Shown here: positions 1-64,000 of the stretch, one piece after another | Position numbering within the stretch: position 1 is the stretch's first letter | How the letters are laid out: each line of letters begins with the position of its first letter | Source of the DNA: an uncultured Blautia sp. | GTDB lineage: Bacteria > Bacillota > Clostridia > Lachnospirales > Lachnospiraceae | DNA length: 64,000 bases | NCBI RefSeq assembly: GCF_937880195.1 | Contig: NZ_CALFLA010000003.1 | Span: 24,323-88,322, forward strand | Direction of reading: 5' to 3' | Notes under the pieces: model-generated | Seen by the model: the letters and a program-made list of their open reading frames with translations, nothing else | What the model was told of the DNA's origin: nothing | Databases searched by the model: none | Program-made: the position numbers and the translations under genes

Positions 1-289
1 AAGCCTGGTATTTATACACGCCTGCATAGGAACACAGTTCCGGCGGAAGAGAACCCTCTGTAAGCAAAATGACCTTGCCCACCTCCAATTCTCTGATCTC
101 TCTGCACATAGCCTCTGCCGCAATAAGAAGAATCTCTATAGGGTTCTCCCTGGCAAAAGCCACCAGGCTCTCCGCCCCTGTAAATACCTGTACCTCAAAA
201 GGCAGGCTCTTTTTTCTGTTCAGATATTCCATAAAATTACGCGCATATTCCGCTTCCGGATCACAAAGAGCAAAAATCGGTTTCTTCAA
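1..289 (-). CDS. TadZ/CpaE-like protein, N-terminal part (cut by window edge)
   Basis: Only the first 96 codons lie in the window; the gene continues past base 1. The visible part reads like the atypical receiver domain that precedes the ParA-type ATPase of TadZ/CpaE proteins, which place the Tad pilus machine at the cell pole: it opens KKPIFALCDPEAEYARNF and contains a predicted beta strand IEILLIAAE. The family call is inference, because the ATPase part is not visible. The start is a TTG at 289-287 behind a GGAGG at 300-296; an ATG at 294-292 runs straight into a stop. The TTG overlaps the TGA of the upstream prepilin peptidase (TTGA), so the two are probably translationally coupled members of one Tad operon. 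Confidence 0.6.
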   Translation of the reverse strand, partial: MKKPIFALCDPEAEYARNFMEYLNRKKSLPFEVQVFTGAESLVAFARENPIEILLIAAEAMCREIRELEVGKVILLTEGSLPPELCSYAGVYKYQA

Positions 290-774
290 TACATACCTCC
301 TGCGTAAAGCATCACACTCATAAATATGGGAACGGTAAAATGAAAATTCTCCAGCGCAGATCCCCTTTTGTAATAAGGTTTTTTGATTCCTGATCCAGAA
401 ACTTCTCTCAGATAGGTAACGAAATACCGGATCCTTCCAACAGGGTCTCCGTAAATCAAAAGAATTGCCAGAGACAGAACAGCTCCTGTCAAAAAAGAAA
501 ATCCCATACATCGCCAGATATTCCCTGGTCCTATTACGCCTCCTATAGCGCAGAAAAGTTTAATATCTCCCGGCCCAAGCATTCTGAATATAAACATCCA
601 GCCCAGTACGCCCATGGGAAGTAAAATCCCGAGAATATATTCCCCCAGGCTTCCTCCTGGTCCAAAAAATGCGTACCCTAAACCTGCCAGGAGAGAGCAT
701 AGAATCCAGCCATTGCTGATCCGCATACTGGAAATATCCATTACAACTGCCACCCCGGTAATTGTCAGCGCCAA
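286..774 (-). CDS. Prepilin peptidase, A24 family (TadV/CpaA type)
   Basis: A 162-residue integral membrane aspartic protease of the type that cleaves the leader from Tad/Flp prepilins. The family's two catalytic aspartates are visible: one in MDISSMRISNG near residue 13 and one in the GxGD signature GPGDIK near residue 69. Hydrophobic segments surround both, with a hydrophobic stretch at the C-terminus. The length fits the short TadV/CpaA form, which lacks the N-terminal methylase domain of PilD. The start is TTG at 774 with AAGGA upstream and an in-frame stop at 795-793. It is the first gene of a minus-strand operon and overlaps the next gene by 4 nt. Confidence 0.85.
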   Translation of the reverse strand: MALTITGVAVVMDISSMRISNGWILCSLLAGLGYAFFGPGGSLGEYILGILLPMGVLGWMFIFRMLGPGDIKLFCAIGGVIGPGNIWRCMGFSFLTGAVLSLAILLIYGDPVGRIRYFVTYLREVSGSGIKKPYYKRGSALENFHFTVPIFMSVMLYAGGMY

Positions 775-890
775 TATTCCTTTTATCGTAATTTAGTGCC
801 TCACTCCTCTCTGTGTTCATTCTGATTGTAAAATGGGATGATTCCGTCTGACTTGACGGTAGGAATACCAGAAGATCTCTGGTGAGCTTT

Positions 891-919
891 ATTATAGTTC
901 ATTGCACACCGCTTGTCCA
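891..919 (-). promoter_or_regulatory. Sigma-A promoter of the Tad operon
   Basis: On the minus strand TGGACA (919-914), a 17-bp gap and a perfect TATAAT (896-891) form a promoter about 115 bp upstream of the prepilin peptidase start. Confidence 0.6.
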
Positions 920-1010
920 GAAAATTCGTTCGTCAAGTTTCGACGCTATTATCTCAGTGGACAAACAGCTTCTCAAATAATAAGTGATACAAATAATTCG
1001 CATTTCATTA

Positions 1011-1039
1011 TTGCATATTTATGCGTTTTTATGTATAAT
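1011..1039 (+). promoter_or_regulatory. Sigma-A promoter of the GNAT gene
   Basis: TTGCAT (1011-1016), a 17-bp gap and TATAAT (1034-1039) lie about 65 bp before the acetyltransferase start. With the divergent promoter at 891-919 this accounts for the gene-free stretch 775-1106, in which I see nothing else. Confidence 0.6.
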
Positions 1040-1106
1040 ATCATCATTATTTTAACCCGCAGGCTACAGATCCAGCAGGTATGACAAATGTTTTGGAGGT
1101 ATGAAC

Positions 1107-1859
1107 ATGGAGGGAAATATTAAGAAAATAGAAGATATGTCTCTGAATGCATGGCCATCTCACAAGATGGAGCTTTATGATGGATGGATTCTGCGTTTTT
1201 CGTATTTTTATACACACAGAACAAACAGTGTGGAGCAATTTGGACCCTCGGCCCTTCCATGGAGAGAAAAAGTTTCCTATTGTGAGGATGAGTATTGCCG
1301 TCTGGGAAGTCCGGCTGTTTTTAAGATCAGCCCCCTCGTTTCCCCTGATTTTGATTACACGCTGGAAAACCGCGGTTATGAGATCCAGCATACTACAGAG
1401 GTTATGACTCTGGATCTTAAAGAAGCCCTTCTTAGCCATCCCTGTGATCTCGTTGCTGTTTCAGACAAGATTTCTGACCAGTGGATTTCTGCTCTTTTTG
1501 ATCTGAAAGGAATGACAAACCCCATTCACCGCAAAATAGTTCCTTCTATGTACCGGGCAATTCCCAAACGGACTGTCTGCGCTTCCATATCTCAAGACGG
1601 AAAGATCGTTGCCACAGGACTGGGGATCCTTGACAGAGATTATATTGGAATCTATGCTATCCATGTACAAGAAAACTTTCGGGGGCAGGGGTTTGCAAGA
1701 CAGATCTGTACAGCACTTCTCAAAGAGGGAATGACGCGGGGAGCATGCCATGCCTATCTTCAGGTGGTAAAGGGCAATCATCCGGCAAAGTCTCTTTATT
1801 CTTCTCTTGGTTTCCAATATTTTTATACCTACTGGTTCCGCGTTCAGCCACACAGCTGA
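1107..1859 (+). CDS. GNAT family N-acetyltransferase
   Basis: A predicted cytosolic acetyl-CoA-dependent acetyltransferase of about 250 residues; the acceptor is unknown. The C-terminal half carries the GNAT core: a strand GIYAIHVQENFRGQGFARQI with the acetyl-CoA-binding RGQGFA loop, then LQVVKGNHPAKSLYSSLGF, the usual end of the fold. The N-terminal block with a Trp-rich GWILRF segment is typical of a two-lobed GNAT subgroup. A GGAGGT at 1095-1100 touches the first ATG (1101), so the second ATG at 1107, seven bases away, is the likelier start. The gene stands alone, convergent with folT. Confidence 0.85.
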   Translation: MEGNIKKIEDMSLNAWPSHKMELYDGWILRFSYFYTHRTNSVEQFGPSALPWREKVSYCEDEYCRLGSPAVFKISPLVSPDFDYTLENRGYEIQHTTEVMTLDLKEALLSHPCDLVAVSDKISDQWISALFDLKGMTNPIHRKIVPSMYRAIPKRTVCASISQDGKIVATGLGILDRDYIGIYAIHVQENFRGQGFARQICTALLKEGMTRGACHAYLQVVKGNHPAKSLYSSLGFQYFYTYWFRVQPHS

Positions 1860-1860
1860 T

Positions 1861-1900
1861 TATTAGGAAAGTTCGTACCGAACGTACTGCTTTCCTAATA
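1861..1900 (+). terminator. Stem-loop after the GNAT gene
   Basis: An 11-bp perfect inverted repeat (1861-1871 with 1890-1900) starts just after the stop codon. It lacks a good T tract on the plus strand, so it may end or protect the GNAT transcript. Confidence 0.4.
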
Positions 1901-1904
1901 AATA

Positions 1905-1938
1905 AAAAACACAGAGGCCAGCGTTTGATACGCCGGCC
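1905..1938 (-). terminator. Rho-independent terminator of folT
   Basis: On the minus strand the stem GGCC..GCGT/ACGC..GGCC (1916-1938) is followed by TCTGTGTTTTTTATTT, a good terminator about 50 bp after the folT stop. Confidence 0.65.
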
Positions 1939-1984
1939 CCTGCAGGGGAATCGGATATAAAATTTTGTATGATGCAGACTGTTT

Positions 1985-2548
1985 TCAGACAGTCTTTTTT
2001 TTCAGAACCGGCGCGCCCTGTCCCATTACGATTCCTGTCAGCGGACTGAAATAAAGAATACAGGTCAGAACACAGTAAATCGGCATCATGATCACAAACT
2101 GCACAATTCTTCCCGGCATGATCGCATAGAAAGAATATCCCATAATAAGAACAAGTCCTGCAGTTGTCAGGATCAGAGAAGAAAATACTCCTGTTACGAT
2201 CACAGAAAGAGTAATTCCCACAGTCTTTCCTGTTCTTGTACGGTTTGCATAAAATTTCTTTGCCAGAGCAGGGATCACACCCCAGAGAACAGCTGCCAGT
2301 GAAATAAACGGATTCACTGCATATCCCTTCATAAAGCATCCGATAAGGTCAGCGCATATTCCGCATATACCTCCGGCCACCGAGCCCATCCAAAGGCCTG
2401 CAAGAATGGTGCATACCGATCCTACAGAAATACGGTAAGCGCCAAGTTCAATAACAAGAACCCTGGTAAGCACAAGATGCATGGCTACAAGCAAAGCCAT
2501 AAACACAAGATTCTTCACGTTTCTGACAGAATTATTATTTTTCTGCAT
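1985..2548 (-). CDS. folT: Folate ECF transporter S component (FolT family)
   Basis: A 187-residue membrane protein with about six hydrophobic segments, matching the substrate-binding subunit of energy-coupling factor transporters. Residues RISVGSVCTILAGLWMG and the following GGICGICADLIGCFM match the conserved core of S components of the folate group. It would bind folate at the membrane and share the housekeeping EcfAAT module, which is not encoded here. The ATG at 2548 has GGAGGT upstream. The leader carries a tetrahydrofolate riboswitch, which supports the substrate assignment. The C-terminal codons sit inside a small GACTGT/ACAGTC hairpin. Confidence 0.85.
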   Translation of the reverse strand: MQKNNNSVRNVKNLVFMALLVAMHLVLTRVLVIELGAYRISVGSVCTILAGLWMGSVAGGICGICADLIGCFMKGYAVNPFISLAAVLWGVIPALAKKFYANRTRTGKTVGITLSVIVTGVFSSLILTTAGLVLIMGYSFYAIMPGRIVQFVIMMPIYCVLTCILYFSPLTGIVMGQGAPVLKKKTV

Positions 2549-2627
2549 AATAAAAACACCTCCATAATGGAATTTACTGAAATAAATAATATTCCCTCCA
2601 CATTATGAGATGTTCTCACATGCAGCA

Positions 2628-2735
2628 ACGGGTGCGGAAAATATATCGTAAGCCTCTTCATGATGTAAACAGCTTTTCGTTTCACGGCGACTCCCCAGCC
2701 AGTGAACACTTAACGCATAAATTCCTACTTCGCTA
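2628..2735 (-). ncRNA. THF (tetrahydrofolate) riboswitch upstream of folT
   Basis: Between the folT promoter and its ribosome site, the minus strand has the hallmark GCGTTAAGTG (2716-2707), then the stem TTCAC/GTGAA around a GGCTGGGGAGTCGCC internal loop, ACGAAA right after the stem, and a 3' part rich in pairing with the GGAATTTAT segment (for example TTTTCC at 2640-2635). The order matches the THF-I class, which lies before folT genes in Firmicutes. The assignment rests on motif order and context, not on a covariance search. It likely acts on translation or termination just before the GGAGGT. Confidence 0.75.
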
Positions 2736-2751
2736 TTATTTATTTAAGCCA

Positions 2752-2779
2752 AGTATATCATACTTTACAGACATTGCAA
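2752..2779 (-). promoter_or_regulatory. Promoter of the folT transcript
   Basis: Minus strand TTGCAA (2779-2774), 16 bp, TATACT (2757-2752) with a TG one base before the -10. Transcription would begin near 2745, just before the riboswitch. Confidence 0.55.
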
Positions 2780-2787
2780 CTGTTTTT

Positions 2788-2796
2788 TGTTATAAT
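2788..2796 (+). promoter_or_regulatory. Extended -10 promoter for the small Cys protein
   Basis: TGTTATAAT is an extended -10 element; no good -35 is visible. It would drive the genes from 2873 on. Together with the riboswitch and folT promoter it fills the 2549-2872 gap. Confidence 0.4.
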
Positions 2797-2872
2797 TTTG
2801 TTACCGAATAAAAAACCGTTTTTTTACATATACTCTCCTTTAAAATCATTGCCAATACCAAAAAGGAGATGT

Positions 2873-3097
2873 ATGATGGAATACAGAAATCAAAAGGAAA
2901 CGGAATTTCCTCAGAATAATTCCAACCCCTATCATGTATATTACGAAAATTACCTGGATACCAACGCCTGCACAGAATGTACAGGTCTGATCCCCTGTGA
3001 AGCCCACAGCGACGAAGAATGGGACGCCTATCGGGATATCTTTGATTTTACCCCGGTTCCATCCTCTTCAAAAGAAACCCCGGATCAAAATCCCTGA
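2873..3097 (+). CDS. Small Cys-containing protein of unknown function
   Basis: A 73-74 residue, acidic, soluble protein that I do not recognise. It holds CTECTGLIPC in its middle (spacing CxxCxxxxxC), which could bind a metal ion or form a disulfide, followed by an acidic, aromatic segment and a Pro/Ser-rich tail. The start is one of two adjacent ATGs (2873 or 2876) behind AAAAGGAG at 2861-2868; the longer upstream reading has no ribosome site. It lies 45 bp before the lipoprotein gene and is probably cotranscribed with it. Confidence 0.65.
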   Translation: MMEYRNQKETEFPQNNSNPYHVYYENYLDTNACTECTGLIPCEAHSDEEWDAYRDIFDFTPVPSSSKETPDQNP

Positions 3098-3142
3098 CTT
3101 CTAGCTGCTCTTTCCCGGTAATTTTTACACCGGAGGATTTTC

Positions 3143-4279
3143 ATGAAAAAATTATCTGCTGCCCTTATCCTGACAACTGTTTTTCTTTCCCTGTCCGGCT
3201 GCAGCGCCCAGGACAGGCTGAATCAGCTATTAAATGCCGGAGATCCCCAGATCCCCCAGAAAGAAGCGGAACATCCGCGGGTCTATATGGATGAGCTTTG
3301 TGGAACCATAAAGGATTTCATCGGAAACCAGCTTACTCTTTTTGCAGATCCCACCCTTTATTCCTTTGATGTTTCCCAGGCGGATCTGGAATGTCAAAAC
3401 GGCCTTATTGCCGGAGATCAGGTCAATGTGATCTATGAAGGACAGCTTGAGGGTGCTGATACCAGCAGCGTTAAGGTTCTTAAAGTAGTAGATCCTTTCC
3501 ATAATAAGCCCTCACTGGAAGAAAAAACAGTCTACGGCCAGGTACAGAACCTAACTGCCAATTCCCTTACCCTGAAATCTCAGGATGGAATCACAGCCGT
3601 CTATCCCATCACAGGTACGCAGCAGTATTATCAGAATGGAATACGTTCCGGCGCCTGGGTGTACCTTCATTACCGCGGAGAATTAAAGTCCCTGTCTCAG
3701 GATTCCACACAGCAGGACGCCTCCCATATAAAGGTTATCAGTGTTTCCGACGTAGAGCCCTTTAAGGTTCCGGCTCCCACGCCTACGCCTCAGACCTCCA
3801 ATAAAAAGGAACAAAAAAAGGAGCAGAAGCTCCGTGCAGTGATCCAGGGCGTCAGTATGAATACTCTTAAGGTCCTTCCCCAAAACTCTAAAGAGACCCT
3901 GAATATTGATATGTCATCCATTCCCTGCCGTTTCAGCGGAGGAATCACAGAAGGATCCAGGGTAAATCTGATCTATACCGGCAGTTTTAACGGAACTACG
4001 CTGGAGGGCATGAATCTTCTCGGCGTCACAGGAGAGATTCCCGAAAGACGCAGCAGCCACTCTGTCTCCTACTGTGTTTCCGGGGAAATAACCGGATCCA
4101 CAGCCAATACGATCACGATTCTCAGCGACGACAGCATGTCTCTGACCTTTCTCACTGACTCTGCCGAAAATCTCTCCTCAGGAGGGCTGCTGACAGGAAG
4201 CCGGGTAAAACTTACCTTTAATCCTGCCCAGTCCCGTGAAACAAACGTTTATCCCTGCCTTAAGATCGAGGACGCCTGA
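3143..4279 (+). CDS. Secreted repeat lipoprotein, unknown function
   Basis: A 378-residue predicted lipoprotein. The N-terminus is a lipoprotein signal (basic MKK, a hydrophobic run, then LSGC with the Cys near residue 20). The mature part consists of four related blocks of about 70 residues, each with the plan G.I....NTLTL, a middle strand, then G..V.LIY.G.L; examples are NQLTLFADP, NSLTLKSQD, NTLKVLPQN and NTITILSDD. This looks like a beta-rich fold used four times. A Pro/Thr/Lys linker (PAPTPTPQTSNKKEQKKEQK) separates blocks two and three. Its role is unknown; a cell-wall position is inferred. The 3' end overlaps the convergent amidohydrolase gene by 20 bp. Confidence 0.75.
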   Translation: MKKLSAALILTTVFLSLSGCSAQDRLNQLLNAGDPQIPQKEAEHPRVYMDELCGTIKDFIGNQLTLFADPTLYSFDVSQADLECQNGLIAGDQVNVIYEGQLEGADTSSVKVLKVVDPFHNKPSLEEKTVYGQVQNLTANSLTLKSQDGITAVYPITGTQQYYQNGIRSGAWVYLHYRGELKSLSQDSTQQDASHIKVISVSDVEPFKVPAPTPTPQTSNKKEQKKEQKLRAVIQGVSMNTLKVLPQNSKETLNIDMSSIPCRFSGGITEGSRVNLIYTGSFNGTTLEGMNLLGVTGEIPERRSSHSVSYCVSGEITGSTANTITILSDDSMSLTFLTDSAENLSSGGLLTGSRVKLTFNPAQSRETNVYPCLKIEDA

Positions 4280-5135
4280 ATTTTTCCCTGATTCTCGATT
4301 CTCCCTGACACAACCATTCTTCCACCAGAGAGCTGTTTCCCAGAATTTGGCAAAAGGCCTGGTATTCATCCAGAAGCCCTTTTCCATGTAAAACACTGTA
4401 GGCCCCGGCGTCGCTTCCCAAAGCGACCTGGGCCTTTTTCTCAAAAGCAAGCATAAGGTTCTCTTCTGCTTTTTTTATAATGGGAAGAAGAACTCTCTCT
4501 TCATATCTGGCTGTTCCCATAAGATTTCTTACTGTCACAAGAGTTGGAACCCAGATCGTATCGCTGTCTGCAAGCATAGAAATACACTCTTCATCCATAT
4601 AATTTCCATGTTCCAGACTGTCCGCCCCTGCTTCAATGGCTGCCATGGCTCCGTAAACGCCGTTTGTATGGCTCATAACTGCAAATCCCTCTTCATGGGC
4701 AATGTGGACCATTTCTCTGACTTCTTCTTTTTTCAAAGGAGTTCCTGTTATCTTTCCATGATTGCCAAAATCCAGAAGCCCTGTTGTCATAATTTTGATA
4801 AAATCTGCGCCCTGCCGTCCAGCCTCAAGTACCAGTTCATGATATTCCTTCATATTTGTAAAGCCTTTTCCCACAATACTTCCGTAATGCCCCTCTTTAT
4901 GAATGGCAAACACAGGAGTACGGTAGTCGATTCCATATTCCGGCGCCAGCTTTTTTGCCAAAAAAGAAACTCCATAGGGATCTCCTCCATCCCGGACAAA
5001 CTCTATTCCCGCTTCCTTATAGGCATTCAGACAGGCGCGCACTGCTTTTTCATCCGGTGTGTTTCTGTGGCGGCTTACAGCCTCACGGTAATTAATCCCG
5101 TCCATAAATATATGCGCATGACATTCACTCAGCAT
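4260..5135 (-). CDS. Amidohydrolase family metal-dependent hydrolase
   Basis: A 291-residue TIM-barrel hydrolase. Metal-ligand motifs appear in order: HAH at residues 6-8, a Lys in DFIKIMTTG that may be the carboxylated bridging residue, His in MSHTNG, His in DSLEHGN and Asp in ALGSDAG. The closest well-known types are imidazolonepropionase-like and prolidase-like amidohydrolases, but the substrate cannot be told. It is shorter than the usual 400 residues because the flanking beta-sandwich domain is missing. GGGGAGGTG precedes the ATG at 5135. It lies 61 bp after alaX on the same strand. Confidence 0.8.
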   Translation of the reverse strand: MLSECHAHIFMDGINYREAVSRHRNTPDEKAVRACLNAYKEAGIEFVRDGGDPYGVSFLAKKLAPEYGIDYRTPVFAIHKEGHYGSIVGKGFTNMKEYHELVLEAGRQGADFIKIMTTGLLDFGNHGKITGTPLKKEEVREMVHIAHEEGFAVMSHTNGVYGAMAAIEAGADSLEHGNYMDEECISMLADSDTIWVPTLVTVRNLMGTARYEERVLLPIIKKAEENLMLAFEKKAQVALGSDAGAYSVLHGKGLLDEYQAFCQILGNSSLVEEWLCQGESRIREKFRRPRS

Positions 5136-5196
5136 TTTTTCACCTCCCCATTTTTCTTATATAGGAAACTCCTCTGCCCTTTTCAGACACAGCCCA

Positions 5197-6348
5197 TTAC
5201 CTGTTAAAAAATCTGCGGATCTCATCCTCCTCTGCTTTTACAGATCCCTGGACGAAAAACGGCTTTCCGCCTCCTCTTCCATTTAGGGCTTGGTTCATTT
5301 CTTTTGTAAACTGGCGAAGATCTCCGTTCTTTTCTCCCATAGCATACTTATAGCTTCCGTCCTCATTTCTGGAAAATACAGCGCAGCATCCGGCGCAGGT
5401 TTCCATTACAGCGTCAGCCATTTTTCTCACACTGTCTCCCTCAAGCCCTTCATGAAAAATCAGTACGCTTCCTGCGCCTTCAAACCGTTTGGCTTCTGTG
5501 TCGCAAAGTTCCTGGGTCAAATGGAGGATCTGGCCTTTCAGTCGGTAGTTCTCCTCGTGAAGACGTTCTACCGCCCGGGCTGTCTCTTCTGTTTTTGCAG
5601 ACAGCTTCACGGAAATCTGATGATTCTGTCCGTTTACCATATTCAGATAATCAAGAACACGTCTGCCGCTGATCATGGTGACGCGGACGCCTTCCCGGAA
5701 CTTTTCTACTGTAAGAAGTTTCACCATTCCAATCTCTCCTGCCCTCATTACATGAGTTCCGCAGCAGGCGCACAGATCCGCTCCCGGAAACTGTACGAGA
5801 CGGACTTTTCCTGTCAATTCTTTTTTGCTTCTGTAGGAAAGACGCTCCAGTTCTTCCTTTTTCGGATAAAAAATTTCTACTTCTCCGTTTTCCCAAATCT
5901 TACGGTTTGTTTCCTCCTCAATCTTGGCAAGCTGTTTTTCTGTCAGAACACCGCTGAAATCAATGGTGATCACATCGCTGCTCATATGAAAGCCTACATT
6001 GTCATATCCATATTTTTCATGGACAAGACCGCTGACAATATGCTCGCCGGAATGCTGCTGCATCAGGTCAAAACGGCGTTCCCAATTGATCTTCCCCTGA
6101 ACTTCATCCCCTGGATCAAAAGACGTTTCCATATAGTGGATCAGCTCTCCGTCCTTTTCCTGAACGTCTTTTACCTCTGCGCCTCCCAGCGTTCCCAGAT
6201 CGCAGGGCTGACCGCCTCCTTCTGGATAAAAAGCGCTCTGATCCAAAATGATCTCATAAAACTTCTCTCCTTTTCGGCACTCCTTTACCTTTGCTTTAAA
6301 TTCTTTTATATAAACGTCTTCATAATATAATCTCCGCGTTTCCACCAT
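5197..6348 (-). CDS. Alanyl-tRNA editing protein, AlaX-L type
   Basis: A 383-residue stand-alone tRNA editing enzyme that would hydrolyse mischarged Ser- or Gly-tRNA(Ala). Residues 1-90 form the AlaRS-like second domain (QSAFYPEGGGQPCDLG). The zinc site is complete: HSGEHIVSG (HxxxH, near residue 98) and CACCGTH near residue 196. A central coiled-coil segment follows, then a DHHA1 domain ending in the Gly-rich NGRGGGKPFFVQGS, the feature of the long AlaX form. The start ATG at 6348 has AGAGGG upstream. The amidohydrolase gene follows. Confidence 0.9.
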   Translation of the reverse strand: MVETRRLYYEDVYIKEFKAKVKECRKGEKFYEIILDQSAFYPEGGGQPCDLGTLGGAEVKDVQEKDGELIHYMETSFDPGDEVQGKINWERRFDLMQQHSGEHIVSGLVHEKYGYDNVGFHMSSDVITIDFSGVLTEKQLAKIEEETNRKIWENGEVEIFYPKKEELERLSYRSKKELTGKVRLVQFPGADLCACCGTHVMRAGEIGMVKLLTVEKFREGVRVTMISGRRVLDYLNMVNGQNHQISVKLSAKTEETARAVERLHEENYRLKGQILHLTQELCDTEAKRFEGAGSVLIFHEGLEGDSVRKMADAVMETCAGCCAVFSRNEDGSYKYAMGEKNGDLRQFTKEMNQALNGRGGGKPFFVQGSVKAEEDEIRRFFNR

Positions 6349-6410
6349 AGAATTATCCCTCTCTCTTATTCTTTTGCCTGCCCGCAGCAGGCCGTTCGCT
6401 TACTGATATA

Positions 6411-6418
6411 TGATTATA
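6411..6418 (-). promoter_or_regulatory. Extended -10 promoter of the alaX transcript
   Basis: On the minus strand TGGTATAAT (6421-6413) gives an extended -10; the -35 region (TTCACA, 15 bp away) is poor. Confidence 0.35.
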
Positions 6419-6465
6419 CCACAGGCACAAAAATGTGAACAGCCCCTCCCATTCATCTATAAACG

Positions 6466-6503
6466 CAGAAAGAGCGCTGCAGACTTTATTTTCTGCAACG
6501 CTC
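6466..6503 (-). terminator. Terminator of the sucrose operon
   Basis: A 12-bp stem (6472-6483 with 6492-6503, one G-T pair), followed on the minus strand by TTTCTG, just downstream of the GH32 stop. Confidence 0.55.
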
Positions 6504-6523
6504 CCCTGCCGGGTATTTATATA

Positions 6524-8002
6524 TTAAAAAGAAAGAGCATATTTTTCAACGTTGATCTCTGCCTCTCCCTCTGCTGCAAAAGTAATTCCTTCTGCTGTCT
6601 GAGGCGTATAGATAGTAAGAGCTGCCGCCTGGCTTCCGTCATTAATAAAAAGTTCCAGGCTGAACCGATCCATCAAGCAGCGAAGCGTGATCACACCGTC
6701 CACAGGAGCTACGGAAATCTCTCTTCTGTGTACAATGTCATACATATATCCGCTGTGGCTTCTGTCCAAAGTCAGAACCTCCTTATGAGGATCATAAGAG
6801 ATCAAAGTATAATATTCCTGATCCTGCGCTACTTTAATGCAGAAACTGTCAAAGCTGTCTTCTGCCTTAAGAGTCACTGTCATATCAAGAACCCTGCCGC
6901 TGACTCCCTCCAGAGAAGTTTCTTCTGAAACTTTCACATTCTCATGAATGATCTTTTCGCCCCGGAAGTTTTCCAGTTCACGTACTGGTTTCTGGATCAG
7001 CTTTCCGTTTTTCAAAGAAAGCTCTCTGGGCACTGTCATCTGGCCAAAATATTTCACGCCTTCCGGTACAAACTTGGAATTACTCCACGCCTGCATCCAG
7101 GCGATCATAATCCTGCGTCCGTCCGGAGCTTTCATCGACTGAGGCGCATAAAAATCAATTCCGCTGTCAAGGGGCTGTACGTCTTCCCGGGTAAACTGGT
7201 GAGTATCTTTATCATAAGTTCCCGGAATATATAAGGTTCCGTGTCCTACATGGAATTTTAATCCCTCAGGTTTGATGGCCATAGGACTTACCACAAGCAC
7301 ATGTTTTCCATCTAGCTCAAAGAAATCAGGACATTCCCACATCTTTCCAAGTTTGCTGTCGCTTCTGTCGATCACGCTGCAGAAATCCCAGTGAAACGCA
7401 TCTTCGCTCTTAAAAAGAAGCACTGCGCTGTTTCCGTCTTCTGTAGCATTGGAAGCCACTGCATAAAACGTCCCGTCCTCATCCTGCCAGATCTTAGGAT
7501 CACGGAAGTCTATTTTACTTCCGCCCTCCGGCACAAGCTCTGTTGTGATAACAGGATTGTTTTCATATTTTGTATAATCTGTTCCGTCACCAACTGCCAT
7601 ACACTGTGTCTGGTAATCTTTCTGGCTTCCGTCCTCTTCTGTTACTCTTCCTACGCCAGTATACATTAAAAGATGGCGTCCGTCGGAAAGCTCCAGAGCG
7701 CTTCCGGAAAAGCATCCGGCATTATCATATTCCTGATCCGGGGCCATAACAACCGGTCTTCTCTCCCACTGGATCAGATCCTTGCTTACCACATGTCCCC
7801 AGTGCATGGGTCCCCATTCATTAGAATAGGGATGATACTGATAAAACAGATGATATTCTCCTTTATAAAACGAGAATCCATTTGGGTCGTTGATCCATCC
7901 TGCTCCTCCTGTCACATGATAAAGGGGACGTTCCTTGGGACTGATCTCTTTTATATGGTCTTTTTCAAATTCTCTGGCATGTTGTAATAATTCACTTGTC
8001 AT
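6524..8002 (-). CDS. GH32 beta-fructofuranosidase (sucrose/fructo-oligosaccharide hydrolase)
   Basis: A 492-residue cytosolic glycosidase that cleaves terminal fructose from sucrose, sucrose-6-phosphate or short fructans. All three GH32 catalytic motifs are present: WINDPNG (nucleophile Asp near residue 39), FRDPK, and WECPDFFEL (acid/base Glu). The C-terminal 130 residues are the usual beta-sandwich. No signal peptide is seen, so it acts on imported sugar. It is the last gene of the operon binding protein, two permeases, hydrolase. ABC import makes unphosphorylated sucrose or kestose a likelier substrate than sucrose-6-phosphate. Confidence 0.9.
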   Translation of the reverse strand: MTSELLQHAREFEKDHIKEISPKERPLYHVTGGAGWINDPNGFSFYKGEYHLFYQYHPYSNEWGPMHWGHVVSKDLIQWERRPVVMAPDQEYDNAGCFSGSALELSDGRHLLMYTGVGRVTEEDGSQKDYQTQCMAVGDGTDYTKYENNPVITTELVPEGGSKIDFRDPKIWQDEDGTFYAVASNATEDGNSAVLLFKSEDAFHWDFCSVIDRSDSKLGKMWECPDFFELDGKHVLVVSPMAIKPEGLKFHVGHGTLYIPGTYDKDTHQFTREDVQPLDSGIDFYAPQSMKAPDGRRIMIAWMQAWSNSKFVPEGVKYFGQMTVPRELSLKNGKLIQKPVRELENFRGEKIIHENVKVSEETSLEGVSGRVLDMTVTLKAEDSFDSFCIKVAQDQEYYTLISYDPHKEVLTLDRSHSGYMYDIVHRREISVAPVDGVITLRCLMDRFSLELFINDGSQAAALTIYTPQTAEGITFAAEGEAEINVEKYALSF

Positions 8003-8081
8003 ATCAGCATCCCGCCTTTCGCTTTTTCTCAGATTATTTATTTCAGATCAACCGCAGCTTTAAACTGCCAGGCATCCATGA

Positions 8082-8930
8082 TCAGCCTTTGATACCGGAA
8101 GAAGCAATACCTTCCACATAGTATTTCTGCATGAAAATGAACATGATGATCATTGGAATCGCAGAAACTACCAGAGCTGCCATGATCGCGCTGTAATGTA
8201 CTGGCTGTGTTCCAAAGAAGGACTGTACTGCAAGCTGGATCGTACGTTTATCCTCTCCTGTCATAACAAGGAACGGCCACATAAAGTCATTCCAGTGCGC
8301 TACAAAGTCAAGAATAAATACAGTTGCATATACGGTCTTGGAAATCGGCATTACGATCTTAAAGAAGGTTCCTGCCGGGCTGCTTCCGTCAATGGCCGCC
8401 GCCTCGATCAGGTCATCCGGTATGTCGCAGAAAAACTGTCTGAACATATAAATTGAGAAACATTTTGCAATAAAAGGTACAACGAGAGCTGCCAGAGTAT
8501 TAACCCAGCCAAGCTGTGACATTTCGATATAAAGAGGCAGCATGATCGCTTCCATAGGAAGTACCATTAATGCAATTACAAGGTTCAGAATCGCACCTTT
8601 TCCTTTAAACTCAAATTTTGCCAGGGCATAACCGCACATGGAGTTTACAAGAAGGTCAAATATCAGAATCAATGCAATATAAAGCAGGGTATTTTTAAAT
8701 ACCAGCGGCATATTCAGTCTGGAAAATACTTCTGAATAGTTTGCAAGGGATGCCTGTGTAGGTAAAAATGTCATCAGGGAATCCATGTTTGCAAATATCT
8801 TTGCCTCCGGCTTCAATGAAGCGGAGATCATCCAGATCAGAGGAGAAACAAAGATAATGCCGATTACGATATTGCCAAAGTAAAACATAAACTTTCCGAA
8901 TTTAGCAGAAAATTTCATTGATTTCGTCAT
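8082..8930 (-). CDS. Carbohydrate ABC transporter permease (MalG type, CUT1)
   Basis: A 282-residue inner-membrane permease with six predicted helices. The EAA loop that docks the ATPase is visible as LIEAAAIDGSSPAGTFFKIV near residue 190. The C-terminus KYYVEGIASSGIKG matches MalG-type subunits. It pairs with the upstream MalF-type gene (17-bp gap) and the binding protein. No ATPase gene is nearby, so a shared MsmX/UgpC-type ATPase encoded elsewhere is inferred. GGAGGAAAGG precedes ATG 8930. Confidence 0.93.
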   Translation of the reverse strand: MTKSMKFSAKFGKFMFYFGNIVIGIIFVSPLIWMISASLKPEAKIFANMDSLMTFLPTQASLANYSEVFSRLNMPLVFKNTLLYIALILIFDLLVNSMCGYALAKFEFKGKGAILNLVIALMVLPMEAIMLPLYIEMSQLGWVNTLAALVVPFIAKCFSIYMFRQFFCDIPDDLIEAAAIDGSSPAGTFFKIVMPISKTVYATVFILDFVAHWNDFMWPFLVMTGEDKRTIQLAVQSFFGTQPVHYSAIMAALVVSAIPMIIMFIFMQKYYVEGIASSGIKG

Positions 8931-8947
8931 AATCCTTTCCTCCTGTC

Positions 8948-9847
8948 TTAATCTGTAGCAGCTGTAACTTTCTTCATAGCCATGGACATAGTCACAACGA
9001 TCACGAAGAATACTGCTGCAATCGAGCAGGCATATCCGAAGTTACCCTTCTGGAAGCCCTGTGTGTAAATATAGTAAACAAGTGTCTTTGTAGAGTTTTT
9101 CGGTCCGCCCTGAGTCATGATATACGGCTGGGTAAACAGCTTCATTGCCTGGATCATAGTGATCATGATTACGTACTTGATGGTTCCTTTCAGTCCCGGA
9201 AGCGTAATATACAGGAACTGTTTGAACTTATTCGCGCCGTCAACAGAAGCCGCTTCATACTGATCCTTTGGAATTCCCTGAAGACCTGCCAGGAAAATCA
9301 TCATCTGATATCCTGCGCCCTGCCATGCAGACATAAAGATGATCGAGTTCATTGCCGTATCCGCATCGCTCAAAAACTTGATAGGATCCATTCCAAGGGA
9401 AGTAAGAATCGAGTTGATCAGACCTGTATTTGGGTTTGCATTGTAAAGCACTGTCCACAAAACAGAAATAACGACCATGGATGTAAGCTGCGGGCTGAAA
9501 TACATGGTTCTGAAAATAGATACTCCGCGGAACTTCTTGGAAACAAGAAGCGCAAGTCCCAGAGCCAGCGCACACTGGAAGGGAACAACCAGCACAGTAA
9601 AGTAAATCGTATTTTTCAGCGCAATCCAGAAGTTCTTATCGCTGAACAGCTTCTGGTAGTTTTCCAGACCTATAAATTTCATTGCATCCGGTCTCATGAT
9701 CTGATATTTAAAGCCGGAAAAGTACACAGTATAGATCATCGGAACAACCAGGAATGCGATCAGCAGAATCACTGCAGGCGCCACAAAGGCATATGCTGTG
9801 AGCTGTTCGTCACGTTTACGGCCTGAAAGTTTCTTTGTTTTTGCCAT
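8948..9847 (-). CDS. Carbohydrate ABC transporter permease (MalF type, CUT1)
   Basis: A 299-residue permease, first of the pair. It has six helices and the EAA motif QYEAASVDGANKFKQFLYIT. The start is the ATG at 9847 with AGGAGG upstream; a longer in-frame reading to 9913 would run through a stem-loop and lacks a ribosome site. The N-terminus is basic and cytosolic. It forms the membrane channel together with the MalG-type subunit for the sugar delivered by the binding protein. Confidence 0.93.
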   Translation of the reverse strand: MAKTKKLSGRKRDEQLTAYAFVAPAVILLIAFLVVPMIYTVYFSGFKYQIMRPDAMKFIGLENYQKLFSDKNFWIALKNTIYFTVLVVPFQCALALGLALLVSKKFRGVSIFRTMYFSPQLTSMVVISVLWTVLYNANPNTGLINSILTSLGMDPIKFLSDADTAMNSIIFMSAWQGAGYQMMIFLAGLQGIPKDQYEAASVDGANKFKQFLYITLPGLKGTIKYVIMITMIQAMKLFTQPYIMTQGGPKNSTKTLVYYIYTQGFQKGNFGYACSIAAVFFVIVVTMSMAMKKVTAATD

Positions 9848-9892
9848 TTTCCTTCCTCCTTTTCCCTGTGATAAATACTTCCAGAGAAACCT

Positions 9893-9942
9893 TGCTCCCG
9901 GTGGATCTTTCATATATTTTCGAAAGGATACCGCCGGGAGCA
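9893..9942 (-). other. Long intercistronic stem-loop between binding-protein and permease genes
   Basis: Arms 9893-9911 and 9922-9942 pair almost completely (TGCTCCCGG with CCGGGAGCA at the base) around a short AT-rich loop. No T tract follows, so it is not a classical terminator. By analogy with malE-malF spacers it may stabilise the upstream message or lower permease expression. Confidence 0.6.
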
Positions 9943-9979
9943 GATGTTAATGATTCTTAAATAGTATATCTCTCAGCTT

Positions 9980-11293
9980 TTATTCTGCGTAATAAGTTTC
10001 ATAATCCTCAGTAAAGGTTTCTGCTACTGTATCAAGCTCAGACTGGATGTAATCCTCATCCACTTCTTCATTACTGGATGCGTCAGAGAAGATATTTGTC
10101 ATAGCTTCTGCATATGCAGATGAGAATGTTGCATAGGAAGGTGTTCTCGGACGAGGAACTGCTGTATTCTCAAGCTGCTCTTTGAAAAGGGCGCGAGGTC
10201 CTTCTTTATAGTCTGCCATTGCTTCTGTTTCATAAGCGGAAACACGTGTTGCCGGTTTTGCAATTGCTGCCGCATAGCTTGCTACATTATCTGTGTTCAT
10301 CAGCCAGGAAAGGAATTTGCCTGCTGCATCTACGTTCTCGCAGTCCTTGCTTACTGCTGCTGACCAGTCTCCGCATGGAGAAACTGCTTCTTTTGTATCG
10401 TCGTTTACTGGATAATAAGTTACGCCCCAGTCAAATTCAGCGCTTTCTTCCAGAAGAGATACATCCCAGGAACCGCCGATCATTGTTGCGCATGCGCCGT
10501 TCAGGAACTCATCCTGGATCGGCTCAATGTTTGCATATCCTTTTGCGATCATGTCTGCCAGATAGGAAGTAGTTTTTACTGCTTCTTCACTGTTTACATA
10601 TCCGTCTGCTTCTTTTCCGTCCTCACTGATGTAATCTTTTCCTGCAGAAAGATACATTGGCTCAAGGGCATAGGGAAGACCCTCGCCGTGGTCCATGATG
10701 ATATGTGCTCCAACATAATCGTCTGTTGTACATTTCTCTGCGATCTCTGCAAACTCAGACCAGGTAATCGGGTTCTCTACAGTTCTGGAATCCAGATCCT
10801 CTACGTCCACGCCGCATTCTTTCAGGTAATCTTTATTATAGTAGAGAGCTACTGAAGATTCTGTTGCGCCGATAGCATACAGCTTACCGTCATATGTATT
10901 CTGGGTAATTGCAGAATCAACAAAATCAGCCTTGTCTTCCTCTGTAAAATAATCGTCAAGAGGAACTGTAATTCCGTTTGCCGCATAATAGGAAACCTGC
11001 GGTCCGTCTACAAAGAAGATGTCAGGAAGGTCATTAGATGTCTGTGCTGTTGCGATCTTATTGTCATATGCGTAGGAGTCGGAACGGTCGATTGCTTCAC
11101 GTTTTACCTGAATATCCGGGTTTGCTTCATTCCATTCTGCAATCTTCTCCTCCCACCAGGTTTCGATTGCCTGCTTATCTGCCGGACTCCAGATTGTCAG
11201 TTCTGCTTTTTCATCAGCCATTACCGGAACTGTAGTAACTCCTGCAGAAAGAATCATTGCTGCTGCCATTGCCATGCTAATTGCTTTCTTCAT
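9980..11293 (-). CDS. Extracellular sugar-binding protein of the CUT1 transporter
   Basis: A 437-residue family-1 solute-binding protein that captures the sugar outside the membrane. After a signal peptide (MKK, hydrophobic run, VMADEKA) the mature protein opens with AELTIWSPADKQAIETWW, typical of CUT1 binding proteins, and contains a typical WSEFAEIAEKCT segment. Oddly, the signal has no lipobox Cys, although such proteins in Gram-positive bacteria are normally lipid-anchored. The start at 11293 has AAGGAGGAAG upstream. It is the first gene of the operon, behind a promoter with LacI operators. Confidence 0.9.
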   Translation of the reverse strand: MKKAISMAMAAAMILSAGVTTVPVMADEKAELTIWSPADKQAIETWWEEKIAEWNEANPDIQVKREAIDRSDSYAYDNKIATAQTSNDLPDIFFVDGPQVSYYAANGITVPLDDYFTEEDKADFVDSAITQNTYDGKLYAIGATESSVALYYNKDYLKECGVDVEDLDSRTVENPITWSEFAEIAEKCTTDDYVGAHIIMDHGEGLPYALEPMYLSAGKDYISEDGKEADGYVNSEEAVKTTSYLADMIAKGYANIEPIQDEFLNGACATMIGGSWDVSLLEESAEFDWGVTYYPVNDDTKEAVSPCGDWSAAVSKDCENVDAAGKFLSWLMNTDNVASYAAAIAKPATRVSAYETEAMADYKEGPRALFKEQLENTAVPRPRTPSYATFSSAYAEAMTNIFSDASSNEEVDEDYIQSELDTVAETFTEDYETYYAE

Positions 11294-11355
11294 TATCTCT
11301 TCCTCCTTAATATTTAGAAAATTACTTTTCTTTTTCCCTGCGCGCCTGGATTTTA

Positions 11356-11369
11356 TGAAACCCGTTCCA
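11356..11369 (-). promoter_or_regulatory. LacI-type operator (leader site)
   Basis: TGAAACCCGTTCCA on the plus strand is a near-palindrome related to the three other TGGAAC-type sites in this locus. It lies in the leader of the binding-protein transcript. Confidence 0.55.
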
Positions 11370-11419
11370 CATTTCTTATTTTTAAATTCCTCCTGTATTT
11401 TCTGCAAGAGGAATTTGTA

Positions 11420-11433
11420 TGGAAGCCGTTCCA
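11420..11433 (-). promoter_or_regulatory. LacI-type operator at the transcription start
   Basis: TGGAAGCCGTTCCA is an almost perfect palindrome starting 13 bp after the -10 of the sugar operon promoter, the normal position for a repressor block. Confidence 0.65.
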
Positions 11434-11445
11434 TGTGATGATTTA

Positions 11446-11474
11446 ATAATAACGTCATATAGGTGTTTTGTCAA
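11446..11474 (-). promoter_or_regulatory. Promoter of the sucrose/fructan operon
   Basis: Minus strand TTGACA (11474-11469), 17 bp, TATTAT (11451-11446). This is a strong sigma-A promoter reading into the binding-protein gene. The rest of 11475-11640 is AT-rich with nothing recognised. Confidence 0.75.
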
Positions 11475-11641
11475 TAGAATCTCGCCAAAAAACCGCCTCT
11501 ATTGATACTTTCGTCCATTTTTACTATTTTATATGTTTTGTTTTGTATCATTTGCACAATTCATATTGTGATTTTTTTAACATCTAATCTCCCAAAAATC
11601 TTTCCTTTTCGTTCCCAGAAAAGCACATTTTGATAAAAAAC

Positions 11642-11688
11642 AAAAAACAGAGATATCTTTTTATATTATCAGATATCTCTGTTTTTTA
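11642..11688 (-). terminator. Terminator of the lacI-type gene
   Basis: A perfect inverted repeat ACAGAGATATCT/AGATATCTCTGT flanked by A and T tracts; it can work in both directions. It sits 22 bp after the repressor stop. Confidence 0.8.
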
Positions 11689-11709
11689 TTTCATTTATTA
11701 TGTTTTATT

Positions 11710-12711
11710 TCAGAATATTCCATTTAATTCCACCGGATATGTAGTTTGTCCCTGATGAAATTCCACTCCGATGATCTGCTTTTGTGGAACGCGTTCCTTG
11801 TCTTCTATTAAACCTAGTACCGTGTCCGTACATGTTTCTGCCAGAAATTTAACATTCTGGTCAATACAGGTCACTTCAGGATAACAAAGTCTGGCAATAT
11901 CCATTCCGTCATAAGTTACAACCTTCAGATCCTCCGGTACTCTTTTCCCAGCTTTCATAGCCAGGTGCATATAGTGCAGCGCCGGCTGGTCTGTTGAAAA
12001 AATCCCGTCGATTCCGTCATACTTACGAATTGCTTCCTTTGCAATCTCCCAATATGACAGATGGTCAAACTTGTTCCATTCCATCATCAGGTCCACTACT
12101 TCTACCCCGTGTTCTGTAAGAATCGCCTTAAAAGTTGTATCTTTATTCTTCGCAGCTACATTCGGAGCTACTCCTGCAATATGAAGGACCTTCCTGCATT
12201 TATTCTTAATTAGTATCTCTGCAGCCAAAGCACCTCCATAAGTATGATCTGAACCTACCATGGGGATCTCCGGCCCGAAATCCTGGTCAAGAGAAACTAT
12301 GGTATGTTTTCTCCTGCGGTATTCGTCTACATGAAGGGTATGAGAACCTGTTATGATTCCATCCACCATATTGCGATCCAGCATATTCAGATAATCCAGC
12401 TCCCTGTTACTGCTTCCGATGGTATTGCAGACCATTGCTTTATATCCTTTATTATAGAGAGCAATCTCCGTCTCTCTTGCAAATGCTGAAAAAAACGGAT
12501 GATCCAGGTCAGGTACCAGAACGCCGATGATCCCAGTTCTGTTCTTGAACAGATTACGGGCCAGCTCATTTGGCGTATACTCCAATTCATGAATCGCATT
12601 TTCAATTTTTTCCCTTGTCTTTTCTGCTACATAGCCGCTGCCGTTTATAACTCTTGACACAGTGCCTACGCCTACTCCGGCCTTCTGCGCCACATCTCTG
12701 ATACTTGCCAT
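11710..12711 (-). CDS. LacI family transcriptional repressor of the sucrose operon
   Basis: A 333-residue DNA-binding repressor. The N-terminal helix-turn-helix and hinge are canonical (IRDVAQKAGVGVGTVSRVIN, then YTPNELARNL). The rest is a periplasmic-binding-protein-like sugar sensor domain (IIGVLVPDLDHPFFSAFARE). Four palindromic sites of the TGGAACC-GGTTCCA type lie around its own promoter and that of the adjacent sugar operon, so it probably controls both. The start is ATG 12711 with a weak AAGGAAGA region upstream. The ligand is unknown; sucrose or a fructose derivative is inferred from the GH32 gene. Confidence 0.9.
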   Translation of the reverse strand: MASIRDVAQKAGVGVGTVSRVINGSGYVAEKTREKIENAIHELEYTPNELARNLFKNRTGIIGVLVPDLDHPFFSAFARETEIALYNKGYKAMVCNTIGSSNRELDYLNMLDRNMVDGIITGSHTLHVDEYRRRKHTIVSLDQDFGPEIPMVGSDHTYGGALAAEILIKNKCRKVLHIAGVAPNVAAKNKDTTFKAILTEHGVEVVDLMMEWNKFDHLSYWEIAKEAIRKYDGIDGIFSTDQPALHYMHLAMKAGKRVPEDLKVVTYDGMDIARLCYPEVTCIDQNVKFLAETCTDTVLGLIEDKERVPQKQIIGVEFHQGQTTYPVELNGIF

Positions 12712-12760
12712 ACACTTCTTCCTTATAAATATAAATCCTAATCATCAGCCTATTCAGATT

Positions 12761-12774
12761 CAAGAGCGGTTCCA
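12761..12774 (-). promoter_or_regulatory. LacI-type operator in the repressor gene leader
   Basis: Minus strand TGGAACCGCTCTTG has one intact half-site and one degenerate half-site of the locus consensus. Confidence 0.4.
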
Positions 12775-12917
12775 TGTTCTTGCTTCGAAGCAGCATCTTA
12801 TTCTGCATCTTCACTTCTGGCCCATAACATACAGCCGCCTGATGTCCTGCGCCCTCACCGAAAACGTCTTTATTCTGTCAATCTATGCTGTGAGACAGCA
12901 TATTTTGTATGTTTATG

Positions 12918-12946
12918 ATTATAGCATACAAAAAATTGGTTTACAA
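12918..12946 (-). promoter_or_regulatory. Promoter of the lacI-type gene
   Basis: Minus strand TTGTAA (12946-12941), 17 bp, TATAAT (12923-12918) with TGC before the -10. It implies a leader of about 200 nt. Apart from operators, nothing else was recognised between 12712 and 13122. Confidence 0.6.
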
Positions 12947-12989
12947 TCTTACCTCTGACTGAAAAACAGAAGGTTTTTCGTCATTATGA

Positions 12990-13003
12990 TGGAACGGGTT
13001 CCT
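12990..13003. promoter_or_regulatory. LacI-type operator upstream of the repressor promoter
   Basis: TGGAACGGGTTCCT contains the near-perfect palindrome GGAACGGGTTCC. It lies 44 bp upstream of the repressor -35 and about 120 bp before the sigma factor promoter, so it could affect either. Confidence 0.55.
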
Positions 13004-13122
13004 TTTGTCTCTAAAAATTTTATAAAAATCTGAATCCATTTCCCGGACTGCCGCGTTATAATAAATGAACGGGAAATAATCCTGGACAGTTACGGCAGAT
13101 CTGTCATTGTTCACAATGGTAT

Positions 13123-13150
13123 TTGAACAGTTACAGAAAATTTGTATAAT
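13123..13150 (+). promoter_or_regulatory. Promoter of the sigma/anti-sigma operon
   Basis: TTGAAC (13123-13128), 16 bp, TATAAT (13145-13150). Transcription from here would start near 13157, which bears on the choice of the sigma start codon. Confidence 0.5.
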
Positions 13151-13169
13151 AAAGAAAGGGGCTGATTAT

Positions 13170-13694
13170 ATTTCACAGGAAGAATATTTGAAATATCTCT
13201 TGGAGCAGTATCAGAATCTGATCTACTCCATCTGTTTGAAATCTGTCGGAAACCCTTTTGACGCCGAAGATCTGACCCAGGAAGTATTTTTATCTGCTTA
13301 CAAAAACCTTTCTCGTTTTGACGGCGCTTATGAAAAAGCATGGCTCAGCAAGATCGCTGTCCGTAAGTGCCTTGATTTTCTCAAAGCGGCCGGGCGGCGC
13401 AGTGTCCCAACTGAAGATTCCTATTTTACCCAGATTGCCGACACTTCCTCCACCCCTGAGAATCTTTATCTTAAAACGGATTCAGATTTGCAGGTATATG
13501 CTTTGATCCAGCAGCTCAAAAGCCCCTATAGAGAAGTTGCTGTTTCGCATTTTTGTATGCAGCTTTCAGTTGCGGAGATCGCCCGGCAAACAGGAAAAAA
13601 TCCAAAAACAATCCAAACTCAGCTTTACCGTTCCAAGGCAATGCTTAAAAAGCTTCTGGCTGCCCAGGGAAATATAAAAGAAAGGAGCCGATGA
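13170..13694 (+). CDS. ECF-type RNA polymerase sigma factor
   Basis: A sigma-70 family factor of about 174 residues with region 2 (AEDLTQEVFLSAYKNLSRFD) and region 4 (LSVAEIARQTGKNPKTIQTQ, the -35-reading helix-turn-helix). It lacks regions 1 and 3, as extracytoplasmic-function sigmas do. The start is uncertain. Upstream TTG (13107) and ATG (13116) codons lack ribosome sites and lie before or inside the promoter at 13123-13150. AAAGGGG (13155-13161) fits a rare ATT start at 13170, and AGGA (13178-13181) a TTG at 13188. The anti-sigma gene follows after 1 base, so the sigma is probably held inactive at the membrane. Confidence 0.8.
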   Translation: MSQEEYLKYLLEQYQNLIYSICLKSVGNPFDAEDLTQEVFLSAYKNLSRFDGAYEKAWLSKIAVRKCLDFLKAAGRRSVPTEDSYFTQIADTSSTPENLYLKTDSDLQVYALIQQLKSPYREVAVSHFCMQLSVAEIARQTGKNPKTIQTQLYRSKAMLKKLLAAQGNIKERSR

Positions 13695-13695
13695 T

Positions 13696-14214
13696 ATGCA
13701 TATCGAAGAAGATTCTATAAAGAACTTTTCAGGTCACGATTCTATGGATACAGAAGAAATGATCGCTTTTCTGGAGCATCTGGATCAGTGTGATTTCTGT
13801 CTGTCCAGGATGCTGGAAGAAGAATCTCTTAATTCGGAGATTTCTGCGCCTGACTATCTTACAGAACAGATCCTTCAAAGGGCAGCGGCCCCTGACGTTC
13901 AGGCTTCCAGAGCTATACGCAGCACCTCCCGAAAAATGCAGCTCTTTTATTATGGACTTCGCACAGCTGCAGGAGTAATTGCAGCGCTCTTTCTCCTGTT
14001 TACTGTGCAGCAGGTAGACTTCTCAGCTCTTCCTGTATTTTCTCAGTCCCAGCCACTGGAATATACCATAAAAACAGAACAGAAACGATCATCCAAAAGT
14101 TTCAGAGATCTTACAGAAAATATAAGCTGGGGGTTTTCCCGTGGATCCGATGCTGTAATGGACTATATCGGAAGCTTTTCAAATAAATTATTAAATGGAG
14201 GCGATCTAAAATGA
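13696..14214 (+). CDS. Anti-sigma factor, membrane-anchored
   Basis: A 172-residue protein. The N-terminal part has the HxxxCxxC element of zinc anti-sigma domains (HLDQCDFC near residues 29-36), which binds the partner sigma. One transmembrane segment follows (residues about 91-107), then an extracytoplasmic tail of about 65 residues that could sense stress. AAAGGAG lies just before the ATG inside the sigma gene end. It overlaps the next gene by 4 nt (ATGA). Confidence 0.75.
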   Translation: MHIEEDSIKNFSGHDSMDTEEMIAFLEHLDQCDFCLSRMLEEESLNSEISAPDYLTEQILQRAAAPDVQASRAIRSTSRKMQLFYYGLRTAAGVIAALFLLFTVQQVDFSALPVFSQSQPLEYTIKTEQKRSSKSFRDLTENISWGFSRGSDAVMDYIGSFSNKLLNGGDLK

Positions 14215-14939
14215 CAAAACAAAAAAAAGGATTTCTGGTTTTTATCTGCTCCCTGATTCCCGGAGCCGGAGAATTGTACATGGGATTTAAGAAACAGGGG
14301 CTCAGTATCATGCTTTTATTCTGGGGATGTATTGCCTTTGCAGGCGTTTCCGGTATCAGCTTTATCGTAATGTTCCTGCCTATTTTGTGGGCTTACAGTT
14401 TCTTTAATGTACACAATCTGAAAGCTCTTTCAGAAGAAGATTTCTATTCTGTAGAAGACACTTATGTTCTTCATATGGATCAGTTTATTGACAACACAGA
14501 TCACTATATCCGTAAATACAAAAAGCTGCTGGCTGTGCTTCTGATCATCTTTGGTGTTTCCATCTTATGGAACAACCTTATGGGACTGATCCTCTGGATC
14601 CTTCCTGATGCGATTGCCCGATTCCTCAGCAATGTATTTTATAAACTTCCTTCTATTATTATCGCTCTTGTGATCATTGCTGCAGGTCTGCATATCCTCA
14701 AAGACAAAAAATCAGAGCTTGACAGTGAAAGCTCTTCCGAAACCACAGCCAAAAAGGAAGAACATTACTGGGAACCTTACCGCCCTTATCATCAGGCGGA
14801 AACTGAAATTCACACCCCCCCTGCCCCGGATATGGAGAAGGCTGAGACACCAGTTGCAGAAAAACCCGAAACGCAAAATACAGAATACTCCTCTCAAGCT
14901 GAAGATCCGTCACAGTCGGATCCAGCGAACAGACAATGA
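14211..14939 (+). CDS. Multi-pass membrane protein with TM2-like N-terminus
   Basis: A 242-residue membrane protein, third gene of the sigma operon. The N-terminus SLIPGAGELYMGFKKQGLSI resembles TM2-type membrane hairpins (Pro-Gly turn before a helix pair). Two more hydrophobic segments follow at about residues 98-120 and 133-160. The last 75 residues are hydrophilic and Glu/Pro-rich, probably cytosolic or in the wall. Function is unknown. Tight coupling to the anti-sigma gene suggests it belongs to the same envelope response. Confidence 0.7.
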   Translation: MTKQKKGFLVFICSLIPGAGELYMGFKKQGLSIMLLFWGCIAFAGVSGISFIVMFLPILWAYSFFNVHNLKALSEEDFYSVEDTYVLHMDQFIDNTDHYIRKYKKLLAVLLIIFGVSILWNNLMGLILWILPDAIARFLSNVFYKLPSIIIALVIIAAGLHILKDKKSELDSESSSETTAKKEEHYWEPYRPYHQAETEIHTPPAPDMEKAETPVAEKPETQNTEYSSQAEDPSQSDPANRQ

Positions 14940-14950
14940 TCCTGACTTTC

Positions 14951-14999
14951 AAAAAGCTGCCGCCCTGTCAGTAATTCTGACGGGACGGCAGCTTTTTTT
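14951..14999. terminator. Bidirectional terminator between the sigma operon and atp operon
   Basis: AAAAAGCTGCCG/CGGCAGCTTTTTTT with an inner CCTGTCA/TGACGGG stem lies between the convergent ends. Confidence 0.85.
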
Positions 15000-15004
15000 A
15001 TCTC

Positions 15005-15412
15005 TTATAAATTCTTTGTTACCCTAAGTCTTGTCATCGCCCGGGAAAGAGCAAGCTGGCTCATATGATATTCCTGAATACTCTGCTTCTGGCGAAGCTG
15101 TTCTTCTGCTCTTTCTCTGGCTTCCCTTGCCCTGTTCACATCGATTTCTTCTGGTCTTTCCACTGTAAGACAAAAGATCTTGGCACGGTTATTAATCATT
15201 TCCACAAAGCCGGAGCTGACTGCCACAAGCACCTGATTCCCTTCTGAATCCTCATACCGAAGCTCTCCCGGTACCAGAGCTGCAATCAGATTCGCATGAT
15301 GAGAAAGGAAACATTTTTCTCCATCCTCTACAGGAACGGTCAGAGATCTGGCACGTCCGGAAAAAAACAATTTGTTGCTTGCATAGATTTCCAGGCCAAA
15401 CGTATTTTCCAT
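15005..15412 (-). CDS. atpC: F-type ATP synthase epsilon subunit
   Basis: A 135-residue subunit of the central stalk, last gene of the operon. The N-terminal beta-sandwich shows TVPVEDGEKCFLSHHANLIA, a variant of the usual PGxxGxxGVLPGHAP-type loop, and GFVEMINNRAKIFCL. The C-terminal helical hairpin is rich in Glu/Arg and ends RAMTRLRVTKN. The loop variation is moderate, but length and position leave little doubt. AAGGAG precedes ATG 15412. Confidence 0.9.
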   Translation of the reverse strand: MENTFGLEIYASNKLFFSGRARSLTVPVEDGEKCFLSHHANLIAALVPGELRYEDSEGNQVLVAVSSGFVEMINNRAKIFCLTVERPEEIDVNRAREARERAEEQLRQKQSIQEYHMSQLALSRAMTRLRVTKNL

Positions 15413-15424
15413 AAGCTCTGCTCC

Positions 15425-17712
<2,288 letters not shown>

Positions 17713-17737
17713 AAGTTCCTCCTGCTATCAAGGCTTC

Positions 17738-19243
17738 TTATTCTGCCTCTGAACGTTTTTTGAATTCCTCTGCCACAACAAGAATCTTTTCTCCCAGTTC
17801 ATCTGTCAGCTGTTTTGTTTCCTCGATCTCTCTTCCAATCTCTGGATAGGCATTATCAAAATATTCCAAAAGCTGTTTCTGATATTCTTTCACTCTTTTT
17901 GTTTCTACATGTACAAGCTTTTTATGTGTTGCAGCCCATAATGTAATGACCTGCTCATGAAGCTTCAGGGGACTGCACAATGGCTGTTTTAAAAGCTCCA
18001 TCAGGCAGCTTCCATATACCAGCTGTGCTTTTGTAGCTTCATCCAGATCTGAACTGAACTGAGTGAAAACCTCCATTTCTCTGTACTGGGCAAGGTCAAT
18101 ACGAATACTTCCCGATGCTTTTTTCATTGCTTTTGTCTGCGCCGCCCCTCCTACACGAGATACAGAAAGACCTACATTAACTGCCGGACGCATACCGGAA
18201 AAGAAAAGGTCGCTTTCCAAAAAGATCTGGCCATCTGTAATGGAAATCACATTTGTAGGAATATAAGCCGATACGTCTCCGGCCTGTGTCTCAATGATCG
18301 GAAGTGCTGTGATAGAACCGCCTCCGGCCTCCTCATTTAAACGGCTGGAACGCTCCAGAAGTCTGGAATGCAGATAAAAAACATCACCAGGATATGCTTC
18401 TCGTCCTGGAGCTCTCTCAAGAAGAAGAGATAGTGCACGATATGCCACTGCATGTTTAGACAGATCGTCGTAAACAATCAGCACGTCACGTCCCTTATAC
18501 ATAAAATACTCCGCAAGAGAGGTTCCTGCATAGGGAACAATATACTGAAGCGGCGCACAGTCACTGGCAGTGGAGGAAAATACAGTGGTATATTCCATTG
18601 CTCCGTGTTTTTCAAGAGTAGAGACCACTTTTGCAACTGTCGAAGCTTTCTGTCCAACTGCAACGTAAATACAGATCACATTTTTGCCCTTCTGGTTCAA
18701 AATCGTATCTACAGCCAGAGAGGTTTTTCCTGTCTGCCTGTCCCCGATAATCAGCTCTCGCTGTCCCCGTCCAATGGGAAACATAGAATCAATGGACAAA
18801 ATTCCTGTTTCCAGCGGAATCGTAACCGATTTCCTTTCAATAATCCCCGGTGCCGGATGTTCAATGGGACGATATTCATCTTCCTCAATTTCTCCTTTTC
18901 CGTCTAATGGGGCTCCAAGTGCATTGACCACTCTTCCTATAAAATTCTCTCCAACAGGAATGCCAGCCTGTTTTCCGGTTCTGGCAACTCTGGTTCCTTC
19001 ACGGATTCCTGAATCCTTTCCAAAAAGGATACACCCAATGCTTTCAGACCGTATATCCTGAACCATGCCCTTTAGTCCATTTTCAAAAATGACCACTTCA
19101 CCATACATGGCATGATCGATTCCGTAAACAGATGCAATTCCGTCTCCTACGGAAATCACCCGGCCTGATTCCTGGTCTTTACTTATTTCATCATAATTTT
19201 CTATTTCCTCTTTCAGAATTGATATAATCTCTTCTGGATTCAT
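17738..19243 (-). CDS. atpA: F-type ATP synthase alpha subunit
   Basis: A non-catalytic F1 subunit of about 501 residues. Walker A is GDRQTGKT; the arginine finger region is [14 protein letters not shown]. The start is uncertain: the GGAGGT at 19267-19262 touches a GTG at 19261, so that codon is too close. TTG 19252 (9-nt gap) or ATG 19243 ([17 protein letters not shown], which matches the normal alpha N-terminus) are better; the ATG is used here. Confidence 0.96.
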
Positions 19244-19257
19244 TGTACTCAAATCCT

Positions 19258-19761
19258 TCACCTCCGGGTCAGTTTTTCTTCAAGCCTGTGGTAGCGTCCT
19301 CGCAAACTCCAATCATATGTCTTTCCACCCGCCTCCAGGATAAACCCTCCGATCAGGCTTTGGTCTTGTACAAGCTTAAGATCTACGGCTTTTACCTTAC
19401 ATTCTCTGCACAAAAACTCCTTGATTCCCTTTTCCTGTTTTTCATCAGGCGGAGTTACATAGATCAAAACTGCTTTCATCACATTTTCTGCTTCCTGGCA
19501 CAGCTCTTGATACTCCTGAAAAATCTCCTGCCAGAGCATGATTCTTCTGTGCCTGCATACCACCTTTATAAAAGTTCTTATCTCTGTGGGAAAAATCCGA
19601 TCTACAACTCTCTCTTTTGATCCAAATGCGGTAAGTGGATTTTCCAGGCAGCTTACAAGCTCCGGATTTTTTCTGAAAAGCTCCTGCGCTTCCCTGACAG
19701 CTGTCTGTGGAGTACCAAGCTCATACAAAACCTTTGCATAATTAACAGCTGCTGTTGTCAT
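19258..19761 (-). CDS. atpH: F-type ATP synthase delta subunit
   Basis: A peripheral-stalk subunit of about 167 residues linking F1 to subunit b. It has [10 protein letters not shown] at the N-terminus and [20 protein letters not shown] at the C-terminus, the conserved end of OSCP/delta. The ATG at 19761 follows AGGTG; an upstream GTG (19770) is possible. It overlaps the end of atpF by 20 bp, which implies coupled translation. Confidence 0.93.
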
Positions 19762-20242
19762 GGGAATCACCTGCTTTTTCTATAAATTGATCATATATGG
19801 AAGAATCTGTCTGCGCACCGGCTTTGCTGCCCAAAATTTTATCTGCAGCCTCCATTGCCAGTTTTCCAATTTCTCCCTGCATCTGTCTCATGGCATTCTC
19901 CTGCTCCGTTTGAATCTCTGCTCTGGCCTTCAGAACCATCTGATCTGCCTGTTCTCTGGCTTCCCGAGCAGTATTCTCGGCCTGACTCTTTGCTTCCAGC
20001 TTTGCCTGTTCTACAATCCTTAAGGATTCTTCTCTGGCGGATTTCAGAGCGTCTTCATATTTCTTCTGAAGCTCATTTGCCATATTTTCTGTCTTTTGTG
20101 CTTCTTCAAACTGCTGATCCAACATCTGCTGTCTCTGATCCATAACCCGTATAATCGGACTAAAAAGAAATTTTTTCATCAGCACATACAAGATCAGCAG
20201 GTTGATGATCGTAAAGACAAGATTCAGATTAATTTGAATCAT
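19742..20242 (-). CDS. atpF: F-type ATP synthase b subunit
   Basis: A 166-residue peripheral-stalk subunit with one N-terminal membrane helix (LNLVFTIINLLILYVLMKKF) and a long charged coiled coil (residues about 40-150, rich in Ala, Glu, Lys, Gln). It dimerises and holds F1 to the membrane part. ATG 20242 follows AAAGGCAGG. Confidence 0.95.
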   Translation of the reverse strand: MIQINLNLVFTIINLLILYVLMKKFLFSPIIRVMDQRQQMLDQQFEEAQKTENMANELQKKYEDALKSAREESLRIVEQAKLEAKSQAENTAREAREQADQMVLKARAEIQTEQENAMRQMQGEIGKLAMEAADKILGSKAGAQTDSSIYDQFIEKAGDSHDNSSC

Positions 20243-20278
20243 CGTCTGTACCTGCCTTTCTGTCTAAATAGCAAAGTG

Positions 20279-20503
20279 TCAGCCCAGCATAACCACAATC
20301 AGAAGTCCTACTACAAATCCAAAGATTGCAGTACCCTCAGCAAGAGCACATCCAAGCAGAAGGTTTTTACTGATCTTGCTCTCTGCCTCCGGCTGTCTTG
20401 CAATTGCTTCCACAGCCTTAGATGTTGCCAGACCGATACCAATACCTGCTCCAATACCTGTTAATGCTGCAATACCTGCTCCAATAGCGACTAAGCTTGT
20501 CAT
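20279..20503 (-). CDS. atpE: F-type ATP synthase c subunit (rotor ring)
   Basis: A 74-residue hairpin of two membrane helices with the polar loop ARQPEA. The ion-binding carboxylate is the Glu in CALAEGTAIFG. The ligands that define sodium rings are not seen: the Gln of helix 1 is replaced by Ile (GIGIGLA) and the residue after Glu is Gly rather than Ser or Thr. This points to proton coupling, though that is inference. AGGAGG precedes ATG 20503. Confidence 0.96.
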   Translation of the reverse strand: MTSLVAIGAGIAALTGIGAGIGIGLATSKAVEAIARQPEAESKISKNLLLGCALAEGTAIFGFVVGLLIVVMLG

Positions 20504-20555
20504 AATCTTTTCCTCCTGAGTTATAAAAATGATAATCGTTCACATCTTCATTCTG

Positions 20556-21263
20556 TCAGTCCATGGTCTCTCTCATGAACATAGATGTCAGAAATACAAA
20601 AATATATGCCTGTATAAATCCGTCAAAAAAATCAAAATACAGACTAAAAGGAATCGGCAATACCGCCGGGCACACAAACTCCACCAGTGCCATTACTACA
20701 AAGCCTCCCAGTATGTTGCCAAAGAGCCGGAAGCAAAGAGCTGTCGGCCGGATTGCAACCTCCATAATATTCATGGGAAGCATTACCGGAATAGGATCAA
20801 GAAAACTTTTGAAAAAGCCTTTCAGACCCTTTTTATGAATACCGCAGTATTCAATGAGAAACATACTCATCAATGCCAGTGCCAAAGTCACATTCAGATC
20901 CTTTGTAGGAGGTTTCACTCCAAAAATTCCTGATACATTAGCAACTCCCAGGTAAATAACCACCGTCATCATGTAAGGGATATAAATGTCTCCGTCTTCT
21001 CCCAGAATTCCCCGGAAGAACTTTCGCATAGCATCAATGCCCGCTTCCAAAAGAAGCTGTCTCTTCCCCGGATTCATCACTTTTAAATTCCTTGTAAGAA
21101 TCAGGGACAGAATCAGCAGAACTGCTATGATCACCCAGGTAACTACTACGGATTCAAAGACCGGAATTCCATTACCTACAGGTATTGTAAAAACAGTTTT
21201 GCAGTTCAGTTCTTCTTTTAATACATCGGATAAACTGTTCGTTCCACTCCCTCCTTTTCCCAC
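20556..21263 (-). CDS. atpB: F-type ATP synthase a subunit
   Basis: The stator channel subunit, 235 residues by the longest reading. The essential Arg lies in ALCFRLFGNILGG, and the C-terminal helix QAYIFVFLTSMFM is typical. The start is unclear: the GTG at 21263 has no ribosome site, and the only good one (AAGGAGGG, 21256-21249) would fall inside its coding region, with no ATG/GTG/TTG in frame shortly after. The real N-terminus may lie near the LKEELNCKTVF segment. First gene of the atp operon; no atpI is seen upstream. Confidence 0.93.
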   Translation of the reverse strand: MGKGGSGTNSLSDVLKEELNCKTVFTIPVGNGIPVFESVVVTWVIIAVLLILSLILTRNLKVMNPGKRQLLLEAGIDAMRKFFRGILGEDGDIYIPYMMTVVIYLGVANVSGIFGVKPPTKDLNVTLALALMSMFLIEYCGIHKKGLKGFFKSFLDPIPVMLPMNIMEVAIRPTALCFRLFGNILGGFVVMALVEFVCPAVLPIPFSLYFDFFDGFIQAYIFVFLTSMFMRETMD

Positions 21264-21298
21264 GGCCCAATTTAGTCAGACCGATTTTTGATTTCTTT

Positions 21299-21326
21299 AT
21301 TTTACTCTTCTTTTTTTAAAAGTCAA
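21299..21326 (-). promoter_or_regulatory. Promoter of the atp operon
   Basis: Minus strand TTGACT (21326-21321), 16 bp, TAAAAT (21304-21299), just downstream of the birA terminator. Confidence 0.6.
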
Positions 21327-21345
21327 CAATGAGTATGACTATTTT

Positions 21346-21381
21346 GTACAAAAAAATGGATGATTTTTTGTGCAAATCATC
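21346..21381 (-). terminator. Terminator of the birA operon
   Basis: Minus strand GGATGATTT/AAATCATCC stem followed by ATTTTTTTG, between birA and the atp promoter. Confidence 0.75.
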
Positions 21382-21424
21382 CATAAAATTTAAGTATTCA
21401 ACTTATTTTGCCTTTTCTGTCTAT

Positions 21425-22405
21425 TTACTCCACTATAACAGATACCTCTCCATAAGACAAAAAGGACTCCGAACCATCCCTCTCCCGAACTTTCAGACGT
21501 CCGTCCTGACAAATGGCAAGAGCATAGGCACTGCGGCTTTGCTTTCCATCCAAAATCTGTATTCTGTGTCCCGGAACTATGTTTCTGGATAGATATTCCG
21601 GCAAAAGTTTAAGTTCCCTGGTTTCATCCAGAAGACAGTTGACGATCTCTGCTGCAAGGCGGTTTCTGTTTACGTCTTCTGCTTCTCTTTGGTTCCTATA
21701 GAGCCCTCCTGCGATTCCCCTAAGCTCCGGCGGATAACCGCCCTCTTCCTCATAAAGATTCAGTCCGATCCCAACAACTGCATACTGGATCTCTCCGCTC
21801 TCAAAATCTGTAATCGCCTCTGTAAGAATCCCGCAGACCTTCTTCCCCTTATAATAAAGATCATTGACCCATTTGATATCCAGCTCAATACCTGTAATCT
21901 TCCTGACCGCCTTATATACAGCTACCGCCGCCTCTGTAGTCAAAAGAAGACTCTCTCTTAAATTCCCCTGGGGCTGAAGGATTACGCTAAGATAAAGTCC
22001 AGCCTGTGAGGGAGAATAAAAGCTTCTTCCTCTCCTGCCTCTGCCGCAGCTCTGACCGCAGGCCAGGATTACGCTTCCATGTCCCGCTTCTCCCGCTATC
22101 GCTGCCTGCTTGGCCGCCCTGTTGGTGGAATCTGTTTCCTGATAAAGCTTCAGATATACTTCAGGCTGGCGCAAAAGAGGACGGATTCCTTCCTCTGCCA
22201 GAATATTATTATCCTCCGAAAGCATGTAGCCCTTATTTGGCCCTGCCTCGATCTCATATCCTTCCTGCTGAAGAGCCTTTACCGCCTTCCATACAGCCGC
22301 GCGGGTACATTCAAGCTCCCTGGCCATCTGTTCTCCCGAAATAGTGATTCCTCTATTCTGTTCCAAAAGTTCCAGAAGTCTGGATTTTACTGATATTCTT
22401 GCCAT
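21425..22405 (-). CDS. birA: Biotin-[acetyl-CoA-carboxylase] ligase / biotin repressor
   Basis: About 326 residues. The N-terminal winged helix (ISGEQMARELECTRAAVWKA) binds operator DNA. The ligase domain has the biotin/AMP loop GRGRRGRSFYSP near residue 120 and KWVNDLYYKGKKVCGILTE. It activates biotin to biotinyl-AMP and loads it on carboxylases, and can repress biotin genes. ATG 22405 (MARISVKSRLLELLEQN) fits the family; an upstream in-frame ATG at 22417 is possible. The 5' end overlaps the WYL gene by 53 bp, so the two are cotranscribed. Confidence 0.94.
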   Translation of the reverse strand: MARISVKSRLLELLEQNRGITISGEQMARELECTRAAVWKAVKALQQEGYEIEAGPNKGYMLSEDNNILAEEGIRPLLRQPEVYLKLYQETDSTNRAAKQAAIAGEAGHGSVILACGQSCGRGRRGRSFYSPSQAGLYLSVILQPQGNLRESLLLTTEAAVAVYKAVRKITGIELDIKWVNDLYYKGKKVCGILTEAITDFESGEIQYAVVGIGLNLYEEEGGYPPELRGIAGGLYRNQREAEDVNRNRLAAEIVNCLLDETRELKLLPEYLSRNIVPGHRIQILDGKQSRSAYALAICQDGRLKVRERDGSESFLSYGEVSVIVE

Positions 22406-23396
22406 TGGTTTCCTCATATTCCTTCATGGCGTTTCTAAGAAACGCCATGTATTCCCTGCGTGTCTTCTCTGGAGAAAGGATCTTCACTCCTGGCCCAAGC
22501 CCTGCAAGCCACCCGAAAAAAGGACTGCTGACATGAATATGCGCCTGGAAAGAAAAATGATCCTCATCTGTAGGCAGGATCATAGCGTCCTGTCCAAACC
22601 GATCCATGACCACGCCGATAAGGCGGTTCTCAAACTCCAGCTTCAAAGCTGTGTCCTTTCCTCCAAACATCCCAAAAGTTCCTACTGAAAACTTACCCAG
22701 GTCAAAATCTCGGAAAATAGCCGCTCCATTGCGCTTCTCCTTCTCCCGGCTTACCTGCATCATCTTGTCTACCCGGTAATGCTTCACAATACCGCTTCTT
22801 TCATCCAGACCCAGAAGATAATAACTGTCGTTATTCCAGATCATTTTCCAGGGGCTTACCAGATATCTCTGCCCTTCTTTTTTGACCTTTAGCTTCCTGG
22901 ATGTGGTCCATTCATAATATCGGAAACTGATCTGGCTGTTTGCAGAGATCGCATCATAGATTGTTTCCACATTCATGTATATCTCCTCATTTGGAGTCTT
23001 GATCCCCGGCTCTGCAAATATCTGACTCTGGAGCTTGCGGGCCTGAGGTGCGCTGGCAAGACCTTCCAGTTTCTTGATCAGCCTCTGTGTCTGCTTCCTG
23101 GTAATAAAATGAGAGGACTGTACAGCGTCCATAAGGAATTTCAGCTCCGGCAGCTCAAAGGTGCGTTCCTCCAGATAATATCCGGCGATCCTGCCCCTGC
23201 GGCTGCCAATCTTCATTCCAAAGGCTCGCAGCGTCTCAATGTCATCATAAACCGTCTTCCTCTCCACACTGATCCCATAAGACGCCAGCACAGAAATAAT
23301 GTCTTTTACAGATATAGGATGATCCCGATCTGTTCTCTCCTGAAGGATCTGCATAATGTATAAAATTTTCAGCTTCTGGTTAAACGATCTGGGCAT
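22353..23396 (-). CDS. WYL-domain transcriptional regulator
   Basis: A 347-residue regulator. The N-terminal winged helix-turn-helix (ISVKDIISVLASYGISVERK, then TVYDDIETLRAFG) is of the DeoR/HTH_11 kind. The WYL region spans about residues 140-220 (YRVDKMMQV near its end), followed by the WCX-type C-terminal domain with FGGKDTALKLEFENRL. WYL domains sense nucleotides or other ligands; the target here is unknown. It sits between a small membrane protein gene and birA in one operon. Confidence 0.88.
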   Translation of the reverse strand: MPRSFNQKLKILYIMQILQERTDRDHPISVKDIISVLASYGISVERKTVYDDIETLRAFGMKIGSRRGRIAGYYLEERTFELPELKFLMDAVQSSHFITRKQTQRLIKKLEGLASAPQARKLQSQIFAEPGIKTPNEEIYMNVETIYDAISANSQISFRYYEWTTSRKLKVKKEGQRYLVSPWKMIWNNDSYYLLGLDERSGIVKHYRVDKMMQVSREKEKRNGAAIFRDFDLGKFSVGTFGMFGGKDTALKLEFENRLIGVVMDRFGQDAMILPTDEDHFSFQAHIHVSSPFFGWLAGLGPGVKILSPEKTRREYMAFLRNAMKEYEETNGKNISKIQTSGTFGTE

Positions 23397-23404
23397 AACC
23401 CCTC

Positions 23405-23671
23405 CTACTTGTCTGTCAGTCCTGCTACAACTCCAAAATATAATACTGCAAAAGCAAATACCATGGCAATCCTGTCTGCAGAATGAAAATCAATGTGAAA
23501 AAGCATGGCTCCCATGATCATCAGCTCCAAGGTAAGCACTACGCCCAGAATCAGAGCCATTGTTCTGGAAAACTTCTTCTTTCCCTGATCTCTGCTGTTT
23601 CTCCGGTTCTGATCATATTCCGTTTCTTCATATCCAACAATCTTCCTGTCCGCCCTCTGTACATACTGCAT
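23405..23671 (-). CDS. Small membrane protein, unknown function
   Basis: 88 residues with a basic N-terminus and two hydrophobic segments (MALILGVVLTLELMIMGAML and IAMVFAFAVLYFGVVAG). No family recognised. The ATG at 23671 has GGGAGG upstream; longer readings pass through tandem repeats. First gene of the operon with the WYL regulator and birA. Confidence 0.65.
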   Translation of the reverse strand: MQYVQRADRKIVGYEETEYDQNRRNSRDQGKKKFSRTMALILGVVLTLELMIMGAMLFHIDFHSADRIAMVFAFAVLYFGVVAGLTDK

Positions 23672-23690
23672 CTTCTGTTCCTCCCTGTCC

Positions 23691-23729
23691 GAACATATTT
23701 TCTGAACATGTTTTCTGAACATTTTGTTT
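23691..23729 (-). repeat. Three tandem 13-bp repeats in the leader
   Basis: On the plus strand GAACATATTTTCT, GAACATGTTTTCT and GAACATTTTGTTT follow each other with a 13-bp period, between the -10 (TATAAT at 23746-23741) and the ribosome site of the small membrane protein. They could be protein-binding sites or slippage products. Confidence 0.6.
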
Positions 23730-23788
23730 TATTATCGAAGATTATATCATATAGTATGTCCAATAAACTGGGACGAACTTGTTTTTAT

Positions 23789-23802
23789 CGAATCTTTGTT
23801 CG
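23789..23802. promoter_or_regulatory. SOS-box-like palindrome
   Basis: CGAATCTTTGTTCG differs by one base from the CGAAC-N4-GTTCG pattern bound by Gram-positive LexA. It lies 43 bp upstream of a TATAAT for the small membrane protein operon. A single site is weak evidence. Confidence 0.3.
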
Positions 23803-23846
23803 AGAAAATTCGTTCTGTTTTATGATATGGTATAAAACAGTTGTTT

Positions 23847-24302
23847 TCAGGGCTCTATTACAACTTTTTCCATCTGGTAATTTCCATTTTCTACCTGCAT
23901 TACTGCCATTGTAATTTCCTGGTCAAATCTCCGCTTTCCGCAGCTTCCCGGATTGATCCACAGCCTGCCGTCGATTTCCTTTTCGAAATATCTGTGGGTA
24001 TGTCCAAACACCACTACCTGGGCGCTTCCCAGTTCCCAGTCCACATCCTTCTTATTATGGGTCATAAAAAATTCAACCCCTTCTATAGTAAAGCGCAGGG
24101 TTTTGGCCAGCCCCTCTGCCCATTCCCTGTCATTGTTTCCCCGTACTGCATAAATGGACGCCAAAGGACGGAGTTCATCAAGAATCTCCGGTTTATTAAT
24201 ATCTCCTCCATGGAGAATACAGTCACAGGTTTTTAATATTTCCATCACTTGGGGACGGAGAAGACCGTGCGTATCTGAAATAATACCTATTTTTTTTGCC
24301 AT
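23847..24302 (-). CDS. YfcE/MJ0936-type metallophosphoesterase
   Basis: 151 residues of the calcineurin-like phosphoesterase fold. Metal-binding motifs in order: SDTHG (residues 9-13), HGGDIN, GNND, MTHNKK and FGHTHR. The family hydrolyses phosphodiesters in vitro; the cellular substrate is unknown. It is the last gene of a tight minus-strand operon (14 bp after the GDSL gene). Confidence 0.9.
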   Translation of the reverse strand: MAKKIGIISDTHGLLRPQVMEILKTCDCILHGGDINKPEILDELRPLASIYAVRGNNDREWAEGLAKTLRFTIEGVEFFMTHNKKDVDWELGSAQVVVFGHTHRYFEKEIDGRLWINPGSCGKRRFDQEITMAVMQVENGNYQMEKVVIEP

Positions 24303-24316
24303 TGCAAATACCTCTT

Positions 24317-24913
24317 TTATTTTTTTACAGTTTCCAGGATTTTTTCTGCAAATCTTTTATGACCCTTTTCCGAAAAATGTACGCCATCAAAAACAAGAGA
24401 AATCTCCCAGTCTTTTGTGGGTACAAAGCCGATTCCCAGCTTCTCTGCCGTCTTTTTGTAGGCCTCTTCCAGTTTCCGCGACTCCCGGTACAGACGTTCC
24501 TCATTTACCCATGCGCCGTATTCCAAAGGCGGCGGAACGATCAGAGCCATGGGAAGCTCTCCCTCCCCTGTCTGTGAAAGAAGAAGCTCCAAAAAATTTT
24601 CCATTCTGGCTGCTACATCCCAGGCAGTAAATCCCGGCTCTGTCAAAAGATCGTTTGTTCCAAGCATGATCCACAGCCAAACAGGAGAATTTTCCCTTCG
24701 CCACCCTCTGGCCTGTTCCAGTGCAAAACGGATCTGCGACGGATCATGAGGAATACAGCGCCCATTGACACCGCAATTTCTGATTTCCCATCCGGTGTGT
24801 TTCTCCAGCAGTCCTGTCCACCGGATCTCCTTCGGATATCTTTTGCCCATAAAAGACCTGGGATCATAGCCATAGGTATTAGAATCACCATAACAGACAA
24901 TGGTTTCTGCCAT
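24317..24913 (-). CDS. SGNH/GDSL hydrolase
   Basis: 198 residues with all four SGNH blocks: GDSN (nucleophile Ser, residue 10), the Gly of NCGVNGR, GTND, and DGVHFSEKGH with the catalytic Asp and His. An esterase or lipase acting on an unknown ester; no signal peptide, so cytosolic. The second ATG (24913) is better spaced from GGGGGA than the first (24919). Confidence 0.9.
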   Translation of the reverse strand: MAETIVCYGDSNTYGYDPRSFMGKRYPKEIRWTGLLEKHTGWEIRNCGVNGRCIPHDPSQIRFALEQARGWRRENSPVWLWIMLGTNDLLTEPGFTAWDVAARMENFLELLLSQTGEGELPMALIVPPPLEYGAWVNEERLYRESRKLEEAYKKTAEKLGIGFVPTKDWEISLVFDGVHFSEKGHKRFAEKILETVKK

Positions 24914-24931
24914 ATACATTCCCCCTGTCTT

Positions 24932-25195
24932 TTATTTAAGCAGCCATACCAGAGCCGCGCCTTCCAGAAGAAGGAGCAGAGGAACTCCGATATAAAATCT
25001 TGGTTTTCTTGTTTTGTGATGAAAAAAGCTCATTCCGGCAAGAGCGCCTGCCCCGCCTCCAATAACAGCCATGCCAAAAAGTATTTTTTCAGGAATCCTC
25101 CATCTGCCTTCCCTGGCTCTTTTTTTGTCGATTCCGTAAAGAATGAAGGCCGCTGTGTTAATAAGGATCAAATACAGTATAAAATACCTGATCAT
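24932..25195 (-). CDS. DUF1294 family small membrane protein
   Basis: 87 residues, three hydrophobic segments. YGIDKKRAREGRWRIPEKIL followed by a Gly-rich helix and FFHHKTRKPRF is the recognisable DUF1294 pattern. Function is unknown. It overlaps the upstream hydrolase gene by 4 nt (ATGA). Confidence 0.88.
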   Translation of the reverse strand: MIRYFILYLILINTAAFILYGIDKKRAREGRWRIPEKILFGMAVIGGGAGALAGMSFFHHKTRKPRFYIGVPLLLLLEGAALVWLLK

Positions 25196-26199
25196 TTCTT
25201 TTCACTTCCTTTTAAAAAGCCAAATACCCTGCCCCAATAGTCTTCCAGAACTTCATCAGGACTGTTAAAAATTTCATGTTTTGTTCCCGGCATATGAATA
25301 AGCCTGCATGAGGTTTTTCCATGATGATTGATCTTTTCTGCAAAAATATCCTGAGCCTTATTTGATACAAGGTGATCTGTTTCTGCCTGAAACAGAAGAA
25401 CCGGAGCCTGAATTTCCCCGTAGCCCCAACGCTGAAGATACCAGTTCATTTTTGCCGCGTTATAAACCCATCCGTATGACGGCGACCATGTCTGAAAGGC
25501 AGGATTTTCCATACGTATCTTCTTATACCTGTCGAATCTTGGTCTGGACAGCCCGGAGGAAGCTTCAAATTTTTCCTTTCCGTCATAGGGCTTCTGCCCG
25601 GCGGCGTATTTCATTGAACGTCCTGCCCGGCATGCCGCCCTAGCCACCCGCACTGCTGCCGGATAAGGCACGTTTCCGGTCAGAGGGCGGATCATAGGGG
25701 AAGACAGGATCACCTTTTTGTACATATAAGGGTCTCTTGCCGCAGCGATAGCCGCCACTGCGCCGCCCATAGAGTGAGCAAAAACATAAAGGGGAAGTCC
25801 CGGATGGGCCTTGCGCACCAGACGGGAGATCCTCAAAAAATCTCTGCTGTAACGGCTCCAGTGATCCAGATGCACAAGGGACGGATCTTCGCTTAAGCGG
25901 TAGCTGAGTCCATGGCCGCAATGCTCAGGAATATAAACATGATAATTCTCCTGGAGAAAATAATAGATCAGTTCCGGGTATTTCTGGGCCGATTCTGAAA
26001 ATCCATGACAGATGATCACAACGCCCCTTGGCTTTTCTACAAGATACCTTTTTACATGGATCCGCCGTTTATTATCCTTGATACATGGAATCCAGGCCTC
26101 TCTTTCCCGGGTTTTAAGATAGGGAAGCACCTCCTCTTCCATCCTTTTGGTAAACTCTTCCTCACGGATGATCCTTGTATATTTTTCAAAATCGTGCAT
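25192..26199 (-). CDS. Alpha/beta hydrolase, monoacylglycerol lipase-like
   Basis: About 335 residues. An oxyanion strand GVVIICHGFSESAQKYPELI, nucleophile elbow AHSMGGA, and a late His in GTKHEIFNSPDEV give a complete lysophospholipase/monoglyceride lipase type triad. A cytosolic or membrane-associated lipid esterase is likely. The ATG at 26199 follows GGAGGGGAAG; an upstream ATG (26253) lies at the predicted transcription start and is less likely. First of four cotranscribed hydrolase and membrane genes. Confidence 0.88.
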   Translation of the reverse strand: MHDFEKYTRIIREEEFTKRMEEEVLPYLKTREREAWIPCIKDNKRRIHVKRYLVEKPRGVVIICHGFSESAQKYPELIYYFLQENYHVYIPEHCGHGLSYRLSEDPSLVHLDHWSRYSRDFLRISRLVRKAHPGLPLYVFAHSMGGAVAAIAAARDPYMYKKVILSSPMIRPLTGNVPYPAAVRVARAACRAGRSMKYAAGQKPYDGKEKFEASSGLSRPRFDRYKKIRMENPAFQTWSPSYGWVYNAAKMNWYLQRWGYGEIQAPVLLFQAETDHLVSNKAQDIFAEKINHHGKTSCRLIHMPGTKHEIFNSPDEVLEDYWGRVFGFLKGSEKK

Positions 26200-26260
26200 G
26201 AGTTCTTTCTTCCCCTCCTCACTTTTTATATGTTTCTTTTTTACATTATACATGTTCCTT

Positions 26261-26289
26261 ATTATACTCCCGACACAGCTATCTCACAA
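26261..26289 (-). promoter_or_regulatory. Promoter of the hydrolase operon
   Basis: Minus strand TTGTGA (26289-26284), 17 bp, TATAAT (26266-26261). Confidence 0.5.
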
Positions 26290-26316
26290 GTGCAGGCATG
26301 ACTGTTCCTGACAGCT

Positions 26317-28770
26317 TTATGCTTTTTCTGTTTTCAGCATAAACATCGGGGTTGGATTATAAAATTCATCCTTTTCCAGATAAATCCTGCTGCTGATCCC
26401 CAGATCCACATCAAACTTTTGAAGGTTCATGGCTCCCAGCGCTTCCAGATCCCAGGCGGGACGGCTGTAGGAGCTGATAGGAAGCTGACGTTTAATTTCC
26501 TCGCATTCCCGCATCATATCATCACCAATCTCCTGATGCGCATGATTTTCCGGGAGAACGGACATATCTGTAAAATCGCTCATTCCATAATTTGCATCAA
26601 AATTTAAAAGCGTTCCGCCTGGTTTCAGCACCCGGATCCATTCCTTATATGCCCGCCGTACGTCCGGCAGCGTCCAGGTAAGATTACGGGAAACAATAAG
26701 GTCAAAGCTGTCTGATGAAAAATCCAGATTTTCTGCATCCATAACCATAAATCTGCAGTCCGCGTTTTCCTCTCTGGCAAGTTTCTTTGCATTTTCAATC
26801 ATATCCGGGGTCAGATCCACTCCTGTAACCTGATGTCCCTCCTGTGCAAGAAGCACGGAGAAGAAACCTGCCCCACATCCAACGTCAAGAATGCTCAGCT
26901 TCTTTCCTTTTGGAATCCGTCCTCTTATCTCACAAAGCCATCTCTCTGCCATAGGGCTGTGCAGCTCTGCTCTCTTATGCTCAAGAAAATCTCCGCTTCT
27001 CTTTTCCCAGTAATGGACAATCCTCTCCTTACGTTCATCATAAGGATTTACGATCCGCCCGTAAGCGATCATAGGGCCGTTTTCCAAAACCTGCAGCGTT
27101 CCTGTCTGATAAAGGATCACCCCGTCTTTCTCTGCAGTGCAAAGCTCCAGAAGATTTCCCTCATAACCCCGTACTTCTCCCAGGATATCGCCCTCCCGGA
27201 TCATATCTCCGGCTTTTTTAAAGGGATACCAAAGTCCGTTCTGAGAAGCGTCCTGATAGCAGATATCAGTTACTTCCAGAGGATAATATGTTCTGTAATC
27301 TTTCTGTCCCTGATAAATTCCCAGATGGCAGAGAATGTTCCTCACGTCCCGTCTGGTAGAACGTACCTCTTCCTCTGTCCAGGCTCCCATGCCTCCCCGC
27401 TCAATGAGAATACTTGGAATCCCTGTGGAAGCCGCATAATTATATGCGCCTCCAGAAGATACGTTTGAACGGACCATGTAGGGAACATCCACCTGCTCCG
27501 CCATTCTTCTTGATTCTCTCACTGTCTCCTCAGAAGCCATTCCGGCATAGTAAACATAAGGAGTAAGCTGTTCATAATCATCTCCGCTGTGAAGGTCAAT
27601 ATAGTAGTCCACAGCCGGAAGCACCTCTTTTGAAAACGCCCATGCCAGACGTTCCATCTCTGTTCCTTTTGGATTTCCCGGAAATACTCTATTCAGGTTT
27701 TTCTGATCGGTAAGACCCAGACTTCCCTTTCTCTTTTCAAAAGCCGGAAGATTCATCACCTTAACAAGGATCACCGTGCCTGCCACCTTATGGATCTTCA
27801 GCTTATGGCTCAGTTCTATGGCCGCCTGGATCCCCACATACTCTCCGGCATGGACGCCTGCTGTGATCAAGATTGTCTTTCCTGGTTTTTTCCCATGAAA
27901 AACTGCAGCAGGAAGCATAAATTCTCCCTCTGCCAGCGAAAGCTCTCCCTGCCATACTTCTCCCGGAGCAGCCTTTGCTCCCCACTGGCAGAAATCTTCC
28001 CTCTTTTTTCCTTCCAGAAGAAAAACAGGAGTAGATCCGTTATTTACGATTTCTTCCTCCGTCCATACTTCCTTCCAAACCTCTTTGTCACAGGATGTAT
28101 CTGTAAATCCGGCCTGTTCCATAGCGGCCAGATCCCAGAGGGGCCGTTTCTGCCTGCTTAAAGGAACTTGTCTTGCAATGGCTTCCATCCGTTCTGTATC
28201 TGTTCCCGCATAATAATCTTCAATATTTTCTGCCTCTGTCCTGCGCCTGTCTTCCTCGTAACCGCTTCTCTTTTTTTCATCATAAAGATGGCCGTACCAG
28301 TCCGCGTCAAAATTCCACATAACGCCGCCTGGCTTCAGCACACGATACCACTCCCGATATGCCTGGGCCGGATCTGGAAGATTCCAGGTCACGTTTCTGG
28401 AAAATACTGCGTCAAAGGTTTTATCCAAAAACTCCAGCTTCTGGGCGTCGCTGATCCCCCATTTAATCTTTTCTTCCAATTCCCCGGCATTGCTTCGAGC
28501 TTCTTTCAGCATCTCCTCTGTCATGTCCACAGCCGTTACCTGACAGCCTGCTTCTGCAAGGAGAATGGCAAAAAATCCCGATCCTGTTCCTACGTCCAGA
28601 ACCTTAAGTTCTTTTGTTTCTCTATCTGGAAACACCTCTCTGAGAAGAGAAACCAATTTTGTCTTCCACATTTCTCTTCGCGCGTCTGCCATTTCCTGCT
28701 GATTATATTCAGAATAGCCTCTGGCCCGGTCTGTCCAGTAGGCCTTAATTTCCTCTTTTAATGTATTCAT
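26317..28770 (-). CDS. Three-domain protein: methyltransferase, M14 AstE/AspA-type deacylase, methyltransferase
   Basis: One 817-residue reading frame with three enzyme domains. Residues 1-250: class I SAM methyltransferase (LDVGTGSGFF at about 58, then SRNVTWNLPD and RVLKPGG). Residues about 280-575: zinc deacylase of the succinylglutamate desuccinylase/aspartoacylase group, with HAGE (307-310), DLH (392-394), catalytic Glu in LIERGG (457), and the usual C-terminal beta barrel. Residues 578-817: a second methyltransferase (LDVGCGAGFF at about 628, SRNLTWTLPD), clearly a relative of the first. The ATG at 28770 follows GGCGGAAAAG. The order suggests modification of one small molecule by deacylation and two methylations; the substrate is unknown. 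Stand-alone, with no neighbour in the same pathway. Confidence 0.85.
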   Translation of the reverse strand: MNTLKEEIKAYWTDRARGYSEYNQQEMADARREMWKTKLVSLLREVFPDRETKELKVLDVGTGSGFFAILLAEAGCQVTAVDMTEEMLKEARSNAGELEEKIKWGISDAQKLEFLDKTFDAVFSRNVTWNLPDPAQAYREWYRVLKPGGVMWNFDADWYGHLYDEKKRSGYEEDRRRTEAENIEDYYAGTDTERMEAIARQVPLSRQKRPLWDLAAMEQAGFTDTSCDKEVWKEVWTEEEIVNNGSTPVFLLEGKKREDFCQWGAKAAPGEVWQGELSLAEGEFMLPAAVFHGKKPGKTILITAGVHAGEYVGIQAAIELSHKLKIHKVAGTVILVKVMNLPAFEKRKGSLGLTDQKNLNRVFPGNPKGTEMERLAWAFSKEVLPAVDYYIDLHSGDDYEQLTPYVYYAGMASEETVRESRRMAEQVDVPYMVRSNVSSGGAYNYAASTGIPSILIERGGMGAWTEEEVRSTRRDVRNILCHLGIYQGQKDYRTYYPLEVTDICYQDASQNGLWYPFKKAGDMIREGDILGEVRGYEGNLLELCTAEKDGVILYQTGTLQVLENGPMIAYGRIVNPYDERKERIVHYWEKRSGDFLEHKRAELHSPMAERWLCEIRGRIPKGKKLSILDVGCGAGFFSVLLAQEGHQVTGVDLTPDMIENAKKLAREENADCRFMVMDAENLDFSSDSFDLIVSRNLTWTLPDVRRAYKEWIRVLKPGGTLLNFDANYGMSDFTDMSVLPENHAHQEIGDDMMRECEEIKRQLPISSYSRPAWDLEALGAMNLQKFDVDLGISSRIYLEKDEFYNPTPMFMLKTEKA

Positions 28771-28803
28771 TTTCTTTTCCGCCTTTCCGCATATTTTATT
28801 ATT

Positions 28804-28852
28804 ATATAAAAAAAGAAATCCCTGCCGCAAGCCTCCGGGGGGGATTTCTTTT
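28804..28852 (-). terminator. Terminator of the glycolipid operon
   Basis: AAAAGAAATCCC (28811-28822) pairs with GGGATTTCTTTT (28841-28852); the minus-strand tail is a run of T. A TATAAT just after it (minus strand) is the likely -10 for the three-domain gene. Confidence 0.75.
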
Positions 28853-28864
28853 ATGATTCTTCTT

Positions 28865-29989
28865 TTATTTCTGTTTCCTTTTCTTAATCTCACTGCTGAT
28901 AAAATCATACAGCTCCTCCACTGCTTGGCCGTGGATCTGTTTTTTCTGCTTTTCCATCATCTCCCAGGCGGCTTCTCTGTCGTTCATAAGACTGACTCCC
29001 TTTTCCACCTGTCCTTTCAAGGTCATGGCCGACCAGCTCATGCCCGCTTTTACAAAAAATTTCCGGTTCACTGTCTCACATCCGGGAATAGGAGCCGTAT
29101 GGATCATAGGAATCCCGGCCACCGCCGCCTCTGTAGAGGTCAGACCTCCCGGTTTTGTAAAAAGAACGTCGCAGGCTTTTAAATACAAAGGCATCTGTGT
29201 GGTAAATCCAAGGATCTGTACTCTGTCTTCTCCTGAAAATCTTTTTTTCAGCTTCTGCTCTGCCTTTTGGTTGCTTCCGCAGATCACAAGGATCTTTTCA
29301 TCCACAGTTTCCTCCAGAAGTTTTTCCACAAGCTCCTGAAGATCCCCTGCTCCCATACTGCCTCCTGCCGCCAGAAAATATTTCCCCTGCTGATCCAGTC
29401 CCAATTTCTCTCTGGCAGCTTCCCGGCTTATCTTTCTGCGGCAACTCTTTGCCACAGGAATCCCAAAAGTAAGAAGTTTTTCTTCAGGAATGCCTCTTTT
29501 TATACAGGATTTTTTCATTGCTTCATGGGCAAGCACATAATAATCGCAGTCTGTTTCCTCCCAGAAGGGAATACAGGTATAATCTGTCATTACTGCTACT
29601 GTAAGGGGCAGCTTCATCCCCTTGCTTTTCATATAGGTAATGGTTTCTGCCGGATAAAGATGAGGCATCACCAGAACGTCTACCGGATGCTCCCTGAGAT
29701 AACTGTCCAGATACTTCGCCATTCTTCCGTTCACATAATAGACCGGAGATTTCCTCGTCAGACGGCTGATCACCATCCCCAGCTTATATACAAGCCCAAA
29801 AAGTCTGGGAGTTTTCTTAACGATCTGCACATAGCCGTCTCCTACCAGCCTGGATACCCCTTCTCCTGCCAGGCAGAGATAGTCCAGCACATAGGCTTCA
29901 TCTCCTCTTTCGTGCATTTCTTCTGCAATGGCTCTGGCGGCGGAATTATGTCCCCCTCCTGTATTGCAGGATAAAATCAGCGCTTTCAT
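28865..29989 (-). CDS. MGDG-synthase-type glycosyltransferase (diacylglycerol glucosyltransferase-like)
   Basis: A 374-residue GT28-like enzyme that transfers a sugar to diacylglycerol to make membrane glycolipid. The MGDG synthase signature ILSCNTGGGHNSAARAI opens the protein. The C-terminal nucleotide-sugar domain has GGSMGAGDLQELVEKLLEE and KPGGLTSTEAAVAGIPMI. It is likely a peripheral membrane protein at the cytosolic face. The start overlaps the PlsY-like gene (ATGA), which links glycolipid and phospholipid synthesis. Confidence 0.88.
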   Translation of the reverse strand: MKALILSCNTGGGHNSAARAIAEEMHERGDEAYVLDYLCLAGEGVSRLVGDGYVQIVKKTPRLFGLVYKLGMVISRLTRKSPVYYVNGRMAKYLDSYLREHPVDVLVMPHLYPAETITYMKSKGMKLPLTVAVMTDYTCIPFWEETDCDYYVLAHEAMKKSCIKRGIPEEKLLTFGIPVAKSCRRKISREAAREKLGLDQQGKYFLAAGGSMGAGDLQELVEKLLEETVDEKILVICGSNQKAEQKLKKRFSGEDRVQILGFTTQMPLYLKACDVLFTKPGGLTSTEAAVAGIPMIHTAPIPGCETVNRKFFVKAGMSWSAMTLKGQVEKGVSLMNDREAAWEMMEKQKKQIHGQAVEELYDFISSEIKKRKQK

Positions 29990-30594
29990 TCAAGCCTCCA
30001 TTCTCCGCTTTCTCTATATGCGGCCTTTGCTTTGAGACAATGCTTATGGATCACAATGACCGATATCAGAAGACAGCCTGCAAGAATACTTTTCTGCCGG
30101 ATAAAACCCAGACAGGTAAGAGTAAACGCAAGAAAAGCATATATGCTTTTTCTGGTATTTGATCTCATAGGAACCACAGCAACAAATAACAGATACCAGA
30201 AGATCAAAAAGGCAAGAGGCTTCCAAACCGGAAGAAGTCCGATCAGCACGCCGAAAGTAACTGCAATAGCCTTCCCTCCGTGTCCTTTTTGAAAAAAAGA
30301 ATAGGCATGTCCCAATACCGGGGCCGCCATAACAAAAGCAAATCCCCAGGCGTCCATTCCCAGCCTTTCCCCACAAAGCCATACAGGAAACGCCCCCTTA
30401 AAAAGGTCAAGAAGCAGAACAAGAACGCCGCAGAAGGCCCCTCCGCAGGCAAAAGCATTAAAGGTTCCCGGATTTCCGTCCGTAGAATCTTTTTCTACGT
30501 CCACGCCCTTCAAAACCAAAGGGACAATCCTTCCAAACAGCATACTTCCAGTCAGATATCCCAAGATCGTATAAAATAAATATCCGTACTTCAT
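29986..30594 (-). CDS. PlsY-like glycerol-3-phosphate acyltransferase
   Basis: 202 residues, multi-pass. PlsY motifs are present: GSMLFGRIV, the second motif as STDGNPGTFNAF, DLFKGAFPVWL, and GHAYSFFQKGHGGKAIA. PlsY uses acyl phosphate to acylate glycerol-3-phosphate, the first step of phospholipid synthesis. The second motif differs from the common SGNPGATN form, so this may be a paralogue with its own acceptor. It is coupled to the glycosyltransferase by a 4-nt overlap. Confidence 0.82.
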   Translation of the reverse strand: MKYGYLFYTILGYLTGSMLFGRIVPLVLKGVDVEKDSTDGNPGTFNAFACGGAFCGVLVLLLDLFKGAFPVWLCGERLGMDAWGFAFVMAAPVLGHAYSFFQKGHGGKAIAVTFGVLIGLLPVWKPLAFLIFWYLLFVAVVPMRSNTRKSIYAFLAFTLTCLGFIRQKSILAGCLLISVIVIHKHCLKAKAAYRESGEWRLE

Positions 30595-30649
30595 TTTTAC
30601 ATCCTTTACAAAACAGCAATTTTATCAGTTATCCACAAGGTGCATATGT

Positions 30650-31552
30650 TTACAGGATCATACTCCACAAACATATAGTCGGAAGCGACAATAAGGTGGA
30701 AAAGATCACCATTTTTGTTGCAAAAGGGGCATCCACCTCATACTTTTCCGCCAAAATACTGGTTGTGGCTCCTGCAGGCATGGCTGCAAGGAGAACACAG
30801 ATCCCAAAAGCGTTTCTGTCAAGAGGAAGAAACCTGCATACAAAATAAACTGCGGCCGGAATCACGATCAATCTGTGAAACGTAAATTTTGCCACTGTCA
30901 CGTCCCAAAATTCTTTCAGATCAATGTCTGCAAGTATCATTCCTACTACCATCATAGACATGGCGGTATTGCAGTTTCCTATGGCATCCACAGCTCCGGC
31001 GATCCCCTCCGGCAGCTTCCAGCCTGTAAGCATCATCACAAGACCTAAACCGCTCATTACAATACAGGGATGGGTCAGAACCTTCTGCACCGTAGCTTTC
31101 CGGTTAGCGCTTCCGGTAAATACGGCAAGGCCAGAAGTCCACATCATAATCCTCTGGGGAATCAGATAAATACTTGCCAATACAAGTCCCTGGGCGCCAT
31201 AGATCCCTTCTGCAATGGGATTTCCCAGAAATCCTGCGTTGGAACAGATGGTTCCATACCTGAGGCACTTGTTTCGCCCCTCCGGCTCTTTTCGAAATAC
31301 CAGCCTTCCGTACGCTACGCAAAAAGCCTGAATCCCCAAAGAAACTGCAAACACCTCCAAATAATAAACAAGCCTGCCCTCTACAGGACTGCTCATAAAA
31401 GCATGGAGGATATTGCAGGGCAGTATCACATAGATCACAAGATCGTTCATATTCTTCTGTCCCTGAGGGCCAATAAGTCCCAGACGTTTTACCCCAAAGC
31501 CTACCAACACCAGCAGAAAAATGGTTACCTGCAGCGTTAGAATCTTTTCCAT
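30650..31552 (-). CDS. AEC family transporter (auxin efflux carrier type)
   Basis: A 300-residue membrane protein with about ten hydrophobic segments. The opening LTLQVTIFLLVLVGFGVKRL and the central SNAGFLGNPIAEGIYG match the membrane transport protein/AEC family, members of which export or import organic acids. The late AAMPAGATTSILAEKY is also typical. Substrate unknown. A single gene, divergent from the MATE gene. Confidence 0.88.
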   Translation of the reverse strand: MEKILTLQVTIFLLVLVGFGVKRLGLIGPQGQKNMNDLVIYVILPCNILHAFMSSPVEGRLVYYLEVFAVSLGIQAFCVAYGRLVFRKEPEGRNKCLRYGTICSNAGFLGNPIAEGIYGAQGLVLASIYLIPQRIMMWTSGLAVFTGSANRKATVQKVLTHPCIVMSGLGLVMMLTGWKLPEGIAGAVDAIGNCNTAMSMMVVGMILADIDLKEFWDVTVAKFTFHRLIVIPAAVYFVCRFLPLDRNAFGICVLLAAMPAGATTSILAEKYEVDAPFATKMVIFSTLLSLPTICLWSMIL

Positions 31553-31631
31553 AATAATCCTCTTTTCCTATTTTATGTGAAACAGTTTATCACATCCCCA
31601 AAAAGGGCGCAAGAAAAAGCAGATTTTGCAC

Positions 31632-31660
31632 TTGACTGAGACTTTTCTCCATGATAGAAT
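31632..31660 (+). promoter_or_regulatory. Promoter of the MATE leader transcript
   Basis: TTGACT (31632-31637), 17 bp, TAGAAT (31655-31660). The start would be near 31667, giving a leader of about 100 nt. Confidence 0.6.
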
Positions 31661-31709
31661 ATGCTTTGTCCAAAATACAGTGTGGACTTTTTTGGTAATG
31701 CCACTTTTC

Positions 31710-31751
31710 GCCACACAATTACCTTTCGGTAATTGTGTGGCTTATTTTTTT
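31710..31751 (+). terminator. Leader terminator (attenuator) before the MATE gene
   Basis: A perfect 14-bp stem (31710-31723 with 31728-31741) with TTTC loop is followed by CTTATTTTTTT and lies between the promoter and the ribosome site. Upstream leader segments TGTGG (31681-31685) and GGTAAT (31694-31699) match parts of the stem and could form an alternative structure. Confidence 0.7.
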
Positions 31752-31766
31752 GCCCGGAGGTATGAA

Positions 31767-33110
31767 ATGAACGAAACATTTATGAAAGAAAAACCTGTTT
31801 TTCCATTGATCATGTCCATGGCGCTTCCCATGGTGATCTCTATGCTGGTTAATTCTCTCTATAACATAGTAGACAGTTTTTTTGTAGCTCAGATCAGCGA
31901 AGACGCCATGACAGCCCTTTCTCTTGTATATCCTGTCCAAAACTTTGTCAACGCTATAGCTATCGGCTTCGGCGTGGGGATCAGCTCCCAGATCTCCCTC
32001 CATCTTGGCGCAGGTCACAGGCGCAGCGCAGACATGGCGGCAACACAGGGAACTGCTCTGTCCGTTATCCACGGACTTGTTATGACTGTTATCAGTATTT
32101 CCATCATGCCTTCCTTTCTCCGTTTATTCACCTCAGACAGCAGGGTAATCCAGCTTGGACTTAAGTATTCTGTGATCGTATTCTGCTTTTCTGTTATTGT
32201 GGGTTTAAATCTTGCCTTTGAAAAACTCTTTCAGGCTGTAGGAAGAATGAAATCTTCCATGATGGGAATGATCAGCGGCTGTATTGCTAATATTATCCTG
32301 GATCCCCTTCTGATCTTCGGCATCGGACCTTTTCCGGCCATGGGAATGGAAGGAGCAGCCCTGGCCACAGGACTTGGACAGGCTCTGAATCTGGTCATAT
32401 ACCTGATCGTCTACCATACCATGCCGACTCAGGTACGTCTGAGGAAAAGCTGTCTGAAGCCGGATCTTTCCATGAATAAAAAACTTTATTCGGTTGGTAT
32501 CCCGGCAATCCTGAACCTGGCTCTTCCCTCTCTTTTGATCTCTGTTCTGAACAGCATTCTTGCTGTTTATTCTCAGAGCTATGTAGTCATTCTTGGGATC
32601 TATTATAAACTGCAGACCTTCCTTTATCTTCCAGCCAGCGGGATCGTCCAGGGAATGCGGCCTGTGATCGGGTATAATTACGGAGCCGGAGAACAGAAAC
32701 GAGTCAGAAAGATATACATGGTTACTCTTACCATGACATGTGTGATCATGGTTCTGGGCACAGTTGTCTGCCTGGCAGTTCCAGGTTCCCTTATGGGAAT
32801 GTTTACGTCAAATGCCGATACCATCCTTGCGGGAAAATCTGCTCTTCGGATCATCAGCATCGGCTTTATCGTATCTTCCCTGTCTGTCACCGCCTGCGGC
32901 GCGCTGGAAGGACTTGGAAAAGGAACACCCTCTCTTCTGATCTCTCTGTGCAGGTACGTACTGATCATCATTCCTGCAGCCTTTTTGCTCAGCAAAAGTT
33001 TTGGGCCTTCCGGCGTATGGCATGCCTTCTGGATTGCTGAAGCAGTTACGGCTCTTGTGTCGTTCATGATCAGTAAAAAAGAAGTGCTTCAAAAAAAGAC
33101 TACCCTATGA
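31767..33110 (+). CDS. MATE family efflux transporter
   Basis: About 447 residues and twelve hydrophobic segments. ALPMVISMLVNSLYNIVDSF is the typical first helix of bacterial MATE pumps, and MRPVIGYNYGAGEQKRVRKI marks the second half. It would export drugs or metabolites in exchange for cations. The ATG at 31767 follows CGGAGG; an ATG five bases upstream is followed at once by a stop. Expression probably depends on read-through of the leader terminator. A second MATE gene lies at 55921. Confidence 0.92.
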   Translation: MNETFMKEKPVFPLIMSMALPMVISMLVNSLYNIVDSFFVAQISEDAMTALSLVYPVQNFVNAIAIGFGVGISSQISLHLGAGHRRSADMAATQGTALSVIHGLVMTVISISIMPSFLRLFTSDSRVIQLGLKYSVIVFCFSVIVGLNLAFEKLFQAVGRMKSSMMGMISGCIANIILDPLLIFGIGPFPAMGMEGAALATGLGQALNLVIYLIVYHTMPTQVRLRKSCLKPDLSMNKKLYSVGIPAILNLALPSLLISVLNSILAVYSQSYVVILGIYYKLQTFLYLPASGIVQGMRPVIGYNYGAGEQKRVRKIYMVTLTMTCVIMVLGTVVCLAVPGSLMGMFTSNADTILAGKSALRIISIGFIVSSLSVTACGALEGLGKGTPSLLISLCRYVLIIIPAAFLLSKSFGPSGVWHAFWIAEAVTALVSFMISKKEVLQKKTTL

Positions 33111-33116
33111 TCAATG

Positions 33117-33158
33117 AAAATCACTTTGCAGAACTTAACTATGCAGAGTGATTTTTTT
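33117..33158 (+). terminator. Terminator of the MATE gene
   Basis: AATCACT..TGCA pairs with TGCA.AGTGATT, followed by TTTTTTT. Confidence 0.8.
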
Positions 33159-33161
33159 ATC

Positions 33162-33191
33162 TTGACAAAATACCCCCATATGGTATATATT
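33162..33191 (+). promoter_or_regulatory. Promoter of the csoR-copA operon
   Basis: TTGACA (33162-33167) and TATATT (33186-33191), 18 bp apart (TATATA at 16 bp is an alternative), interleaved with the first CsoR-like operator. Confidence 0.65.
33170..33186 (+). promoter_or_regulatory. CsoR-type operator 1
   Basis: ATACCCCCATATGGTAT, a C/G-run palindrome with TA ends as bound by copper-sensing CsoR repressors, lies in the promoter spacer. Confidence 0.6.
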
Positions 33192-33202
33192 CTACTTACA
33201 GA

Positions 33203-33221
33203 TATACCCCTGTAGGGTATA
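33203..33221 (+). promoter_or_regulatory. CsoR-type operator 2
   Basis: TATACCCCTGTAGGGTATA, an almost perfect palindrome, sits just after the start of transcription, 33 bp after operator 1. Confidence 0.7.
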
Positions 33222-33284
33222 CGCATAATGAAAAACTTATTTTTCCGTTATATCCATATTTTACATCTCCAGGGAGGACAGCTT

Positions 33285-33590
33285 ATGACTGAAGAACGTT
33301 CCTGCGTCTGTGCCAAAAACACTTACCGCACTGAGGAAGAAAAAAAGAAACTTATTAACCGCATGAAACGTGTGGAAGGACAGATCAGGGGAATCATACG
33401 AATGGTAGAAAACGACGTCTACTGCAACGACATCCTGACCCAGTCGGCGGCAGCTAACGCTGCAATAAACGCCTTTAATAAAGAGCTTCTCTCAACCCAT
33501 ATACACACCTGCGTTGCCAGGGATATCCGTGAGGGAAAGGACGAAACCATTGACGAGCTTGTTGCTACTATGCAGAAGCTGATGAAATAA
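33285..33590 (+). CDS. csoR: CsoR-type copper-sensing repressor
   Basis: 101 residues of the metal-sensitive repressor (DUF156) fold: KKKLINRMKRVEGQIRGIIR, then the copper ligands in VYCNDI and THIHTCV (Cys, His, Cys). Copper(I) binding releases it from DNA. The N-terminus has an extra CVC. The ATG at 33285 follows GGGAGG. Two matching operators upstream and copA downstream (18-bp gap) support a self-regulated copper operon. Confidence 0.9.
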   Translation: MTEERSCVCAKNTYRTEEEKKKLINRMKRVEGQIRGIIRMVENDVYCNDILTQSAAANAAINAFNKELLSTHIHTCVARDIREGKDETIDELVATMQKLMK

Positions 33591-33608
33591 TAAGATAGGA
33601 GGGATCTG

Positions 33609-36182
33609 ATGGATCAATATAATGTTACCGGAATGAGCTGCGCTGCCTGCAGCGCCCGCGTAGAAAAGGCTGTTTCCCATGTGCCGGGAGTCACTTCCTG
33701 TTCCGTAAGCCTTCTCACAAATTCAATGGGAGTGGAAGGAACTGCTTCTGCTTCCGATATTATAGCCGCTGTAGAAGAAGCCGGATACGGAGCATCTGCA
33801 AAGGGAGGCGCCTCCCAGAGTATTCCTGCATCGGAAGCTGCAGAGGCTCTTTTGGACCATGAAACTCCCATTCTCAAGAAGCGCCTGATTGCCTCCCTTG
33901 GTTTTCTGCTTGTACTTATGTATTTTTCCATGGGACACATGATGTGGGGCTGGCCTGCGCCAAAATGGTTCCACAATAACCCTGTTGCCATGGGGCTTTT
34001 ACAGCTTCTTCTGGCAGGAATCGTTATGGTCATCAACCAGAAATTTTTTATCAGCGGATTTAAGAGTCTCTGGCACAAAGCGCCTAACATGGATACCCTG
34101 GTAGCTCTTGGCTCCATGGCCTCCTTTGTGTGGAGCGTCTATGTTCTTTTTGCCATGACAGAAGCCCAGGCAGAGGGAAATATGACAGCAGTAACAGAAT
34201 ATATGATGGACTTTTACTTTGAATCTGCGGCTATGATCCTTACCCTTATCACTGTTGGCAAAATGCTGGAAGCCCGCTCCAAGGGCAAAACAACAGACGC
34301 CCTGAAAAGTCTTATGAAACTTGCCCCCAAAACAGCCTCTGTCATCCGGGACGGCGAGGAATCTGTAGTTCCCATTGAACAGGTGCGAAAAGGCGATATC
34401 TTCGTTGTCCGTCCGGGAGAAAATATTCCGGTAGACGGTATTGTTCTGGAGGGCTCCAGCGCAGTAAATGAAGCAGCTCTTACAGGAGAAAGCATTCCTG
34501 TGGACAAGGAGACAGGAGATACCGTATCTGCAGCCACTGTCAACCAGTCCGGTTTTATCCGCTGCGAGGCTACCCATGTAGGGGAAGACACTACTCTTTC
34601 CCAGATCATCAAAATGGTAAGTGACGCGGCTGCCACCAAAGCTCCCATTGCCAAGGTAGCCGACCGGGTTTCCGGTGTTTTTGTGCCTGCCGTTATTACC
34701 ATTGCCGTGATCACGACTATCGTATGGCTTCTCACTGGACAGACCTTTGGATATGCCCTTGCAAGAGGAATCTCCGTTCTTGTTATTAGCTGCCCCTGCG
34801 CTCTCGGTCTTGCAACTCCAGTTGCCATCATGGTAGGAAACGGAATGGGCGCCAAACACGGAATCCTTTTTAAAACAGCCGTTTCTCTGGAAGAAGCGGG
34901 AAAGGTACAGATCGTAGCACTGGACAAAACAGGAACCATCACCAGAGGCGAACCTGAGGTAACAGATATTCTTCCGGCTGAAGGATTTACAGAAGAATCT
35001 CTTCTCACTCTTGCTCTTTCTCTGGAGAAAAAAAGCGAGCATCCTCTGGCAAAAGCCGTTCTCAAAAAAGCAGAAGCCCTTAACCTGAAAGCCCCGGATG
35101 CAGATGATTTCCAGGCGCTTCCCGGAAACGGACTTTCTGGAACAGTAAATGGAGAGCCTATCTCTGGGGGAAATATGAATTTTATCCAAAATCATGTTTC
35201 AGTTCCCGCAGCTCTTCAGAACAGGGCCATGGAACTGGCGGAACAGGGAAAAACGCCCCTTTTATTTACAAAAGGAAACCGTCTTGCAGGAATCATTGCT
35301 GTTGCAGACGTAATCAAGGAAGACAGCCCCAGGGCCATAAAAGAACTTCAGAATATGGGAATCCGGGTGGTTATGCTGACAGGAGACAACGAACGGACAG
35401 CTAAGGCCATAGGAAAACAGGCAGGAGTGGATCAGGTGATCGCAGGAGTTCTTCCTGACGGAAAAGAAAGCGTGATCCGTTCTCTGAAAGAACTGGGACG
35501 GGTTGCCATGGTGGGGGACGGTATCAACGACGCCCCTGCTCTTACAAGAGCAGATATTGGAATTGCCATCGGCGCCGGAACAGATATCGCTATTGACGCC
35601 GCAGATATAGTCCTTATGAAAAGCAGGCTCAGCGACGTTCCTGCCGCGATCCGTTTAAGCCGCGCCACCCTTCAGAACATTCATGAGAATCTGTTCTGGG
35701 CATTTTTCTACAATATCATTGGTATTCCTCTTGCAGCCGGCGTATGGATCCCGATTTTCGGCTGGACCTTAAATCCTATGTTCGGAGCTGCTGCTATGAG
35801 CCTTTCCAGCTTCTGCGTAGTCACAAACGCCCTTCGCCTGAATTTATTTAAAATTCATAATGCGGAAAAAGATAAAAAGCTCAAACACATGGTTTCCATT
35901 TCTTCCGAAAACCTTTATAATAAAAATAATAACGAACAAAATAACGAAAAGGAGAAACACGCTATGGTAAAGATCACAGTAAATGTAGAAGGAATGATGT
36001 GCCCCCACTGCGAGGCTCATGTAAACGAAGCAGTTAAGACTGCTTTTGGAGCAGAAGACGTTGTCTCCTCCCACGAAAGTAAGACAACCGTATTTACTTC
36101 CCCAGACCAGGTGGATGAGGACAAAATCCGTGAGGTCATCAAAAACGCCGGATACGAAGTAACCGGAATCACACAGGAATGA
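33609..36182 (+). CDS. copA: Copper-exporting P1B-type ATPase with an extra C-terminal HMA domain
   Basis: 857 residues. An N-terminal metal-binding domain ([12 protein letters not shown]), eight membrane helices with the transport motif [13 protein letters not shown] phosphorylation site, SEHPLAKA and [10 protein letters not shown] define a CopA copper exporter. After the last helix, an Asn/Lys-rich linker (about residues 750-785) leads to a second HMA domain of 72 residues with [11 protein letters not shown]. That domain begins at an internal ATG (35964) with its own AAGGAG nine bases upstream, so a free CopZ-like chaperone may be made as well. Copper-regulated by CsoR. Confidence 0.93.
35964..36182 (+). 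CDS. Possible internal start: CopZ-like copper chaperone
   Basis: In-frame with copA. AAGGAG (35949-35954) and ATG 35964 would give a 72-residue HMA protein, [15 protein letters not shown] onward, similar in size and motif to free CopZ chaperones. Whether it is made separately is not shown by sequence alone. Confidence 0.4.
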
Positions 36183-36217
36183 TCCGACCGCTTTCAGGTG
36201 TCATCATCCAGTAAAGC

Positions 36218-36253
36218 AAACGGGTCACGGCCACTTTCCGTGATCCGTTTTTT
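36218..36253 (+). terminator. Terminator of the copper operon
   Basis: ACGGGTCACGG pairs with CCGTGATCCGT, followed by TTTTTT. No riboswitch-like element was recognised between it and the CLC gene. Confidence 0.8.
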
Positions 36254-36280
36254 CGCGAAAACAAAACGAGGGGATAAATT

Positions 36281-37573
36281 ATGGATACAATACAGAAAAA
36301 ACGACAAAACAAAATTCTTCGGCTGATCCATTTCTATGGAAATCGAATATGGAGAGACACATCCAATCTTTTAAAATGGATGATCCTGGCTGTTTTTACG
36401 GGACTGACCGTAGGCGCAGTCAGCAGCGTTTTTGCAAAGGCATTAAAAACCGTTACTGCCTTTCGGATAAATAATCCCCGGGTTTTTCTCCTTTTGCCTG
36501 CAGCCGGATTAATCATTGTATTTTTGTACCGAAAATTCGGCCGTGACGACGGTGGTACTAATCAGGTGCTTTCAACCATCCGTTCCCAAGACGACGTTCC
36601 GCTCCGATCTGCCCCGCTGATCTTCATATCCACTCTTCTCACTCACCTTACCGGAGGATCCGCAGGCAGAGAAGGCGCTGCGATCCAGCTTGGAGGAAGT
36701 ATCGGCAACCAGCTTGGAGTCTGGCTCAAACTTGATGAGGAAGATTGCCATGTAATTGTAATGTGCGGCATGAGCGCCGCCTTTTCTGCTGTTTTCGGAA
36801 CTCCTATGGCTGCCGCAGTATTTTCTATGGAGGTTGTCAGTGTAGGAGTTATGTATTATGCGGCCCTTCTTCCCTGTGTTATCTCCTCCCTTGTAGCGGC
36901 AAAATTCGCTGTCGGCTATGGTATCCATCCAGAAAGCTTTCATGTTTCAGGCATTCCGGACCTCACTGCTGTTACTGGCGCAAAAATGCTTCTTGTAGCT
37001 GTCGGTTGTGGAATCATCAGCATACTCTTCTGCATAACGCTGAAAAGTATGGGTTCTTTTTATAAACGTTTTTTCAAAAATCCCTATTTACGAATTATCG
37101 CAGCCTCTGTTGCTATTATTCTGATCACAGTCATTCTTCAAACTCCAGATTATATGGGAGCCGGAAATGAACTGATTGCTCTGGCTGTAGAGGAAGGGCA
37201 GGCACGTCCTTTTGATTTCCTGTGGAAGCTGCTTCTCACTGCCGTCACTATGAAGGCCGGATTCCGCGGGGGAGAGATTGTTCCCTCCTTCTGTATTGGA
37301 GCTACCTTCGGCTGTGTCATGGGACAGCTTCTGGGCTTGTCGCCTTCACTTTGCGCAGCTTCCGGAATGGCTGCTTTATTCTGTGGCGTTACCAACTGCC
37401 CTATTACCTCTGTGCTGATCGCTTTTGAACTTTTTGGATTTGAGGGCGTATCCTTTTACCTGATCGCAGTTTCCATAAGCTACGCAGTTTCCGGTTATTA
37501 CAGTCTTTATAAAGATCAAACCATTGTGTACTCCAAATATAAGGCAAGATACATCAACCGACATACAAAGTGA
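36281..37573 (+). CDS. CLC-type chloride/fluoride channel or antiporter
   Basis: 430 residues with about ten hydrophobic segments. The CLC filter motif with gating Glu is GSAGREGAAIQLGG, and CGMSAAFSAVFGTPMAAAVF follows. The sequence after GREG differs from the GREGP of classical chloride CLCs and leans toward the prokaryotic branch that includes fluoride exporters, but no fluoride riboswitch precedes the gene. Substrate left open. GAGGGG precedes the ATG. Confidence 0.88.
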   Translation: MDTIQKKRQNKILRLIHFYGNRIWRDTSNLLKWMILAVFTGLTVGAVSSVFAKALKTVTAFRINNPRVFLLLPAAGLIIVFLYRKFGRDDGGTNQVLSTIRSQDDVPLRSAPLIFISTLLTHLTGGSAGREGAAIQLGGSIGNQLGVWLKLDEEDCHVIVMCGMSAAFSAVFGTPMAAAVFSMEVVSVGVMYYAALLPCVISSLVAAKFAVGYGIHPESFHVSGIPDLTAVTGAKMLLVAVGCGIISILFCITLKSMGSFYKRFFKNPYLRIIAASVAIILITVILQTPDYMGAGNELIALAVEEGQARPFDFLWKLLLTAVTMKAGFRGGEIVPSFCIGATFGCVMGQLLGLSPSLCAASGMAALFCGVTNCPITSVLIAFELFGFEGVSFYLIAVSISYAVSGYYSLYKDQTIVYSKYKARYINRHTK

Positions 37574-37636
37574 ATTGCGGTATTGCTGTATCTTCGGATA
37601 TTTTAGCTGCGTTTCTCATGGCATTGGTCAATGTTT

Positions 37637-37678
37637 AGTCAACCATTATTTCTACAAATGTAGAAATAATGGTTGACT
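37637..37678 (+). promoter_or_regulatory. BlaI-type operator 1 inside a 42-bp perfect palindrome
   Basis: Two 20-base arms (37637-37656 and 37659-37678) pair perfectly around AA. The core TTCTACAAATGTAGAA matches the TACA-N2-TGTA operators of BlaI/MecI repressors. The right arm contains the -35 TTGACT. Confidence 0.7.
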
Positions 37679-37701
37679 TTTATCTTCTACAGATGTAGAA
37701 T
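37673..37701 (+). promoter_or_regulatory. Promoter of the secreted-protein gene
   Basis: TTGACT (37673-37678), 17 bp, TAGAAT (37696-37701). The -35 lies in palindrome 1 and the -10 in operator 2, so bound repressor should block it. Confidence 0.7.
37685..37700 (+). promoter_or_regulatory. BlaI-type operator 2
   Basis: TTCTACAGATGTAGAA, overlapping the -10. Confidence 0.7.
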
Positions 37702-37710
37702 AAAGTTAAC

Positions 37711-37726
37711 TTCTACGGATGTAGAA
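37711..37726 (+). promoter_or_regulatory. BlaI-type operator 3
   Basis: TTCTACGGATGTAGAA, 26 bp after operator 2 centre to centre, at the transcription start. Confidence 0.65.
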
Positions 37727-37750
37727 AATAAAATTTAGGGAGAATCCACT

Positions 37751-38668
37751 ATGAAGAAAAGAACAACAAAGTTTATGACACTTATGACTGCAGCAACACT
37801 TGGGATTTTTTCAGCAGGAACTGTTATGGCAGCTGGAAATAATGATTTTTATACGCAGCCGCCAGCTGGTTCTGCCTGGGAGAATGCAAATACGGAAGGT
37901 ACTTATGCCAGCTATACCAATGGAAGCGATTATGTAAATATTTACAAATATTCGCTGGAAGATGTCAAAACAGGAATCGCCAAATGCAACGACACTTATG
38001 AGGCCTGCTACCAGACGATTTATTCAGAAGGAGACAGCCTGTATATGGCAGTAGGATATGCAAAAGACGCAGATGATATAGGTGATGTCAGGAAATTTAT
38101 AGAATATATCTCCTATCCCGGAAACCCGTCTTTTACCAGACAGACAGAGGAAAATGCAGCAGGAAATTCTGATGCTTCCGTTCAGCAGTCAGAGGAAGGT
38201 TCAAATTCTTCCGATACAGAAGAAAATAATTCTGATAATTCAGAAGGTACAGAAGAAAATAATTCTGCTGATTCAGAAGATAACAGTGATGATTTGGATG
38301 TTATTTCTACTGCGCCTATGGTATTAGCTGACAGTAACGGAAATACAATTACAGTCAAATATATTCTTTACGAAGACAACTCTTATGAATATCGTGGTGA
38401 TGATGGAATGACATATACCGATAACGGGGATGACACCTATACAGACGAAAACGGAAATACCTATTCAGCTCTGAATGATGATACACATCATATGGGATAT
38501 CCGCTGGAACAGCACCATCTTCAGGATGTGGAGGGCAATACTATAACGGTTACCCAGACTACAAACGGCGATTATTATTTCGCCGATGAAAACGGCACCG
38601 GTTTTACCAACAATGGAGACGGGACATGGTACGATGAAAACGGCAGCAGTTATACGGAGATAGACTGA
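37751..38668 (+). CDS. Secreted protein with Asp/Gly-rich C-terminal domain, target of BlaI-like repressor
   Basis: 305 residues. A signal peptide (about residues 1-27, ending GTVMAAG) is followed by a globular N-terminal domain with two Cys (KCNDTYEACYQT). A low-complexity Ser/Glu/Asn linker covers about residues 130-185. The C-terminal 100 residues carry repeated short motifs of the kind DNGDDTYTDENGNTY and NNGDGTWYDENGSSY. The same domain ends the M56 protease encoded downstream. No anchor or lipobox is seen, so it is probably released or wall-associated. Function unknown. Three BlaI-type operators cover its promoter. Confidence 0.8.
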   Translation: MKKRTTKFMTLMTAATLGIFSAGTVMAAGNNDFYTQPPAGSAWENANTEGTYASYTNGSDYVNIYKYSLEDVKTGIAKCNDTYEACYQTIYSEGDSLYMAVGYAKDADDIGDVRKFIEYISYPGNPSFTRQTEENAAGNSDASVQQSEEGSNSSDTEENNSDNSEGTEENNSADSEDNSDDLDVISTAPMVLADSNGNTITVKYILYEDNSYEYRGDDGMTYTDNGDDTYTDENGNTYSALNDDTHHMGYPLEQHHLQDVEGNTITVTQTTNGDYYFADENGTGFTNNGDGTWYDENGSSYTEID

Positions 38669-38685
38669 CAGCGGTCAGTAGCTGA

Positions 38686-38727
38686 AACAAAGGGCTTCTG
38701 TAAAATATGCAGAAGTCCTTGTTATTT
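38686..38727 (+). terminator. Terminator of the secreted-protein gene
   Basis: AACAA.GG.CTTCTG pairs with CAGAAG.CC.TTGTT; it ends in TTGTTATTT. Confidence 0.6.
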
Positions 38728-38746
38728 CCGTAAATCATGGTATAAT
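38719..38746 (+). promoter_or_regulatory. Promoter reading toward blaI
   Basis: TTGTTA (38719-38724), 16 bp, TATAAT (38741-38746). It would yield a leader of about 210 nt containing two hairpins. Confidence 0.45.
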
Positions 38747-38816
38747 ATGAAAACTCCAGAATCCAGATGCACTTCGTACAGCTGACACTGCCATTGGCAG
38801 TTTGAAGATTCTGTCG

Positions 38817-38881
38817 TTACCATATCAGAAAAAACAAATGTCTGCTTCGCAGCCGCTTGTTTTTTTCTACTGATATGGTAA
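38817..38881 (+). other. 65-nt long hairpin in the blaI leader
   Basis: TTACCATATCAG (38817-38828) pairs with CTGATATGGTAA (38870-38881), extended by an A-run/T-run stem and a CTGC-TTC-GCAG tip. A second small hairpin (ACTGCCA/TGGCAGT) lies just upstream. It could be a structured leader, a small RNA or a degenerate miniature element. Confidence 0.55.
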
Positions 38882-38907
38882 AATAAAATTATCAGAAAAT
38901 TATTTCT

Positions 38908-38934
38908 AGTACAACGAATACTAGATTTATAGAG
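38908..38934 (+). promoter_or_regulatory. Palindromic site before blaI
   Basis: TCTAGTA and TACTAGA are mirrored around six bases about 35 bp upstream of the blaI start. It could be an autoregulatory site different from the TACA-type operators, or a remnant. Confidence 0.3.
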
Positions 38935-38961
38935 AATATGTAACAGGAGGGCTGAAAAAAG

Positions 38962-39351
38962 TTGAAAAAAACATATCAGAGACTACCCGAGTCAGAACTG
39001 GATATTATGCTTGTTCTTTGGAATGGCGCTCCTCCCATGACCAGACCGGAGATTGAAAAAGTAATCAATACGAAGAAAAAACTTGCATCAACAACGATCC
39101 TGTCATTACTGACCAGACTGGAGAGCAAAAATTTTGTAAAAGTGACGAAACAGGGAAAAATGAATCTGTATACACCTCTGGTCTCTCAGTCGGATTATCA
39201 GACCCATGAAAGTCAGAGTGTTCTTGAAAAGCTTTATGGTAATTCACTGAAAAAATTTGTAACAACACTATATCATGGAAAAAAGATCAGTTCGGAAGAA
39301 ATCCAGGATCTTAGTAATTTTCTCAAGGAGCTGGAGGACAGGGAGGAATAG
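38962..39351 (+). CDS. BlaI/MecI-family repressor
   Basis: 129 residues. The winged helix region (ELDIMLVLWNGAPPMTRPEI, then ASTTILSLLTRLESKNFV) is standard for BlaI/MecI. The C-terminal dimerisation part carries the helix where family members are cut by the partner protease. The start is TTG 38962, eleven bases after AGGAGG. It is followed after 6 bp by an M56 protease gene, the usual partner. Its targets are predicted to be the three operators at 37650-37726. Confidence 0.9.
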   Translation: MKKTYQRLPESELDIMLVLWNGAPPMTRPEIEKVINTKKKLASTTILSLLTRLESKNFVKVTKQGKMNLYTPLVSQSDYQTHESQSVLEKLYGNSLKKFVTTLYHGKKISSEEIQDLSNFLKELEDREE

Positions 39352-39357
39352 CGAATT

Positions 39358-41097
39358 ATGGAAGTTTTTGTTCTGCATATTCTGAAACTGAATATTATTG
39401 CAGCAGTTGTAATCTTGCTGGTCAAAGTGTTTGCGGCTTTGTCGAAAGGTAAAGTCTCTGCCAGATGGAAATATTTTATCTGGCTGTTTGTAACGGTCAG
39501 TCTTATGATTCCAGTGCAGCTGCCATCAACTCTGTCGCTGATAAATTTTAAAGTGCAGAGAAGCAGTCAGCTGGAGCCGAAGACAGAGCATCATGCTGTC
39601 AGACCCAAGGAAAGTCAGCAGCTGACAGAAGCTGTGCCGTCTGTGAGCAATAACATGGAAAGTCAGACCGAGGTCTCAGCACCAAAAGGAGATATCACGT
39701 ATAAGGCAGGTAAAGGGACAAAAATTGCAGCTGTAATTGTTACAGTAATCTGGCTGAGCGTGGCGGCGCTTAAACTGGCAGGCGAACTGCTGTCATATTA
39801 TCTTTCCATGAGGAATCTGAAACGGATGAGTATTCAGGTCAGTGATCCGGTGAGTATTCAGATGTACAGAGAGGCGTGTCGGAGGAAGCATGTACGAAAA
39901 ATGCCGGAACTAAGGCGAAATGCAGGTCTTACCACACCGCTTCTTGCAGGACTTTTTCATACAAAGTTGTATCTTCCAGCAACCGGATATTCAGCAGAGG
40001 AGAGGAAACTTGTTTTTTATCATGAACTTACCCATTATTGTCACAGGGATCTCTGGTATAAGATGCTTCTTCGAGTCTGTGCATCAATATACTGGTTCAA
40101 TCCATTCCTTCTTATTATGCTGAAAGAAGCGGATAAGGATATTGAAAATCTGTGTGACACAGCAGTTGTGAACCGGGTAAACAAAAAAGACCACAGGCTT
40201 TACAGACAACTGCTTCTTCGGACAGTAGCCATGGAAAATCAGATTCCCTATGTGACGGCAAGTCTCAATGACAGTGGAATGGTGTTTAAGGACAGAATCC
40301 TGTATATGGTGAATCTGCGGAAGCTTCGCAGAGGAATCCTGCCGGGAATTCTTGTAACGGCGCTCCTTGCAGGCGGTAACCTGGTATTTAATGTTTCTGC
40401 CGGAACAGACACCGTTTCGGTGAAAACTGAGAAATCTGATCTGGAAAAGAATACAAATCCAGAAGAAAAAAATGCACCAGATTATGCACCGTTTTCTCAA
40501 CTGGTAAACATGCAGCAAGTGGCAGAACCCCAGAGTGAAGAGGGAGTAGCAGAAAATGCAGAGACAGAAATTTCTGTAAATTCAGAGGAAAACTCAGCCA
40601 CAGAAACAACTCCTGAATCCCTTATAGAAAACAGCGGACAGGTAAACGAAACCACAGACTATGAAAATGATTCTGACAGTGATGAATCTGTATCACATTC
40701 TGAGGATCTTCCAGAAGGCGTTCCATACACCAGTGGATTCAGTAATGCTTCCGGTGTAGCATCAATTGTAGCGCCAGGTGAAGAGGATGACGAATCCAGA
40801 GTCCTTTACGATAACGGAGACGGAACTTATTCCGACGATTCCGGAACCAAATACAGTTATCAGGGAGATGGAAACTGGGCAGATGCCAATGGCAATTCCT
40901 ACCATACCTGGCAGGACGAAGATTACTATTTCGGAACCCAGCTGGGGCAGCATGAACTCCAGGGCAGCAACGGCACCGTCGATATAAAAGAGACCACAAA
41001 CGGGGATTATTTTTATCGTGACGAAAATGGCGTAGGCTATACCGATAATGGAGATGGAACCTGGACAGATGAAAATGGAAATACCTATACGGAATAA
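39358..41097 (+). CDS. BlaR1-like M56 membrane metalloprotease with shared Asp/Gly-rich tail
   Basis: 579 residues. Two N-terminal helices (about residues 8-28 and 40-55), one at about 125-150, the M56 zinc protease with HELTH at 222-226, and a last helix at about 323-345 whose far side is outside the cell. The extracellular tail has an acidic Ser/Glu-rich linker and, from about residue 480, the same domain as the secreted protein of this locus (NGDGTYSDDSGTKY to NGDGTWTDENGNTYTE). The penicillin-binding domain of BlaR1 is absent, so the signal is not a beta-lactam by that route. It should cleave the adjacent repressor when activated. Confidence 0.88.
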   Translation: MEVFVLHILKLNIIAAVVILLVKVFAALSKGKVSARWKYFIWLFVTVSLMIPVQLPSTLSLINFKVQRSSQLEPKTEHHAVRPKESQQLTEAVPSVSNNMESQTEVSAPKGDITYKAGKGTKIAAVIVTVIWLSVAALKLAGELLSYYLSMRNLKRMSIQVSDPVSIQMYREACRRKHVRKMPELRRNAGLTTPLLAGLFHTKLYLPATGYSAEERKLVFYHELTHYCHRDLWYKMLLRVCASIYWFNPFLLIMLKEADKDIENLCDTAVVNRVNKKDHRLYRQLLLRTVAMENQIPYVTASLNDSGMVFKDRILYMVNLRKLRRGILPGILVTALLAGGNLVFNVSAGTDTVSVKTEKSDLEKNTNPEEKNAPDYAPFSQLVNMQQVAEPQSEEGVAENAETEISVNSEENSATETTPESLIENSGQVNETTDYENDSDSDESVSHSEDLPEGVPYTSGFSNASGVASIVAPGEEDDESRVLYDNGDGTYSDDSGTKYSYQGDGNWADANGNSYHTWQDEDYYFGTQLGQHELQGSNGTVDIKETTNGDYFYRDENGVGYTDNGDGTWTDENGNTYTE

Positions 41098-41170
41098 CAT
41101 TTATCTCAAGTTCCCCAAACAGCCCTGACCATGGAAATCCGTAAAGTACAGGAAAGCAATATCCTAAAAT

Positions 41171-41226
41171 AAGAAAAGCCCTTTCAGACAGTCAATGCGC
41201 TGCCTTGAAAGGGCTTTTCTTATTTT
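41171..41226. terminator. Bidirectional terminator between the M56 gene and pyk
   Basis: A perfect 16-bp stem (41171-41186 with 41206-41221) with A and T tracts lies between the two convergent genes. Confidence 0.9.
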
Positions 41227-42656
41227 TAGTATTCTCCTACTACAGTTGCTTTGATCAGATTTGTATTTCCAGAACGTCCAAGAGGAACTCCTGCCGTAAG
41301 TACCACAATATCTCCCTTTTCTACATATCCGGCTCTCTCTGCAGCCTCTGTTGCATGAAGAAGAAGGATTTCCATACTGTATTCTTCTTTAATATGAACC
41401 GGAATGATTCCCCAGGACATATTAAGCTGTCTGCAGGTATGTTCTTCTGGAGAGCATCCAACGATCATACAGCCCGGACGATATTTGGAAATCATTCTTG
41501 CAGTATTGCCAGAACGGCTGACTGTAATGATTGCCTTTGCCCCCAGATCAATAGCTGTCATACAGGTGGCATGAGAAATCGCTGTTGTCATACTTGTCTT
41601 AGACTCATGCTCTCTGGACAGAATACTAAATTCTTTATTATAAGGAATGTCGCTTTCTGTACGAAGAGCGATCTTTACCATGGTGCGAAGCGCCTCTACC
41701 GGATATTTGCCTGCTGCTGTCTCTCCAGAAAGCATAATGGCACTTGTTCCCTGATAGATGGCGTTGGCAACGTCTGTTGTCTCCGCACGGGTAGGACGGG
41801 GATTTTTCATCATGGAATCCAGCATCTGTGTGGCTGTGATCACCTGTTTTCCTGCATTATAAACCTTATTGATGATCTCTTTCTGAATTACCGGAACGTC
41901 TTCAAGAGGAATTTCCACTCCCATGTCACCACGGGCGATCATAATTCCGTCTGCAACCTCAATAATACTGTCAATATTGTCTACACCCTGCTGGTTTTCG
42001 ATTTTTGCGATAATGTTCAAATCACGTCCGCCATTGTCGTCAAGGATCTTACGGATCTCCAGCACATCATCTGCGGTTCTTGTAAAGGAAGCGGCAATAA
42101 AGTCAAACTCTTCCTGAATACCAAAAAGAATATCCTCTCTGTCCTTCTGGCTGATAAAAGGCATATTTACGTTTACGCCTGGAAGGTTGATTCCCTTTTT
42201 ATTTGAAACAACTCCTCCATTGATAACTGTACAATGGATATCAGAGCCAACGATCTCCTCTACCTCAAGTCCGATCAGGCCGTCGTCAATAAGAATACTG
42301 TCGCCTGGTTTTACATCCTTATAAAGCTCCTTGTAGGTAATAGATACTTTTTCTTCTGTTCCAGGGATCTCTTCTGCTGTCAGGATAAATTTCTGACCTT
42401 CCTGAAGCGTTACTCTGCCATTGGCAAATTCACGTATACGGATCTCCGGTCCTTTTGTATCAAGCAGCGCAGCAATGGGTCTGTTGATCTTTGCGCGGAT
42501 TGCCTTTAAACGCTCCAAACGTCCCTTCTGCTCCTCATGATCTCCATGGGAAAAATTGAATCTGGCAACGTCCATGCCTTCTATTGCAAGCTGTTCAAGT
42601 ATTCCTTCTTTATCTGTTGACGGACCCATAGTACAAATAATTTTTGTTTTGCGCAT
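41226..42656 (-). CDS. pyk: Pyruvate kinase
   Basis: About 476 residues; converts phosphoenolpyruvate and ADP to pyruvate and ATP, last step of glycolysis. Signature parts: KTKIICTMGPSTD at the start, ARFNFSHGDHEEQ, the active site MIARGDMGVEIP, and TATQMLDSM. A short form without the extra C-terminal PEP-utiliser domain found in Bacillus. ATG 42656 fits the GGAGGG site better than the upstream TTG (42662). Confidence 0.97.
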   Translation of the reverse strand: MRKTKIICTMGPSTDKEGILEQLAIEGMDVARFNFSHGDHEEQKGRLERLKAIRAKINRPIAALLDTKGPEIRIREFANGRVTLQEGQKFILTAEEIPGTEEKVSITYKELYKDVKPGDSILIDDGLIGLEVEEIVGSDIHCTVINGGVVSNKKGINLPGVNVNMPFISQKDREDILFGIQEEFDFIAASFTRTADDVLEIRKILDDNGGRDLNIIAKIENQQGVDNIDSIIEVADGIMIARGDMGVEIPLEDVPVIQKEIINKVYNAGKQVITATQMLDSMMKNPRPTRAETTDVANAIYQGTSAIMLSGETAAGKYPVEALRTMVKIALRTESDIPYNKEFSILSREHESKTSMTTAISHATCMTAIDLGAKAIITVSRSGNTARMISKYRPGCMIVGCSPEEHTCRQLNMSWGIIPVHIKEEYSMEILLLHATEAAERAGYVEKGDIVVLTAGVPLGRSGNTNLIKATVVGEY

Positions 42657-42698
42657 ATACAAATTTCCCTCCTCGAATTTTACGAAATATATAATTAT

Positions 42699-42726
42699 TT
42701 TATAACAGATCCCAGGTATTACACAA
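42699..42726 (-). promoter_or_regulatory. Promoter of pyk
   Basis: Minus strand TTGTGT (42726-42721), 16 bp, TATAAA (42704-42699) with TGT before the -10. Confidence 0.4.
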
Positions 42727-42764
42727 GCAGTTTTCTGTAAAATTTTAAAAAATCACTTTCGTTT

Positions 42765-43499
42765 TTATTTTGCCAAATCCTTAAGCACCTCTCCTGCAAT
42801 GATCAGACCTGCCACAGAAGGGACAAAAGCTGCTGATCCGGGTATGGAACGCTTCCGGGACTCTTCCGGCGTTTCCTCAGCTTGATAGGCGCTGATAGCT
42901 TCCGGGTCCGGCTTAATGGGAAGCTCCTGTGAATATACCACCTTCAGTTTCTTTATTCCCCGGCTTTTCAGCTCTCTGCGCATTACCTTTGCCAAAGGAC
43001 ATACGGAAGTTTTATAAATGTCCGCAACCTGAAATGCCGCAGGATCCAGCTTATTGCCTGCTCCCATGCTGCTGATAATGGGAACCCCCGCCTCTTTTGC
43101 CTCCATCACAAGTTGAATCTTGGCCGTTACCGTATCTACTGCATCCACCACATAGTCGTACTTGCTGAAATCAAACTGATCTTTTGTCTCAGGCAGATAA
43201 AAACATTTATGAACATGTACCTTGATATCTGGATTAATATCCATGATCCGCTCCTGCATAACGTCTACTTTATATTTTCCCACAGTGCTTCTTAAAGCAA
43301 TGATCTGCCTGTTCAGGTTTGTAAGGCTTACTCTATCGCTGTCGATCAGGTCGATCTCCCCGATTCCGCTGCGTACAAGAGCCTCTGTGGTATATCCGCC
43401 TACGCCGCCGATCCCGAATACTGCCACCCTTGATCCGGCAAACTTTTCCATTGCTTTTTTCCCAAAAAGCAGTTCTGTTCTCGAAAACTGATTTTCCAT
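42765..43499 (-). CDS. tcdA: tRNA threonylcarbamoyladenosine dehydratase (TcdA, ThiF/E1-like)
   Basis: 244 residues of the E1-like adenylating fold: RVAVFGIGGVGGYTTEALVR binds ATP, DSDRVSLTNLNRQ and GKYKVDVMQERI follow. The closing part (SSMGAGNKLDPAAFQVADIY, SVCPLAKVMRREL) is characteristic of TcdA, which cyclises t6A at position 37 of tRNAs. It lies upstream of pyk on the same strand; about 110 bp separate them. Confidence 0.9.
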   Translation of the reverse strand: MENQFSRTELLFGKKAMEKFAGSRVAVFGIGGVGGYTTEALVRSGIGEIDLIDSDRVSLTNLNRQIIALRSTVGKYKVDVMQERIMDINPDIKVHVHKCFYLPETKDQFDFSKYDYVVDAVDTVTAKIQLVMEAKEAGVPIISSMGAGNKLDPAAFQVADIYKTSVCPLAKVMRRELKSRGIKKLKVVYSQELPIKPDPEAISAYQAEETPEESRKRSIPGSAAFVPSVAGLIIAGEVLKDLAK

Positions 43500-43671
43500 G
43501 GCATATCTGCTCCCTTATCTGTATATTTTTTCTCTCAGGCTGGTATTATAACATATCCCTTTTTTACTCACAAGAATTACCAGCCAGGTCCTGTACAAAT
43601 GCTCTTTTCTGTGTACCTTTCAAAATTTTACAGGATTTTGATGTTTTTTTGATAAAACACACAAATATACG

Positions 43672-43680
43672 TGCTATACT
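43672..43680 (+). promoter_or_regulatory. Extended -10 promoter of the MFS gene
   Basis: TGCTATACT; a possible TTGATA lies 20 bp upstream, too far for a normal -35. Confidence 0.4.
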
Positions 43681-43758
43681 TGGAAAAATCTGATAAAATA
43701 AAAATAGCGTTTCTGTCGTTGCGACAGATTCAGACACATCTTTCCAAGGAGGACAAGT

Positions 43759-45000
43759 ATGAAATTTAAACTAAACCATATGGAAAAAAACTGGATTCTG
43801 TATGATGTGGGTAATTCGGCGTTCACTCTTCTTGTTTCTACTATTATGCCCATCTATTTTAATTATCTTGCAAGCCAGGCTGGAATATCCGAGGTCAATT
43901 ATCTTGCCTACTGGGGATACGCAACCTCTGCAGCAACTATTATTGTCGCTCTTTTAGGTCCTGTTATAGGAACTGCGTCAGACACAAAGGGAAGACGAAA
44001 AAAACTGTTTCTCATAGCTTTGCTGGTTGGCTCCATAGGCTGTGTCTTTCTTGGGTTCAGTCAGTCATGGATCTGGTTTTTACTGCTTTTTGTTATTGCC
44101 AAGTCAGCCTATTCCCTAAGCCTTGTTGTTTATGATTCCATGCTTCCCGACATTACCTCAGAAGACCGGGCCGACGAGGTTTCTGCTCAGGGATATGCCT
44201 GGGGCTATATCGGAAGCTGTATTCCTTTTCTTCTGAGCCTGGTACTTGTGCTTTTTTATGAAAAAATCGGAATTTCCATGAAAACAGCCATGGGAATCGC
44301 CTTTCTTCTGGTTGCCCTCTGGTGGCTTATGCTGAGCATTCCCCTGATGAAAAATTATCAGCAGACCCATTATCAGACAAGCAATACAAAAAACAATCTT
44401 AAAGCCAGCTTCCAGCGTCTGGGCGGTATTTTTTCCGAACTGAAAAGAAACAAAAAAATCCTTTTCTTTTTGATCGCCTTTTTCTTTTATATTGACGGAG
44501 TTTATACGATCATTGACATGGCCACTGCTTACGGAACCGCTCTTGGTCTTGATTCCACCGGGCTTCTGCTGGCTCTTCTGGTAACGCAGATCGTAGCCTT
44601 TCCGGCAGCCCTCACCTTTGGAAAACTTGCCGGAAAAGTAAATCCGTCACGGCTGATCACTGTCTGTATCAGCGCCTATTTCCTGATCGCCCTGTATGGA
44701 ATCATCCTGAAAGAACAGTATCAGTTCTGGCTTCTCGCCATTGCTGTAGGAATCTTCCAGGGAGCTATACAGTCTCTTTCCAGATCTTATTTTGTAAAGA
44801 TCATCCCGGCAAACAAATCAGGAGAATACTTTGGTATTTATGATATCTGCGGCAAGGGAGCGGCATTTGCCGGAACTATGGTAGTTTCCATGATCAGCCA
44901 GGTAACAGGAAGCGTAAACCTGGGTGTTGGAGCCCTTTCTATTATGTTCCTTGCAGGAATCTTTTTCTTCCGCAAAGCAGACAAAACGCCCCTGGCATAA
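43759..45000 (+). CDS. MFS transporter, UMF1/Atg22-like
   Basis: 413 residues, twelve hydrophobic segments. EKNWILYDVGNSAFTLLVST is the typical opening of the UMF1 group; the inter-helix loop TASDTKGRRKKLFLIALLVG is the MFS motif A. Substrate unknown. AAGGAGGAC precedes the ATG. Confidence 0.9.
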   Translation: MKFKLNHMEKNWILYDVGNSAFTLLVSTIMPIYFNYLASQAGISEVNYLAYWGYATSAATIIVALLGPVIGTASDTKGRRKKLFLIALLVGSIGCVFLGFSQSWIWFLLLFVIAKSAYSLSLVVYDSMLPDITSEDRADEVSAQGYAWGYIGSCIPFLLSLVLVLFYEKIGISMKTAMGIAFLLVALWWLMLSIPLMKNYQQTHYQTSNTKNNLKASFQRLGGIFSELKRNKKILFFLIAFFFYIDGVYTIIDMATAYGTALGLDSTGLLLALLVTQIVAFPAALTFGKLAGKVNPSRLITVCISAYFLIALYGIILKEQYQFWLLAIAVGIFQGAIQSLSRSYFVKIIPANKSGEYFGIYDICGKGAAFAGTMVVSMISQVTGSVNLGVGALSIMFLAGIFFFRKADKTPLA

Positions 45001-45040
45001 TACACACTGACAAAAACTCATCTCAGGAAGCGCTACATAA

Positions 45041-45098
45041 AAAGCAGAAGCGATATTTCTTCCGTAAACCATAAACGGAAACTTATCGCTTCTGCCTT
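45041..45098 (+). terminator. Terminator of the MFS gene
   Basis: GCAGAAGCGATA (45044-45055) pairs with TATCGCTTCTGC (45084-45095) around an inner CCGT/ACGG stem; CTTT follows. Confidence 0.75.
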
Positions 45099-45132
45099 TA
45101 CTTATCAGAATCAGCTATAAAATTTCTTTTTC

Positions 45133-45390
45133 TTACTGGTCAAAATTCACTTCAAAAACACCTTCCGGCAGACGCATAGTCAGCACTCCCAGATTAAATT
45201 CCTCGTCCATAACAGTAATATGATATTCAAAAATCGCATCGTCTTCAAACTTGGACAAAAGCACATAGGAGCCGTTTTCCTTCCCGTCGATCTGGTCGCA
45301 GATATCTTCATAAACCGCTTCACCGGAAATTTCTCTTGGGTAGCCGGAGCTTTTGATCTTGTCTTCGATCAGCTTATATAATTCTTTCAC
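45133..45390 (-). CDS. Small acidic protein of unknown function
   Basis: 85 residues, soluble, rich in Glu and Asp, with no recognised family. The start is GTG 45390, eight bases after AGGAGG; an in-frame ATG at 45456 would extend it by 22 residues but has no ribosome site. It follows the acylphosphatase gene on the same strand and may be cotranscribed. Confidence 0.65.
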   Translation of the reverse strand: MKELYKLIEDKIKSSGYPREISGEAVYEDICDQIDGKENGSYVLLSKFEDDAIFEYHITVMDEEFNLGVLTMRLPEGVFEVNFDQ

Positions 45391-45469
45391 ACTAGTATCC
45401 TCCTGTACATAAATATATTTATTTTTTATTTGAATATGTGCATCCTGATTCGCCAATTGATTTTTTATT

Positions 45470-45748
45470 TCAGTTTCTCATTGCAAATCCACGCTCATTT
45501 TCCTCCAAAGGCAGGGCTTTTGTTTCCATATCGTCAATACGGATATACCTGTCATTAAATAACGCCTGAAGAATCAGATCCACAGAAACCTCATCTCCCT
45601 GAACCTCTGAAGTAACAGAACCGTCAAATTCATTCTGCACCCATCCGGTAACATTGTATTTCTGTGCCAGATAATATGTTTTATAACGAAATCCAACTCC
45701 CTGGACATGACCTTTAAAGCAGAATCTCCGTCGTATTTTTTTATTCAT
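45470..45748 (-). CDS. Acylphosphatase
   Basis: 92 residues, ferredoxin-like fold. GHVQGVGFRYKTYYLA is the phosphate cradle with the catalytic Arg, and VTGWVQNEFDGSV carries the catalytic Asn. It hydrolyses acyl phosphates such as acetyl phosphate or 1,3-bisphosphoglycerate. Basic N-terminal MNKKIRRR. It begins 6 bp after the stop of the SEC-C gene, so they probably form an operon. Confidence 0.93.
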   Translation of the reverse strand: MNKKIRRRFCFKGHVQGVGFRYKTYYLAQKYNVTGWVQNEFDGSVTSEVQGDEVSVDLILQALFNDRYIRIDDMETKALPLEENERGFAMRN

Positions 45749-45754
45749 TACATT

Positions 45755-47515
45755 TTACCTTCTCCCACAGCATTTTTTGTATTTCTTTCCGCTTCCACAG
45801 GGGCATGGATCATTCGGATAAACCTTTTTATTCTTTTCAGCTGTTTCCTGTATTCCGCTCTGGAACATATTGGAAAAGGGCACGTTATTTCTTATATTTT
45901 CTGATTTTTCTTCTTCAATTGTATGACCACATAATTCCACTTTTCGAGTTTTATTATATGCTTCCATCAGTAGCTCTGCCATCTTTCTTGCCTGATTCTG
46001 GGTCTCAAAAGTAACCCCGTTTTTTGTCAGGATATCCATAGCTTCTGACATAAGACCGCCTGTATAATATACTCTGAAAATTTCACAGAGATAGATTTCT
46101 GCCAGCTCTGCATCCATGCCAAGCTCACCTGACAGCAACTGATATATCTTTTTATATGCCAGAGATTGGGATGGATAACCATGATAGGTACAATCAACAA
46201 TCTCTTCCTCCGATGGAATATAGAACTCTCTGTCCCCCTGATAAGTCAGAAGCGTCTGATAAGTTTCTTTTTCTTCAAGAAGACTTTGCAGGCTTATTCT
46301 GCTGCCGTCTATTACGCATATATTCTCTTCTTTTGGAACAGATTTGAATAACTCCATAAATTCCTCAAAACTTACTCTGCATTCTTTTCTCCGGCGGTAC
46401 ATTCTGTACACTGTTCTCGCAGGCGCTGTGCCATAAAGATATTCAACCATAACCAGACATGCGCCAAGCCAGCTTCTTTTTTTCTGGAGCGCATAAAATT
46501 CCGGTGTGGCAATCTTTTCAAAAATCTCTGTCACTTCTGCCGGAACCTCTGCATAGCCGTCTGAAAACGCTGTAACGTACCCGATATCGCTTGCCCATTT
46601 CAGATCTATCCACTCATGTTCTTCTACATGGAAAAGCCCATTTTTCATTGCCTTCTCAAAAGCCTGAAATTCCCATTCGTTCAGACGGAGAAGTTCTTTT
46701 TTCATAAATTCAGGCTTTAAAACTTCTTTTGTAACCCGCTCTGCAAGCTCCTGTTTTTTCCTAGTCTCTGCATCTGAAATTCCTATTTCCCCGGCAAGAA
46801 AAACCAGATCCTCTTCCTCATATGTATGCAAATACTCTATAACTTTTGGATTTCTGCTTATCCTTTCTTTAGAAAGTACTTTTGTTATAGCTTCTGTCAT
46901 GTCCCTCAAAATAGAATTGGTACATTTTTTATTATTTTCTGTTTTGCTCACTGCATTTTTACAAAAAATAACAGATAAATTTCCCTGACAGATATCCTTC
47001 CGCACTTCTCCGCTTGCTCTATAATCTGCATCCCCCTCTTCCAGGCGAAACATTTTTTTCAGGCGCTTATTTTTCTTTTCAGCCTCCATCCAGAAGGCTT
47101 CCTCATTCCCTGTTTTTTCCTTGATGATACAGGGATAATCTACTCCTGCTTCATTTGTTTCTGCGGGAAACTTTTTTTCTACCTCAGCTCTGTATTCCGG
47201 AAGCTTCTGATTCTCATTTTTCACTCGGAAGCTAAACCATGTCAGCTTATCAAAAAGCTCGTTTACAAACGTATCCGGGGCATTTATAAAATCATACTGA
47301 GAAGAAGTCACCTGCGGCTCATTTTCTCTGAGTTCCCTCACCTGCTTCTTTTCCTGATAAAATTCAAATTCATATCTGTCTGTAAACGTATACTCAAGAA
47401 TCTCCTCCAGGATCACTGCCATCTGTGCAAAAGTAATATTGGAAGGAACGAGACATCTTCTCCAGACCGGAGGCTTTGTTCCCTTTCTTATAATTTTAAG
47501 CTGATAAAATTTCAT
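45755..47515 (-). CDS. pRiA4b ORF-3-like protein with C-terminal SEC-C zinc motif
   Basis: 586 residues. The N-terminal about 140 residues resemble the plasmid pRiA4b ORF-3 fold (KFYQLKIIRKGTKPPVWRRC, TFAQMAVILEEIL). The middle 400 residues are helical and not recognised. The last 20 residues are a SEC-C metal-binding motif (CPCGSGKKYKKCC), which in SecA binds zinc and ribosome or SecB. Function unknown; the combination suggests a nucleic-acid or ribosome associated role only by analogy. Confidence 0.8.
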   Translation of the reverse strand: MKFYQLKIIRKGTKPPVWRRCLVPSNITFAQMAVILEEILEYTFTDRYEFEFYQEKKQVRELRENEPQVTSSQYDFINAPDTFVNELFDKLTWFSFRVKNENQKLPEYRAEVEKKFPAETNEAGVDYPCIIKEKTGNEEAFWMEAEKKNKRLKKMFRLEEGDADYRASGEVRKDICQGNLSVIFCKNAVSKTENNKKCTNSILRDMTEAITKVLSKERISRNPKVIEYLHTYEEEDLVFLAGEIGISDAETRKKQELAERVTKEVLKPEFMKKELLRLNEWEFQAFEKAMKNGLFHVEEHEWIDLKWASDIGYVTAFSDGYAEVPAEVTEIFEKIATPEFYALQKKRSWLGACLVMVEYLYGTAPARTVYRMYRRRKECRVSFEEFMELFKSVPKEENICVIDGSRISLQSLLEEKETYQTLLTYQGDREFYIPSEEEIVDCTYHGYPSQSLAYKKIYQLLSGELGMDAELAEIYLCEIFRVYYTGGLMSEAMDILTKNGVTFETQNQARKMAELLMEAYNKTRKVELCGHTIEEEKSENIRNNVPFSNMFQSGIQETAEKNKKVYPNDPCPCGSGKKYKKCCGRR

Positions 47516-47612
47516 CTTTTCTCTCCTGTATCTGTCTTACTTTTTATTTTTCTTCTTTTCATTTCCTCTATTCTACTTCATATTGTCCAAACACACAACA
47601 ATGTTTTGTCAA

Positions 47613-47652
47613 CCAAAACAAAAGAGCCGGAATAATGAAATCATCCGACTCT
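47613..47652 (-). terminator. Terminator after the small hydrophobic ORF
   Basis: Minus strand AGAGTCGGA pairs with TCCGGCTCT, then TTTTGTTTTGG. It lies 15 bp after the stop of the candidate peptide gene at 47667-47774. Confidence 0.55.
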
Positions 47653-47666
47653 CTGTTATAATTATT

Positions 47667-47774
47667 TTATATCCTTATATACTTCTTTTTATTCTCGTCC
47701 GAATTATCCCTAACTGCATCAATCAATACAGCAATCAAAACCACTGCACCTGTAACAATTGCAACAGATAACAT
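47667..47774 (-). CDS. Candidate 35-residue hydrophobic peptide
   Basis: A short frame encoding MLSVAIVTGAVVLIAVLID followed by a charged tail with a Lys cluster: one membrane helix plus a polar end, followed by a terminator. The layout resembles type I toxin or small membrane peptide genes. No good ribosome site is visible, so this is tentative. The rest of 47516-47844 shows nothing recognised. Confidence 0.3.
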   Translation of the reverse strand: MLSVAIVTGAVVLIAVLIDAVRDNSDENKKKYIRI

Positions 47775-47844
47775 TTCGTTGTTTAATCATAATAGAATAT
47801 AACATATAGTATTGGTTCTCCAGCAATATTCGCACAAAATATTC

Positions 47845-47873
47845 TTGTTATAATAAAAATCAACTGCTATACT
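47845..47873 (+). promoter_or_regulatory. Promoter of the DUF4160/DUF2442 operon
   Basis: TTGTTA (47845-47850), 17 bp, TATACT (47868-47873) with TGC before the -10. Confidence 0.6.
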
Positions 47874-47917
47874 ATTATATATAGGAATGATTCGTAAAGC
47901 TTAAAAGGAGTGATTAC

Positions 47918-48178
47918 ATGCCGGAAATATCTTTATTCTATGGAATTCGAGTAACAATGTATTATCGCGATCATATGCCACCACATTTTCATGCCGAGTA
48001 TAATGGAAAAAAGGCTCTGATTGACATTACTAATATTCAGGTCATTAAGGGCGCATTACCAAATAAGCAGCTTCGTTTGATTCTGGCATGGTGTACAATT
48101 CACCAAGATGAATTGATGCAGAACTGGGAACTGGCGAAAGATATGAAGCCATTAAATAGAATTAATCCACTTATTTAA
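47918..48178 (+). CDS. DUF4160 family protein
   Basis: 86 residues: SLFYGIRVTMYYRDHMPPHF followed by HAEYNGKKALIDI is the DUF4160 hallmark (HxxPHFHA type). In many genomes it is paired with a DUF2442 gene, as here, and the pair is suspected to be a toxin-antitoxin system; which partner is the toxin is not settled. AAAAGGAG precedes the ATG. AT-rich compared with neighbours. Confidence 0.88.
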   Translation: MPEISLFYGIRVTMYYRDHMPPHFHAEYNGKKALIDITNIQVIKGALPNKQLRLILAWCTIHQDELMQNWELAKDMKPLNRINPLI

Positions 48179-48191
48179 GGAGGGAATCTTT

Positions 48192-48476
48192 ATGGATGAA
48201 TATTTTCCAACGGTTGTACAGGTTGTACCGTTAGATAATTTTCATGTACAGGTGTTTTTTGATGACGGAAAAATTATTGAGTATGATGCAATAGAAGATT
48301 TGCAAACTGAACTTTTTGAGTCATTGCGAGATATAAAAGTATTTAAAGAAGCATGTACTGTAATGAATGGTACATTGGCATGGGATTTGTTTGGAAATCG
48401 CGATGAATCAAATTGCATTGATATTGACCCCTTTACTCTATATGAGTTGGATTCAATTAATCATTTGATTGCTTAA
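48192..48476 (+). CDS. DUF2442 family protein
   Basis: 94 residues. VVQVVPLDNFHVQVFFDDGK and the late GNRDESNCIDIDPFTLYE are typical of DUF2442 proteins, small partners of DUF4160. It follows by 13 bp, with AAGGAGGG before the ATG, so the two are cotranslated from one message. Confidence 0.88.
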   Translation: MDEYFPTVVQVVPLDNFHVQVFFDDGKIIEYDAIEDLQTELFESLRDIKVFKEACTVMNGTLAWDLFGNRDESNCIDIDPFTLYELDSINHLIA

Positions 48477-48491
48477 GGAAGGGGAAGAAAT

Positions 48492-49445
48492 ATGAAAAAG
48501 AAATTAGGGTATTGGGCTGTATTAATGTTGTGTGTATTGATCATTAGTCCGATAAAAGTAAAAGCGGAATGCCAACATCAATGGTATGAATATTATGAAT
48601 TACCAAGCGATTTACATGTGGAAAAAGGCTGCTTAAAAGTTAGAACATGTACTATATGTGGCCAAAGAACGGAAACTGTTGAAAATTCTCACGAATGGGG
48701 GGGAATGGGAAGTATTATTTAGTCCTGAATGTCAAACAGAGGGAGAAGAAATACAACTATGTAAAAGATGTTACGCGCATCAAAGCAGAACATTACCAAA
48801 AAAATCTCATCCATGGGGCAAGTGGGAATGTCTCAGAAGACCTACAGCATTTCAGACTGGATATTATGGAAGGACTTGTGAATGGTGCGGTACTGAGGAC
48901 TATAAGACAGTAGCTAAAATATCAAGCGTAAAAACAACATCTAAACTACAGAATGAGGTCAAAAAAGTGCATCTGCATTTTTAGCGGCAGCAAAGAAATA
49001 TGATGTAAGGAAGATAAATAACTGTTTTGCTAAAAGACCGAAGAGTTTGTTTATTAAGAAAAGATATACGGCATCATTTATCAGAAAGAGCAACAAAAAA
49101 TATATGCGATATTTAATTACTTCAATCAAGATGAGGGGCAAGAGAAATGCAACAGTAACCGTATCGTGTCGATATCAGGATGCCCATGATATATTCTGTA
49201 AAAGTTTTAGAGATAGTGTTAATTATATTATAAAAACAGGCAGAAATTCTTCAGCTATATTAGACAAATATCAGTATAATAGGATTGTCAAGTACGACAG
49301 GAAATATAAGAAGAAGTTTAAGACTAAGAATTTTAACATCAATATGAAAAGGATTGGTAAGCAATGGAAGATTACATCATTTACAAAGAGTATAAATGAT
49401 GCAATTCATTGTAATTATCAATCAGCATATGACGATTATTTTTAA
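48492..49445 (+). pseudogene. Secreted CxxC-repeat protein, interrupted by two frameshifts
   Basis: The gene begins with AAGGAAGGGG and a signal peptide (MKKKLGYWAVLMLCVLIISP, cut near VKAEC). Three Cys-pair modules follow (CTICGQ, CKRCYA, CEWCGT) with HEW/HPW motifs, then a basic tail of about 150 residues up to 49445. The frame shifts at a run of seven G (48697-48703, one base too many) and returns at a run of six A (48961-48966, one base short). Joined, the product would be about 315 residues. These could be true mutations, sequencing errors in homopolymers or a switchable gene. AT-rich. Confidence 0.7.
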
Positions 49446-49500
49446 GAAGTGAAGAGTAAATTTTCAAAAATCACCATAGGTTGTTCAGAAGACACCCAGA

Positions 49501-49589
49501 AAGAGCTTCGAAGTATCAGTCCCCGACATTGGCCACTCTGATATACGTGGATTGGTTACCTACAGGTCAATGGCCCACCATGAGCTCTT
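49501..49589. other. Nested stem structure of unknown nature
   Basis: AAGAGCT (49501-49507) pairs with AGCTCTT (49583-49589), and inside it CATTGGCC (49527-49534) with GGTCAATG (49565-49572). The intergenic stretch 49446-49633 is more GC-rich than the gene before it and holds no ORF. Possible small RNA or mobile-element remnant. Confidence 0.35.
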
Positions 49590-49633
49590 AACTGTCTAAC
49601 TTCGTGGATTACAGATTTATTGTGCCGTCAAGA

Positions 49634-49678
49634 GGGATGCGAAAAGACTCAACTGAGTTTTTTCACATTCCCTTTTTA
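49634..49678 (+). terminator. Terminator before the CPBP gene end
   Basis: GGGATG.GAAAA.ACTCA pairs with TGAGT.TTTTC.CATTCCC; CTTTTT follows. It may serve the structured element at 49501-49589 or the opposing CPBP transcript. Confidence 0.6.
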
Positions 49679-49682
49679 TTTT

Positions 49683-50723
49683 TTAAATGTCTGCCTGCGC
49701 TTCCTTTTTCTCCTTGAAAGGCTTTAAAAAGATCACCCATCCGAAGATCAGCATATTAAGTATCAGCGCAATGGGAATATCTCCCCAGTGGATCTGCTGA
49801 TTCTGAAGCACCTCTGCAGAATATGTTCCTGAAAAAACTACAGCCATATTGTTATTCAAAAAATGAATAATTACAGGAACCCAGATATTCTGCGTTTTCA
49901 TATAAGCATATGCCATAAACAGTCCAAGGGTAATACAGGTAACAAACTGGCTTGCTAAAGCCGCCAATCCCATATCAGGCGTTGTATAATAAAAGAAATC
50001 AATGGGCAGATGCCACACAGCCCACACGCAGCCAAGAAGAATTACGCCGCCTTTCAGGCCGAATCTCTTTTGAAGAAGGGGCTGCAGATAATATCTCCAT
50101 CCGTACTCCTCACCAAAAAACGCCACAACAGACAAAAAGAAATTTATCATAACGCTGAAAAACGTAATCCAGGTTGCAGGGTTTGCCATAATTTCTTTAA
50201 ATGCTTCCAGTTGTCCGCCCAGGGCGCTGGCAATTACGAACCTGAGAAGATACAGACCCAGAAACAAAAGGATCATAAGAACAGATAAGTTCCACCGACT
50301 ACTGTTCAGACCGTACGCTCTGCGCTTTTCTTTACCGGATACCAGGAGAAGGATCCAGAAAATAATACTTCCACCTATCATAATATACTGAAGGATCAGC
50401 AGCCACTGAGAAAACGGCGTTCCCATTATATCTATATTCTTTGGAGCCAGAACAGAGGCTGCCGTACATACAACAGACACTGCTGTCATCGCCACAAAAA
50501 ATATGTAAAAAATCCTTGGAAGTTTTTTATCTTCTTTTTTTGTCAGCAGATATGCCATCATCACACCTGCTGCCGGGTACAGCATCTGAGCGTTGGGAAA
50601 AGCGCTGAGATCTAAACCTTTTCCATAGCCATACCACATCAACATCCCCAGTACATAGGTAATTCCATATGCTATGAGCACATAGATCATAAGTTGTTTT
50701 TTCTCTGTTTGTGTAAATTTCAT
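49683..50723 (-). CDS. CPBP family intramembrane metalloprotease
   Basis: 346 residues and about eight hydrophobic segments. The CAAX/Abi motifs are present: FFGEEYGWRYYLQPL (EExxxR), VWHLPIDFF and HFLNNNMA. Members cleave prenylated or small membrane peptides. It is the last gene of an operon with an Agr-like kinase and regulator, 12 bp after the kinase, so processing of a signal peptide is a reasonable guess. Confidence 0.88.
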   Translation of the reverse strand: MKFTQTEKKQLMIYVLIAYGITYVLGMLMWYGYGKGLDLSAFPNAQMLYPAAGVMMAYLLTKKEDKKLPRIFYIFFVAMTAVSVVCTAASVLAPKNIDIMGTPFSQWLLILQYIMIGGSIIFWILLLVSGKEKRRAYGLNSSRWNLSVLMILLFLGLYLLRFVIASALGGQLEAFKEIMANPATWITFFSVMINFFLSVVAFFGEEYGWRYYLQPLLQKRFGLKGGVILLGCVWAVWHLPIDFFYYTTPDMGLAALASQFVTCITLGLFMAYAYMKTQNIWVPVIIHFLNNNMAVVFSGTYSAEVLQNQQIHWGDIPIALILNMLIFGWVIFLKPFKEKKEAQADI

Positions 50724-50735
50724 AATGTCTCCTCC

Positions 50736-51995
50736 TTATTCTCCCGGAAATACTGTTGTCACAGAAAATTTTCCATCCTTTGTTTCTATGTTCAGCGCGC
50801 CGTGGTATTTTTCTACCGCCCGGCGCACATTTTCCAGGCCAATTCCCTCGTGTCCCGGCTTTTTCGAATATCCGGGAGCATAACTCTCTGAACAGGGATT
50901 CCATATTTTTACTACTGTAAAATCCTGAATCTGCTCTCCTCTGATCTTCAGCCAAAAATCCTTTTTATTTTCCCCTGCCTCTATGGCGTTATCCAGAAGA
51001 TTTGCAAAAATCGTTGTCACATCCATGTCTGTCAAAAAATCAATATTGATTCCTCCCATATTACATTCTGCCTGTCCCGGTTCCAGCTTCTTTAGTTTAT
51101 CATTTAAGATCATGTTCAGCATTCTGTTGTCTGAATAAAATTTCAGTCCCAATGAGTTTAACATTCCGTGAACGTCCTCAAAATACTCGCTGTTATCCAG
51201 TTTTACAGACTGTTCCAGCATATTCAGATGATTCCTGATATCATGAATGATCCTTCTGGAACGATTGTAATTCTTTTCCATATCCTCATAATACTGATGG
51301 GTCAGTTCATTCTGCTGTTTCATCAGCTCTACTCTGTGCTTCAGCTCCCTGTTTTCCGCCAGATCATACCATATATAAAGACAATAGATATTAATGATCA
51401 GTAAAAGAATCACACACAGGATAATTCCCCAGAATCCATATTCCAGGAAGAATTTTTCTCCTGAAACACAATATAGATATACAAGGATCATACTGAATAG
51501 CGGAACAAGGATCATCCCTCTGATATGCAGTTCTTTCTGATCTTTTACCATACGTTTCTGAACAACCAGTCTCATAAGATATGTCACTGAAAACATACAT
51601 ATCATCTTGGCCAGCACCAGAGTATAATACGAAAGCATCTGCTGATAAAATCCAAATTTTTGGCTGACATAAACCGTAAGATAAATACCGATCACCTGTG
51701 CGCCATAGTTCGCCATCCCATAGATCAGAGAATACAATAACCATGTTCTGCTTCTGTGATAAAACAGCCAGCAGATCACAATATAGAACATAGTAATCAC
51801 TGTCATTGTAATTCCATCGTTATACCACAAAGAAGGAATCACCGTACAAAGGACTGCAAAAATACCCCAAATACTAAACCTGATCCACCCTCTGCTCTCT
51901 ATTTCTCTTGGCATGGCATATAGAAACCATATGTAACTTCCTACATAGGATAACAGCTCAATAACATAAAACAAATAGTATGTAGCTGCACTCAT
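50736..51995 (-). CDS. Sensor histidine kinase, GHKL (AgrC-like)
   Basis: 419 residues. Six or so N-terminal helices form the sensor; a coiled segment leads to the phospho-acceptor IIHDIRNHLNMLEQ. The ATP-binding GHKL domain has FANLLDNAIEAGENKK (N box) and HEGIGLENVRRAVEKYHG (G box). This is the AgrC class that responds to peptides. The start overlaps the regulator stop (ATGA). Confidence 0.92.
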   Translation of the reverse strand: MSAATYYLFYVIELLSYVGSYIWFLYAMPREIESRGWIRFSIWGIFAVLCTVIPSLWYNDGITMTVITMFYIVICWLFYHRSRTWLLYSLIYGMANYGAQVIGIYLTVYVSQKFGFYQQMLSYYTLVLAKMICMFSVTYLMRLVVQKRMVKDQKELHIRGMILVPLFSMILVYLYCVSGEKFFLEYGFWGIILCVILLLIINIYCLYIWYDLAENRELKHRVELMKQQNELTHQYYEDMEKNYNRSRRIIHDIRNHLNMLEQSVKLDNSEYFEDVHGMLNSLGLKFYSDNRMLNMILNDKLKKLEPGQAECNMGGINIDFLTDMDVTTIFANLLDNAIEAGENKKDFWLKIRGEQIQDFTVVKIWNPCSESYAPGYSKKPGHEGIGLENVRRAVEKYHGALNIETKDGKFSVTTVFPGE

Positions 51996-52723
51996 TTTTC
52001 TCCTCCCAGACTTTTTTCCAATCTTGCTGACAGCCAGGCAGTCAGCTCCTGTTTCCAGATTTTCTGCTTTTTCTGAGAAAGGGGAATTTCCATTCCATTA
52101 TCCAGATAAATGTGCTGTCCTTTTACATTTTTCACATGAAGCATATTAATGGAAAAACTCTGATGAGGCATGGAAAAACCAAAATCTTTCATCCGTTTCG
52201 CTACGTTTCCAATACGCTCCACCATATAATATTCTTCCTTTTGCGTAACGATCCGTATTCTTCTGTTCTCATACTCAAAGAAATAAATAGACTCCACAGG
52301 AAGACAGGCAATACCGTCAACTGTATGAAAATCAAGGATTATCTTTTCATCCGGCTTCTTCCTATACCGAAAGATCTCCTCAAGCACATTTATAATTTCT
52401 TTTTTGTTTACAGGTTTCAGAAGATATTGAAACGCATGAACTCCAAAAGCTCCTGCAACGTAATCTCTATATGCTGTCAGATATACGATTTTTACGTCTC
52501 TGTCCACACGGCGAATTGCTTTTCCCGCTTCTATACCGTTCATGCCCTGCATATCAATATCAAGAAAAACCGCGTCATAAGACTGGTAATCTTCCAGCAG
52601 ATCTTCTCCGCATGAAAATGTTCTTATCTCTGCCTCAGAGTTCCATTCCTGAATAAGTTTCCCAACTTCTTCCCGAACAATTTTTTCATCATCACAAACT
52701 GCAATTCTGTACATTTCAGTCAC
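51992..52723 (-). CDS. LytTR response regulator (AgrA-like)
   Basis: 243 residues. The receiver domain has CDDE near residue 10, the phospho-acceptor in VFLDIDMQGMNGIEAG, and Lys in YLLKPVNKKEI. The C-terminal LytTR DNA-binding domain covers about residues 140-240 (YFFEYENRRIRIVT, FSMPHQSFSINMLHVKNVKG). First gene of the operon regulator, kinase, protease. Confidence 0.93.
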   Translation of the reverse strand: MTEMYRIAVCDDEKIVREEVGKLIQEWNSEAEIRTFSCGEDLLEDYQSYDAVFLDIDMQGMNGIEAGKAIRRVDRDVKIVYLTAYRDYVAGAFGVHAFQYLLKPVNKKEIINVLEEIFRYRKKPDEKIILDFHTVDGIACLPVESIYFFEYENRRIRIVTQKEEYYMVERIGNVAKRMKDFGFSMPHQSFSINMLHVKNVKGQHIYLDNGMEIPLSQKKQKIWKQELTAWLSARLEKSLGGEK

Positions 52724-52740
52724 TTTCTCCTGTAATTTTT

Positions 52741-52769
52741 ACTATAATCATTATACCTAAAATTGTAAA
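52741..52769 (-). promoter_or_regulatory. Promoter of the two-component operon
   Basis: Minus strand TTTACA (52769-52764), 17 bp, TATAGT (52746-52741); an overlapping TATAAT is also present. No peptide pheromone gene was found in 52724-52938. Confidence 0.5.
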
Positions 52770-52842
52770 TACCGTATACACAAGAGACGAAAATCATGTA
52801 CTAAAGGACAGAAATGTTTATACTCATGACCTTCCCGGCAGC

Positions 52843-52921
52843 ACAAAAATAAAAGACTGCTAAAGCCCTTTCCCTGTCAGATTTCTTCCCAACAGTTCTG
52901 TCGCTTACAACAGTCTTTTAT
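52843..52921 (-). terminator. Terminator of the condensation-fold gene
   Basis: ATAAAAGACTG (52849-52859) pairs with CAGTCTTTTAT (52911-52921) around a 51-nt loop; TTTTTG follows on the minus strand. Confidence 0.6.
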
Positions 52922-52938
52922 ATGATATCTCATAAGCC

Positions 52939-54750
52939 CTACATTCTCAGTTTCTTATGAAATTCTCCCACTGTATTTTTTTTCTGGAAAATAAACAGTC
53001 CTGCCAGTACCAGAAAACTGATCCCGGAACAGATCACAGAAGGATAAGGAAAAGTCACAATTCCCATCCAGACAAGAATCATTGGAATGCACCCGGCAAT
53101 TCCTGCCTGCACCAGATAAAACAAATATTCCTCCGGTTCCAGATGGTTTACTTTGGCGACCACAGGAATGGAGCCCAGCACTGCCATTGCTCCAAAGGGC
53201 AGTACAAAATTCACTGACCATGCCCGCCATCCGGTAAAATGATCCCACAAAACTGCAAGAGCTGTGATCAAAATCAGCTGCCACATGGCATTCTTTAGGA
53301 TATTTCTCCGCTTTGTATATCCCACTGATACCACAAGCCAGGCGCAGAAGCTTCCCGCTGCCGCAAACCAGAACCAGTTCAGGGTTTCCGAAGTCATATA
53401 GTTGATCATTCCGCAGAGAACCGCTGCCGCCAGACAAAGAAAGCTGAAGGTCTGATACGCTCTTTTTCCTTCTTTTTTCTGCTCCTCCCGGCAGCCTGGA
53501 AAATCATTTCTCTCCACAGTAAAGGGAATCTCATCTTCCTCCAGATACCTCATAAAATTTCTCTGAATACTTTCTCCCGGAATCTTGGAGGTAAAGCCCA
53601 AAAGAAGCTCGTCTCCATAAGAACAGGAGCAAAGCTGCAGCGCTTCCGTACAGGTAAAAAATCCAAATCTCTGAATATACTGGTTGTATTCTTCTGCAAA
53701 CCGCACTACTCCAATATTAGAATATACTGTAGTGATCCTTCTGCTTCCCCATGCTGCGCCCACCATAAGAAAATACTTCTTTACTTCAAGGGGTACTGCC
53801 CGGATCAACGGATTCTTTTCAAGTCTCACATAGCCGTTTACATTCATGGCTATTTTTTCTTTTACCAGCTCTGTCTCAAACTGTTTTTTAACTGCCTCCA
53901 GTACGTCCCGGAATGTAGTCTGTTCTGTAAAAGTATATCCCACCTCGATCCATCCAAAAAAATTCGCCATGGATTCAGAAGGAAAAAAGTTCCTCAGATT
54001 CACTGGAACCATTAAGGTAATCGGACGTTTCTGACGGATTCTCGGAATCTCCTCATGAATGGAACAGATCAGCACAGCCGACAGATAGGCTGTAATAGAA
54101 GTCCCGTATTCCCGCGCTTTTGCCAGGATTTTTTTTACAGGTATGGAAATCTCCATAACTTCCATTTCCTCATGACTGAGCATAGCTCCCCTTAAGGGTA
54201 CGGCGCGGGGATTTTTGTCTTTATTTTTAGGTGTCTCAGCAGAATAATACTGGGAAAAACTATCCTCCTCGTGATCCTGGAAGGTGGCTTTTTCCTGCGA
54301 AGCTATATCTGGAAATTCTGTTTCCGGATGCTTCAGGATCAGATAATTCTGCACCAGTTCCTGCAAGAAGTTTCTGGCTCCCGTACCGTCGGTAAGCACA
54401 TGATACACCTCAAAATTAATACGGTTTTCATAATAGGAAACCTCAAACAAAAGAGACTTTTTATCCGGTATATAAAGCCTGCTGCAGGGAGGCTTTACCT
54501 CCTCTTTTGCTATTGCCCGTATGTCTCTTCTTTCTAAATAAAACCAAAAAAGCCCCTTCCTCAGAACCACCTGAAACAATGGATATTTTTCCATTGTACG
54601 GTCAAGGGCGTCCTGAAGGATCTCGGGGCTTATCTCTTCCGTCAGTTCACAATACATACGGAAGACTCTGGTATCGTTTTTGTCTGTTGCCGGAGGAAAC
54701 GCCAGAGCTGCATTATCCAGCTTTCTCCATTTTGAATATCCTGATTTCAC
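52939..54750 (-). CDS. Condensation-fold (acyltransferase-like) protein with C-terminal membrane domain
   Basis: 603 residues. The first about 420 match the CoA-dependent acyltransferase/condensation fold (alcohol acetyltransferase or PapA type): HVLTDGTGARNFL carries the HxxxDG catalytic motif near residue 135, and LMVPVNLRNFFPSESMANFF the usual second half. After a linker at about residue 430 come about five membrane helices. It may acylate a lipid or polyketide-like alcohol at the membrane; the substrate is unknown. The esterase gene lies upstream on the same strand (54 bp). Confidence 0.8.
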   Translation of the reverse strand: MKSGYSKWRKLDNAALAFPPATDKNDTRVFRMYCELTEEISPEILQDALDRTMEKYPLFQVVLRKGLFWFYLERRDIRAIAKEEVKPPCSRLYIPDKKSLLFEVSYYENRINFEVYHVLTDGTGARNFLQELVQNYLILKHPETEFPDIASQEKATFQDHEEDSFSQYYSAETPKNKDKNPRAVPLRGAMLSHEEMEVMEISIPVKKILAKAREYGTSITAYLSAVLICSIHEEIPRIRQKRPITLMVPVNLRNFFPSESMANFFGWIEVGYTFTEQTTFRDVLEAVKKQFETELVKEKIAMNVNGYVRLEKNPLIRAVPLEVKKYFLMVGAAWGSRRITTVYSNIGVVRFAEEYNQYIQRFGFFTCTEALQLCSCSYGDELLLGFTSKIPGESIQRNFMRYLEEDEIPFTVERNDFPGCREEQKKEGKRAYQTFSFLCLAAAVLCGMINYMTSETLNWFWFAAAGSFCAWLVVSVGYTKRRNILKNAMWQLILITALAVLWDHFTGWRAWSVNFVLPFGAMAVLGSIPVVAKVNHLEPEEYLFYLVQAGIAGCIPMILVWMGIVTFPYPSVICSGISFLVLAGLFIFQKKNTVGEFHKKLRM

Positions 54751-54804
54751 GATCTGCCCGCCTTATCCACATTTGATGCTTCAAATATATCACAGACTGG
54801 GTGA

Positions 54805-55773
54805 TCAGGCAAGAAAGGATTCCCTTTCTTCTCTTTTCTGCTTCTCTCTTTTTTCCAGAAAAGCGTTCATATGACGGAAACTTTCCTGCACATGAAAGAA
54901 CCGGATTCCCAGTGCAAAATATCCGTGAAGAGCATTAGGTATTCTGTGCATCTCCACATAGTTTCCCGCTTCCTTAAGCCGTTTTCCATATTCCTCCCCC
55001 TCGTCGCGTAAGGGATCGAACTCTGCCGTCAGAATCAAAGTATCCGGCATATTGCCAAGATCCTTTTCCATCAAAGGAGAAAAATAGGGATTCTGCCTGT
55101 CTTCTTTACTGTTTTCATAAAGAAGGAGATAATTTTCCATTCGCTCAGAAGTCAGAAGATAATCGGTTCCGTTTTCGTGAACGGATTCGTAAGGCGATTC
55201 CTCTGTATAGCAGTTTCCAAGAGCCGGGTAAATAAGAATCTGTCTTTTAGGCATAAATTCTCCCCGCGCCCTTGCCAGAAGACACACTGCCGCCGCAAGA
55301 TTCCCTCCTGCACTGTCTCCCATGATCGTGATCTTGTCCTGATCTTCTTTCAACAAATCTAAATAAAGCATTCTTGCCGCTGCATAACAGTCTTCCAGTC
55401 CAATAGGAAAACGGTATTCTGGAGCAAGACGGTACTCTACAGAAATCACAATATGGCCAGTATCCTGAGTCATCCGGGAACATACTCTGTCATAATTCTC
55501 AACGCTGTCCGTCACCCATCCGCCGCCGTGAAAGAACAAAAGAATCGGATAGGATAAACCCTTTTGTACTTCCTGCTTCATAGCGTCCTCATTGGGAAAA
55601 TAAAGACGCACAGGAACCTCATGATCTCCATTGTATATTTTTGCATCCAGTTTCTTTAAAAATATTCTCATTACATCCAGTTTTTTAAGATCTGCCAGAT
55701 GTCTGGCAGCCTCCACCTCTACGTTGCTGTAGGATAAGGCATGTAAAATTGCGCGCATTGTTTTTGAAATCAA
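54805..55773 (-). CDS. Alpha/beta hydrolase, hormone-sensitive lipase type
   Basis: 322 residues with the HSL-family oxyanion motif FFHGGGW, nucleophile GDSAGGNLAA, and late acid and His (EFDPLRDEG, NALHGYFAL). YRLAPEYRFPIGLEDCYAA is also typical. A cytosolic esterase on short or medium acyl esters. It probably works with the downstream acyltransferase-like protein on the same kind of ester. Confidence 0.9.
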   Translation of the reverse strand: MISKTMRAILHALSYSNVEVEAARHLADLKKLDVMRIFLKKLDAKIYNGDHEVPVRLYFPNEDAMKQEVQKGLSYPILLFFHGGGWVTDSVENYDRVCSRMTQDTGHIVISVEYRLAPEYRFPIGLEDCYAAARMLYLDLLKEDQDKITIMGDSAGGNLAAAVCLLARARGEFMPKRQILIYPALGNCYTEESPYESVHENGTDYLLTSERMENYLLLYENSKEDRQNPYFSPLMEKDLGNMPDTLILTAEFDPLRDEGEEYGKRLKEAGNYVEMHRIPNALHGYFALGIRFFHVQESFRHMNAFLEKREKQKREERESFLA

Positions 55774-55867
55774 TATATCTTCCTCTTTATCTTTTTTTCA
55801 TGAACCGTAACTGCATGGTATCATATAATTCTGGTGAAATCAATTTCTTTTCTCCTATGGAAAAAGA

Positions 55868-55876
55868 TGTTATACT
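55868..55876 (+). promoter_or_regulatory. Extended -10 promoter of the second MATE gene
   Basis: TGTTATACT, about 45 bp before the start codon; no clear -35. Confidence 0.4.
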
Positions 55877-55920
55877 TATTATAACAAATACTGCTTTATT
55901 TATAGAAAGGAACCCTTACA

Positions 55921-57303
55921 TTGAAAACTCAGAACCATATTTCTCAGTCCGTAAATCCTCTGGGTTCCGCCCCTGTAGGAGGACTTATTTTAAAATTCTC
56001 CATTCCTGCAATTATCAGTATGCTGGTCAGCGCTCTTTATAATATTGTTGATCAGATTTTCATCGGCCAGGGCGTAGGAATGCTTGGAAACGCCGCTACT
56101 AACGTAGCCTTTCCTGTAACGATTTTCTCTACCGCCGTCGCCCTTCTTCTGGGAATCGGCGGCGCTTCCAGCTACAATCTGGAATCCGGCGCCGGACAGG
56201 ACGAAAAAGCCAGCCGCATTGCAGCTGTCAGTCTCTCTATGCTTGGATTTAGCGGCATCGTAATCTCTGCAGCTGTTCTTCTGTTCCTGAACCCTCTCCT
56301 TCATCTTTTTGGAGGAACACCGGATGTTATGCCATATGCCATTGACTACACAGGAATTACTGCTGTGGGAATCCCATTTTATATACTGACTACCGGAGGC
56401 TGTCACCTGATCCGCGCAGACAGAAGTCCTGGTTTTTCCATGGCCTGTATGCTGATCGGGGCTATTATCAATACCATTCTGGACCCTCTTTTTATCTTTG
56501 GTTTCGACTGGGGCATAAAGGGAGGCGCCTGGGCCACAGTGATCGGTCAAACTGTGTCAGGACTTCTTGTAATTCTTTATTTTGCACGTTTTCGTAAAAT
56601 GAGCCTTAATAAAAAAATGTTCCTTCCCCAGGTCCAGTACATAACGCCTGTTATTTCTCTTGGCGCAGCCTCGTTTTTTAATCAGATAGCTCTTGCTGTG
56701 GTACAGATCTCCATGAATAATATCCTGCGTCACTACGGCGCATCCTCTGCCTATGGAAGCGATGTTCCTATTGCATGTGTTGGAATCATTTCCAAGGTAA
56801 ACATGGTGTTTTTATCCATCTGTATCGGTATTTCCCAGGGAAGCCAGCCTATCTGGGGCTTTAATTACGGCGCCGAAAAGTATGATCGGGTCAGAAAAAC
56901 CTATCGGTATTCTATTATTGCCTGCACCATTATTGCCACTGTATTTTTTCTCTGTTTCCAGATTTTTCCACATCAGATCGTGGGACTGTTCGGAACAGGA
57001 AGCGACCTTTATTTCCAGTTTGCAGAACGCTATCTCAGGATTTTTATGCTTCTTACCTTTGCCAATGGCATACAGCCCATGTCCGCAGGCTTCTTTACAT
57101 CCATAGGCAAAGCAAAGCTGGGCATCATCATGTCCCTTACCAGACAGCTTATTTTCCTTCTGCCTCTGGTTATCATCCTGCCCTATTTTATGGGAATCGA
57201 CGGCGTTATGTACGCGGGCCCCATTGCAGATGCGGCAGCCTTTGTTCTGGCTATTGTGTTTGCCAGAAGAGAACTGGATAAAATGAAGCTGGCTAGATCC
57301 TGA
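55921..57303 (+). CDS. MATE family efflux transporter (second copy)
   Basis: 460 residues, twelve hydrophobic segments. LKFSIPAIISMLVSALYNIV and SQPIWGFNYGAEKYDRVRKT are MATE landmarks. It begins at TTG 55921 after AAAGGAAC; no ATG fits. It is related to the pump at 31767 but has no hairpin leader. Substrate unknown. Confidence 0.92.
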   Translation: MKTQNHISQSVNPLGSAPVGGLILKFSIPAIISMLVSALYNIVDQIFIGQGVGMLGNAATNVAFPVTIFSTAVALLLGIGGASSYNLESGAGQDEKASRIAAVSLSMLGFSGIVISAAVLLFLNPLLHLFGGTPDVMPYAIDYTGITAVGIPFYILTTGGCHLIRADRSPGFSMACMLIGAIINTILDPLFIFGFDWGIKGGAWATVIGQTVSGLLVILYFARFRKMSLNKKMFLPQVQYITPVISLGAASFFNQIALAVVQISMNNILRHYGASSAYGSDVPIACVGIISKVNMVFLSICIGISQGSQPIWGFNYGAEKYDRVRKTYRYSIIACTIIATVFFLCFQIFPHQIVGLFGTGSDLYFQFAERYLRIFMLLTFANGIQPMSAGFFTSIGKAKLGIIMSLTRQLIFLLPLVIILPYFMGIDGVMYAGPIADAAAFVLAIVFARRELDKMKLARS

Positions 57304-57308
57304 GTCAC

Positions 57309-57343
57309 AAAACCGCCCCGAAACTATGTCGGGGCGGTTTTTT
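57309..57343. terminator. Bidirectional terminator between MATE and sbcC
   Basis: CCGCCCCGA pairs with TCGGGGCGG, A and T tracts on both sides; it overlaps the sbcC stop codon. Confidence 0.9.
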
Positions 57344-60300
57344 AGCTGATCTGCCATTTCACATGACTTCCAGTCTCATCCTTTGTAACAATAAGCTGGT
57401 CTTCTATTTCCTGCTTCAGCTCAGTCACATGAGAAATGATCCCAATAAGTCTGGAGCCTTCTGCCATGTCCATAAGTACCTTCACCGCCTGGTTTCTGGA
57501 ATGTTCATCCAGAGAGCCAAATCCCTCGTCAATGAACATCATATCCAGATTAATGGCTGCGGAGCTTTCCTGTATCTGATCTGCCATACCAAGGGCCAGG
57601 GAAAGAGCAGCCATAAAGGATTCTCCTCCTGATAAAGTACGAACCTCTCTTTCCCGTCCTGTTACAGTAGAATAGACCATAAGATCCAGCCCCTTATTTT
57701 TTCCTTCTCCTGCTTTTTCCAGTTCATACATCCGAAGTTCAAACTGACCGGCAGACATATCCTGGAAACGTCTGTTGGCGGCAATGAGAATCTTTTCCAG
57801 ATAATAGCGTTGGACATAAGTTTCCAGATCCATTCTGGAACCGCTGACATTACCGGAAACAAGACGGTACAGATGGTCGATCCGTCCGTGCTCCTCTACC
57901 AGTTTCTGGCGTTCCTTAAGCATAGGAGCCAGTGTGCGGCAGACTTCTTTGTTGTCTTTATATACAGACCGAAGCTGATCCCGAAGGATTTCTGCTGCTT
58001 TAAAACTAAGCTCTGCCTCCTCTGACTCTTTTTGTATATCAGCCATTATAGGCGGCTTCCTGTTTCCTATGGCCCCATCCAGGGACTCATACTTTCCTTC
58101 AGCAGTTCTCTTTCCTTCACGAAAAGCCTGCACATCTTTTTTGAGATTTTCTGCCGCTTTCTTCTCATAAGTCTCTGTAAGTGATTTCCATTGAAATTCT
58201 TCCATGCTTTTTTCATCTGCTATATGCTGATAATTCTTTTTCCGCATAGCTTCCTCTGCCTCTGCTCCCGGAAGCTCAGACTTGTATTTTTTTATGAGTG
58301 CTTCTGCATTGCTTCTCTCTGTTCCCGCCTTATCGCAGGCATCCTTTACAACCTTGTATTTTTCTGTAAAATGTTCCTTTTTGCGGGCAGCTTCCTCTTC
58401 TGCTTTTCTGGCTGCTTCCTCAGATTCAAAATCAGAAGAAGAGGAATAGCTTTGAAGTTCTGTTCTGGCAGACTCATATGTAATTCCTGCTTCTTTTACC
58501 TGTTCTACAGATAGTTCCATCTGTTTTTTTACAGCAGGTTTTTCCTCCTCCAGATCTCTTAATTGTTTTTGGACGGACTGCTGTTCTTCCCAGTCACTTT
58601 GATATTTTCTTCCATTTTCCTGCACTTCCTTCATCCACTGCCTGATCAGCTCCTGTGCCTGTCCCGGAGAAAATTCTTCAGGAAGAGCAGGAATATTTTC
58701 TCGCATTCTGTTTATAAGCTTATTAAAACACTCGTCAAAATCCTGTTTTTTCGCATTTCTTAGATCCGTATTTGACTTCACCTCTGCAGAAAGTTTTACC
58801 TGTTCTGTGCGGAGATTATCTGTTTCTTTTTCCAGAAGCTCCATGCGCTCCTGGGAAAGCTCTGAATGAACCTCTTTTATAACACAGGGACGTGGATGCT
58901 CAGTGGAGCCGCACACCGGACAGGGCATTCCTTCCATAAGCTCTGCAGCAAGAAAACCTGCCTGGGCATCCAGAAAATCCCTCCTCATTTTTTCATATTC
59001 TCCATGGTTCTTTTCGTATAAGGCTCTGGCCTCTTTATATTTTTCTTTCAGCTCTTCGATCTTTCTCTCATATGCTTTCTGTTCCTTATAGATACCGGAA
59101 AGCCCTTTCAGGTCTTCTGTCATCCCGTTTATTTCTTTTACCTGGCTCTGGCAGACAGCTAGCTTTTCTCCTGCATCCGCAAGCTGCTCTGATCTGTCAC
59201 GTAAAGCCTTTTCCCTTTTTTCCAAATCCTCAAAAGCTCTCTTATCCGCTTCCTCTTTTAGCTTGGCTCTGTCCAGAATCTCCTTTCCTGCATCTGCCTT
59301 TTTCTTTGCTTCTCTTATCTGCCCGAAAAGCTTCAGCGCTTTTTCTGCTTTTTCCACAGTCCTTGTATATTCTCCCTGGGCTGCCTCCAACTCCTTCTGA
59401 TGTTTCTGTTCCTCTTCAAGAGCTCTCTTTTCTTCCTCTGCTAATCCTGGAAGCTTTTCCATTTGAATCTTAAGTTCCTTACGGATTCTTTCTGTATCTT
59501 TTTGTCCTGCCTGCCAGAAATCATAAAAGGTCTTTATCTCCCAGGCATCTGTCACACTGCCTGCAAGTTTTTCCTTTTTTTCCATTTCAGAAGACTGATT
59601 TTTATATTTTTCCAGTTCTTCTTCTGTCTGTTTTTTCTGTTCAAACAGACCTTGAAGCTGCTGTGCTTCTTTATACATACCTATATTTTTATCTCGAATT
59701 TTTGCTGCATCCTCATATGCTGTTTGCGCTTTTTTCAGCTGATCATCCAGCATAGCCAGATACTTTTCCAGGAGCTCTGTAAGCTCTGGCATCATAACAA
59801 TTTCTCCGTCCGAAACATGCTTTTTCAATTCTTCCAGACGATTCTCATATCTGCAGATATGCTCATCTTCCTGTGATTTTGCGCCAAAAATCTTAATCCT
59901 AGCCGCTTCACTCTGGCATTGAGTCCGGATCACAGCAATTTCTTTTTCTCTGTCCCTTTTTCTGTTTCCCAGCTCATTTACGATCTGTTCATACATTTCC
60001 GTTTTAAACAGCTTTCGAAAAATTTTCTTTTTGTCATCAGATTTTGCCCGAAGAAGCTCCATAAACTCCCCCTGGGCGATCATAGCCACCTGCATAAACT
60101 GGCTCTTGGTAAGGCCTATGATCTCCTGAATCCTAACATTTGCCTCCTTTTGGGGATACTCTGTTCCATCCGGCATAAAAAAGGCAACAGAGCCTGTGAT
60201 TTCTCTTGTTCCAACACCTTTTGCCGCACCCTTGGTAATGGTCCTAAGATGCCGCGGAACCCGATGGATCCTGTAAATCTCCTCTCCTTCCATAAATTCC

Positions 60301-60545
60301 AGTTCTACATAAGGCTCAAGGTTCAGCTCTGCATACTGGCTTTGGAGAACAACCCCTTCTTTTTTATTAGCCGTGGAGCTGGCCTCCCCGTACAGGGCAA
60401 ACACAATGGCGTCAAAAATCGTTGTTTTACCTGAACCTGTATTGCCTGTGATCAAAAACAAGTTCTGTTCCGGCTTTTTAAAATCTATTACTGTTTCTCT
60501 TCCATAAGAGCCAAAGGCCTGCATTTTTAACTTTAAAGGACGCAT
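57342..60545 (-). CDS. sbcC: Exonuclease SbcC subunit
   Basis: 1067 residues, an SMC-like ATPase. Walker A is GNTGSGKTTIFDAI near residue 35; two long coiled coils (about 180-500 and 600-850) flank the zinc hook CPVCGSTEHPRPC near residue 550. The C-terminal part has the ABC signature LSGGESFMAALSLALGMAD and Walker B MMFIDEGFGSLD. With SbcD it cuts hairpins and DNA ends bound by protein. Starts 1 base after sbcD. Confidence 0.96.
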   Translation of the reverse strand: MRPLKLKMQAFGSYGRETVIDFKKPEQNLFLITGNTGSGKTTIFDAIVFALYGEASSTANKKEGVVLQSQYAELNLEPYVELEFMEGEEIYRIHRVPRHLRTITKGAAKGVGTREITGSVAFFMPDGTEYPQKEANVRIQEIIGLTKSQFMQVAMIAQGEFMELLRAKSDDKKKIFRKLFKTEMYEQIVNELGNRKRDREKEIAVIRTQCQSEAARIKIFGAKSQEDEHICRYENRLEELKKHVSDGEIVMMPELTELLEKYLAMLDDQLKKAQTAYEDAAKIRDKNIGMYKEAQQLQGLFEQKKQTEEELEKYKNQSSEMEKKEKLAGSVTDAWEIKTFYDFWQAGQKDTERIRKELKIQMEKLPGLAEEEKRALEEEQKHQKELEAAQGEYTRTVEKAEKALKLFGQIREAKKKADAGKEILDRAKLKEEADKRAFEDLEKREKALRDRSEQLADAGEKLAVCQSQVKEINGMTEDLKGLSGIYKEQKAYERKIEELKEKYKEARALYEKNHGEYEKMRRDFLDAQAGFLAAELMEGMPCPVCGSTEHPRPCVIKEVHSELSQERMELLEKETDNLRTEQVKLSAEVKSNTDLRNAKKQDFDECFNKLINRMRENIPALPEEFSPGQAQELIRQWMKEVQENGRKYQSDWEEQQSVQKQLRDLEEEKPAVKKQMELSVEQVKEAGITYESARTELQSYSSSSDFESEEAARKAEEEAARKKEHFTEKYKVVKDACDKAGTERSNAEALIKKYKSELPGAEAEEAMRKKNYQHIADEKSMEEFQWKSLTETYEKKAAENLKKDVQAFREGKRTAEGKYESLDGAIGNRKPPIMADIQKESEEAELSFKAAEILRDQLRSVYKDNKEVCRTLAPMLKERQKLVEEHGRIDHLYRLVSGNVSGSRMDLETYVQRYYLEKILIAANRRFQDMSAGQFELRMYELEKAGEGKNKGLDLMVYSTVTGREREVRTLSGGESFMAALSLALGMADQIQESSAAINLDMMFIDEGFGSLDEHSRNQAVKVLMDMAEGSRLIGIISHVTELKQEIEDQLIVTKDETGSHVKWQIS

Positions 60546-60546
60546 G

Positions 60547-61698
60547 TTATTTCACCTCCCCAACTGTGTGGATCACATCCATAAGAAGTTCTTTTTCCGC
60601 CTCGTCCGCATCCTTTAAAAAGGAACAGCACAGCTGGAAAGGATCAAGAAGCTTCTGCTCTTCCAGACTAGTCTTTAAGATATTTCTGCGCTGGCCTTCC
60701 CTGCGTATCTCCAGAAGTCTGGGAAATGCCAGGCGTAGCCGATCCTGCATATCGATCACATCCAGATCCACTTTATCGATAAGAATCACTGTTACATAAT
60801 CCTCGCATCCCTGTTTCAGAACTTCCTCCAGCCTTCCTTTGATCACCCTGACCTGACGGAGAGGATTCAGAGGAAGAACTGTAATCTCCGGCTCTTTCTC
60901 CTTTTCAGAAATATCCAACATCAGGATTCCTTTCTGCTGCCCTGCCTCGCTTACTGAACATGCCAAAGGCGTACCGCAATAGCGAAAAATGTCTCTTCCT
61001 ACCTTCATAGGCTTATGAATATGTCCCAGAGCCGCATAGTCAAATCGCTCCAGAATATCTGCGGAAATCTCATCAATATTCCCCACAGTGCGAATCTCCG
61101 AATCCATTCTTTCCACATCATCTGCTGCTTTTCCAGCAGGAAGATAAAATTGATGGCTTACAAGAATATTTCTCTCATTTTGATCAATTTCTTCCCTCTC
61201 GATCAATCGGTGTATGGTGTCATTATACGACAGATTATTGCCGTTTTCATCTGTGCCTGTGATCTCTTTTACCATGGAAGGCTTCACAAATGGCAGAAGA
61301 TAGAAATTCACATTTCCATATGAATCCTTAAGGGTTACTTTTTCTATTTTTTCCGTTTCTTTTCTGGGCGGCACTCCCACCATATGCAGTCTCTGCCTGG
61401 AAAGTACGCTGCGGAAGCAGTTTACTCTGGGACCGCTGTCATGGTTTCCGCTTATGATCATCACTGTCAGCTCCGGCTCTGCCGTCATCAGATTCCCGAT
61501 CAGATGATCAAACACCTCTACCGCTTCTGCCGACGGAACAGCTTTATCATAAATGTCTCCTGCAATTACTAACGCCTGAGGCTTTTCCCTTTTTATGTAG
61601 TCTACAATCTGATCAAAAATATATTCCTGGTCTTCTCTTAAATCTCTGTTTATCAGCTTCAGACCTATATGCAGATCTGATAAATGAAAAATCTTCAT
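60547..61698 (-). CDS. sbcD: Exonuclease SbcD subunit
   Basis: 383 residues, Mre11-type nuclease. Metal-binding motifs in order: HLSDLHIG, IAGDIYDK, ISGNHDSG, LVSHQF and ALGHIHKP. The capping part follows. ATG 61698 after AGGAGG. Acts with SbcC in DNA repair. Confidence 0.96.
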   Translation of the reverse strand: MKIFHLSDLHIGLKLINRDLREDQEYIFDQIVDYIKREKPQALVIAGDIYDKAVPSAEAVEVFDHLIGNLMTAEPELTVMIISGNHDSGPRVNCFRSVLSRQRLHMVGVPPRKETEKIEKVTLKDSYGNVNFYLLPFVKPSMVKEITGTDENGNNLSYNDTIHRLIEREEIDQNERNILVSHQFYLPAGKAADDVERMDSEIRTVGNIDEISADILERFDYAALGHIHKPMKVGRDIFRYCGTPLACSVSEAGQQKGILMLDISEKEKEPEITVLPLNPLRQVRVIKGRLEEVLKQGCEDYVTVILIDKVDLDVIDMQDRLRLAFPRLLEIRREGQRRNILKTSLEEQKLLDPFQLCCSFLKDADEAEKELLMDVIHTVGEVK

Positions 61699-61717
61699 GC
61701 TGCCTCCTGTATATCAA

Positions 61718-61751
61718 ATCCCCCGGCGCTGCCCAAACAGAACCGGGGGAT
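61718..61751 (-). terminator. Hairpin after the Rpn gene
   Basis: ATCCCCCGG (61718-61726) pairs with CCGGGGGAT (61743-61751). The T tract is better on the plus strand (CCTTTTT), so termination on the minus strand is only likely. Confidence 0.5.
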
Positions 61752-61768
61752 CCTTTTTGATTAAGTCT

Positions 61769-62842
61769 TTATTTTTTTATAACGCATTCTTCGCTCTGAT
61801 CTTCCCTGATCCATTCTTCTACCTGGGAAGGCTCCACGTCAATAACGTCTGCTATCTTCTGTACGTCCATACCCATTGAGAAAAGTTTCTTTGTCATTTC
61901 TCTGTTTTTTCTTTTTGCTTCTTCTGCCGCTTCCTTTGCGACTTTCTCTGTTGCTTCTTTCGTTGCTTTTTTCGCCGCTTCCTTCGCGGCTTCCTTCGCG
62001 GCTTCCTTCGCGGCTTTTTTTGCTGCCTCTTTTAATTCCTTTTCAGCTTCTTCTCTTGCCTCTTGAACCTTGTCTTCCACATACAGTCTCATAATATACT
62101 CATCATCAAACAAGATAGACATAATATCTACAACCTCCTTTTCCCTGGATTCCAGATATTCTTTTAATACATTTTTGTTTTTGCAGATACCTATGGTTTC
62201 CATAACTGCTTTTCTGGTATATCCATAAATTTTTACCTGATCATTAAAAACCCTGGTAAACTTTATGTACTGATCAATAATATCTCCTTCTTCCCCACAG
62301 GTCAAAACCCGTATTCCTAAATCTGCAAATTTTGATTCTCCTCCAAAAAATTCTTCTGAAAGGGATATCCATTCTGGGACGTTTTTTCTGTTTCCGGTAT
62401 AAATCACATACAGTTCCGGCTTTGGAATAACGATCTTCTTACTTTTGTACACATTCTGCCTAGTTTCCTGTATGTATTCCTGCCATGTCTGAGCCAAATA
62501 TAAAAAGCCTCTTACCAGAATATTCAGCGACCAGGTACTCTGCGCTTCTACCAGAATCACCAGTCTGTCTCTTACCCGAAACCCCAGATCATTGTACATC
62601 TGATCAAGAAGAATATTTTTGATGGTTACGATATTCAAATCTTCTTCTTTGATGTCCGTATCCTCTGGATGGAGAATCTGATACAGTTCCAAAAGATATT
62701 TTGTGTTCCCGAACAGATCTCTGAACACACTGTCCTTGGCTGTATGTTTTGTGATTTTCAGGAATTTTTCCTCAAGCTCTGCAGAGGTAAATCCTGTTTT
62801 ATCTTTTGTAGTGGTATTTGTTTTTATACTGGTTTTCTCCAT
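61769..62842 (-). CDS. Rpn/PD-(D/E)XK nuclease family protein with Ala/Lys/Glu repeat tail
   Basis: 357 residues. The nuclease domain (about 30-270) shows KDSVFRDLFGNTKYLLELY, DRLVILVEAQSTW (the ExQ part of the active site) and PELYVIYTGNR, as in the Rpn recombination-promoting nucleases. A helical tail of AAKEA-like repeats (about 285-320) is encoded by a tandem 12-bp DNA repeat near 61980-62020. A short HTH-like end (MDVQKIADVIDVEPSQVEEW) closes the protein. The ATG at 62842 is preceded by AAGGTGGTGG. Confidence 0.85.
   Translation of the reverse strand: MEKTSIKTNTTTKDKTGFTSAELEEKFLKITKHTAKDSVFRDLFGNTKYLLELYQILHPEDTDIKEEDLNIVTIKNILLDQMYNDLGFRVRDRLVILVEAQSTWSLNILVRGFLYLAQTWQEYIQETRQNVYKSKKIVIPKPELYVIYTGNRKNVPEWISLSEEFFGGESKFADLGIRVLTCGEEGDIIDQYIKFTRVFNDQVKIYGYTRKAVMETIGICKNKNVLKEYLESREKEVVDIMSILFDDEYIMRLYVEDKVQEAREEAEKELKEAAKKAAKEAAKEAAKEAAKKATKEATEKVAKEAAEEAKRKNREMTKKLFSMGMDVQKIADVIDVEPSQVEEWIREDQSEECVIKK
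61978..62017 (-). repeat. In-frame 12-bp tandem repeat in the Rpn tail
   Basis: Copies of GCGGCTTCCTTC (plus strand) follow in tandem, each encoding four residues of an Ala/Lys/Glu helix. Repeat number may vary between strains without shifting the frame. Confidence 0.7.
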
Positions 62843-62946
62843 TTGTACCACCACCTTTATGATATTGATATAATCATTGTAGCAGACAGGAACATTCCTG
62901 CCAACTCTGTTCACAGTTTTTTTTCATTTTCATAACAGGTTTTTCA

Positions 62947-62975
62947 TTGACATTCTATTCCTTCTGGGCTACAAT
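62947..62975 (+). promoter_or_regulatory. Promoter of the M-box/mgtE transcript
   Basis: TTGACA (62947-62952), 17 bp, TACAAT (62970-62975). Confidence 0.75.
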
Positions 62976-62984
62976 GTGAAAAAT

Positions 62985-63145
62985 TAAATAACTCGGTAGG
63001 TGAGGCTACCACAGGGATTTGGATTTTCCTAAGATTGCTGCCGCAAAAACGTGGAGACACGATTCGCTGGTTAGCAGGCTATGTCGGATATAAGGCATAA
63101 CCTAATGCAATTTTTATGCCCTGTGAAGCTAAAGCTTGAACGTTT
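62985..63145 (+). ncRNA. M-box (ykoK) magnesium riboswitch
   Basis: The leader carries the M-box landmarks in order: GGTAGGTGAGGCTACC at the start, TTGCTGCCGCAAAAACGTGG, then ATAAGGCATAACCTAATGCA, and GCCCTGTGAAGCTAAAGCTT at the 3' end. This RNA senses Mg2+ and sits before magnesium transporter genes, as here. Its last strand (AAAGCTTGA) can pair with TCAAGCTTT (63172-63180) next to the terminator, the expected switch. Confidence 0.9.
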
Positions 63146-63161
63146 CCATAGGACTTTTTCT

Positions 63162-63198
63162 ATCCTGTCATTGCTCAAGCTTTGGCAGGATTTTTTAG
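63162..63198 (+). terminator. Terminator of the M-box expression platform
   Basis: ATCCTG.CA pairs with TG.CAGGAT, followed by TTTTTTAG. High magnesium should favour it and stop transcription before mgtE. Confidence 0.8.
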
Positions 63199-63236
63199 TT
63201 CCCACTGCCGTAATTATCGTATAAGGAGGTGAAACC

Positions 63237-63380
63237 ATGGACCCTGAAGCCAGTTGTAAATTAATTTTATATATGAAAGGACGGAATCATTATGAGCAGA
63301 ACATTACTTTTAAAACACAACAGATTTATGGAGAGAAGAACGCCCATCAGACTGCCACAGGAGTCTGTGGACACCAATGA
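63237..63380 (+). CDS. Candidate leader ORF overlapping the mgtE start
   Basis: A 47-residue frame starting MDPEASCKLILYMKGRNHYE with an ideal AAGGAGGT six bases upstream (63223-63230). It overlaps the first 30 codons of mgtE in another frame and ends at TGA 63380. No family recognised. It could control mgtE translation, or be a small protein. Confidence 0.45.
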   Translation: MDPEASCKLILYMKGRNHYEQNITFKTQQIYGEKNAHQTATGVCGHQ

Positions 63381-63924
63381 ATCCTATTTCGAAACTTCCA
63401 TACTGACCCATGCCAAAAAACGCTTTGCATGGCTTTTATTCCTGATGTTGTCCGCAACCATTACCGGAACCATCATCACAAAATACGAAGACGCTTTTTC
63501 TGCAGTACCTCTTCTGGTATCCTTTATCCCCATGCTGATGGATACTGGCGGAAACTGCGGTTCTCAAAGCTCTACCCTTATTATCCGCGGACTGGCTCTG
63601 GATGAAATACAGTTCCGGGATATTTTTCGGATCATGTTCAAAGAATTTCGGATTGCCCTCCTTGTAGGCACCGGTCTAGCGCTGATCAACGGACTGCGGA
63701 TCTTTGTAATGTACCGTGATCCACAGCTTGCATTTGTGGTTTCTCTGTCCCTGACCGCCACTGTGATCCTTTCCAAGCTGATCGGCTGTATCCTTCCGCT
63801 AATCGCAAAAAAACTTCACCTGGATCCGGCGATCATGGCCTCCCCCCTGATCACAACCGTAGTTGATACCAGCTCCATTATCATTTACTTTTACATTGCT
63901 ACAAGAATCTTTGCCTGCAACTAA
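63292..63924 (+). CDS. MgtE-type magnesium transporter membrane domain
   Basis: 210 residues, about five membrane helices. PMLMDTGGNCGSQSSTLIIRG and DPAIMASPLITTVVDTSSII are the two halves of the MgtE channel signature. The N-terminal and CBS domains that gate full MgtE by magnesium are missing, so control probably rests on the M-box riboswitch. AAAGGA is about 11 nt upstream, inside the overlapping small ORF. Confidence 0.88.
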   Translation: MSRTLLLKHNRFMERRTPIRLPQESVDTNESYFETSILTHAKKRFAWLLFLMLSATITGTIITKYEDAFSAVPLLVSFIPMLMDTGGNCGSQSSTLIIRGLALDEIQFRDIFRIMFKEFRIALLVGTGLALINGLRIFVMYRDPQLAFVVSLSLTATVILSKLIGCILPLIAKKLHLDPAIMASPLITTVVDTSSIIIYFYIATRIFACN

Positions 63925-63952
63925 AAAAGCAGAGATTTTCAAGTTAATCAGG

Positions 63953-63996
63953 ACCACCGGCTTAGCCGGTGGTTTGCTCTGCCCCTATAAGGGGCT
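63953..63996. repeat. Twin palindromes at the window edge, possible IS200/IS605-type end
   Basis: ACCACCGGC-TTA-GCCGGTGGT and GCCCCT-ATA-AGGGGC lie next to each other just after mgtE, enclosed in part by GCAGAG/CTCTGC. Subterminal hairpins of this kind occur at IS200/IS605 element ends, but the element would lie outside the window. The first hairpin could also end mgtE transcription. Confidence 0.35.
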
Positions 63997-64000
63997 CATC

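Follow-up and report, generated by a model that had tools for sequence, protein, structure and literature searches.

The sensor domain of BlaR1 is described as a structural homologue of class D β-lactamases in PMC5957439 and PMC9834060, the latter of which gives the zinc motif of BlaR1 as H201/H205/E242/D246. A sensor ectodomain resembling the regulated protein is also found in the SigI/RsgI systems. In Clostridium thermocellum, the GH10 domain of RsgI6 is 57% identical to Xyn10D and sigma-I6 recognises the Xyn10D promoter, so that the sensor responds to what the effector itself binds (PMC4711584). SigI/RsgI differs in using an anti-sigma factor and sigma-I rather than an M56 protease and BlaI, and its polysaccharide ligands are known. 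CopY/TcrY copper repressors have a C-terminal cysteine motif and an operator of the TACANNTGTA type, a sequence found throughout the broader BlaI family. We know of no signal for M56 sensors that lack a penicillin-binding domain. In the titles and abstract openings listed, the sharing of a tail between sensor and target was undescribed for M56 sensors beyond BlaR1/MecR1, which is weak evidence of absence.

The locus described here lies in a window of 64,000 nucleotides, the whole stretch of DNA analysed, from a Blautia-like bacterium. It encodes, on the forward strand, a secreted protein (SEC; 37751..38668, 305 aa), a BlaI-family repressor (38962..39351, 129 aa, TTG start) and an M56 membrane protease-sensor (39358..41097, 579 aa), all found where the preliminary description had placed them. 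SEC consists of a signal peptide, judged by eye, an N-terminal domain (about residues 30–125), an acidic linker and a C-terminal tail. The repressor matches the winged-helix Penicillinase_R family (PF03965) with an E value of 5.7e-26 and 91.6 bits against a cut-off of 22.6, and the protease matches PF05569 (E 2.4e-45). The zinc motif of the protease comprises HELTH at residues 222–226, E263 and D267, with H222, H226, E263 and D267 invariant in an alignment of 20 sequences and spaced exactly as in BlaR1. Unlike BlaR1, the window M56 has a tail outside the transpeptidase family, no transpeptidase or penicillin-binding domain (PF00905) being found in it by Pfam search, and its predicted target SEC belongs to no Pfam family at E 1 and no NCBIfam family. 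The protease scores 117 bits against the NCBIfam model blaR1_generic, which has a cut-off of 400, and its operator-bearing neighbour at the locus is SEC rather than a β-lactamase or PBP2a gene. The earlier view that the BlaI/M56 pair is not a BlaR1 β-lactam sensor is supported.

The window BlaI has its superfamily and the type of its predicted operators in common with CopY/TcrY, and a copper ATPase and a CsoR-type gene lie upstream in the window. Unlike those repressors it has an M56 partner, contains no cysteine in its 129 aa and scores 59.3 against the 121.95-bit CopY/TcrY cut-off. Copper sensing was rejected on this score and the cysteine-free sequence, and also because the examined flanks of related loci L003–L008 showed neither the copper ATPase nor the CsoR-type gene.

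SEC and the M56 protease share a C-terminal domain of ~100 residues. Aligned across 99 residues it is 47% identical, at E 1.7e-23 when low-complexity sequence is masked, and BLASTP gives 8e-27 when the acidic linker is included. This type A tail occupies 38363..38665 in SEC, where it forms two repeats of ~45–50 residues, and 40798..41094 in M56, where it is extracellular, both on the forward strand. Searches with the tail at E 0.001 returned exactly two matches, SEC and M56, in each of the seven relatives' genomes. Together with the E value under masking this rules out generic low-complexity sequence, and the shared domain proposed in the preliminary description is real. In the AF2 models, which are poor outside the tails, the second SEC repeat and the M56 tail form β strands, with a block pLDDT of 61–89 and 59–81, respectively. 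Fold searches with both models returned nothing at E 0.001, and profile comparison with solved structures yielded best values of only E 0.26 and 0.55. The Asp/Asn/Gly loops of the tail may bind calcium, as suggested earlier.

The predicted promoter of SEC, read directly from the sequence, is of the sigma-A type (37673..37701, forward strand), with TTGACT, a 17-base spacer and TAGAAT. Three predicted BlaI-type operators lie across it on the same strand, as noted earlier. Operator 1, TACAAATGTA (37653..37662), is located upstream of the -35 element and forms the core of a longer perfect palindrome, ACCATTATTTCTACAAATGTAGAAATAATGGT. Operator 2, TACAGATGTA (37688..37697), overlaps the spacer and the -10 element, and operator 3, TACGGATGTA (37714..37723), lies downstream of the -10 with one mismatch to TACANNTGTA. 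Scanning the window with up to three mismatches gave 36 matches against 17 expected, and every match with 0 or 1 mismatch was at the SEC promoter. The upstream regions of relatives have a similar promoter layout, and at least one predicted operator of the pattern TAC[AG]NN[CT]GTA was present in 15/15 distinct SEC promoters. The same pattern precedes blaI in 11 of 14 loci when the window is included, or 11 of the 13 relatives. In the window itself this pattern is missing from the blaI promoter; a CTAGTA-N7-TACTAG palindrome (38906..38924) stands where most relatives have TACANNTGTA, and it is altered on both arms in L002 (CCAGTA-N7-TACTGG). The predicted operators indicate that SEC is most likely under BlaI/M56 control.

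Linkage of the three genes, which the preliminary description had proposed to check, is conserved in the genus. Across 15 genomes sampled, M56 had 16 orthologous matches; 13 of these matches adjoin both BlaI and SEC, with BlaI 77–96% identical across intact copies in the triplets. The exceptions are two disrupted loci lacking SEC (G361:C41 and G360) and one split by contig ends (G332). More distant BlaI relatives with 58–66% identity (L069–L074) showed no triplet, L069 and L072 running to contig ends, and in L068, where BlaI is 64% identical, the tail of the M56 has no partner.

These features suggest a circuit in which sensor and regulated protein bind one ligand, a variant of the BlaR1/class D β-lactamase and RsgI6/Xyn10D principle, to which a probability of about 0.5 is given. 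The extracellular tail of the sensor would duplicate the C-terminal domain of SEC, the protein under its control. BlaI is predicted to repress SEC, and in most relatives also blaI-M56, by binding the operators across the promoter. Extracellular ligand, probably a polymer of the cell wall or another surface polymer, would be met by the M56 tail and activate the inward-facing zinc protease, leading to inactivation of BlaI and export of SEC. The matching tail of SEC would then attach to this ligand as well, bringing the N-terminal domain of SEC there. This reading draws on the linkage, predicted operators, shared domain and zinc motif read from sequence, as well as on apparent tail replacement and recurrence in unrelated M56 systems.

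Three times the SEC tail seems to have taken the place of the M56 tail, once with another domain type. In P0219, P0220 and P0228 the M56 and SEC tails are 96% identical in the first repeat and 93–95% in the second. In the L050/L052 lineage, SEC and M56 tails within a genome are 78% and 75% identical, and the four tail rows cluster at 93/93 among SEC tails. G338 carries a type B tail, unrelated to type A, on both SEC and M56. Over their last 43 aligned residues the L050 tails agree at 40 positions; with a dS of 0.77 (dN 0.13, over 98 codons) the copying was not very recent. After exchange these tails evolved under ordinary constraint, and dN/dS adds no support for matching. G339 is mismatched, with type B on SEC and type A on M56, and retains the triplet, while in the window lineage the SEC and M56 tails are only 41–50% identical (dS 1.3–2.4). 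Close tail matching is therefore not required and strict coevolution of the tails was ruled out.

The arrangement recurs in other M56 systems, with 8 of 126 tails matching a neighbouring gene against 0.39 expected from the other-locus rate. The eight include L166, an M56 fragment, and L084 and L087, which had prompted the survey; in the survey proper 6/104 matched against 0.3 expected. L166 was ruled out as a true partner pair as its neighbour holds a piece of M56 sequence. When transpeptidase-type tails, classed by a hit-count rule, are left out, 5 matches remain, the L166 fragment among them, in the 109 of 126 not so classed (0.07 expected, Fisher P 3e-8). L062 (E 4e-4) and the M56-M56 pairs L081, L162 and L187 were left out of the pair count. 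A phylum-wide replicate found 2/32. Tails without a matching neighbour thus make up 118/126 of surveyed and 30/32 of phylum-wide M56 proteins, and tail-sharing is a minority design among these sensors. The shared domains are unrelated and include solute-binding protein, NAGPA, class D/PBP and PepSY types. A BlaI-type site lies upstream of 6/7 survey partners compared with 33/806 other ORFs, the site pattern having been chosen after the partners' upstream regions had been viewed; neither phylum-wide partner has one, giving 6/9 for all partners. Among the pairs, L096, L104 and L130 have a class D-like sensor and neighbour, with BlaI-type sites at the neighbour's gene in L096 and L130; PF00905 is present in the M56 of these three and of L106. 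In these loci, as in the S. aureus BlaR1 system, a BlaI repressor goes with an M56 protease whose sensor domain has a secreted enzyme as its homologue; the window shares this layout, with SEC as the secreted homologue. The preliminary description knew of no pair whose target shares the sensor tail, which is not supported given these loci and the BlaR1/class D homology described in PMC5957439 and PMC9834060. The repetition of the arrangement with different domains in some unrelated M56 sensors suggests that such sensors may be built on a general plan.

Other explanations of the locus have to be weighed against a shared ligand. As suggested earlier, SEC might bind or load the M56 tail itself, or the two tails might compete for one partner; either could feed back on the sensor or serve as a signal between cells. 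Such contact would suit a tail matched by SEC and M56 alone in 7/7 genomes and a SEC tail able to occupy the M56 position, and feedback would be natural for a protein probably induced by its own circuit. However, G339 keeps its triplet despite unlike tails, and the domains of several other pairs are, by family name, ligand binders or enzymes rather than known homotypic contacts. As the domains shared elsewhere are mostly of these kinds, ligand sharing is preferred and tail-tail contact is considered unlikely. The resemblance may instead carry no functional link, with a surface module swapped by chance between a secretory gene and a sensor whose nearness and repeats cause occasional conversion. 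Tails could become alike without selection through gene conversion between adjacent repeats, which counts against the shared-ligand reading. The conversion-like events in the P0219 group, L050/L052 and G338, a tandem copy of the tail in P0046 and the ordinary constraint after the L050 exchange all fit this explanation. It is nonetheless judged improbable, to a similar degree as contact, since in the phylum's other M56 families the same layout recurs, with unrelated domains, more often than the other-locus rate predicts, and since BlaI-type sites lie at most of the partners.

A further possibility is that another BlaI or CopY-type repressor controls SEC, and the adjoining BlaI/M56 pair serves a different target. 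The different palindrome at the window's blaI promoter, the wide occurrence of TACANNTGTA in the BlaI family and two further M56 genes in the related genome G003, one with a BlaR1-like transpeptidase domain, are consistent with this. It is the least probable of the explanations considered, given that the operator precedes both SEC and blaI in 11/14 loci and that 9 of the 13 copies of its long form, TCTACNNATGTAGA, in 7 genomes sit at the SEC/blaI locus.

If sensor and target do share a ligand, the signal of an M56 sensor becomes testable from sequence through what its secreted twin binds. A broader rule may tentatively be put forward, in which BlaI/M56 systems place the outer domain of the regulated protein on the M56 sensor and gene conversion overwrites the sensor when that domain changes. 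BlaR1/class D would then stand as a single example among eight or more domain types, with the ligand predictable from the neighbour. Confidence in this rule is below that in the shared-ligand circuit, and is slightly reduced because L084 and L087 prompted the survey and the two phylum-wide partners lack an operator. Were it true, BlaR1 would be a member of a wider class, and circuits could gain new inputs when the target's domain overwrites that of the sensor. Weak relatives of the tail repeats also occur elsewhere, in G233, beside an SH3 domain, and in G017 and G214, so the tail module is not confined to these triplets.

The secreted protein (SEC; 37751-38668, + strand, 305 aa) belongs to no family in Pfam or NCBIfam, and its relatives that bear organism names are Blautia, so that the window is of Blautia-like origin. 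It precedes a BlaI-family repressor (38962-39351, + strand; PF03965, 5.7e-26) and an M56 protease (39358-41097, + strand, 579 aa; PF05569, 2.4e-45) in which Pfam recognises no penicillin-binding domain. The putative zinc residues of the protease, placed by alignment, are HELTH 222-226, E263, and D267, a spacing equal to that of H201, H205, E242, and D246 reported for BlaR1 (PMC9834060). Its last membrane helix closes with FNVSAG (residues ~344-349, near 40387-40404), a signal-peptidase-like VSA/G site, and the endings in relatives are similar.

The preliminary description held that SEC and the protease end in the same domain, and this was borne out, as the final ~100 residues are 47% identical (E 1.7e-23 with low-complexity masking on). 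Each tail consists of two repeats of 45-50 residues with abundant D/N/G turns. AF2 predicts beta strands in both the SEC and the M56 tail, the rest of the models being poor (mean pLDDT 46.5 and 41.5). Exactly two tail matches per genome, SEC and M56, occur in 7/7 relatives at E 0.001. In a sample of 299 genomes from the family, five have a match: genomes G002 and G003, where it is the SEC/M56 pair, and three in which it is weak.

Within the genus of G003, M56 is matched at E 1e-20 in 22 of 64 genomes. The orthologue set comprises 16 matches from 15 genomes at 46-91% identity, those of G332 (from residue 127), G360 (from residue 30), and G338 (to residue 405) being partial. SEC and BlaI adjoin 13 of the 16, so that the linkage looked for in relatives is present. 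The G332 locus is interrupted by contig ends. At the orthologue on contig C41 of genome G361, SEC is absent and the BlaI N-terminus replaced, and for G360 neither gene lies within the 9.5 kb examined. The N-terminus of the G360 protease is altered, and directly before it lies a gene (5032-6138, - strand, of locus L057) which we take to be TnpB-like. In G361 the BlaI gene of locus L054 (5929-6495, - strand) no longer encodes the DNA-binding N-terminus, and its C-terminal part follows a receiver-like sequence, presumably of response-regulator type, in a fusion that could be genuine or an assembly join. The copper ATPase, CsoR-type, and ClC genes upstream of the triplet recur at L001 and L002 and were not found in the examined flanks of L003-L008, with ClC on the downstream side at L050; they are probably outside the system.

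Three BlaI-type sites, as originally described, surround the SEC promoter (TTGACT-17-TAGAAT): TACAAATGTA, TACAGATGTA, and TACGGATGTA. Scanning with TAC[AG]NN[CT]GTA found at least one site in 16/16 SEC promoters (15/15 distinct, since L059 appears to duplicate the contig of L001, with identical length and match) and in 11 of 14 blaI promoters, with none at those of the window, L002, and L051. The long form TCTACNNATGTAGA has 13 copies in seven genomes, nine of them at the triplet locus by coordinates. Upstream of blaI the window carries the palindrome CTAGTA-N7-TACTAG (38906-38924), where most relatives have TACANNTGTA. At L002 the element reads CCAGTA-N7-TACTGG, with both arms changed relative to the window and the palindrome preserved. 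The palindrome of these two loci may be an operator of another type or else an RNA hairpin. In vitro, C. thermocellum BlaI proteins recognise a different motif; they bind operators in pairs as well as the promoters of their own genes (PMC8457756).

Comparison of the tails in three cases points to transfer from SEC to M56. The M56 tails of G325 and contig C54 of G361 cluster with SEC tails (93/93 for four rows, in a tree where L051_M is flagged as a long branch), being 78% and 75% identical to their own SEC tail versus 49% to the M56 tail of the window. A SEC-type tail with its linker, at 93-96% identity, is found on the M56 proteins P0219, P0220, and P0228, or 3/155 among the matches listed; these are possibly assembly chimeras. 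Transfer from SEC to M56 is also suggested by G338, where both proteins carry a tail (type B) unrelated to the window's (type A), 75% identical over 63 residues and, in M56, behind an SH3_3 domain. In G339 SEC has type B and M56 type A, as if the SEC tail had changed before the M56 tail. As for the reverse direction, the second repeat is slightly nearer the M56 tail in 3 of the 120 SEC proteins listed. In the window's lineage the SEC and M56 tails are 41-50% identical (nine loci) with a dS of 1.3-2.4 (six loci tested), so homogenisation is not continuous.

Two pairs met by chance (L084, L087) prompted a survey of 100 regions from among the M56 matches listed in 100 sampled Lachnospiraceae genomes. 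Regions were chosen approximately by descending score, omitting some short ORFs, duplicates, and loci already collected; the survey is weighted toward strong PF05569 matches and its E-values derive from six-frame ORFs. With earlier loci and the window, the set reached 150 loci, 138 of which hold 144 HExxH M56 ORFs, 143 with a tail of at least 40 residues. A partner, meaning a non-M56 ORF at the same locus that shares the M56 tail, exists for 13 of the 17 tails of the window family. Other tails have one in 8/126 (E 1e-5) versus 0.39 expected from the match rate at other loci, kinship of loci being ignored, and the survey proper gives 6/104 versus 0.3. M56 sensors with a class D/PBP neighbour are the textbook case, seen for three (L096, L104, L130) of 17 tails classed as transpeptidase-type by a hit-count rule. 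Non-transpeptidase tails have a partner in 5/109 versus 0.07 expected (Fisher P 3.4e-8, kinship again ignored). At L087 (563-4796, + strand, genome G014) the M56 sensor continues into an extracellular solute-binding protein. A gene encoding such a protein by itself, 60% identical over 477 residues, lies directly upstream and BlaI downstream. The partner at L141 is an FG-GAP lipoprotein, that at L163 a PepSY protein, and that at L084 a protein of 118 aa, labelled 'Cys4' here, in which four cysteines occur in pairs. The fifth partner, at L166, is an M56 fragment and was discounted.

A phylum-wide replicate drew 36 loci from near the top of the list, omitting G003, one frame-broken, and one fragmentary place, and found partners for 2/32 tails, with ~0.26 expected (other-locus matches 9/1120). 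At L198 (5006-7829, + strand, genome G462) the M56 sensor bears a fused NAGPA (phosphodiester glycosidase) domain; the NAGPA partner, 62% identical, begins 10 bases downstream and may share the M56 operon. The L214 partner is a secreted domain without a name (65%).

These partners look regulated, judging by upstream sites. The pattern [TG]ACANNTGT[AC] within 250 bases, set after the partners' upstream regions had been inspected, precedes 6/7 partners (L166 left out) versus 33/806 other ORFs and 28/123 BlaI genes. With the replicate included the count is 6/9, and no such site lies within 250 bases upstream of the L104, L166, L198, and L214 partners. Nothing overlies the L141 site but ORFs on the opposite strand (92 and 120 aa).

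BlaR1 offers a precedent for a sensor resembling its effector (PMC9834060 and PMC7593790). Likewise, in C. thermocellum the GH10 module of RsgI6 shares 57% identity with Xyn10D, and sigma-I6 recognises the Xyn10D promoter (PMC4711584). The logic common to both is one ligand for sensor and effector. The Blautia triplet fits this logic with a new domain and effector. Given the SH3 company and the lack of a recognised enzyme domain, we infer that the tail ligand is a surface or cell-wall component. As signal peptidase cuts the BlaR1 linker behind the last helix (PMC9834060), the M56 tail of the window may also be shed. What appears new is that M56 sensors have their tail in common with an exported neighbour in at least eight types (the window's A, the unrelated B, and the class D/PBP, solute-binding, PepSY, FG-GAP, Cys4, and NAGPA tails; L214 would be a ninth). 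The target's tail can, moreover, apparently overwrite that of the sensor. Neither was found in print in the part of the literature covered. In one SEC relative, the 398-aa P0046, the entire C-terminal tail is repeated in tandem; PF20608 is listed for this protein.
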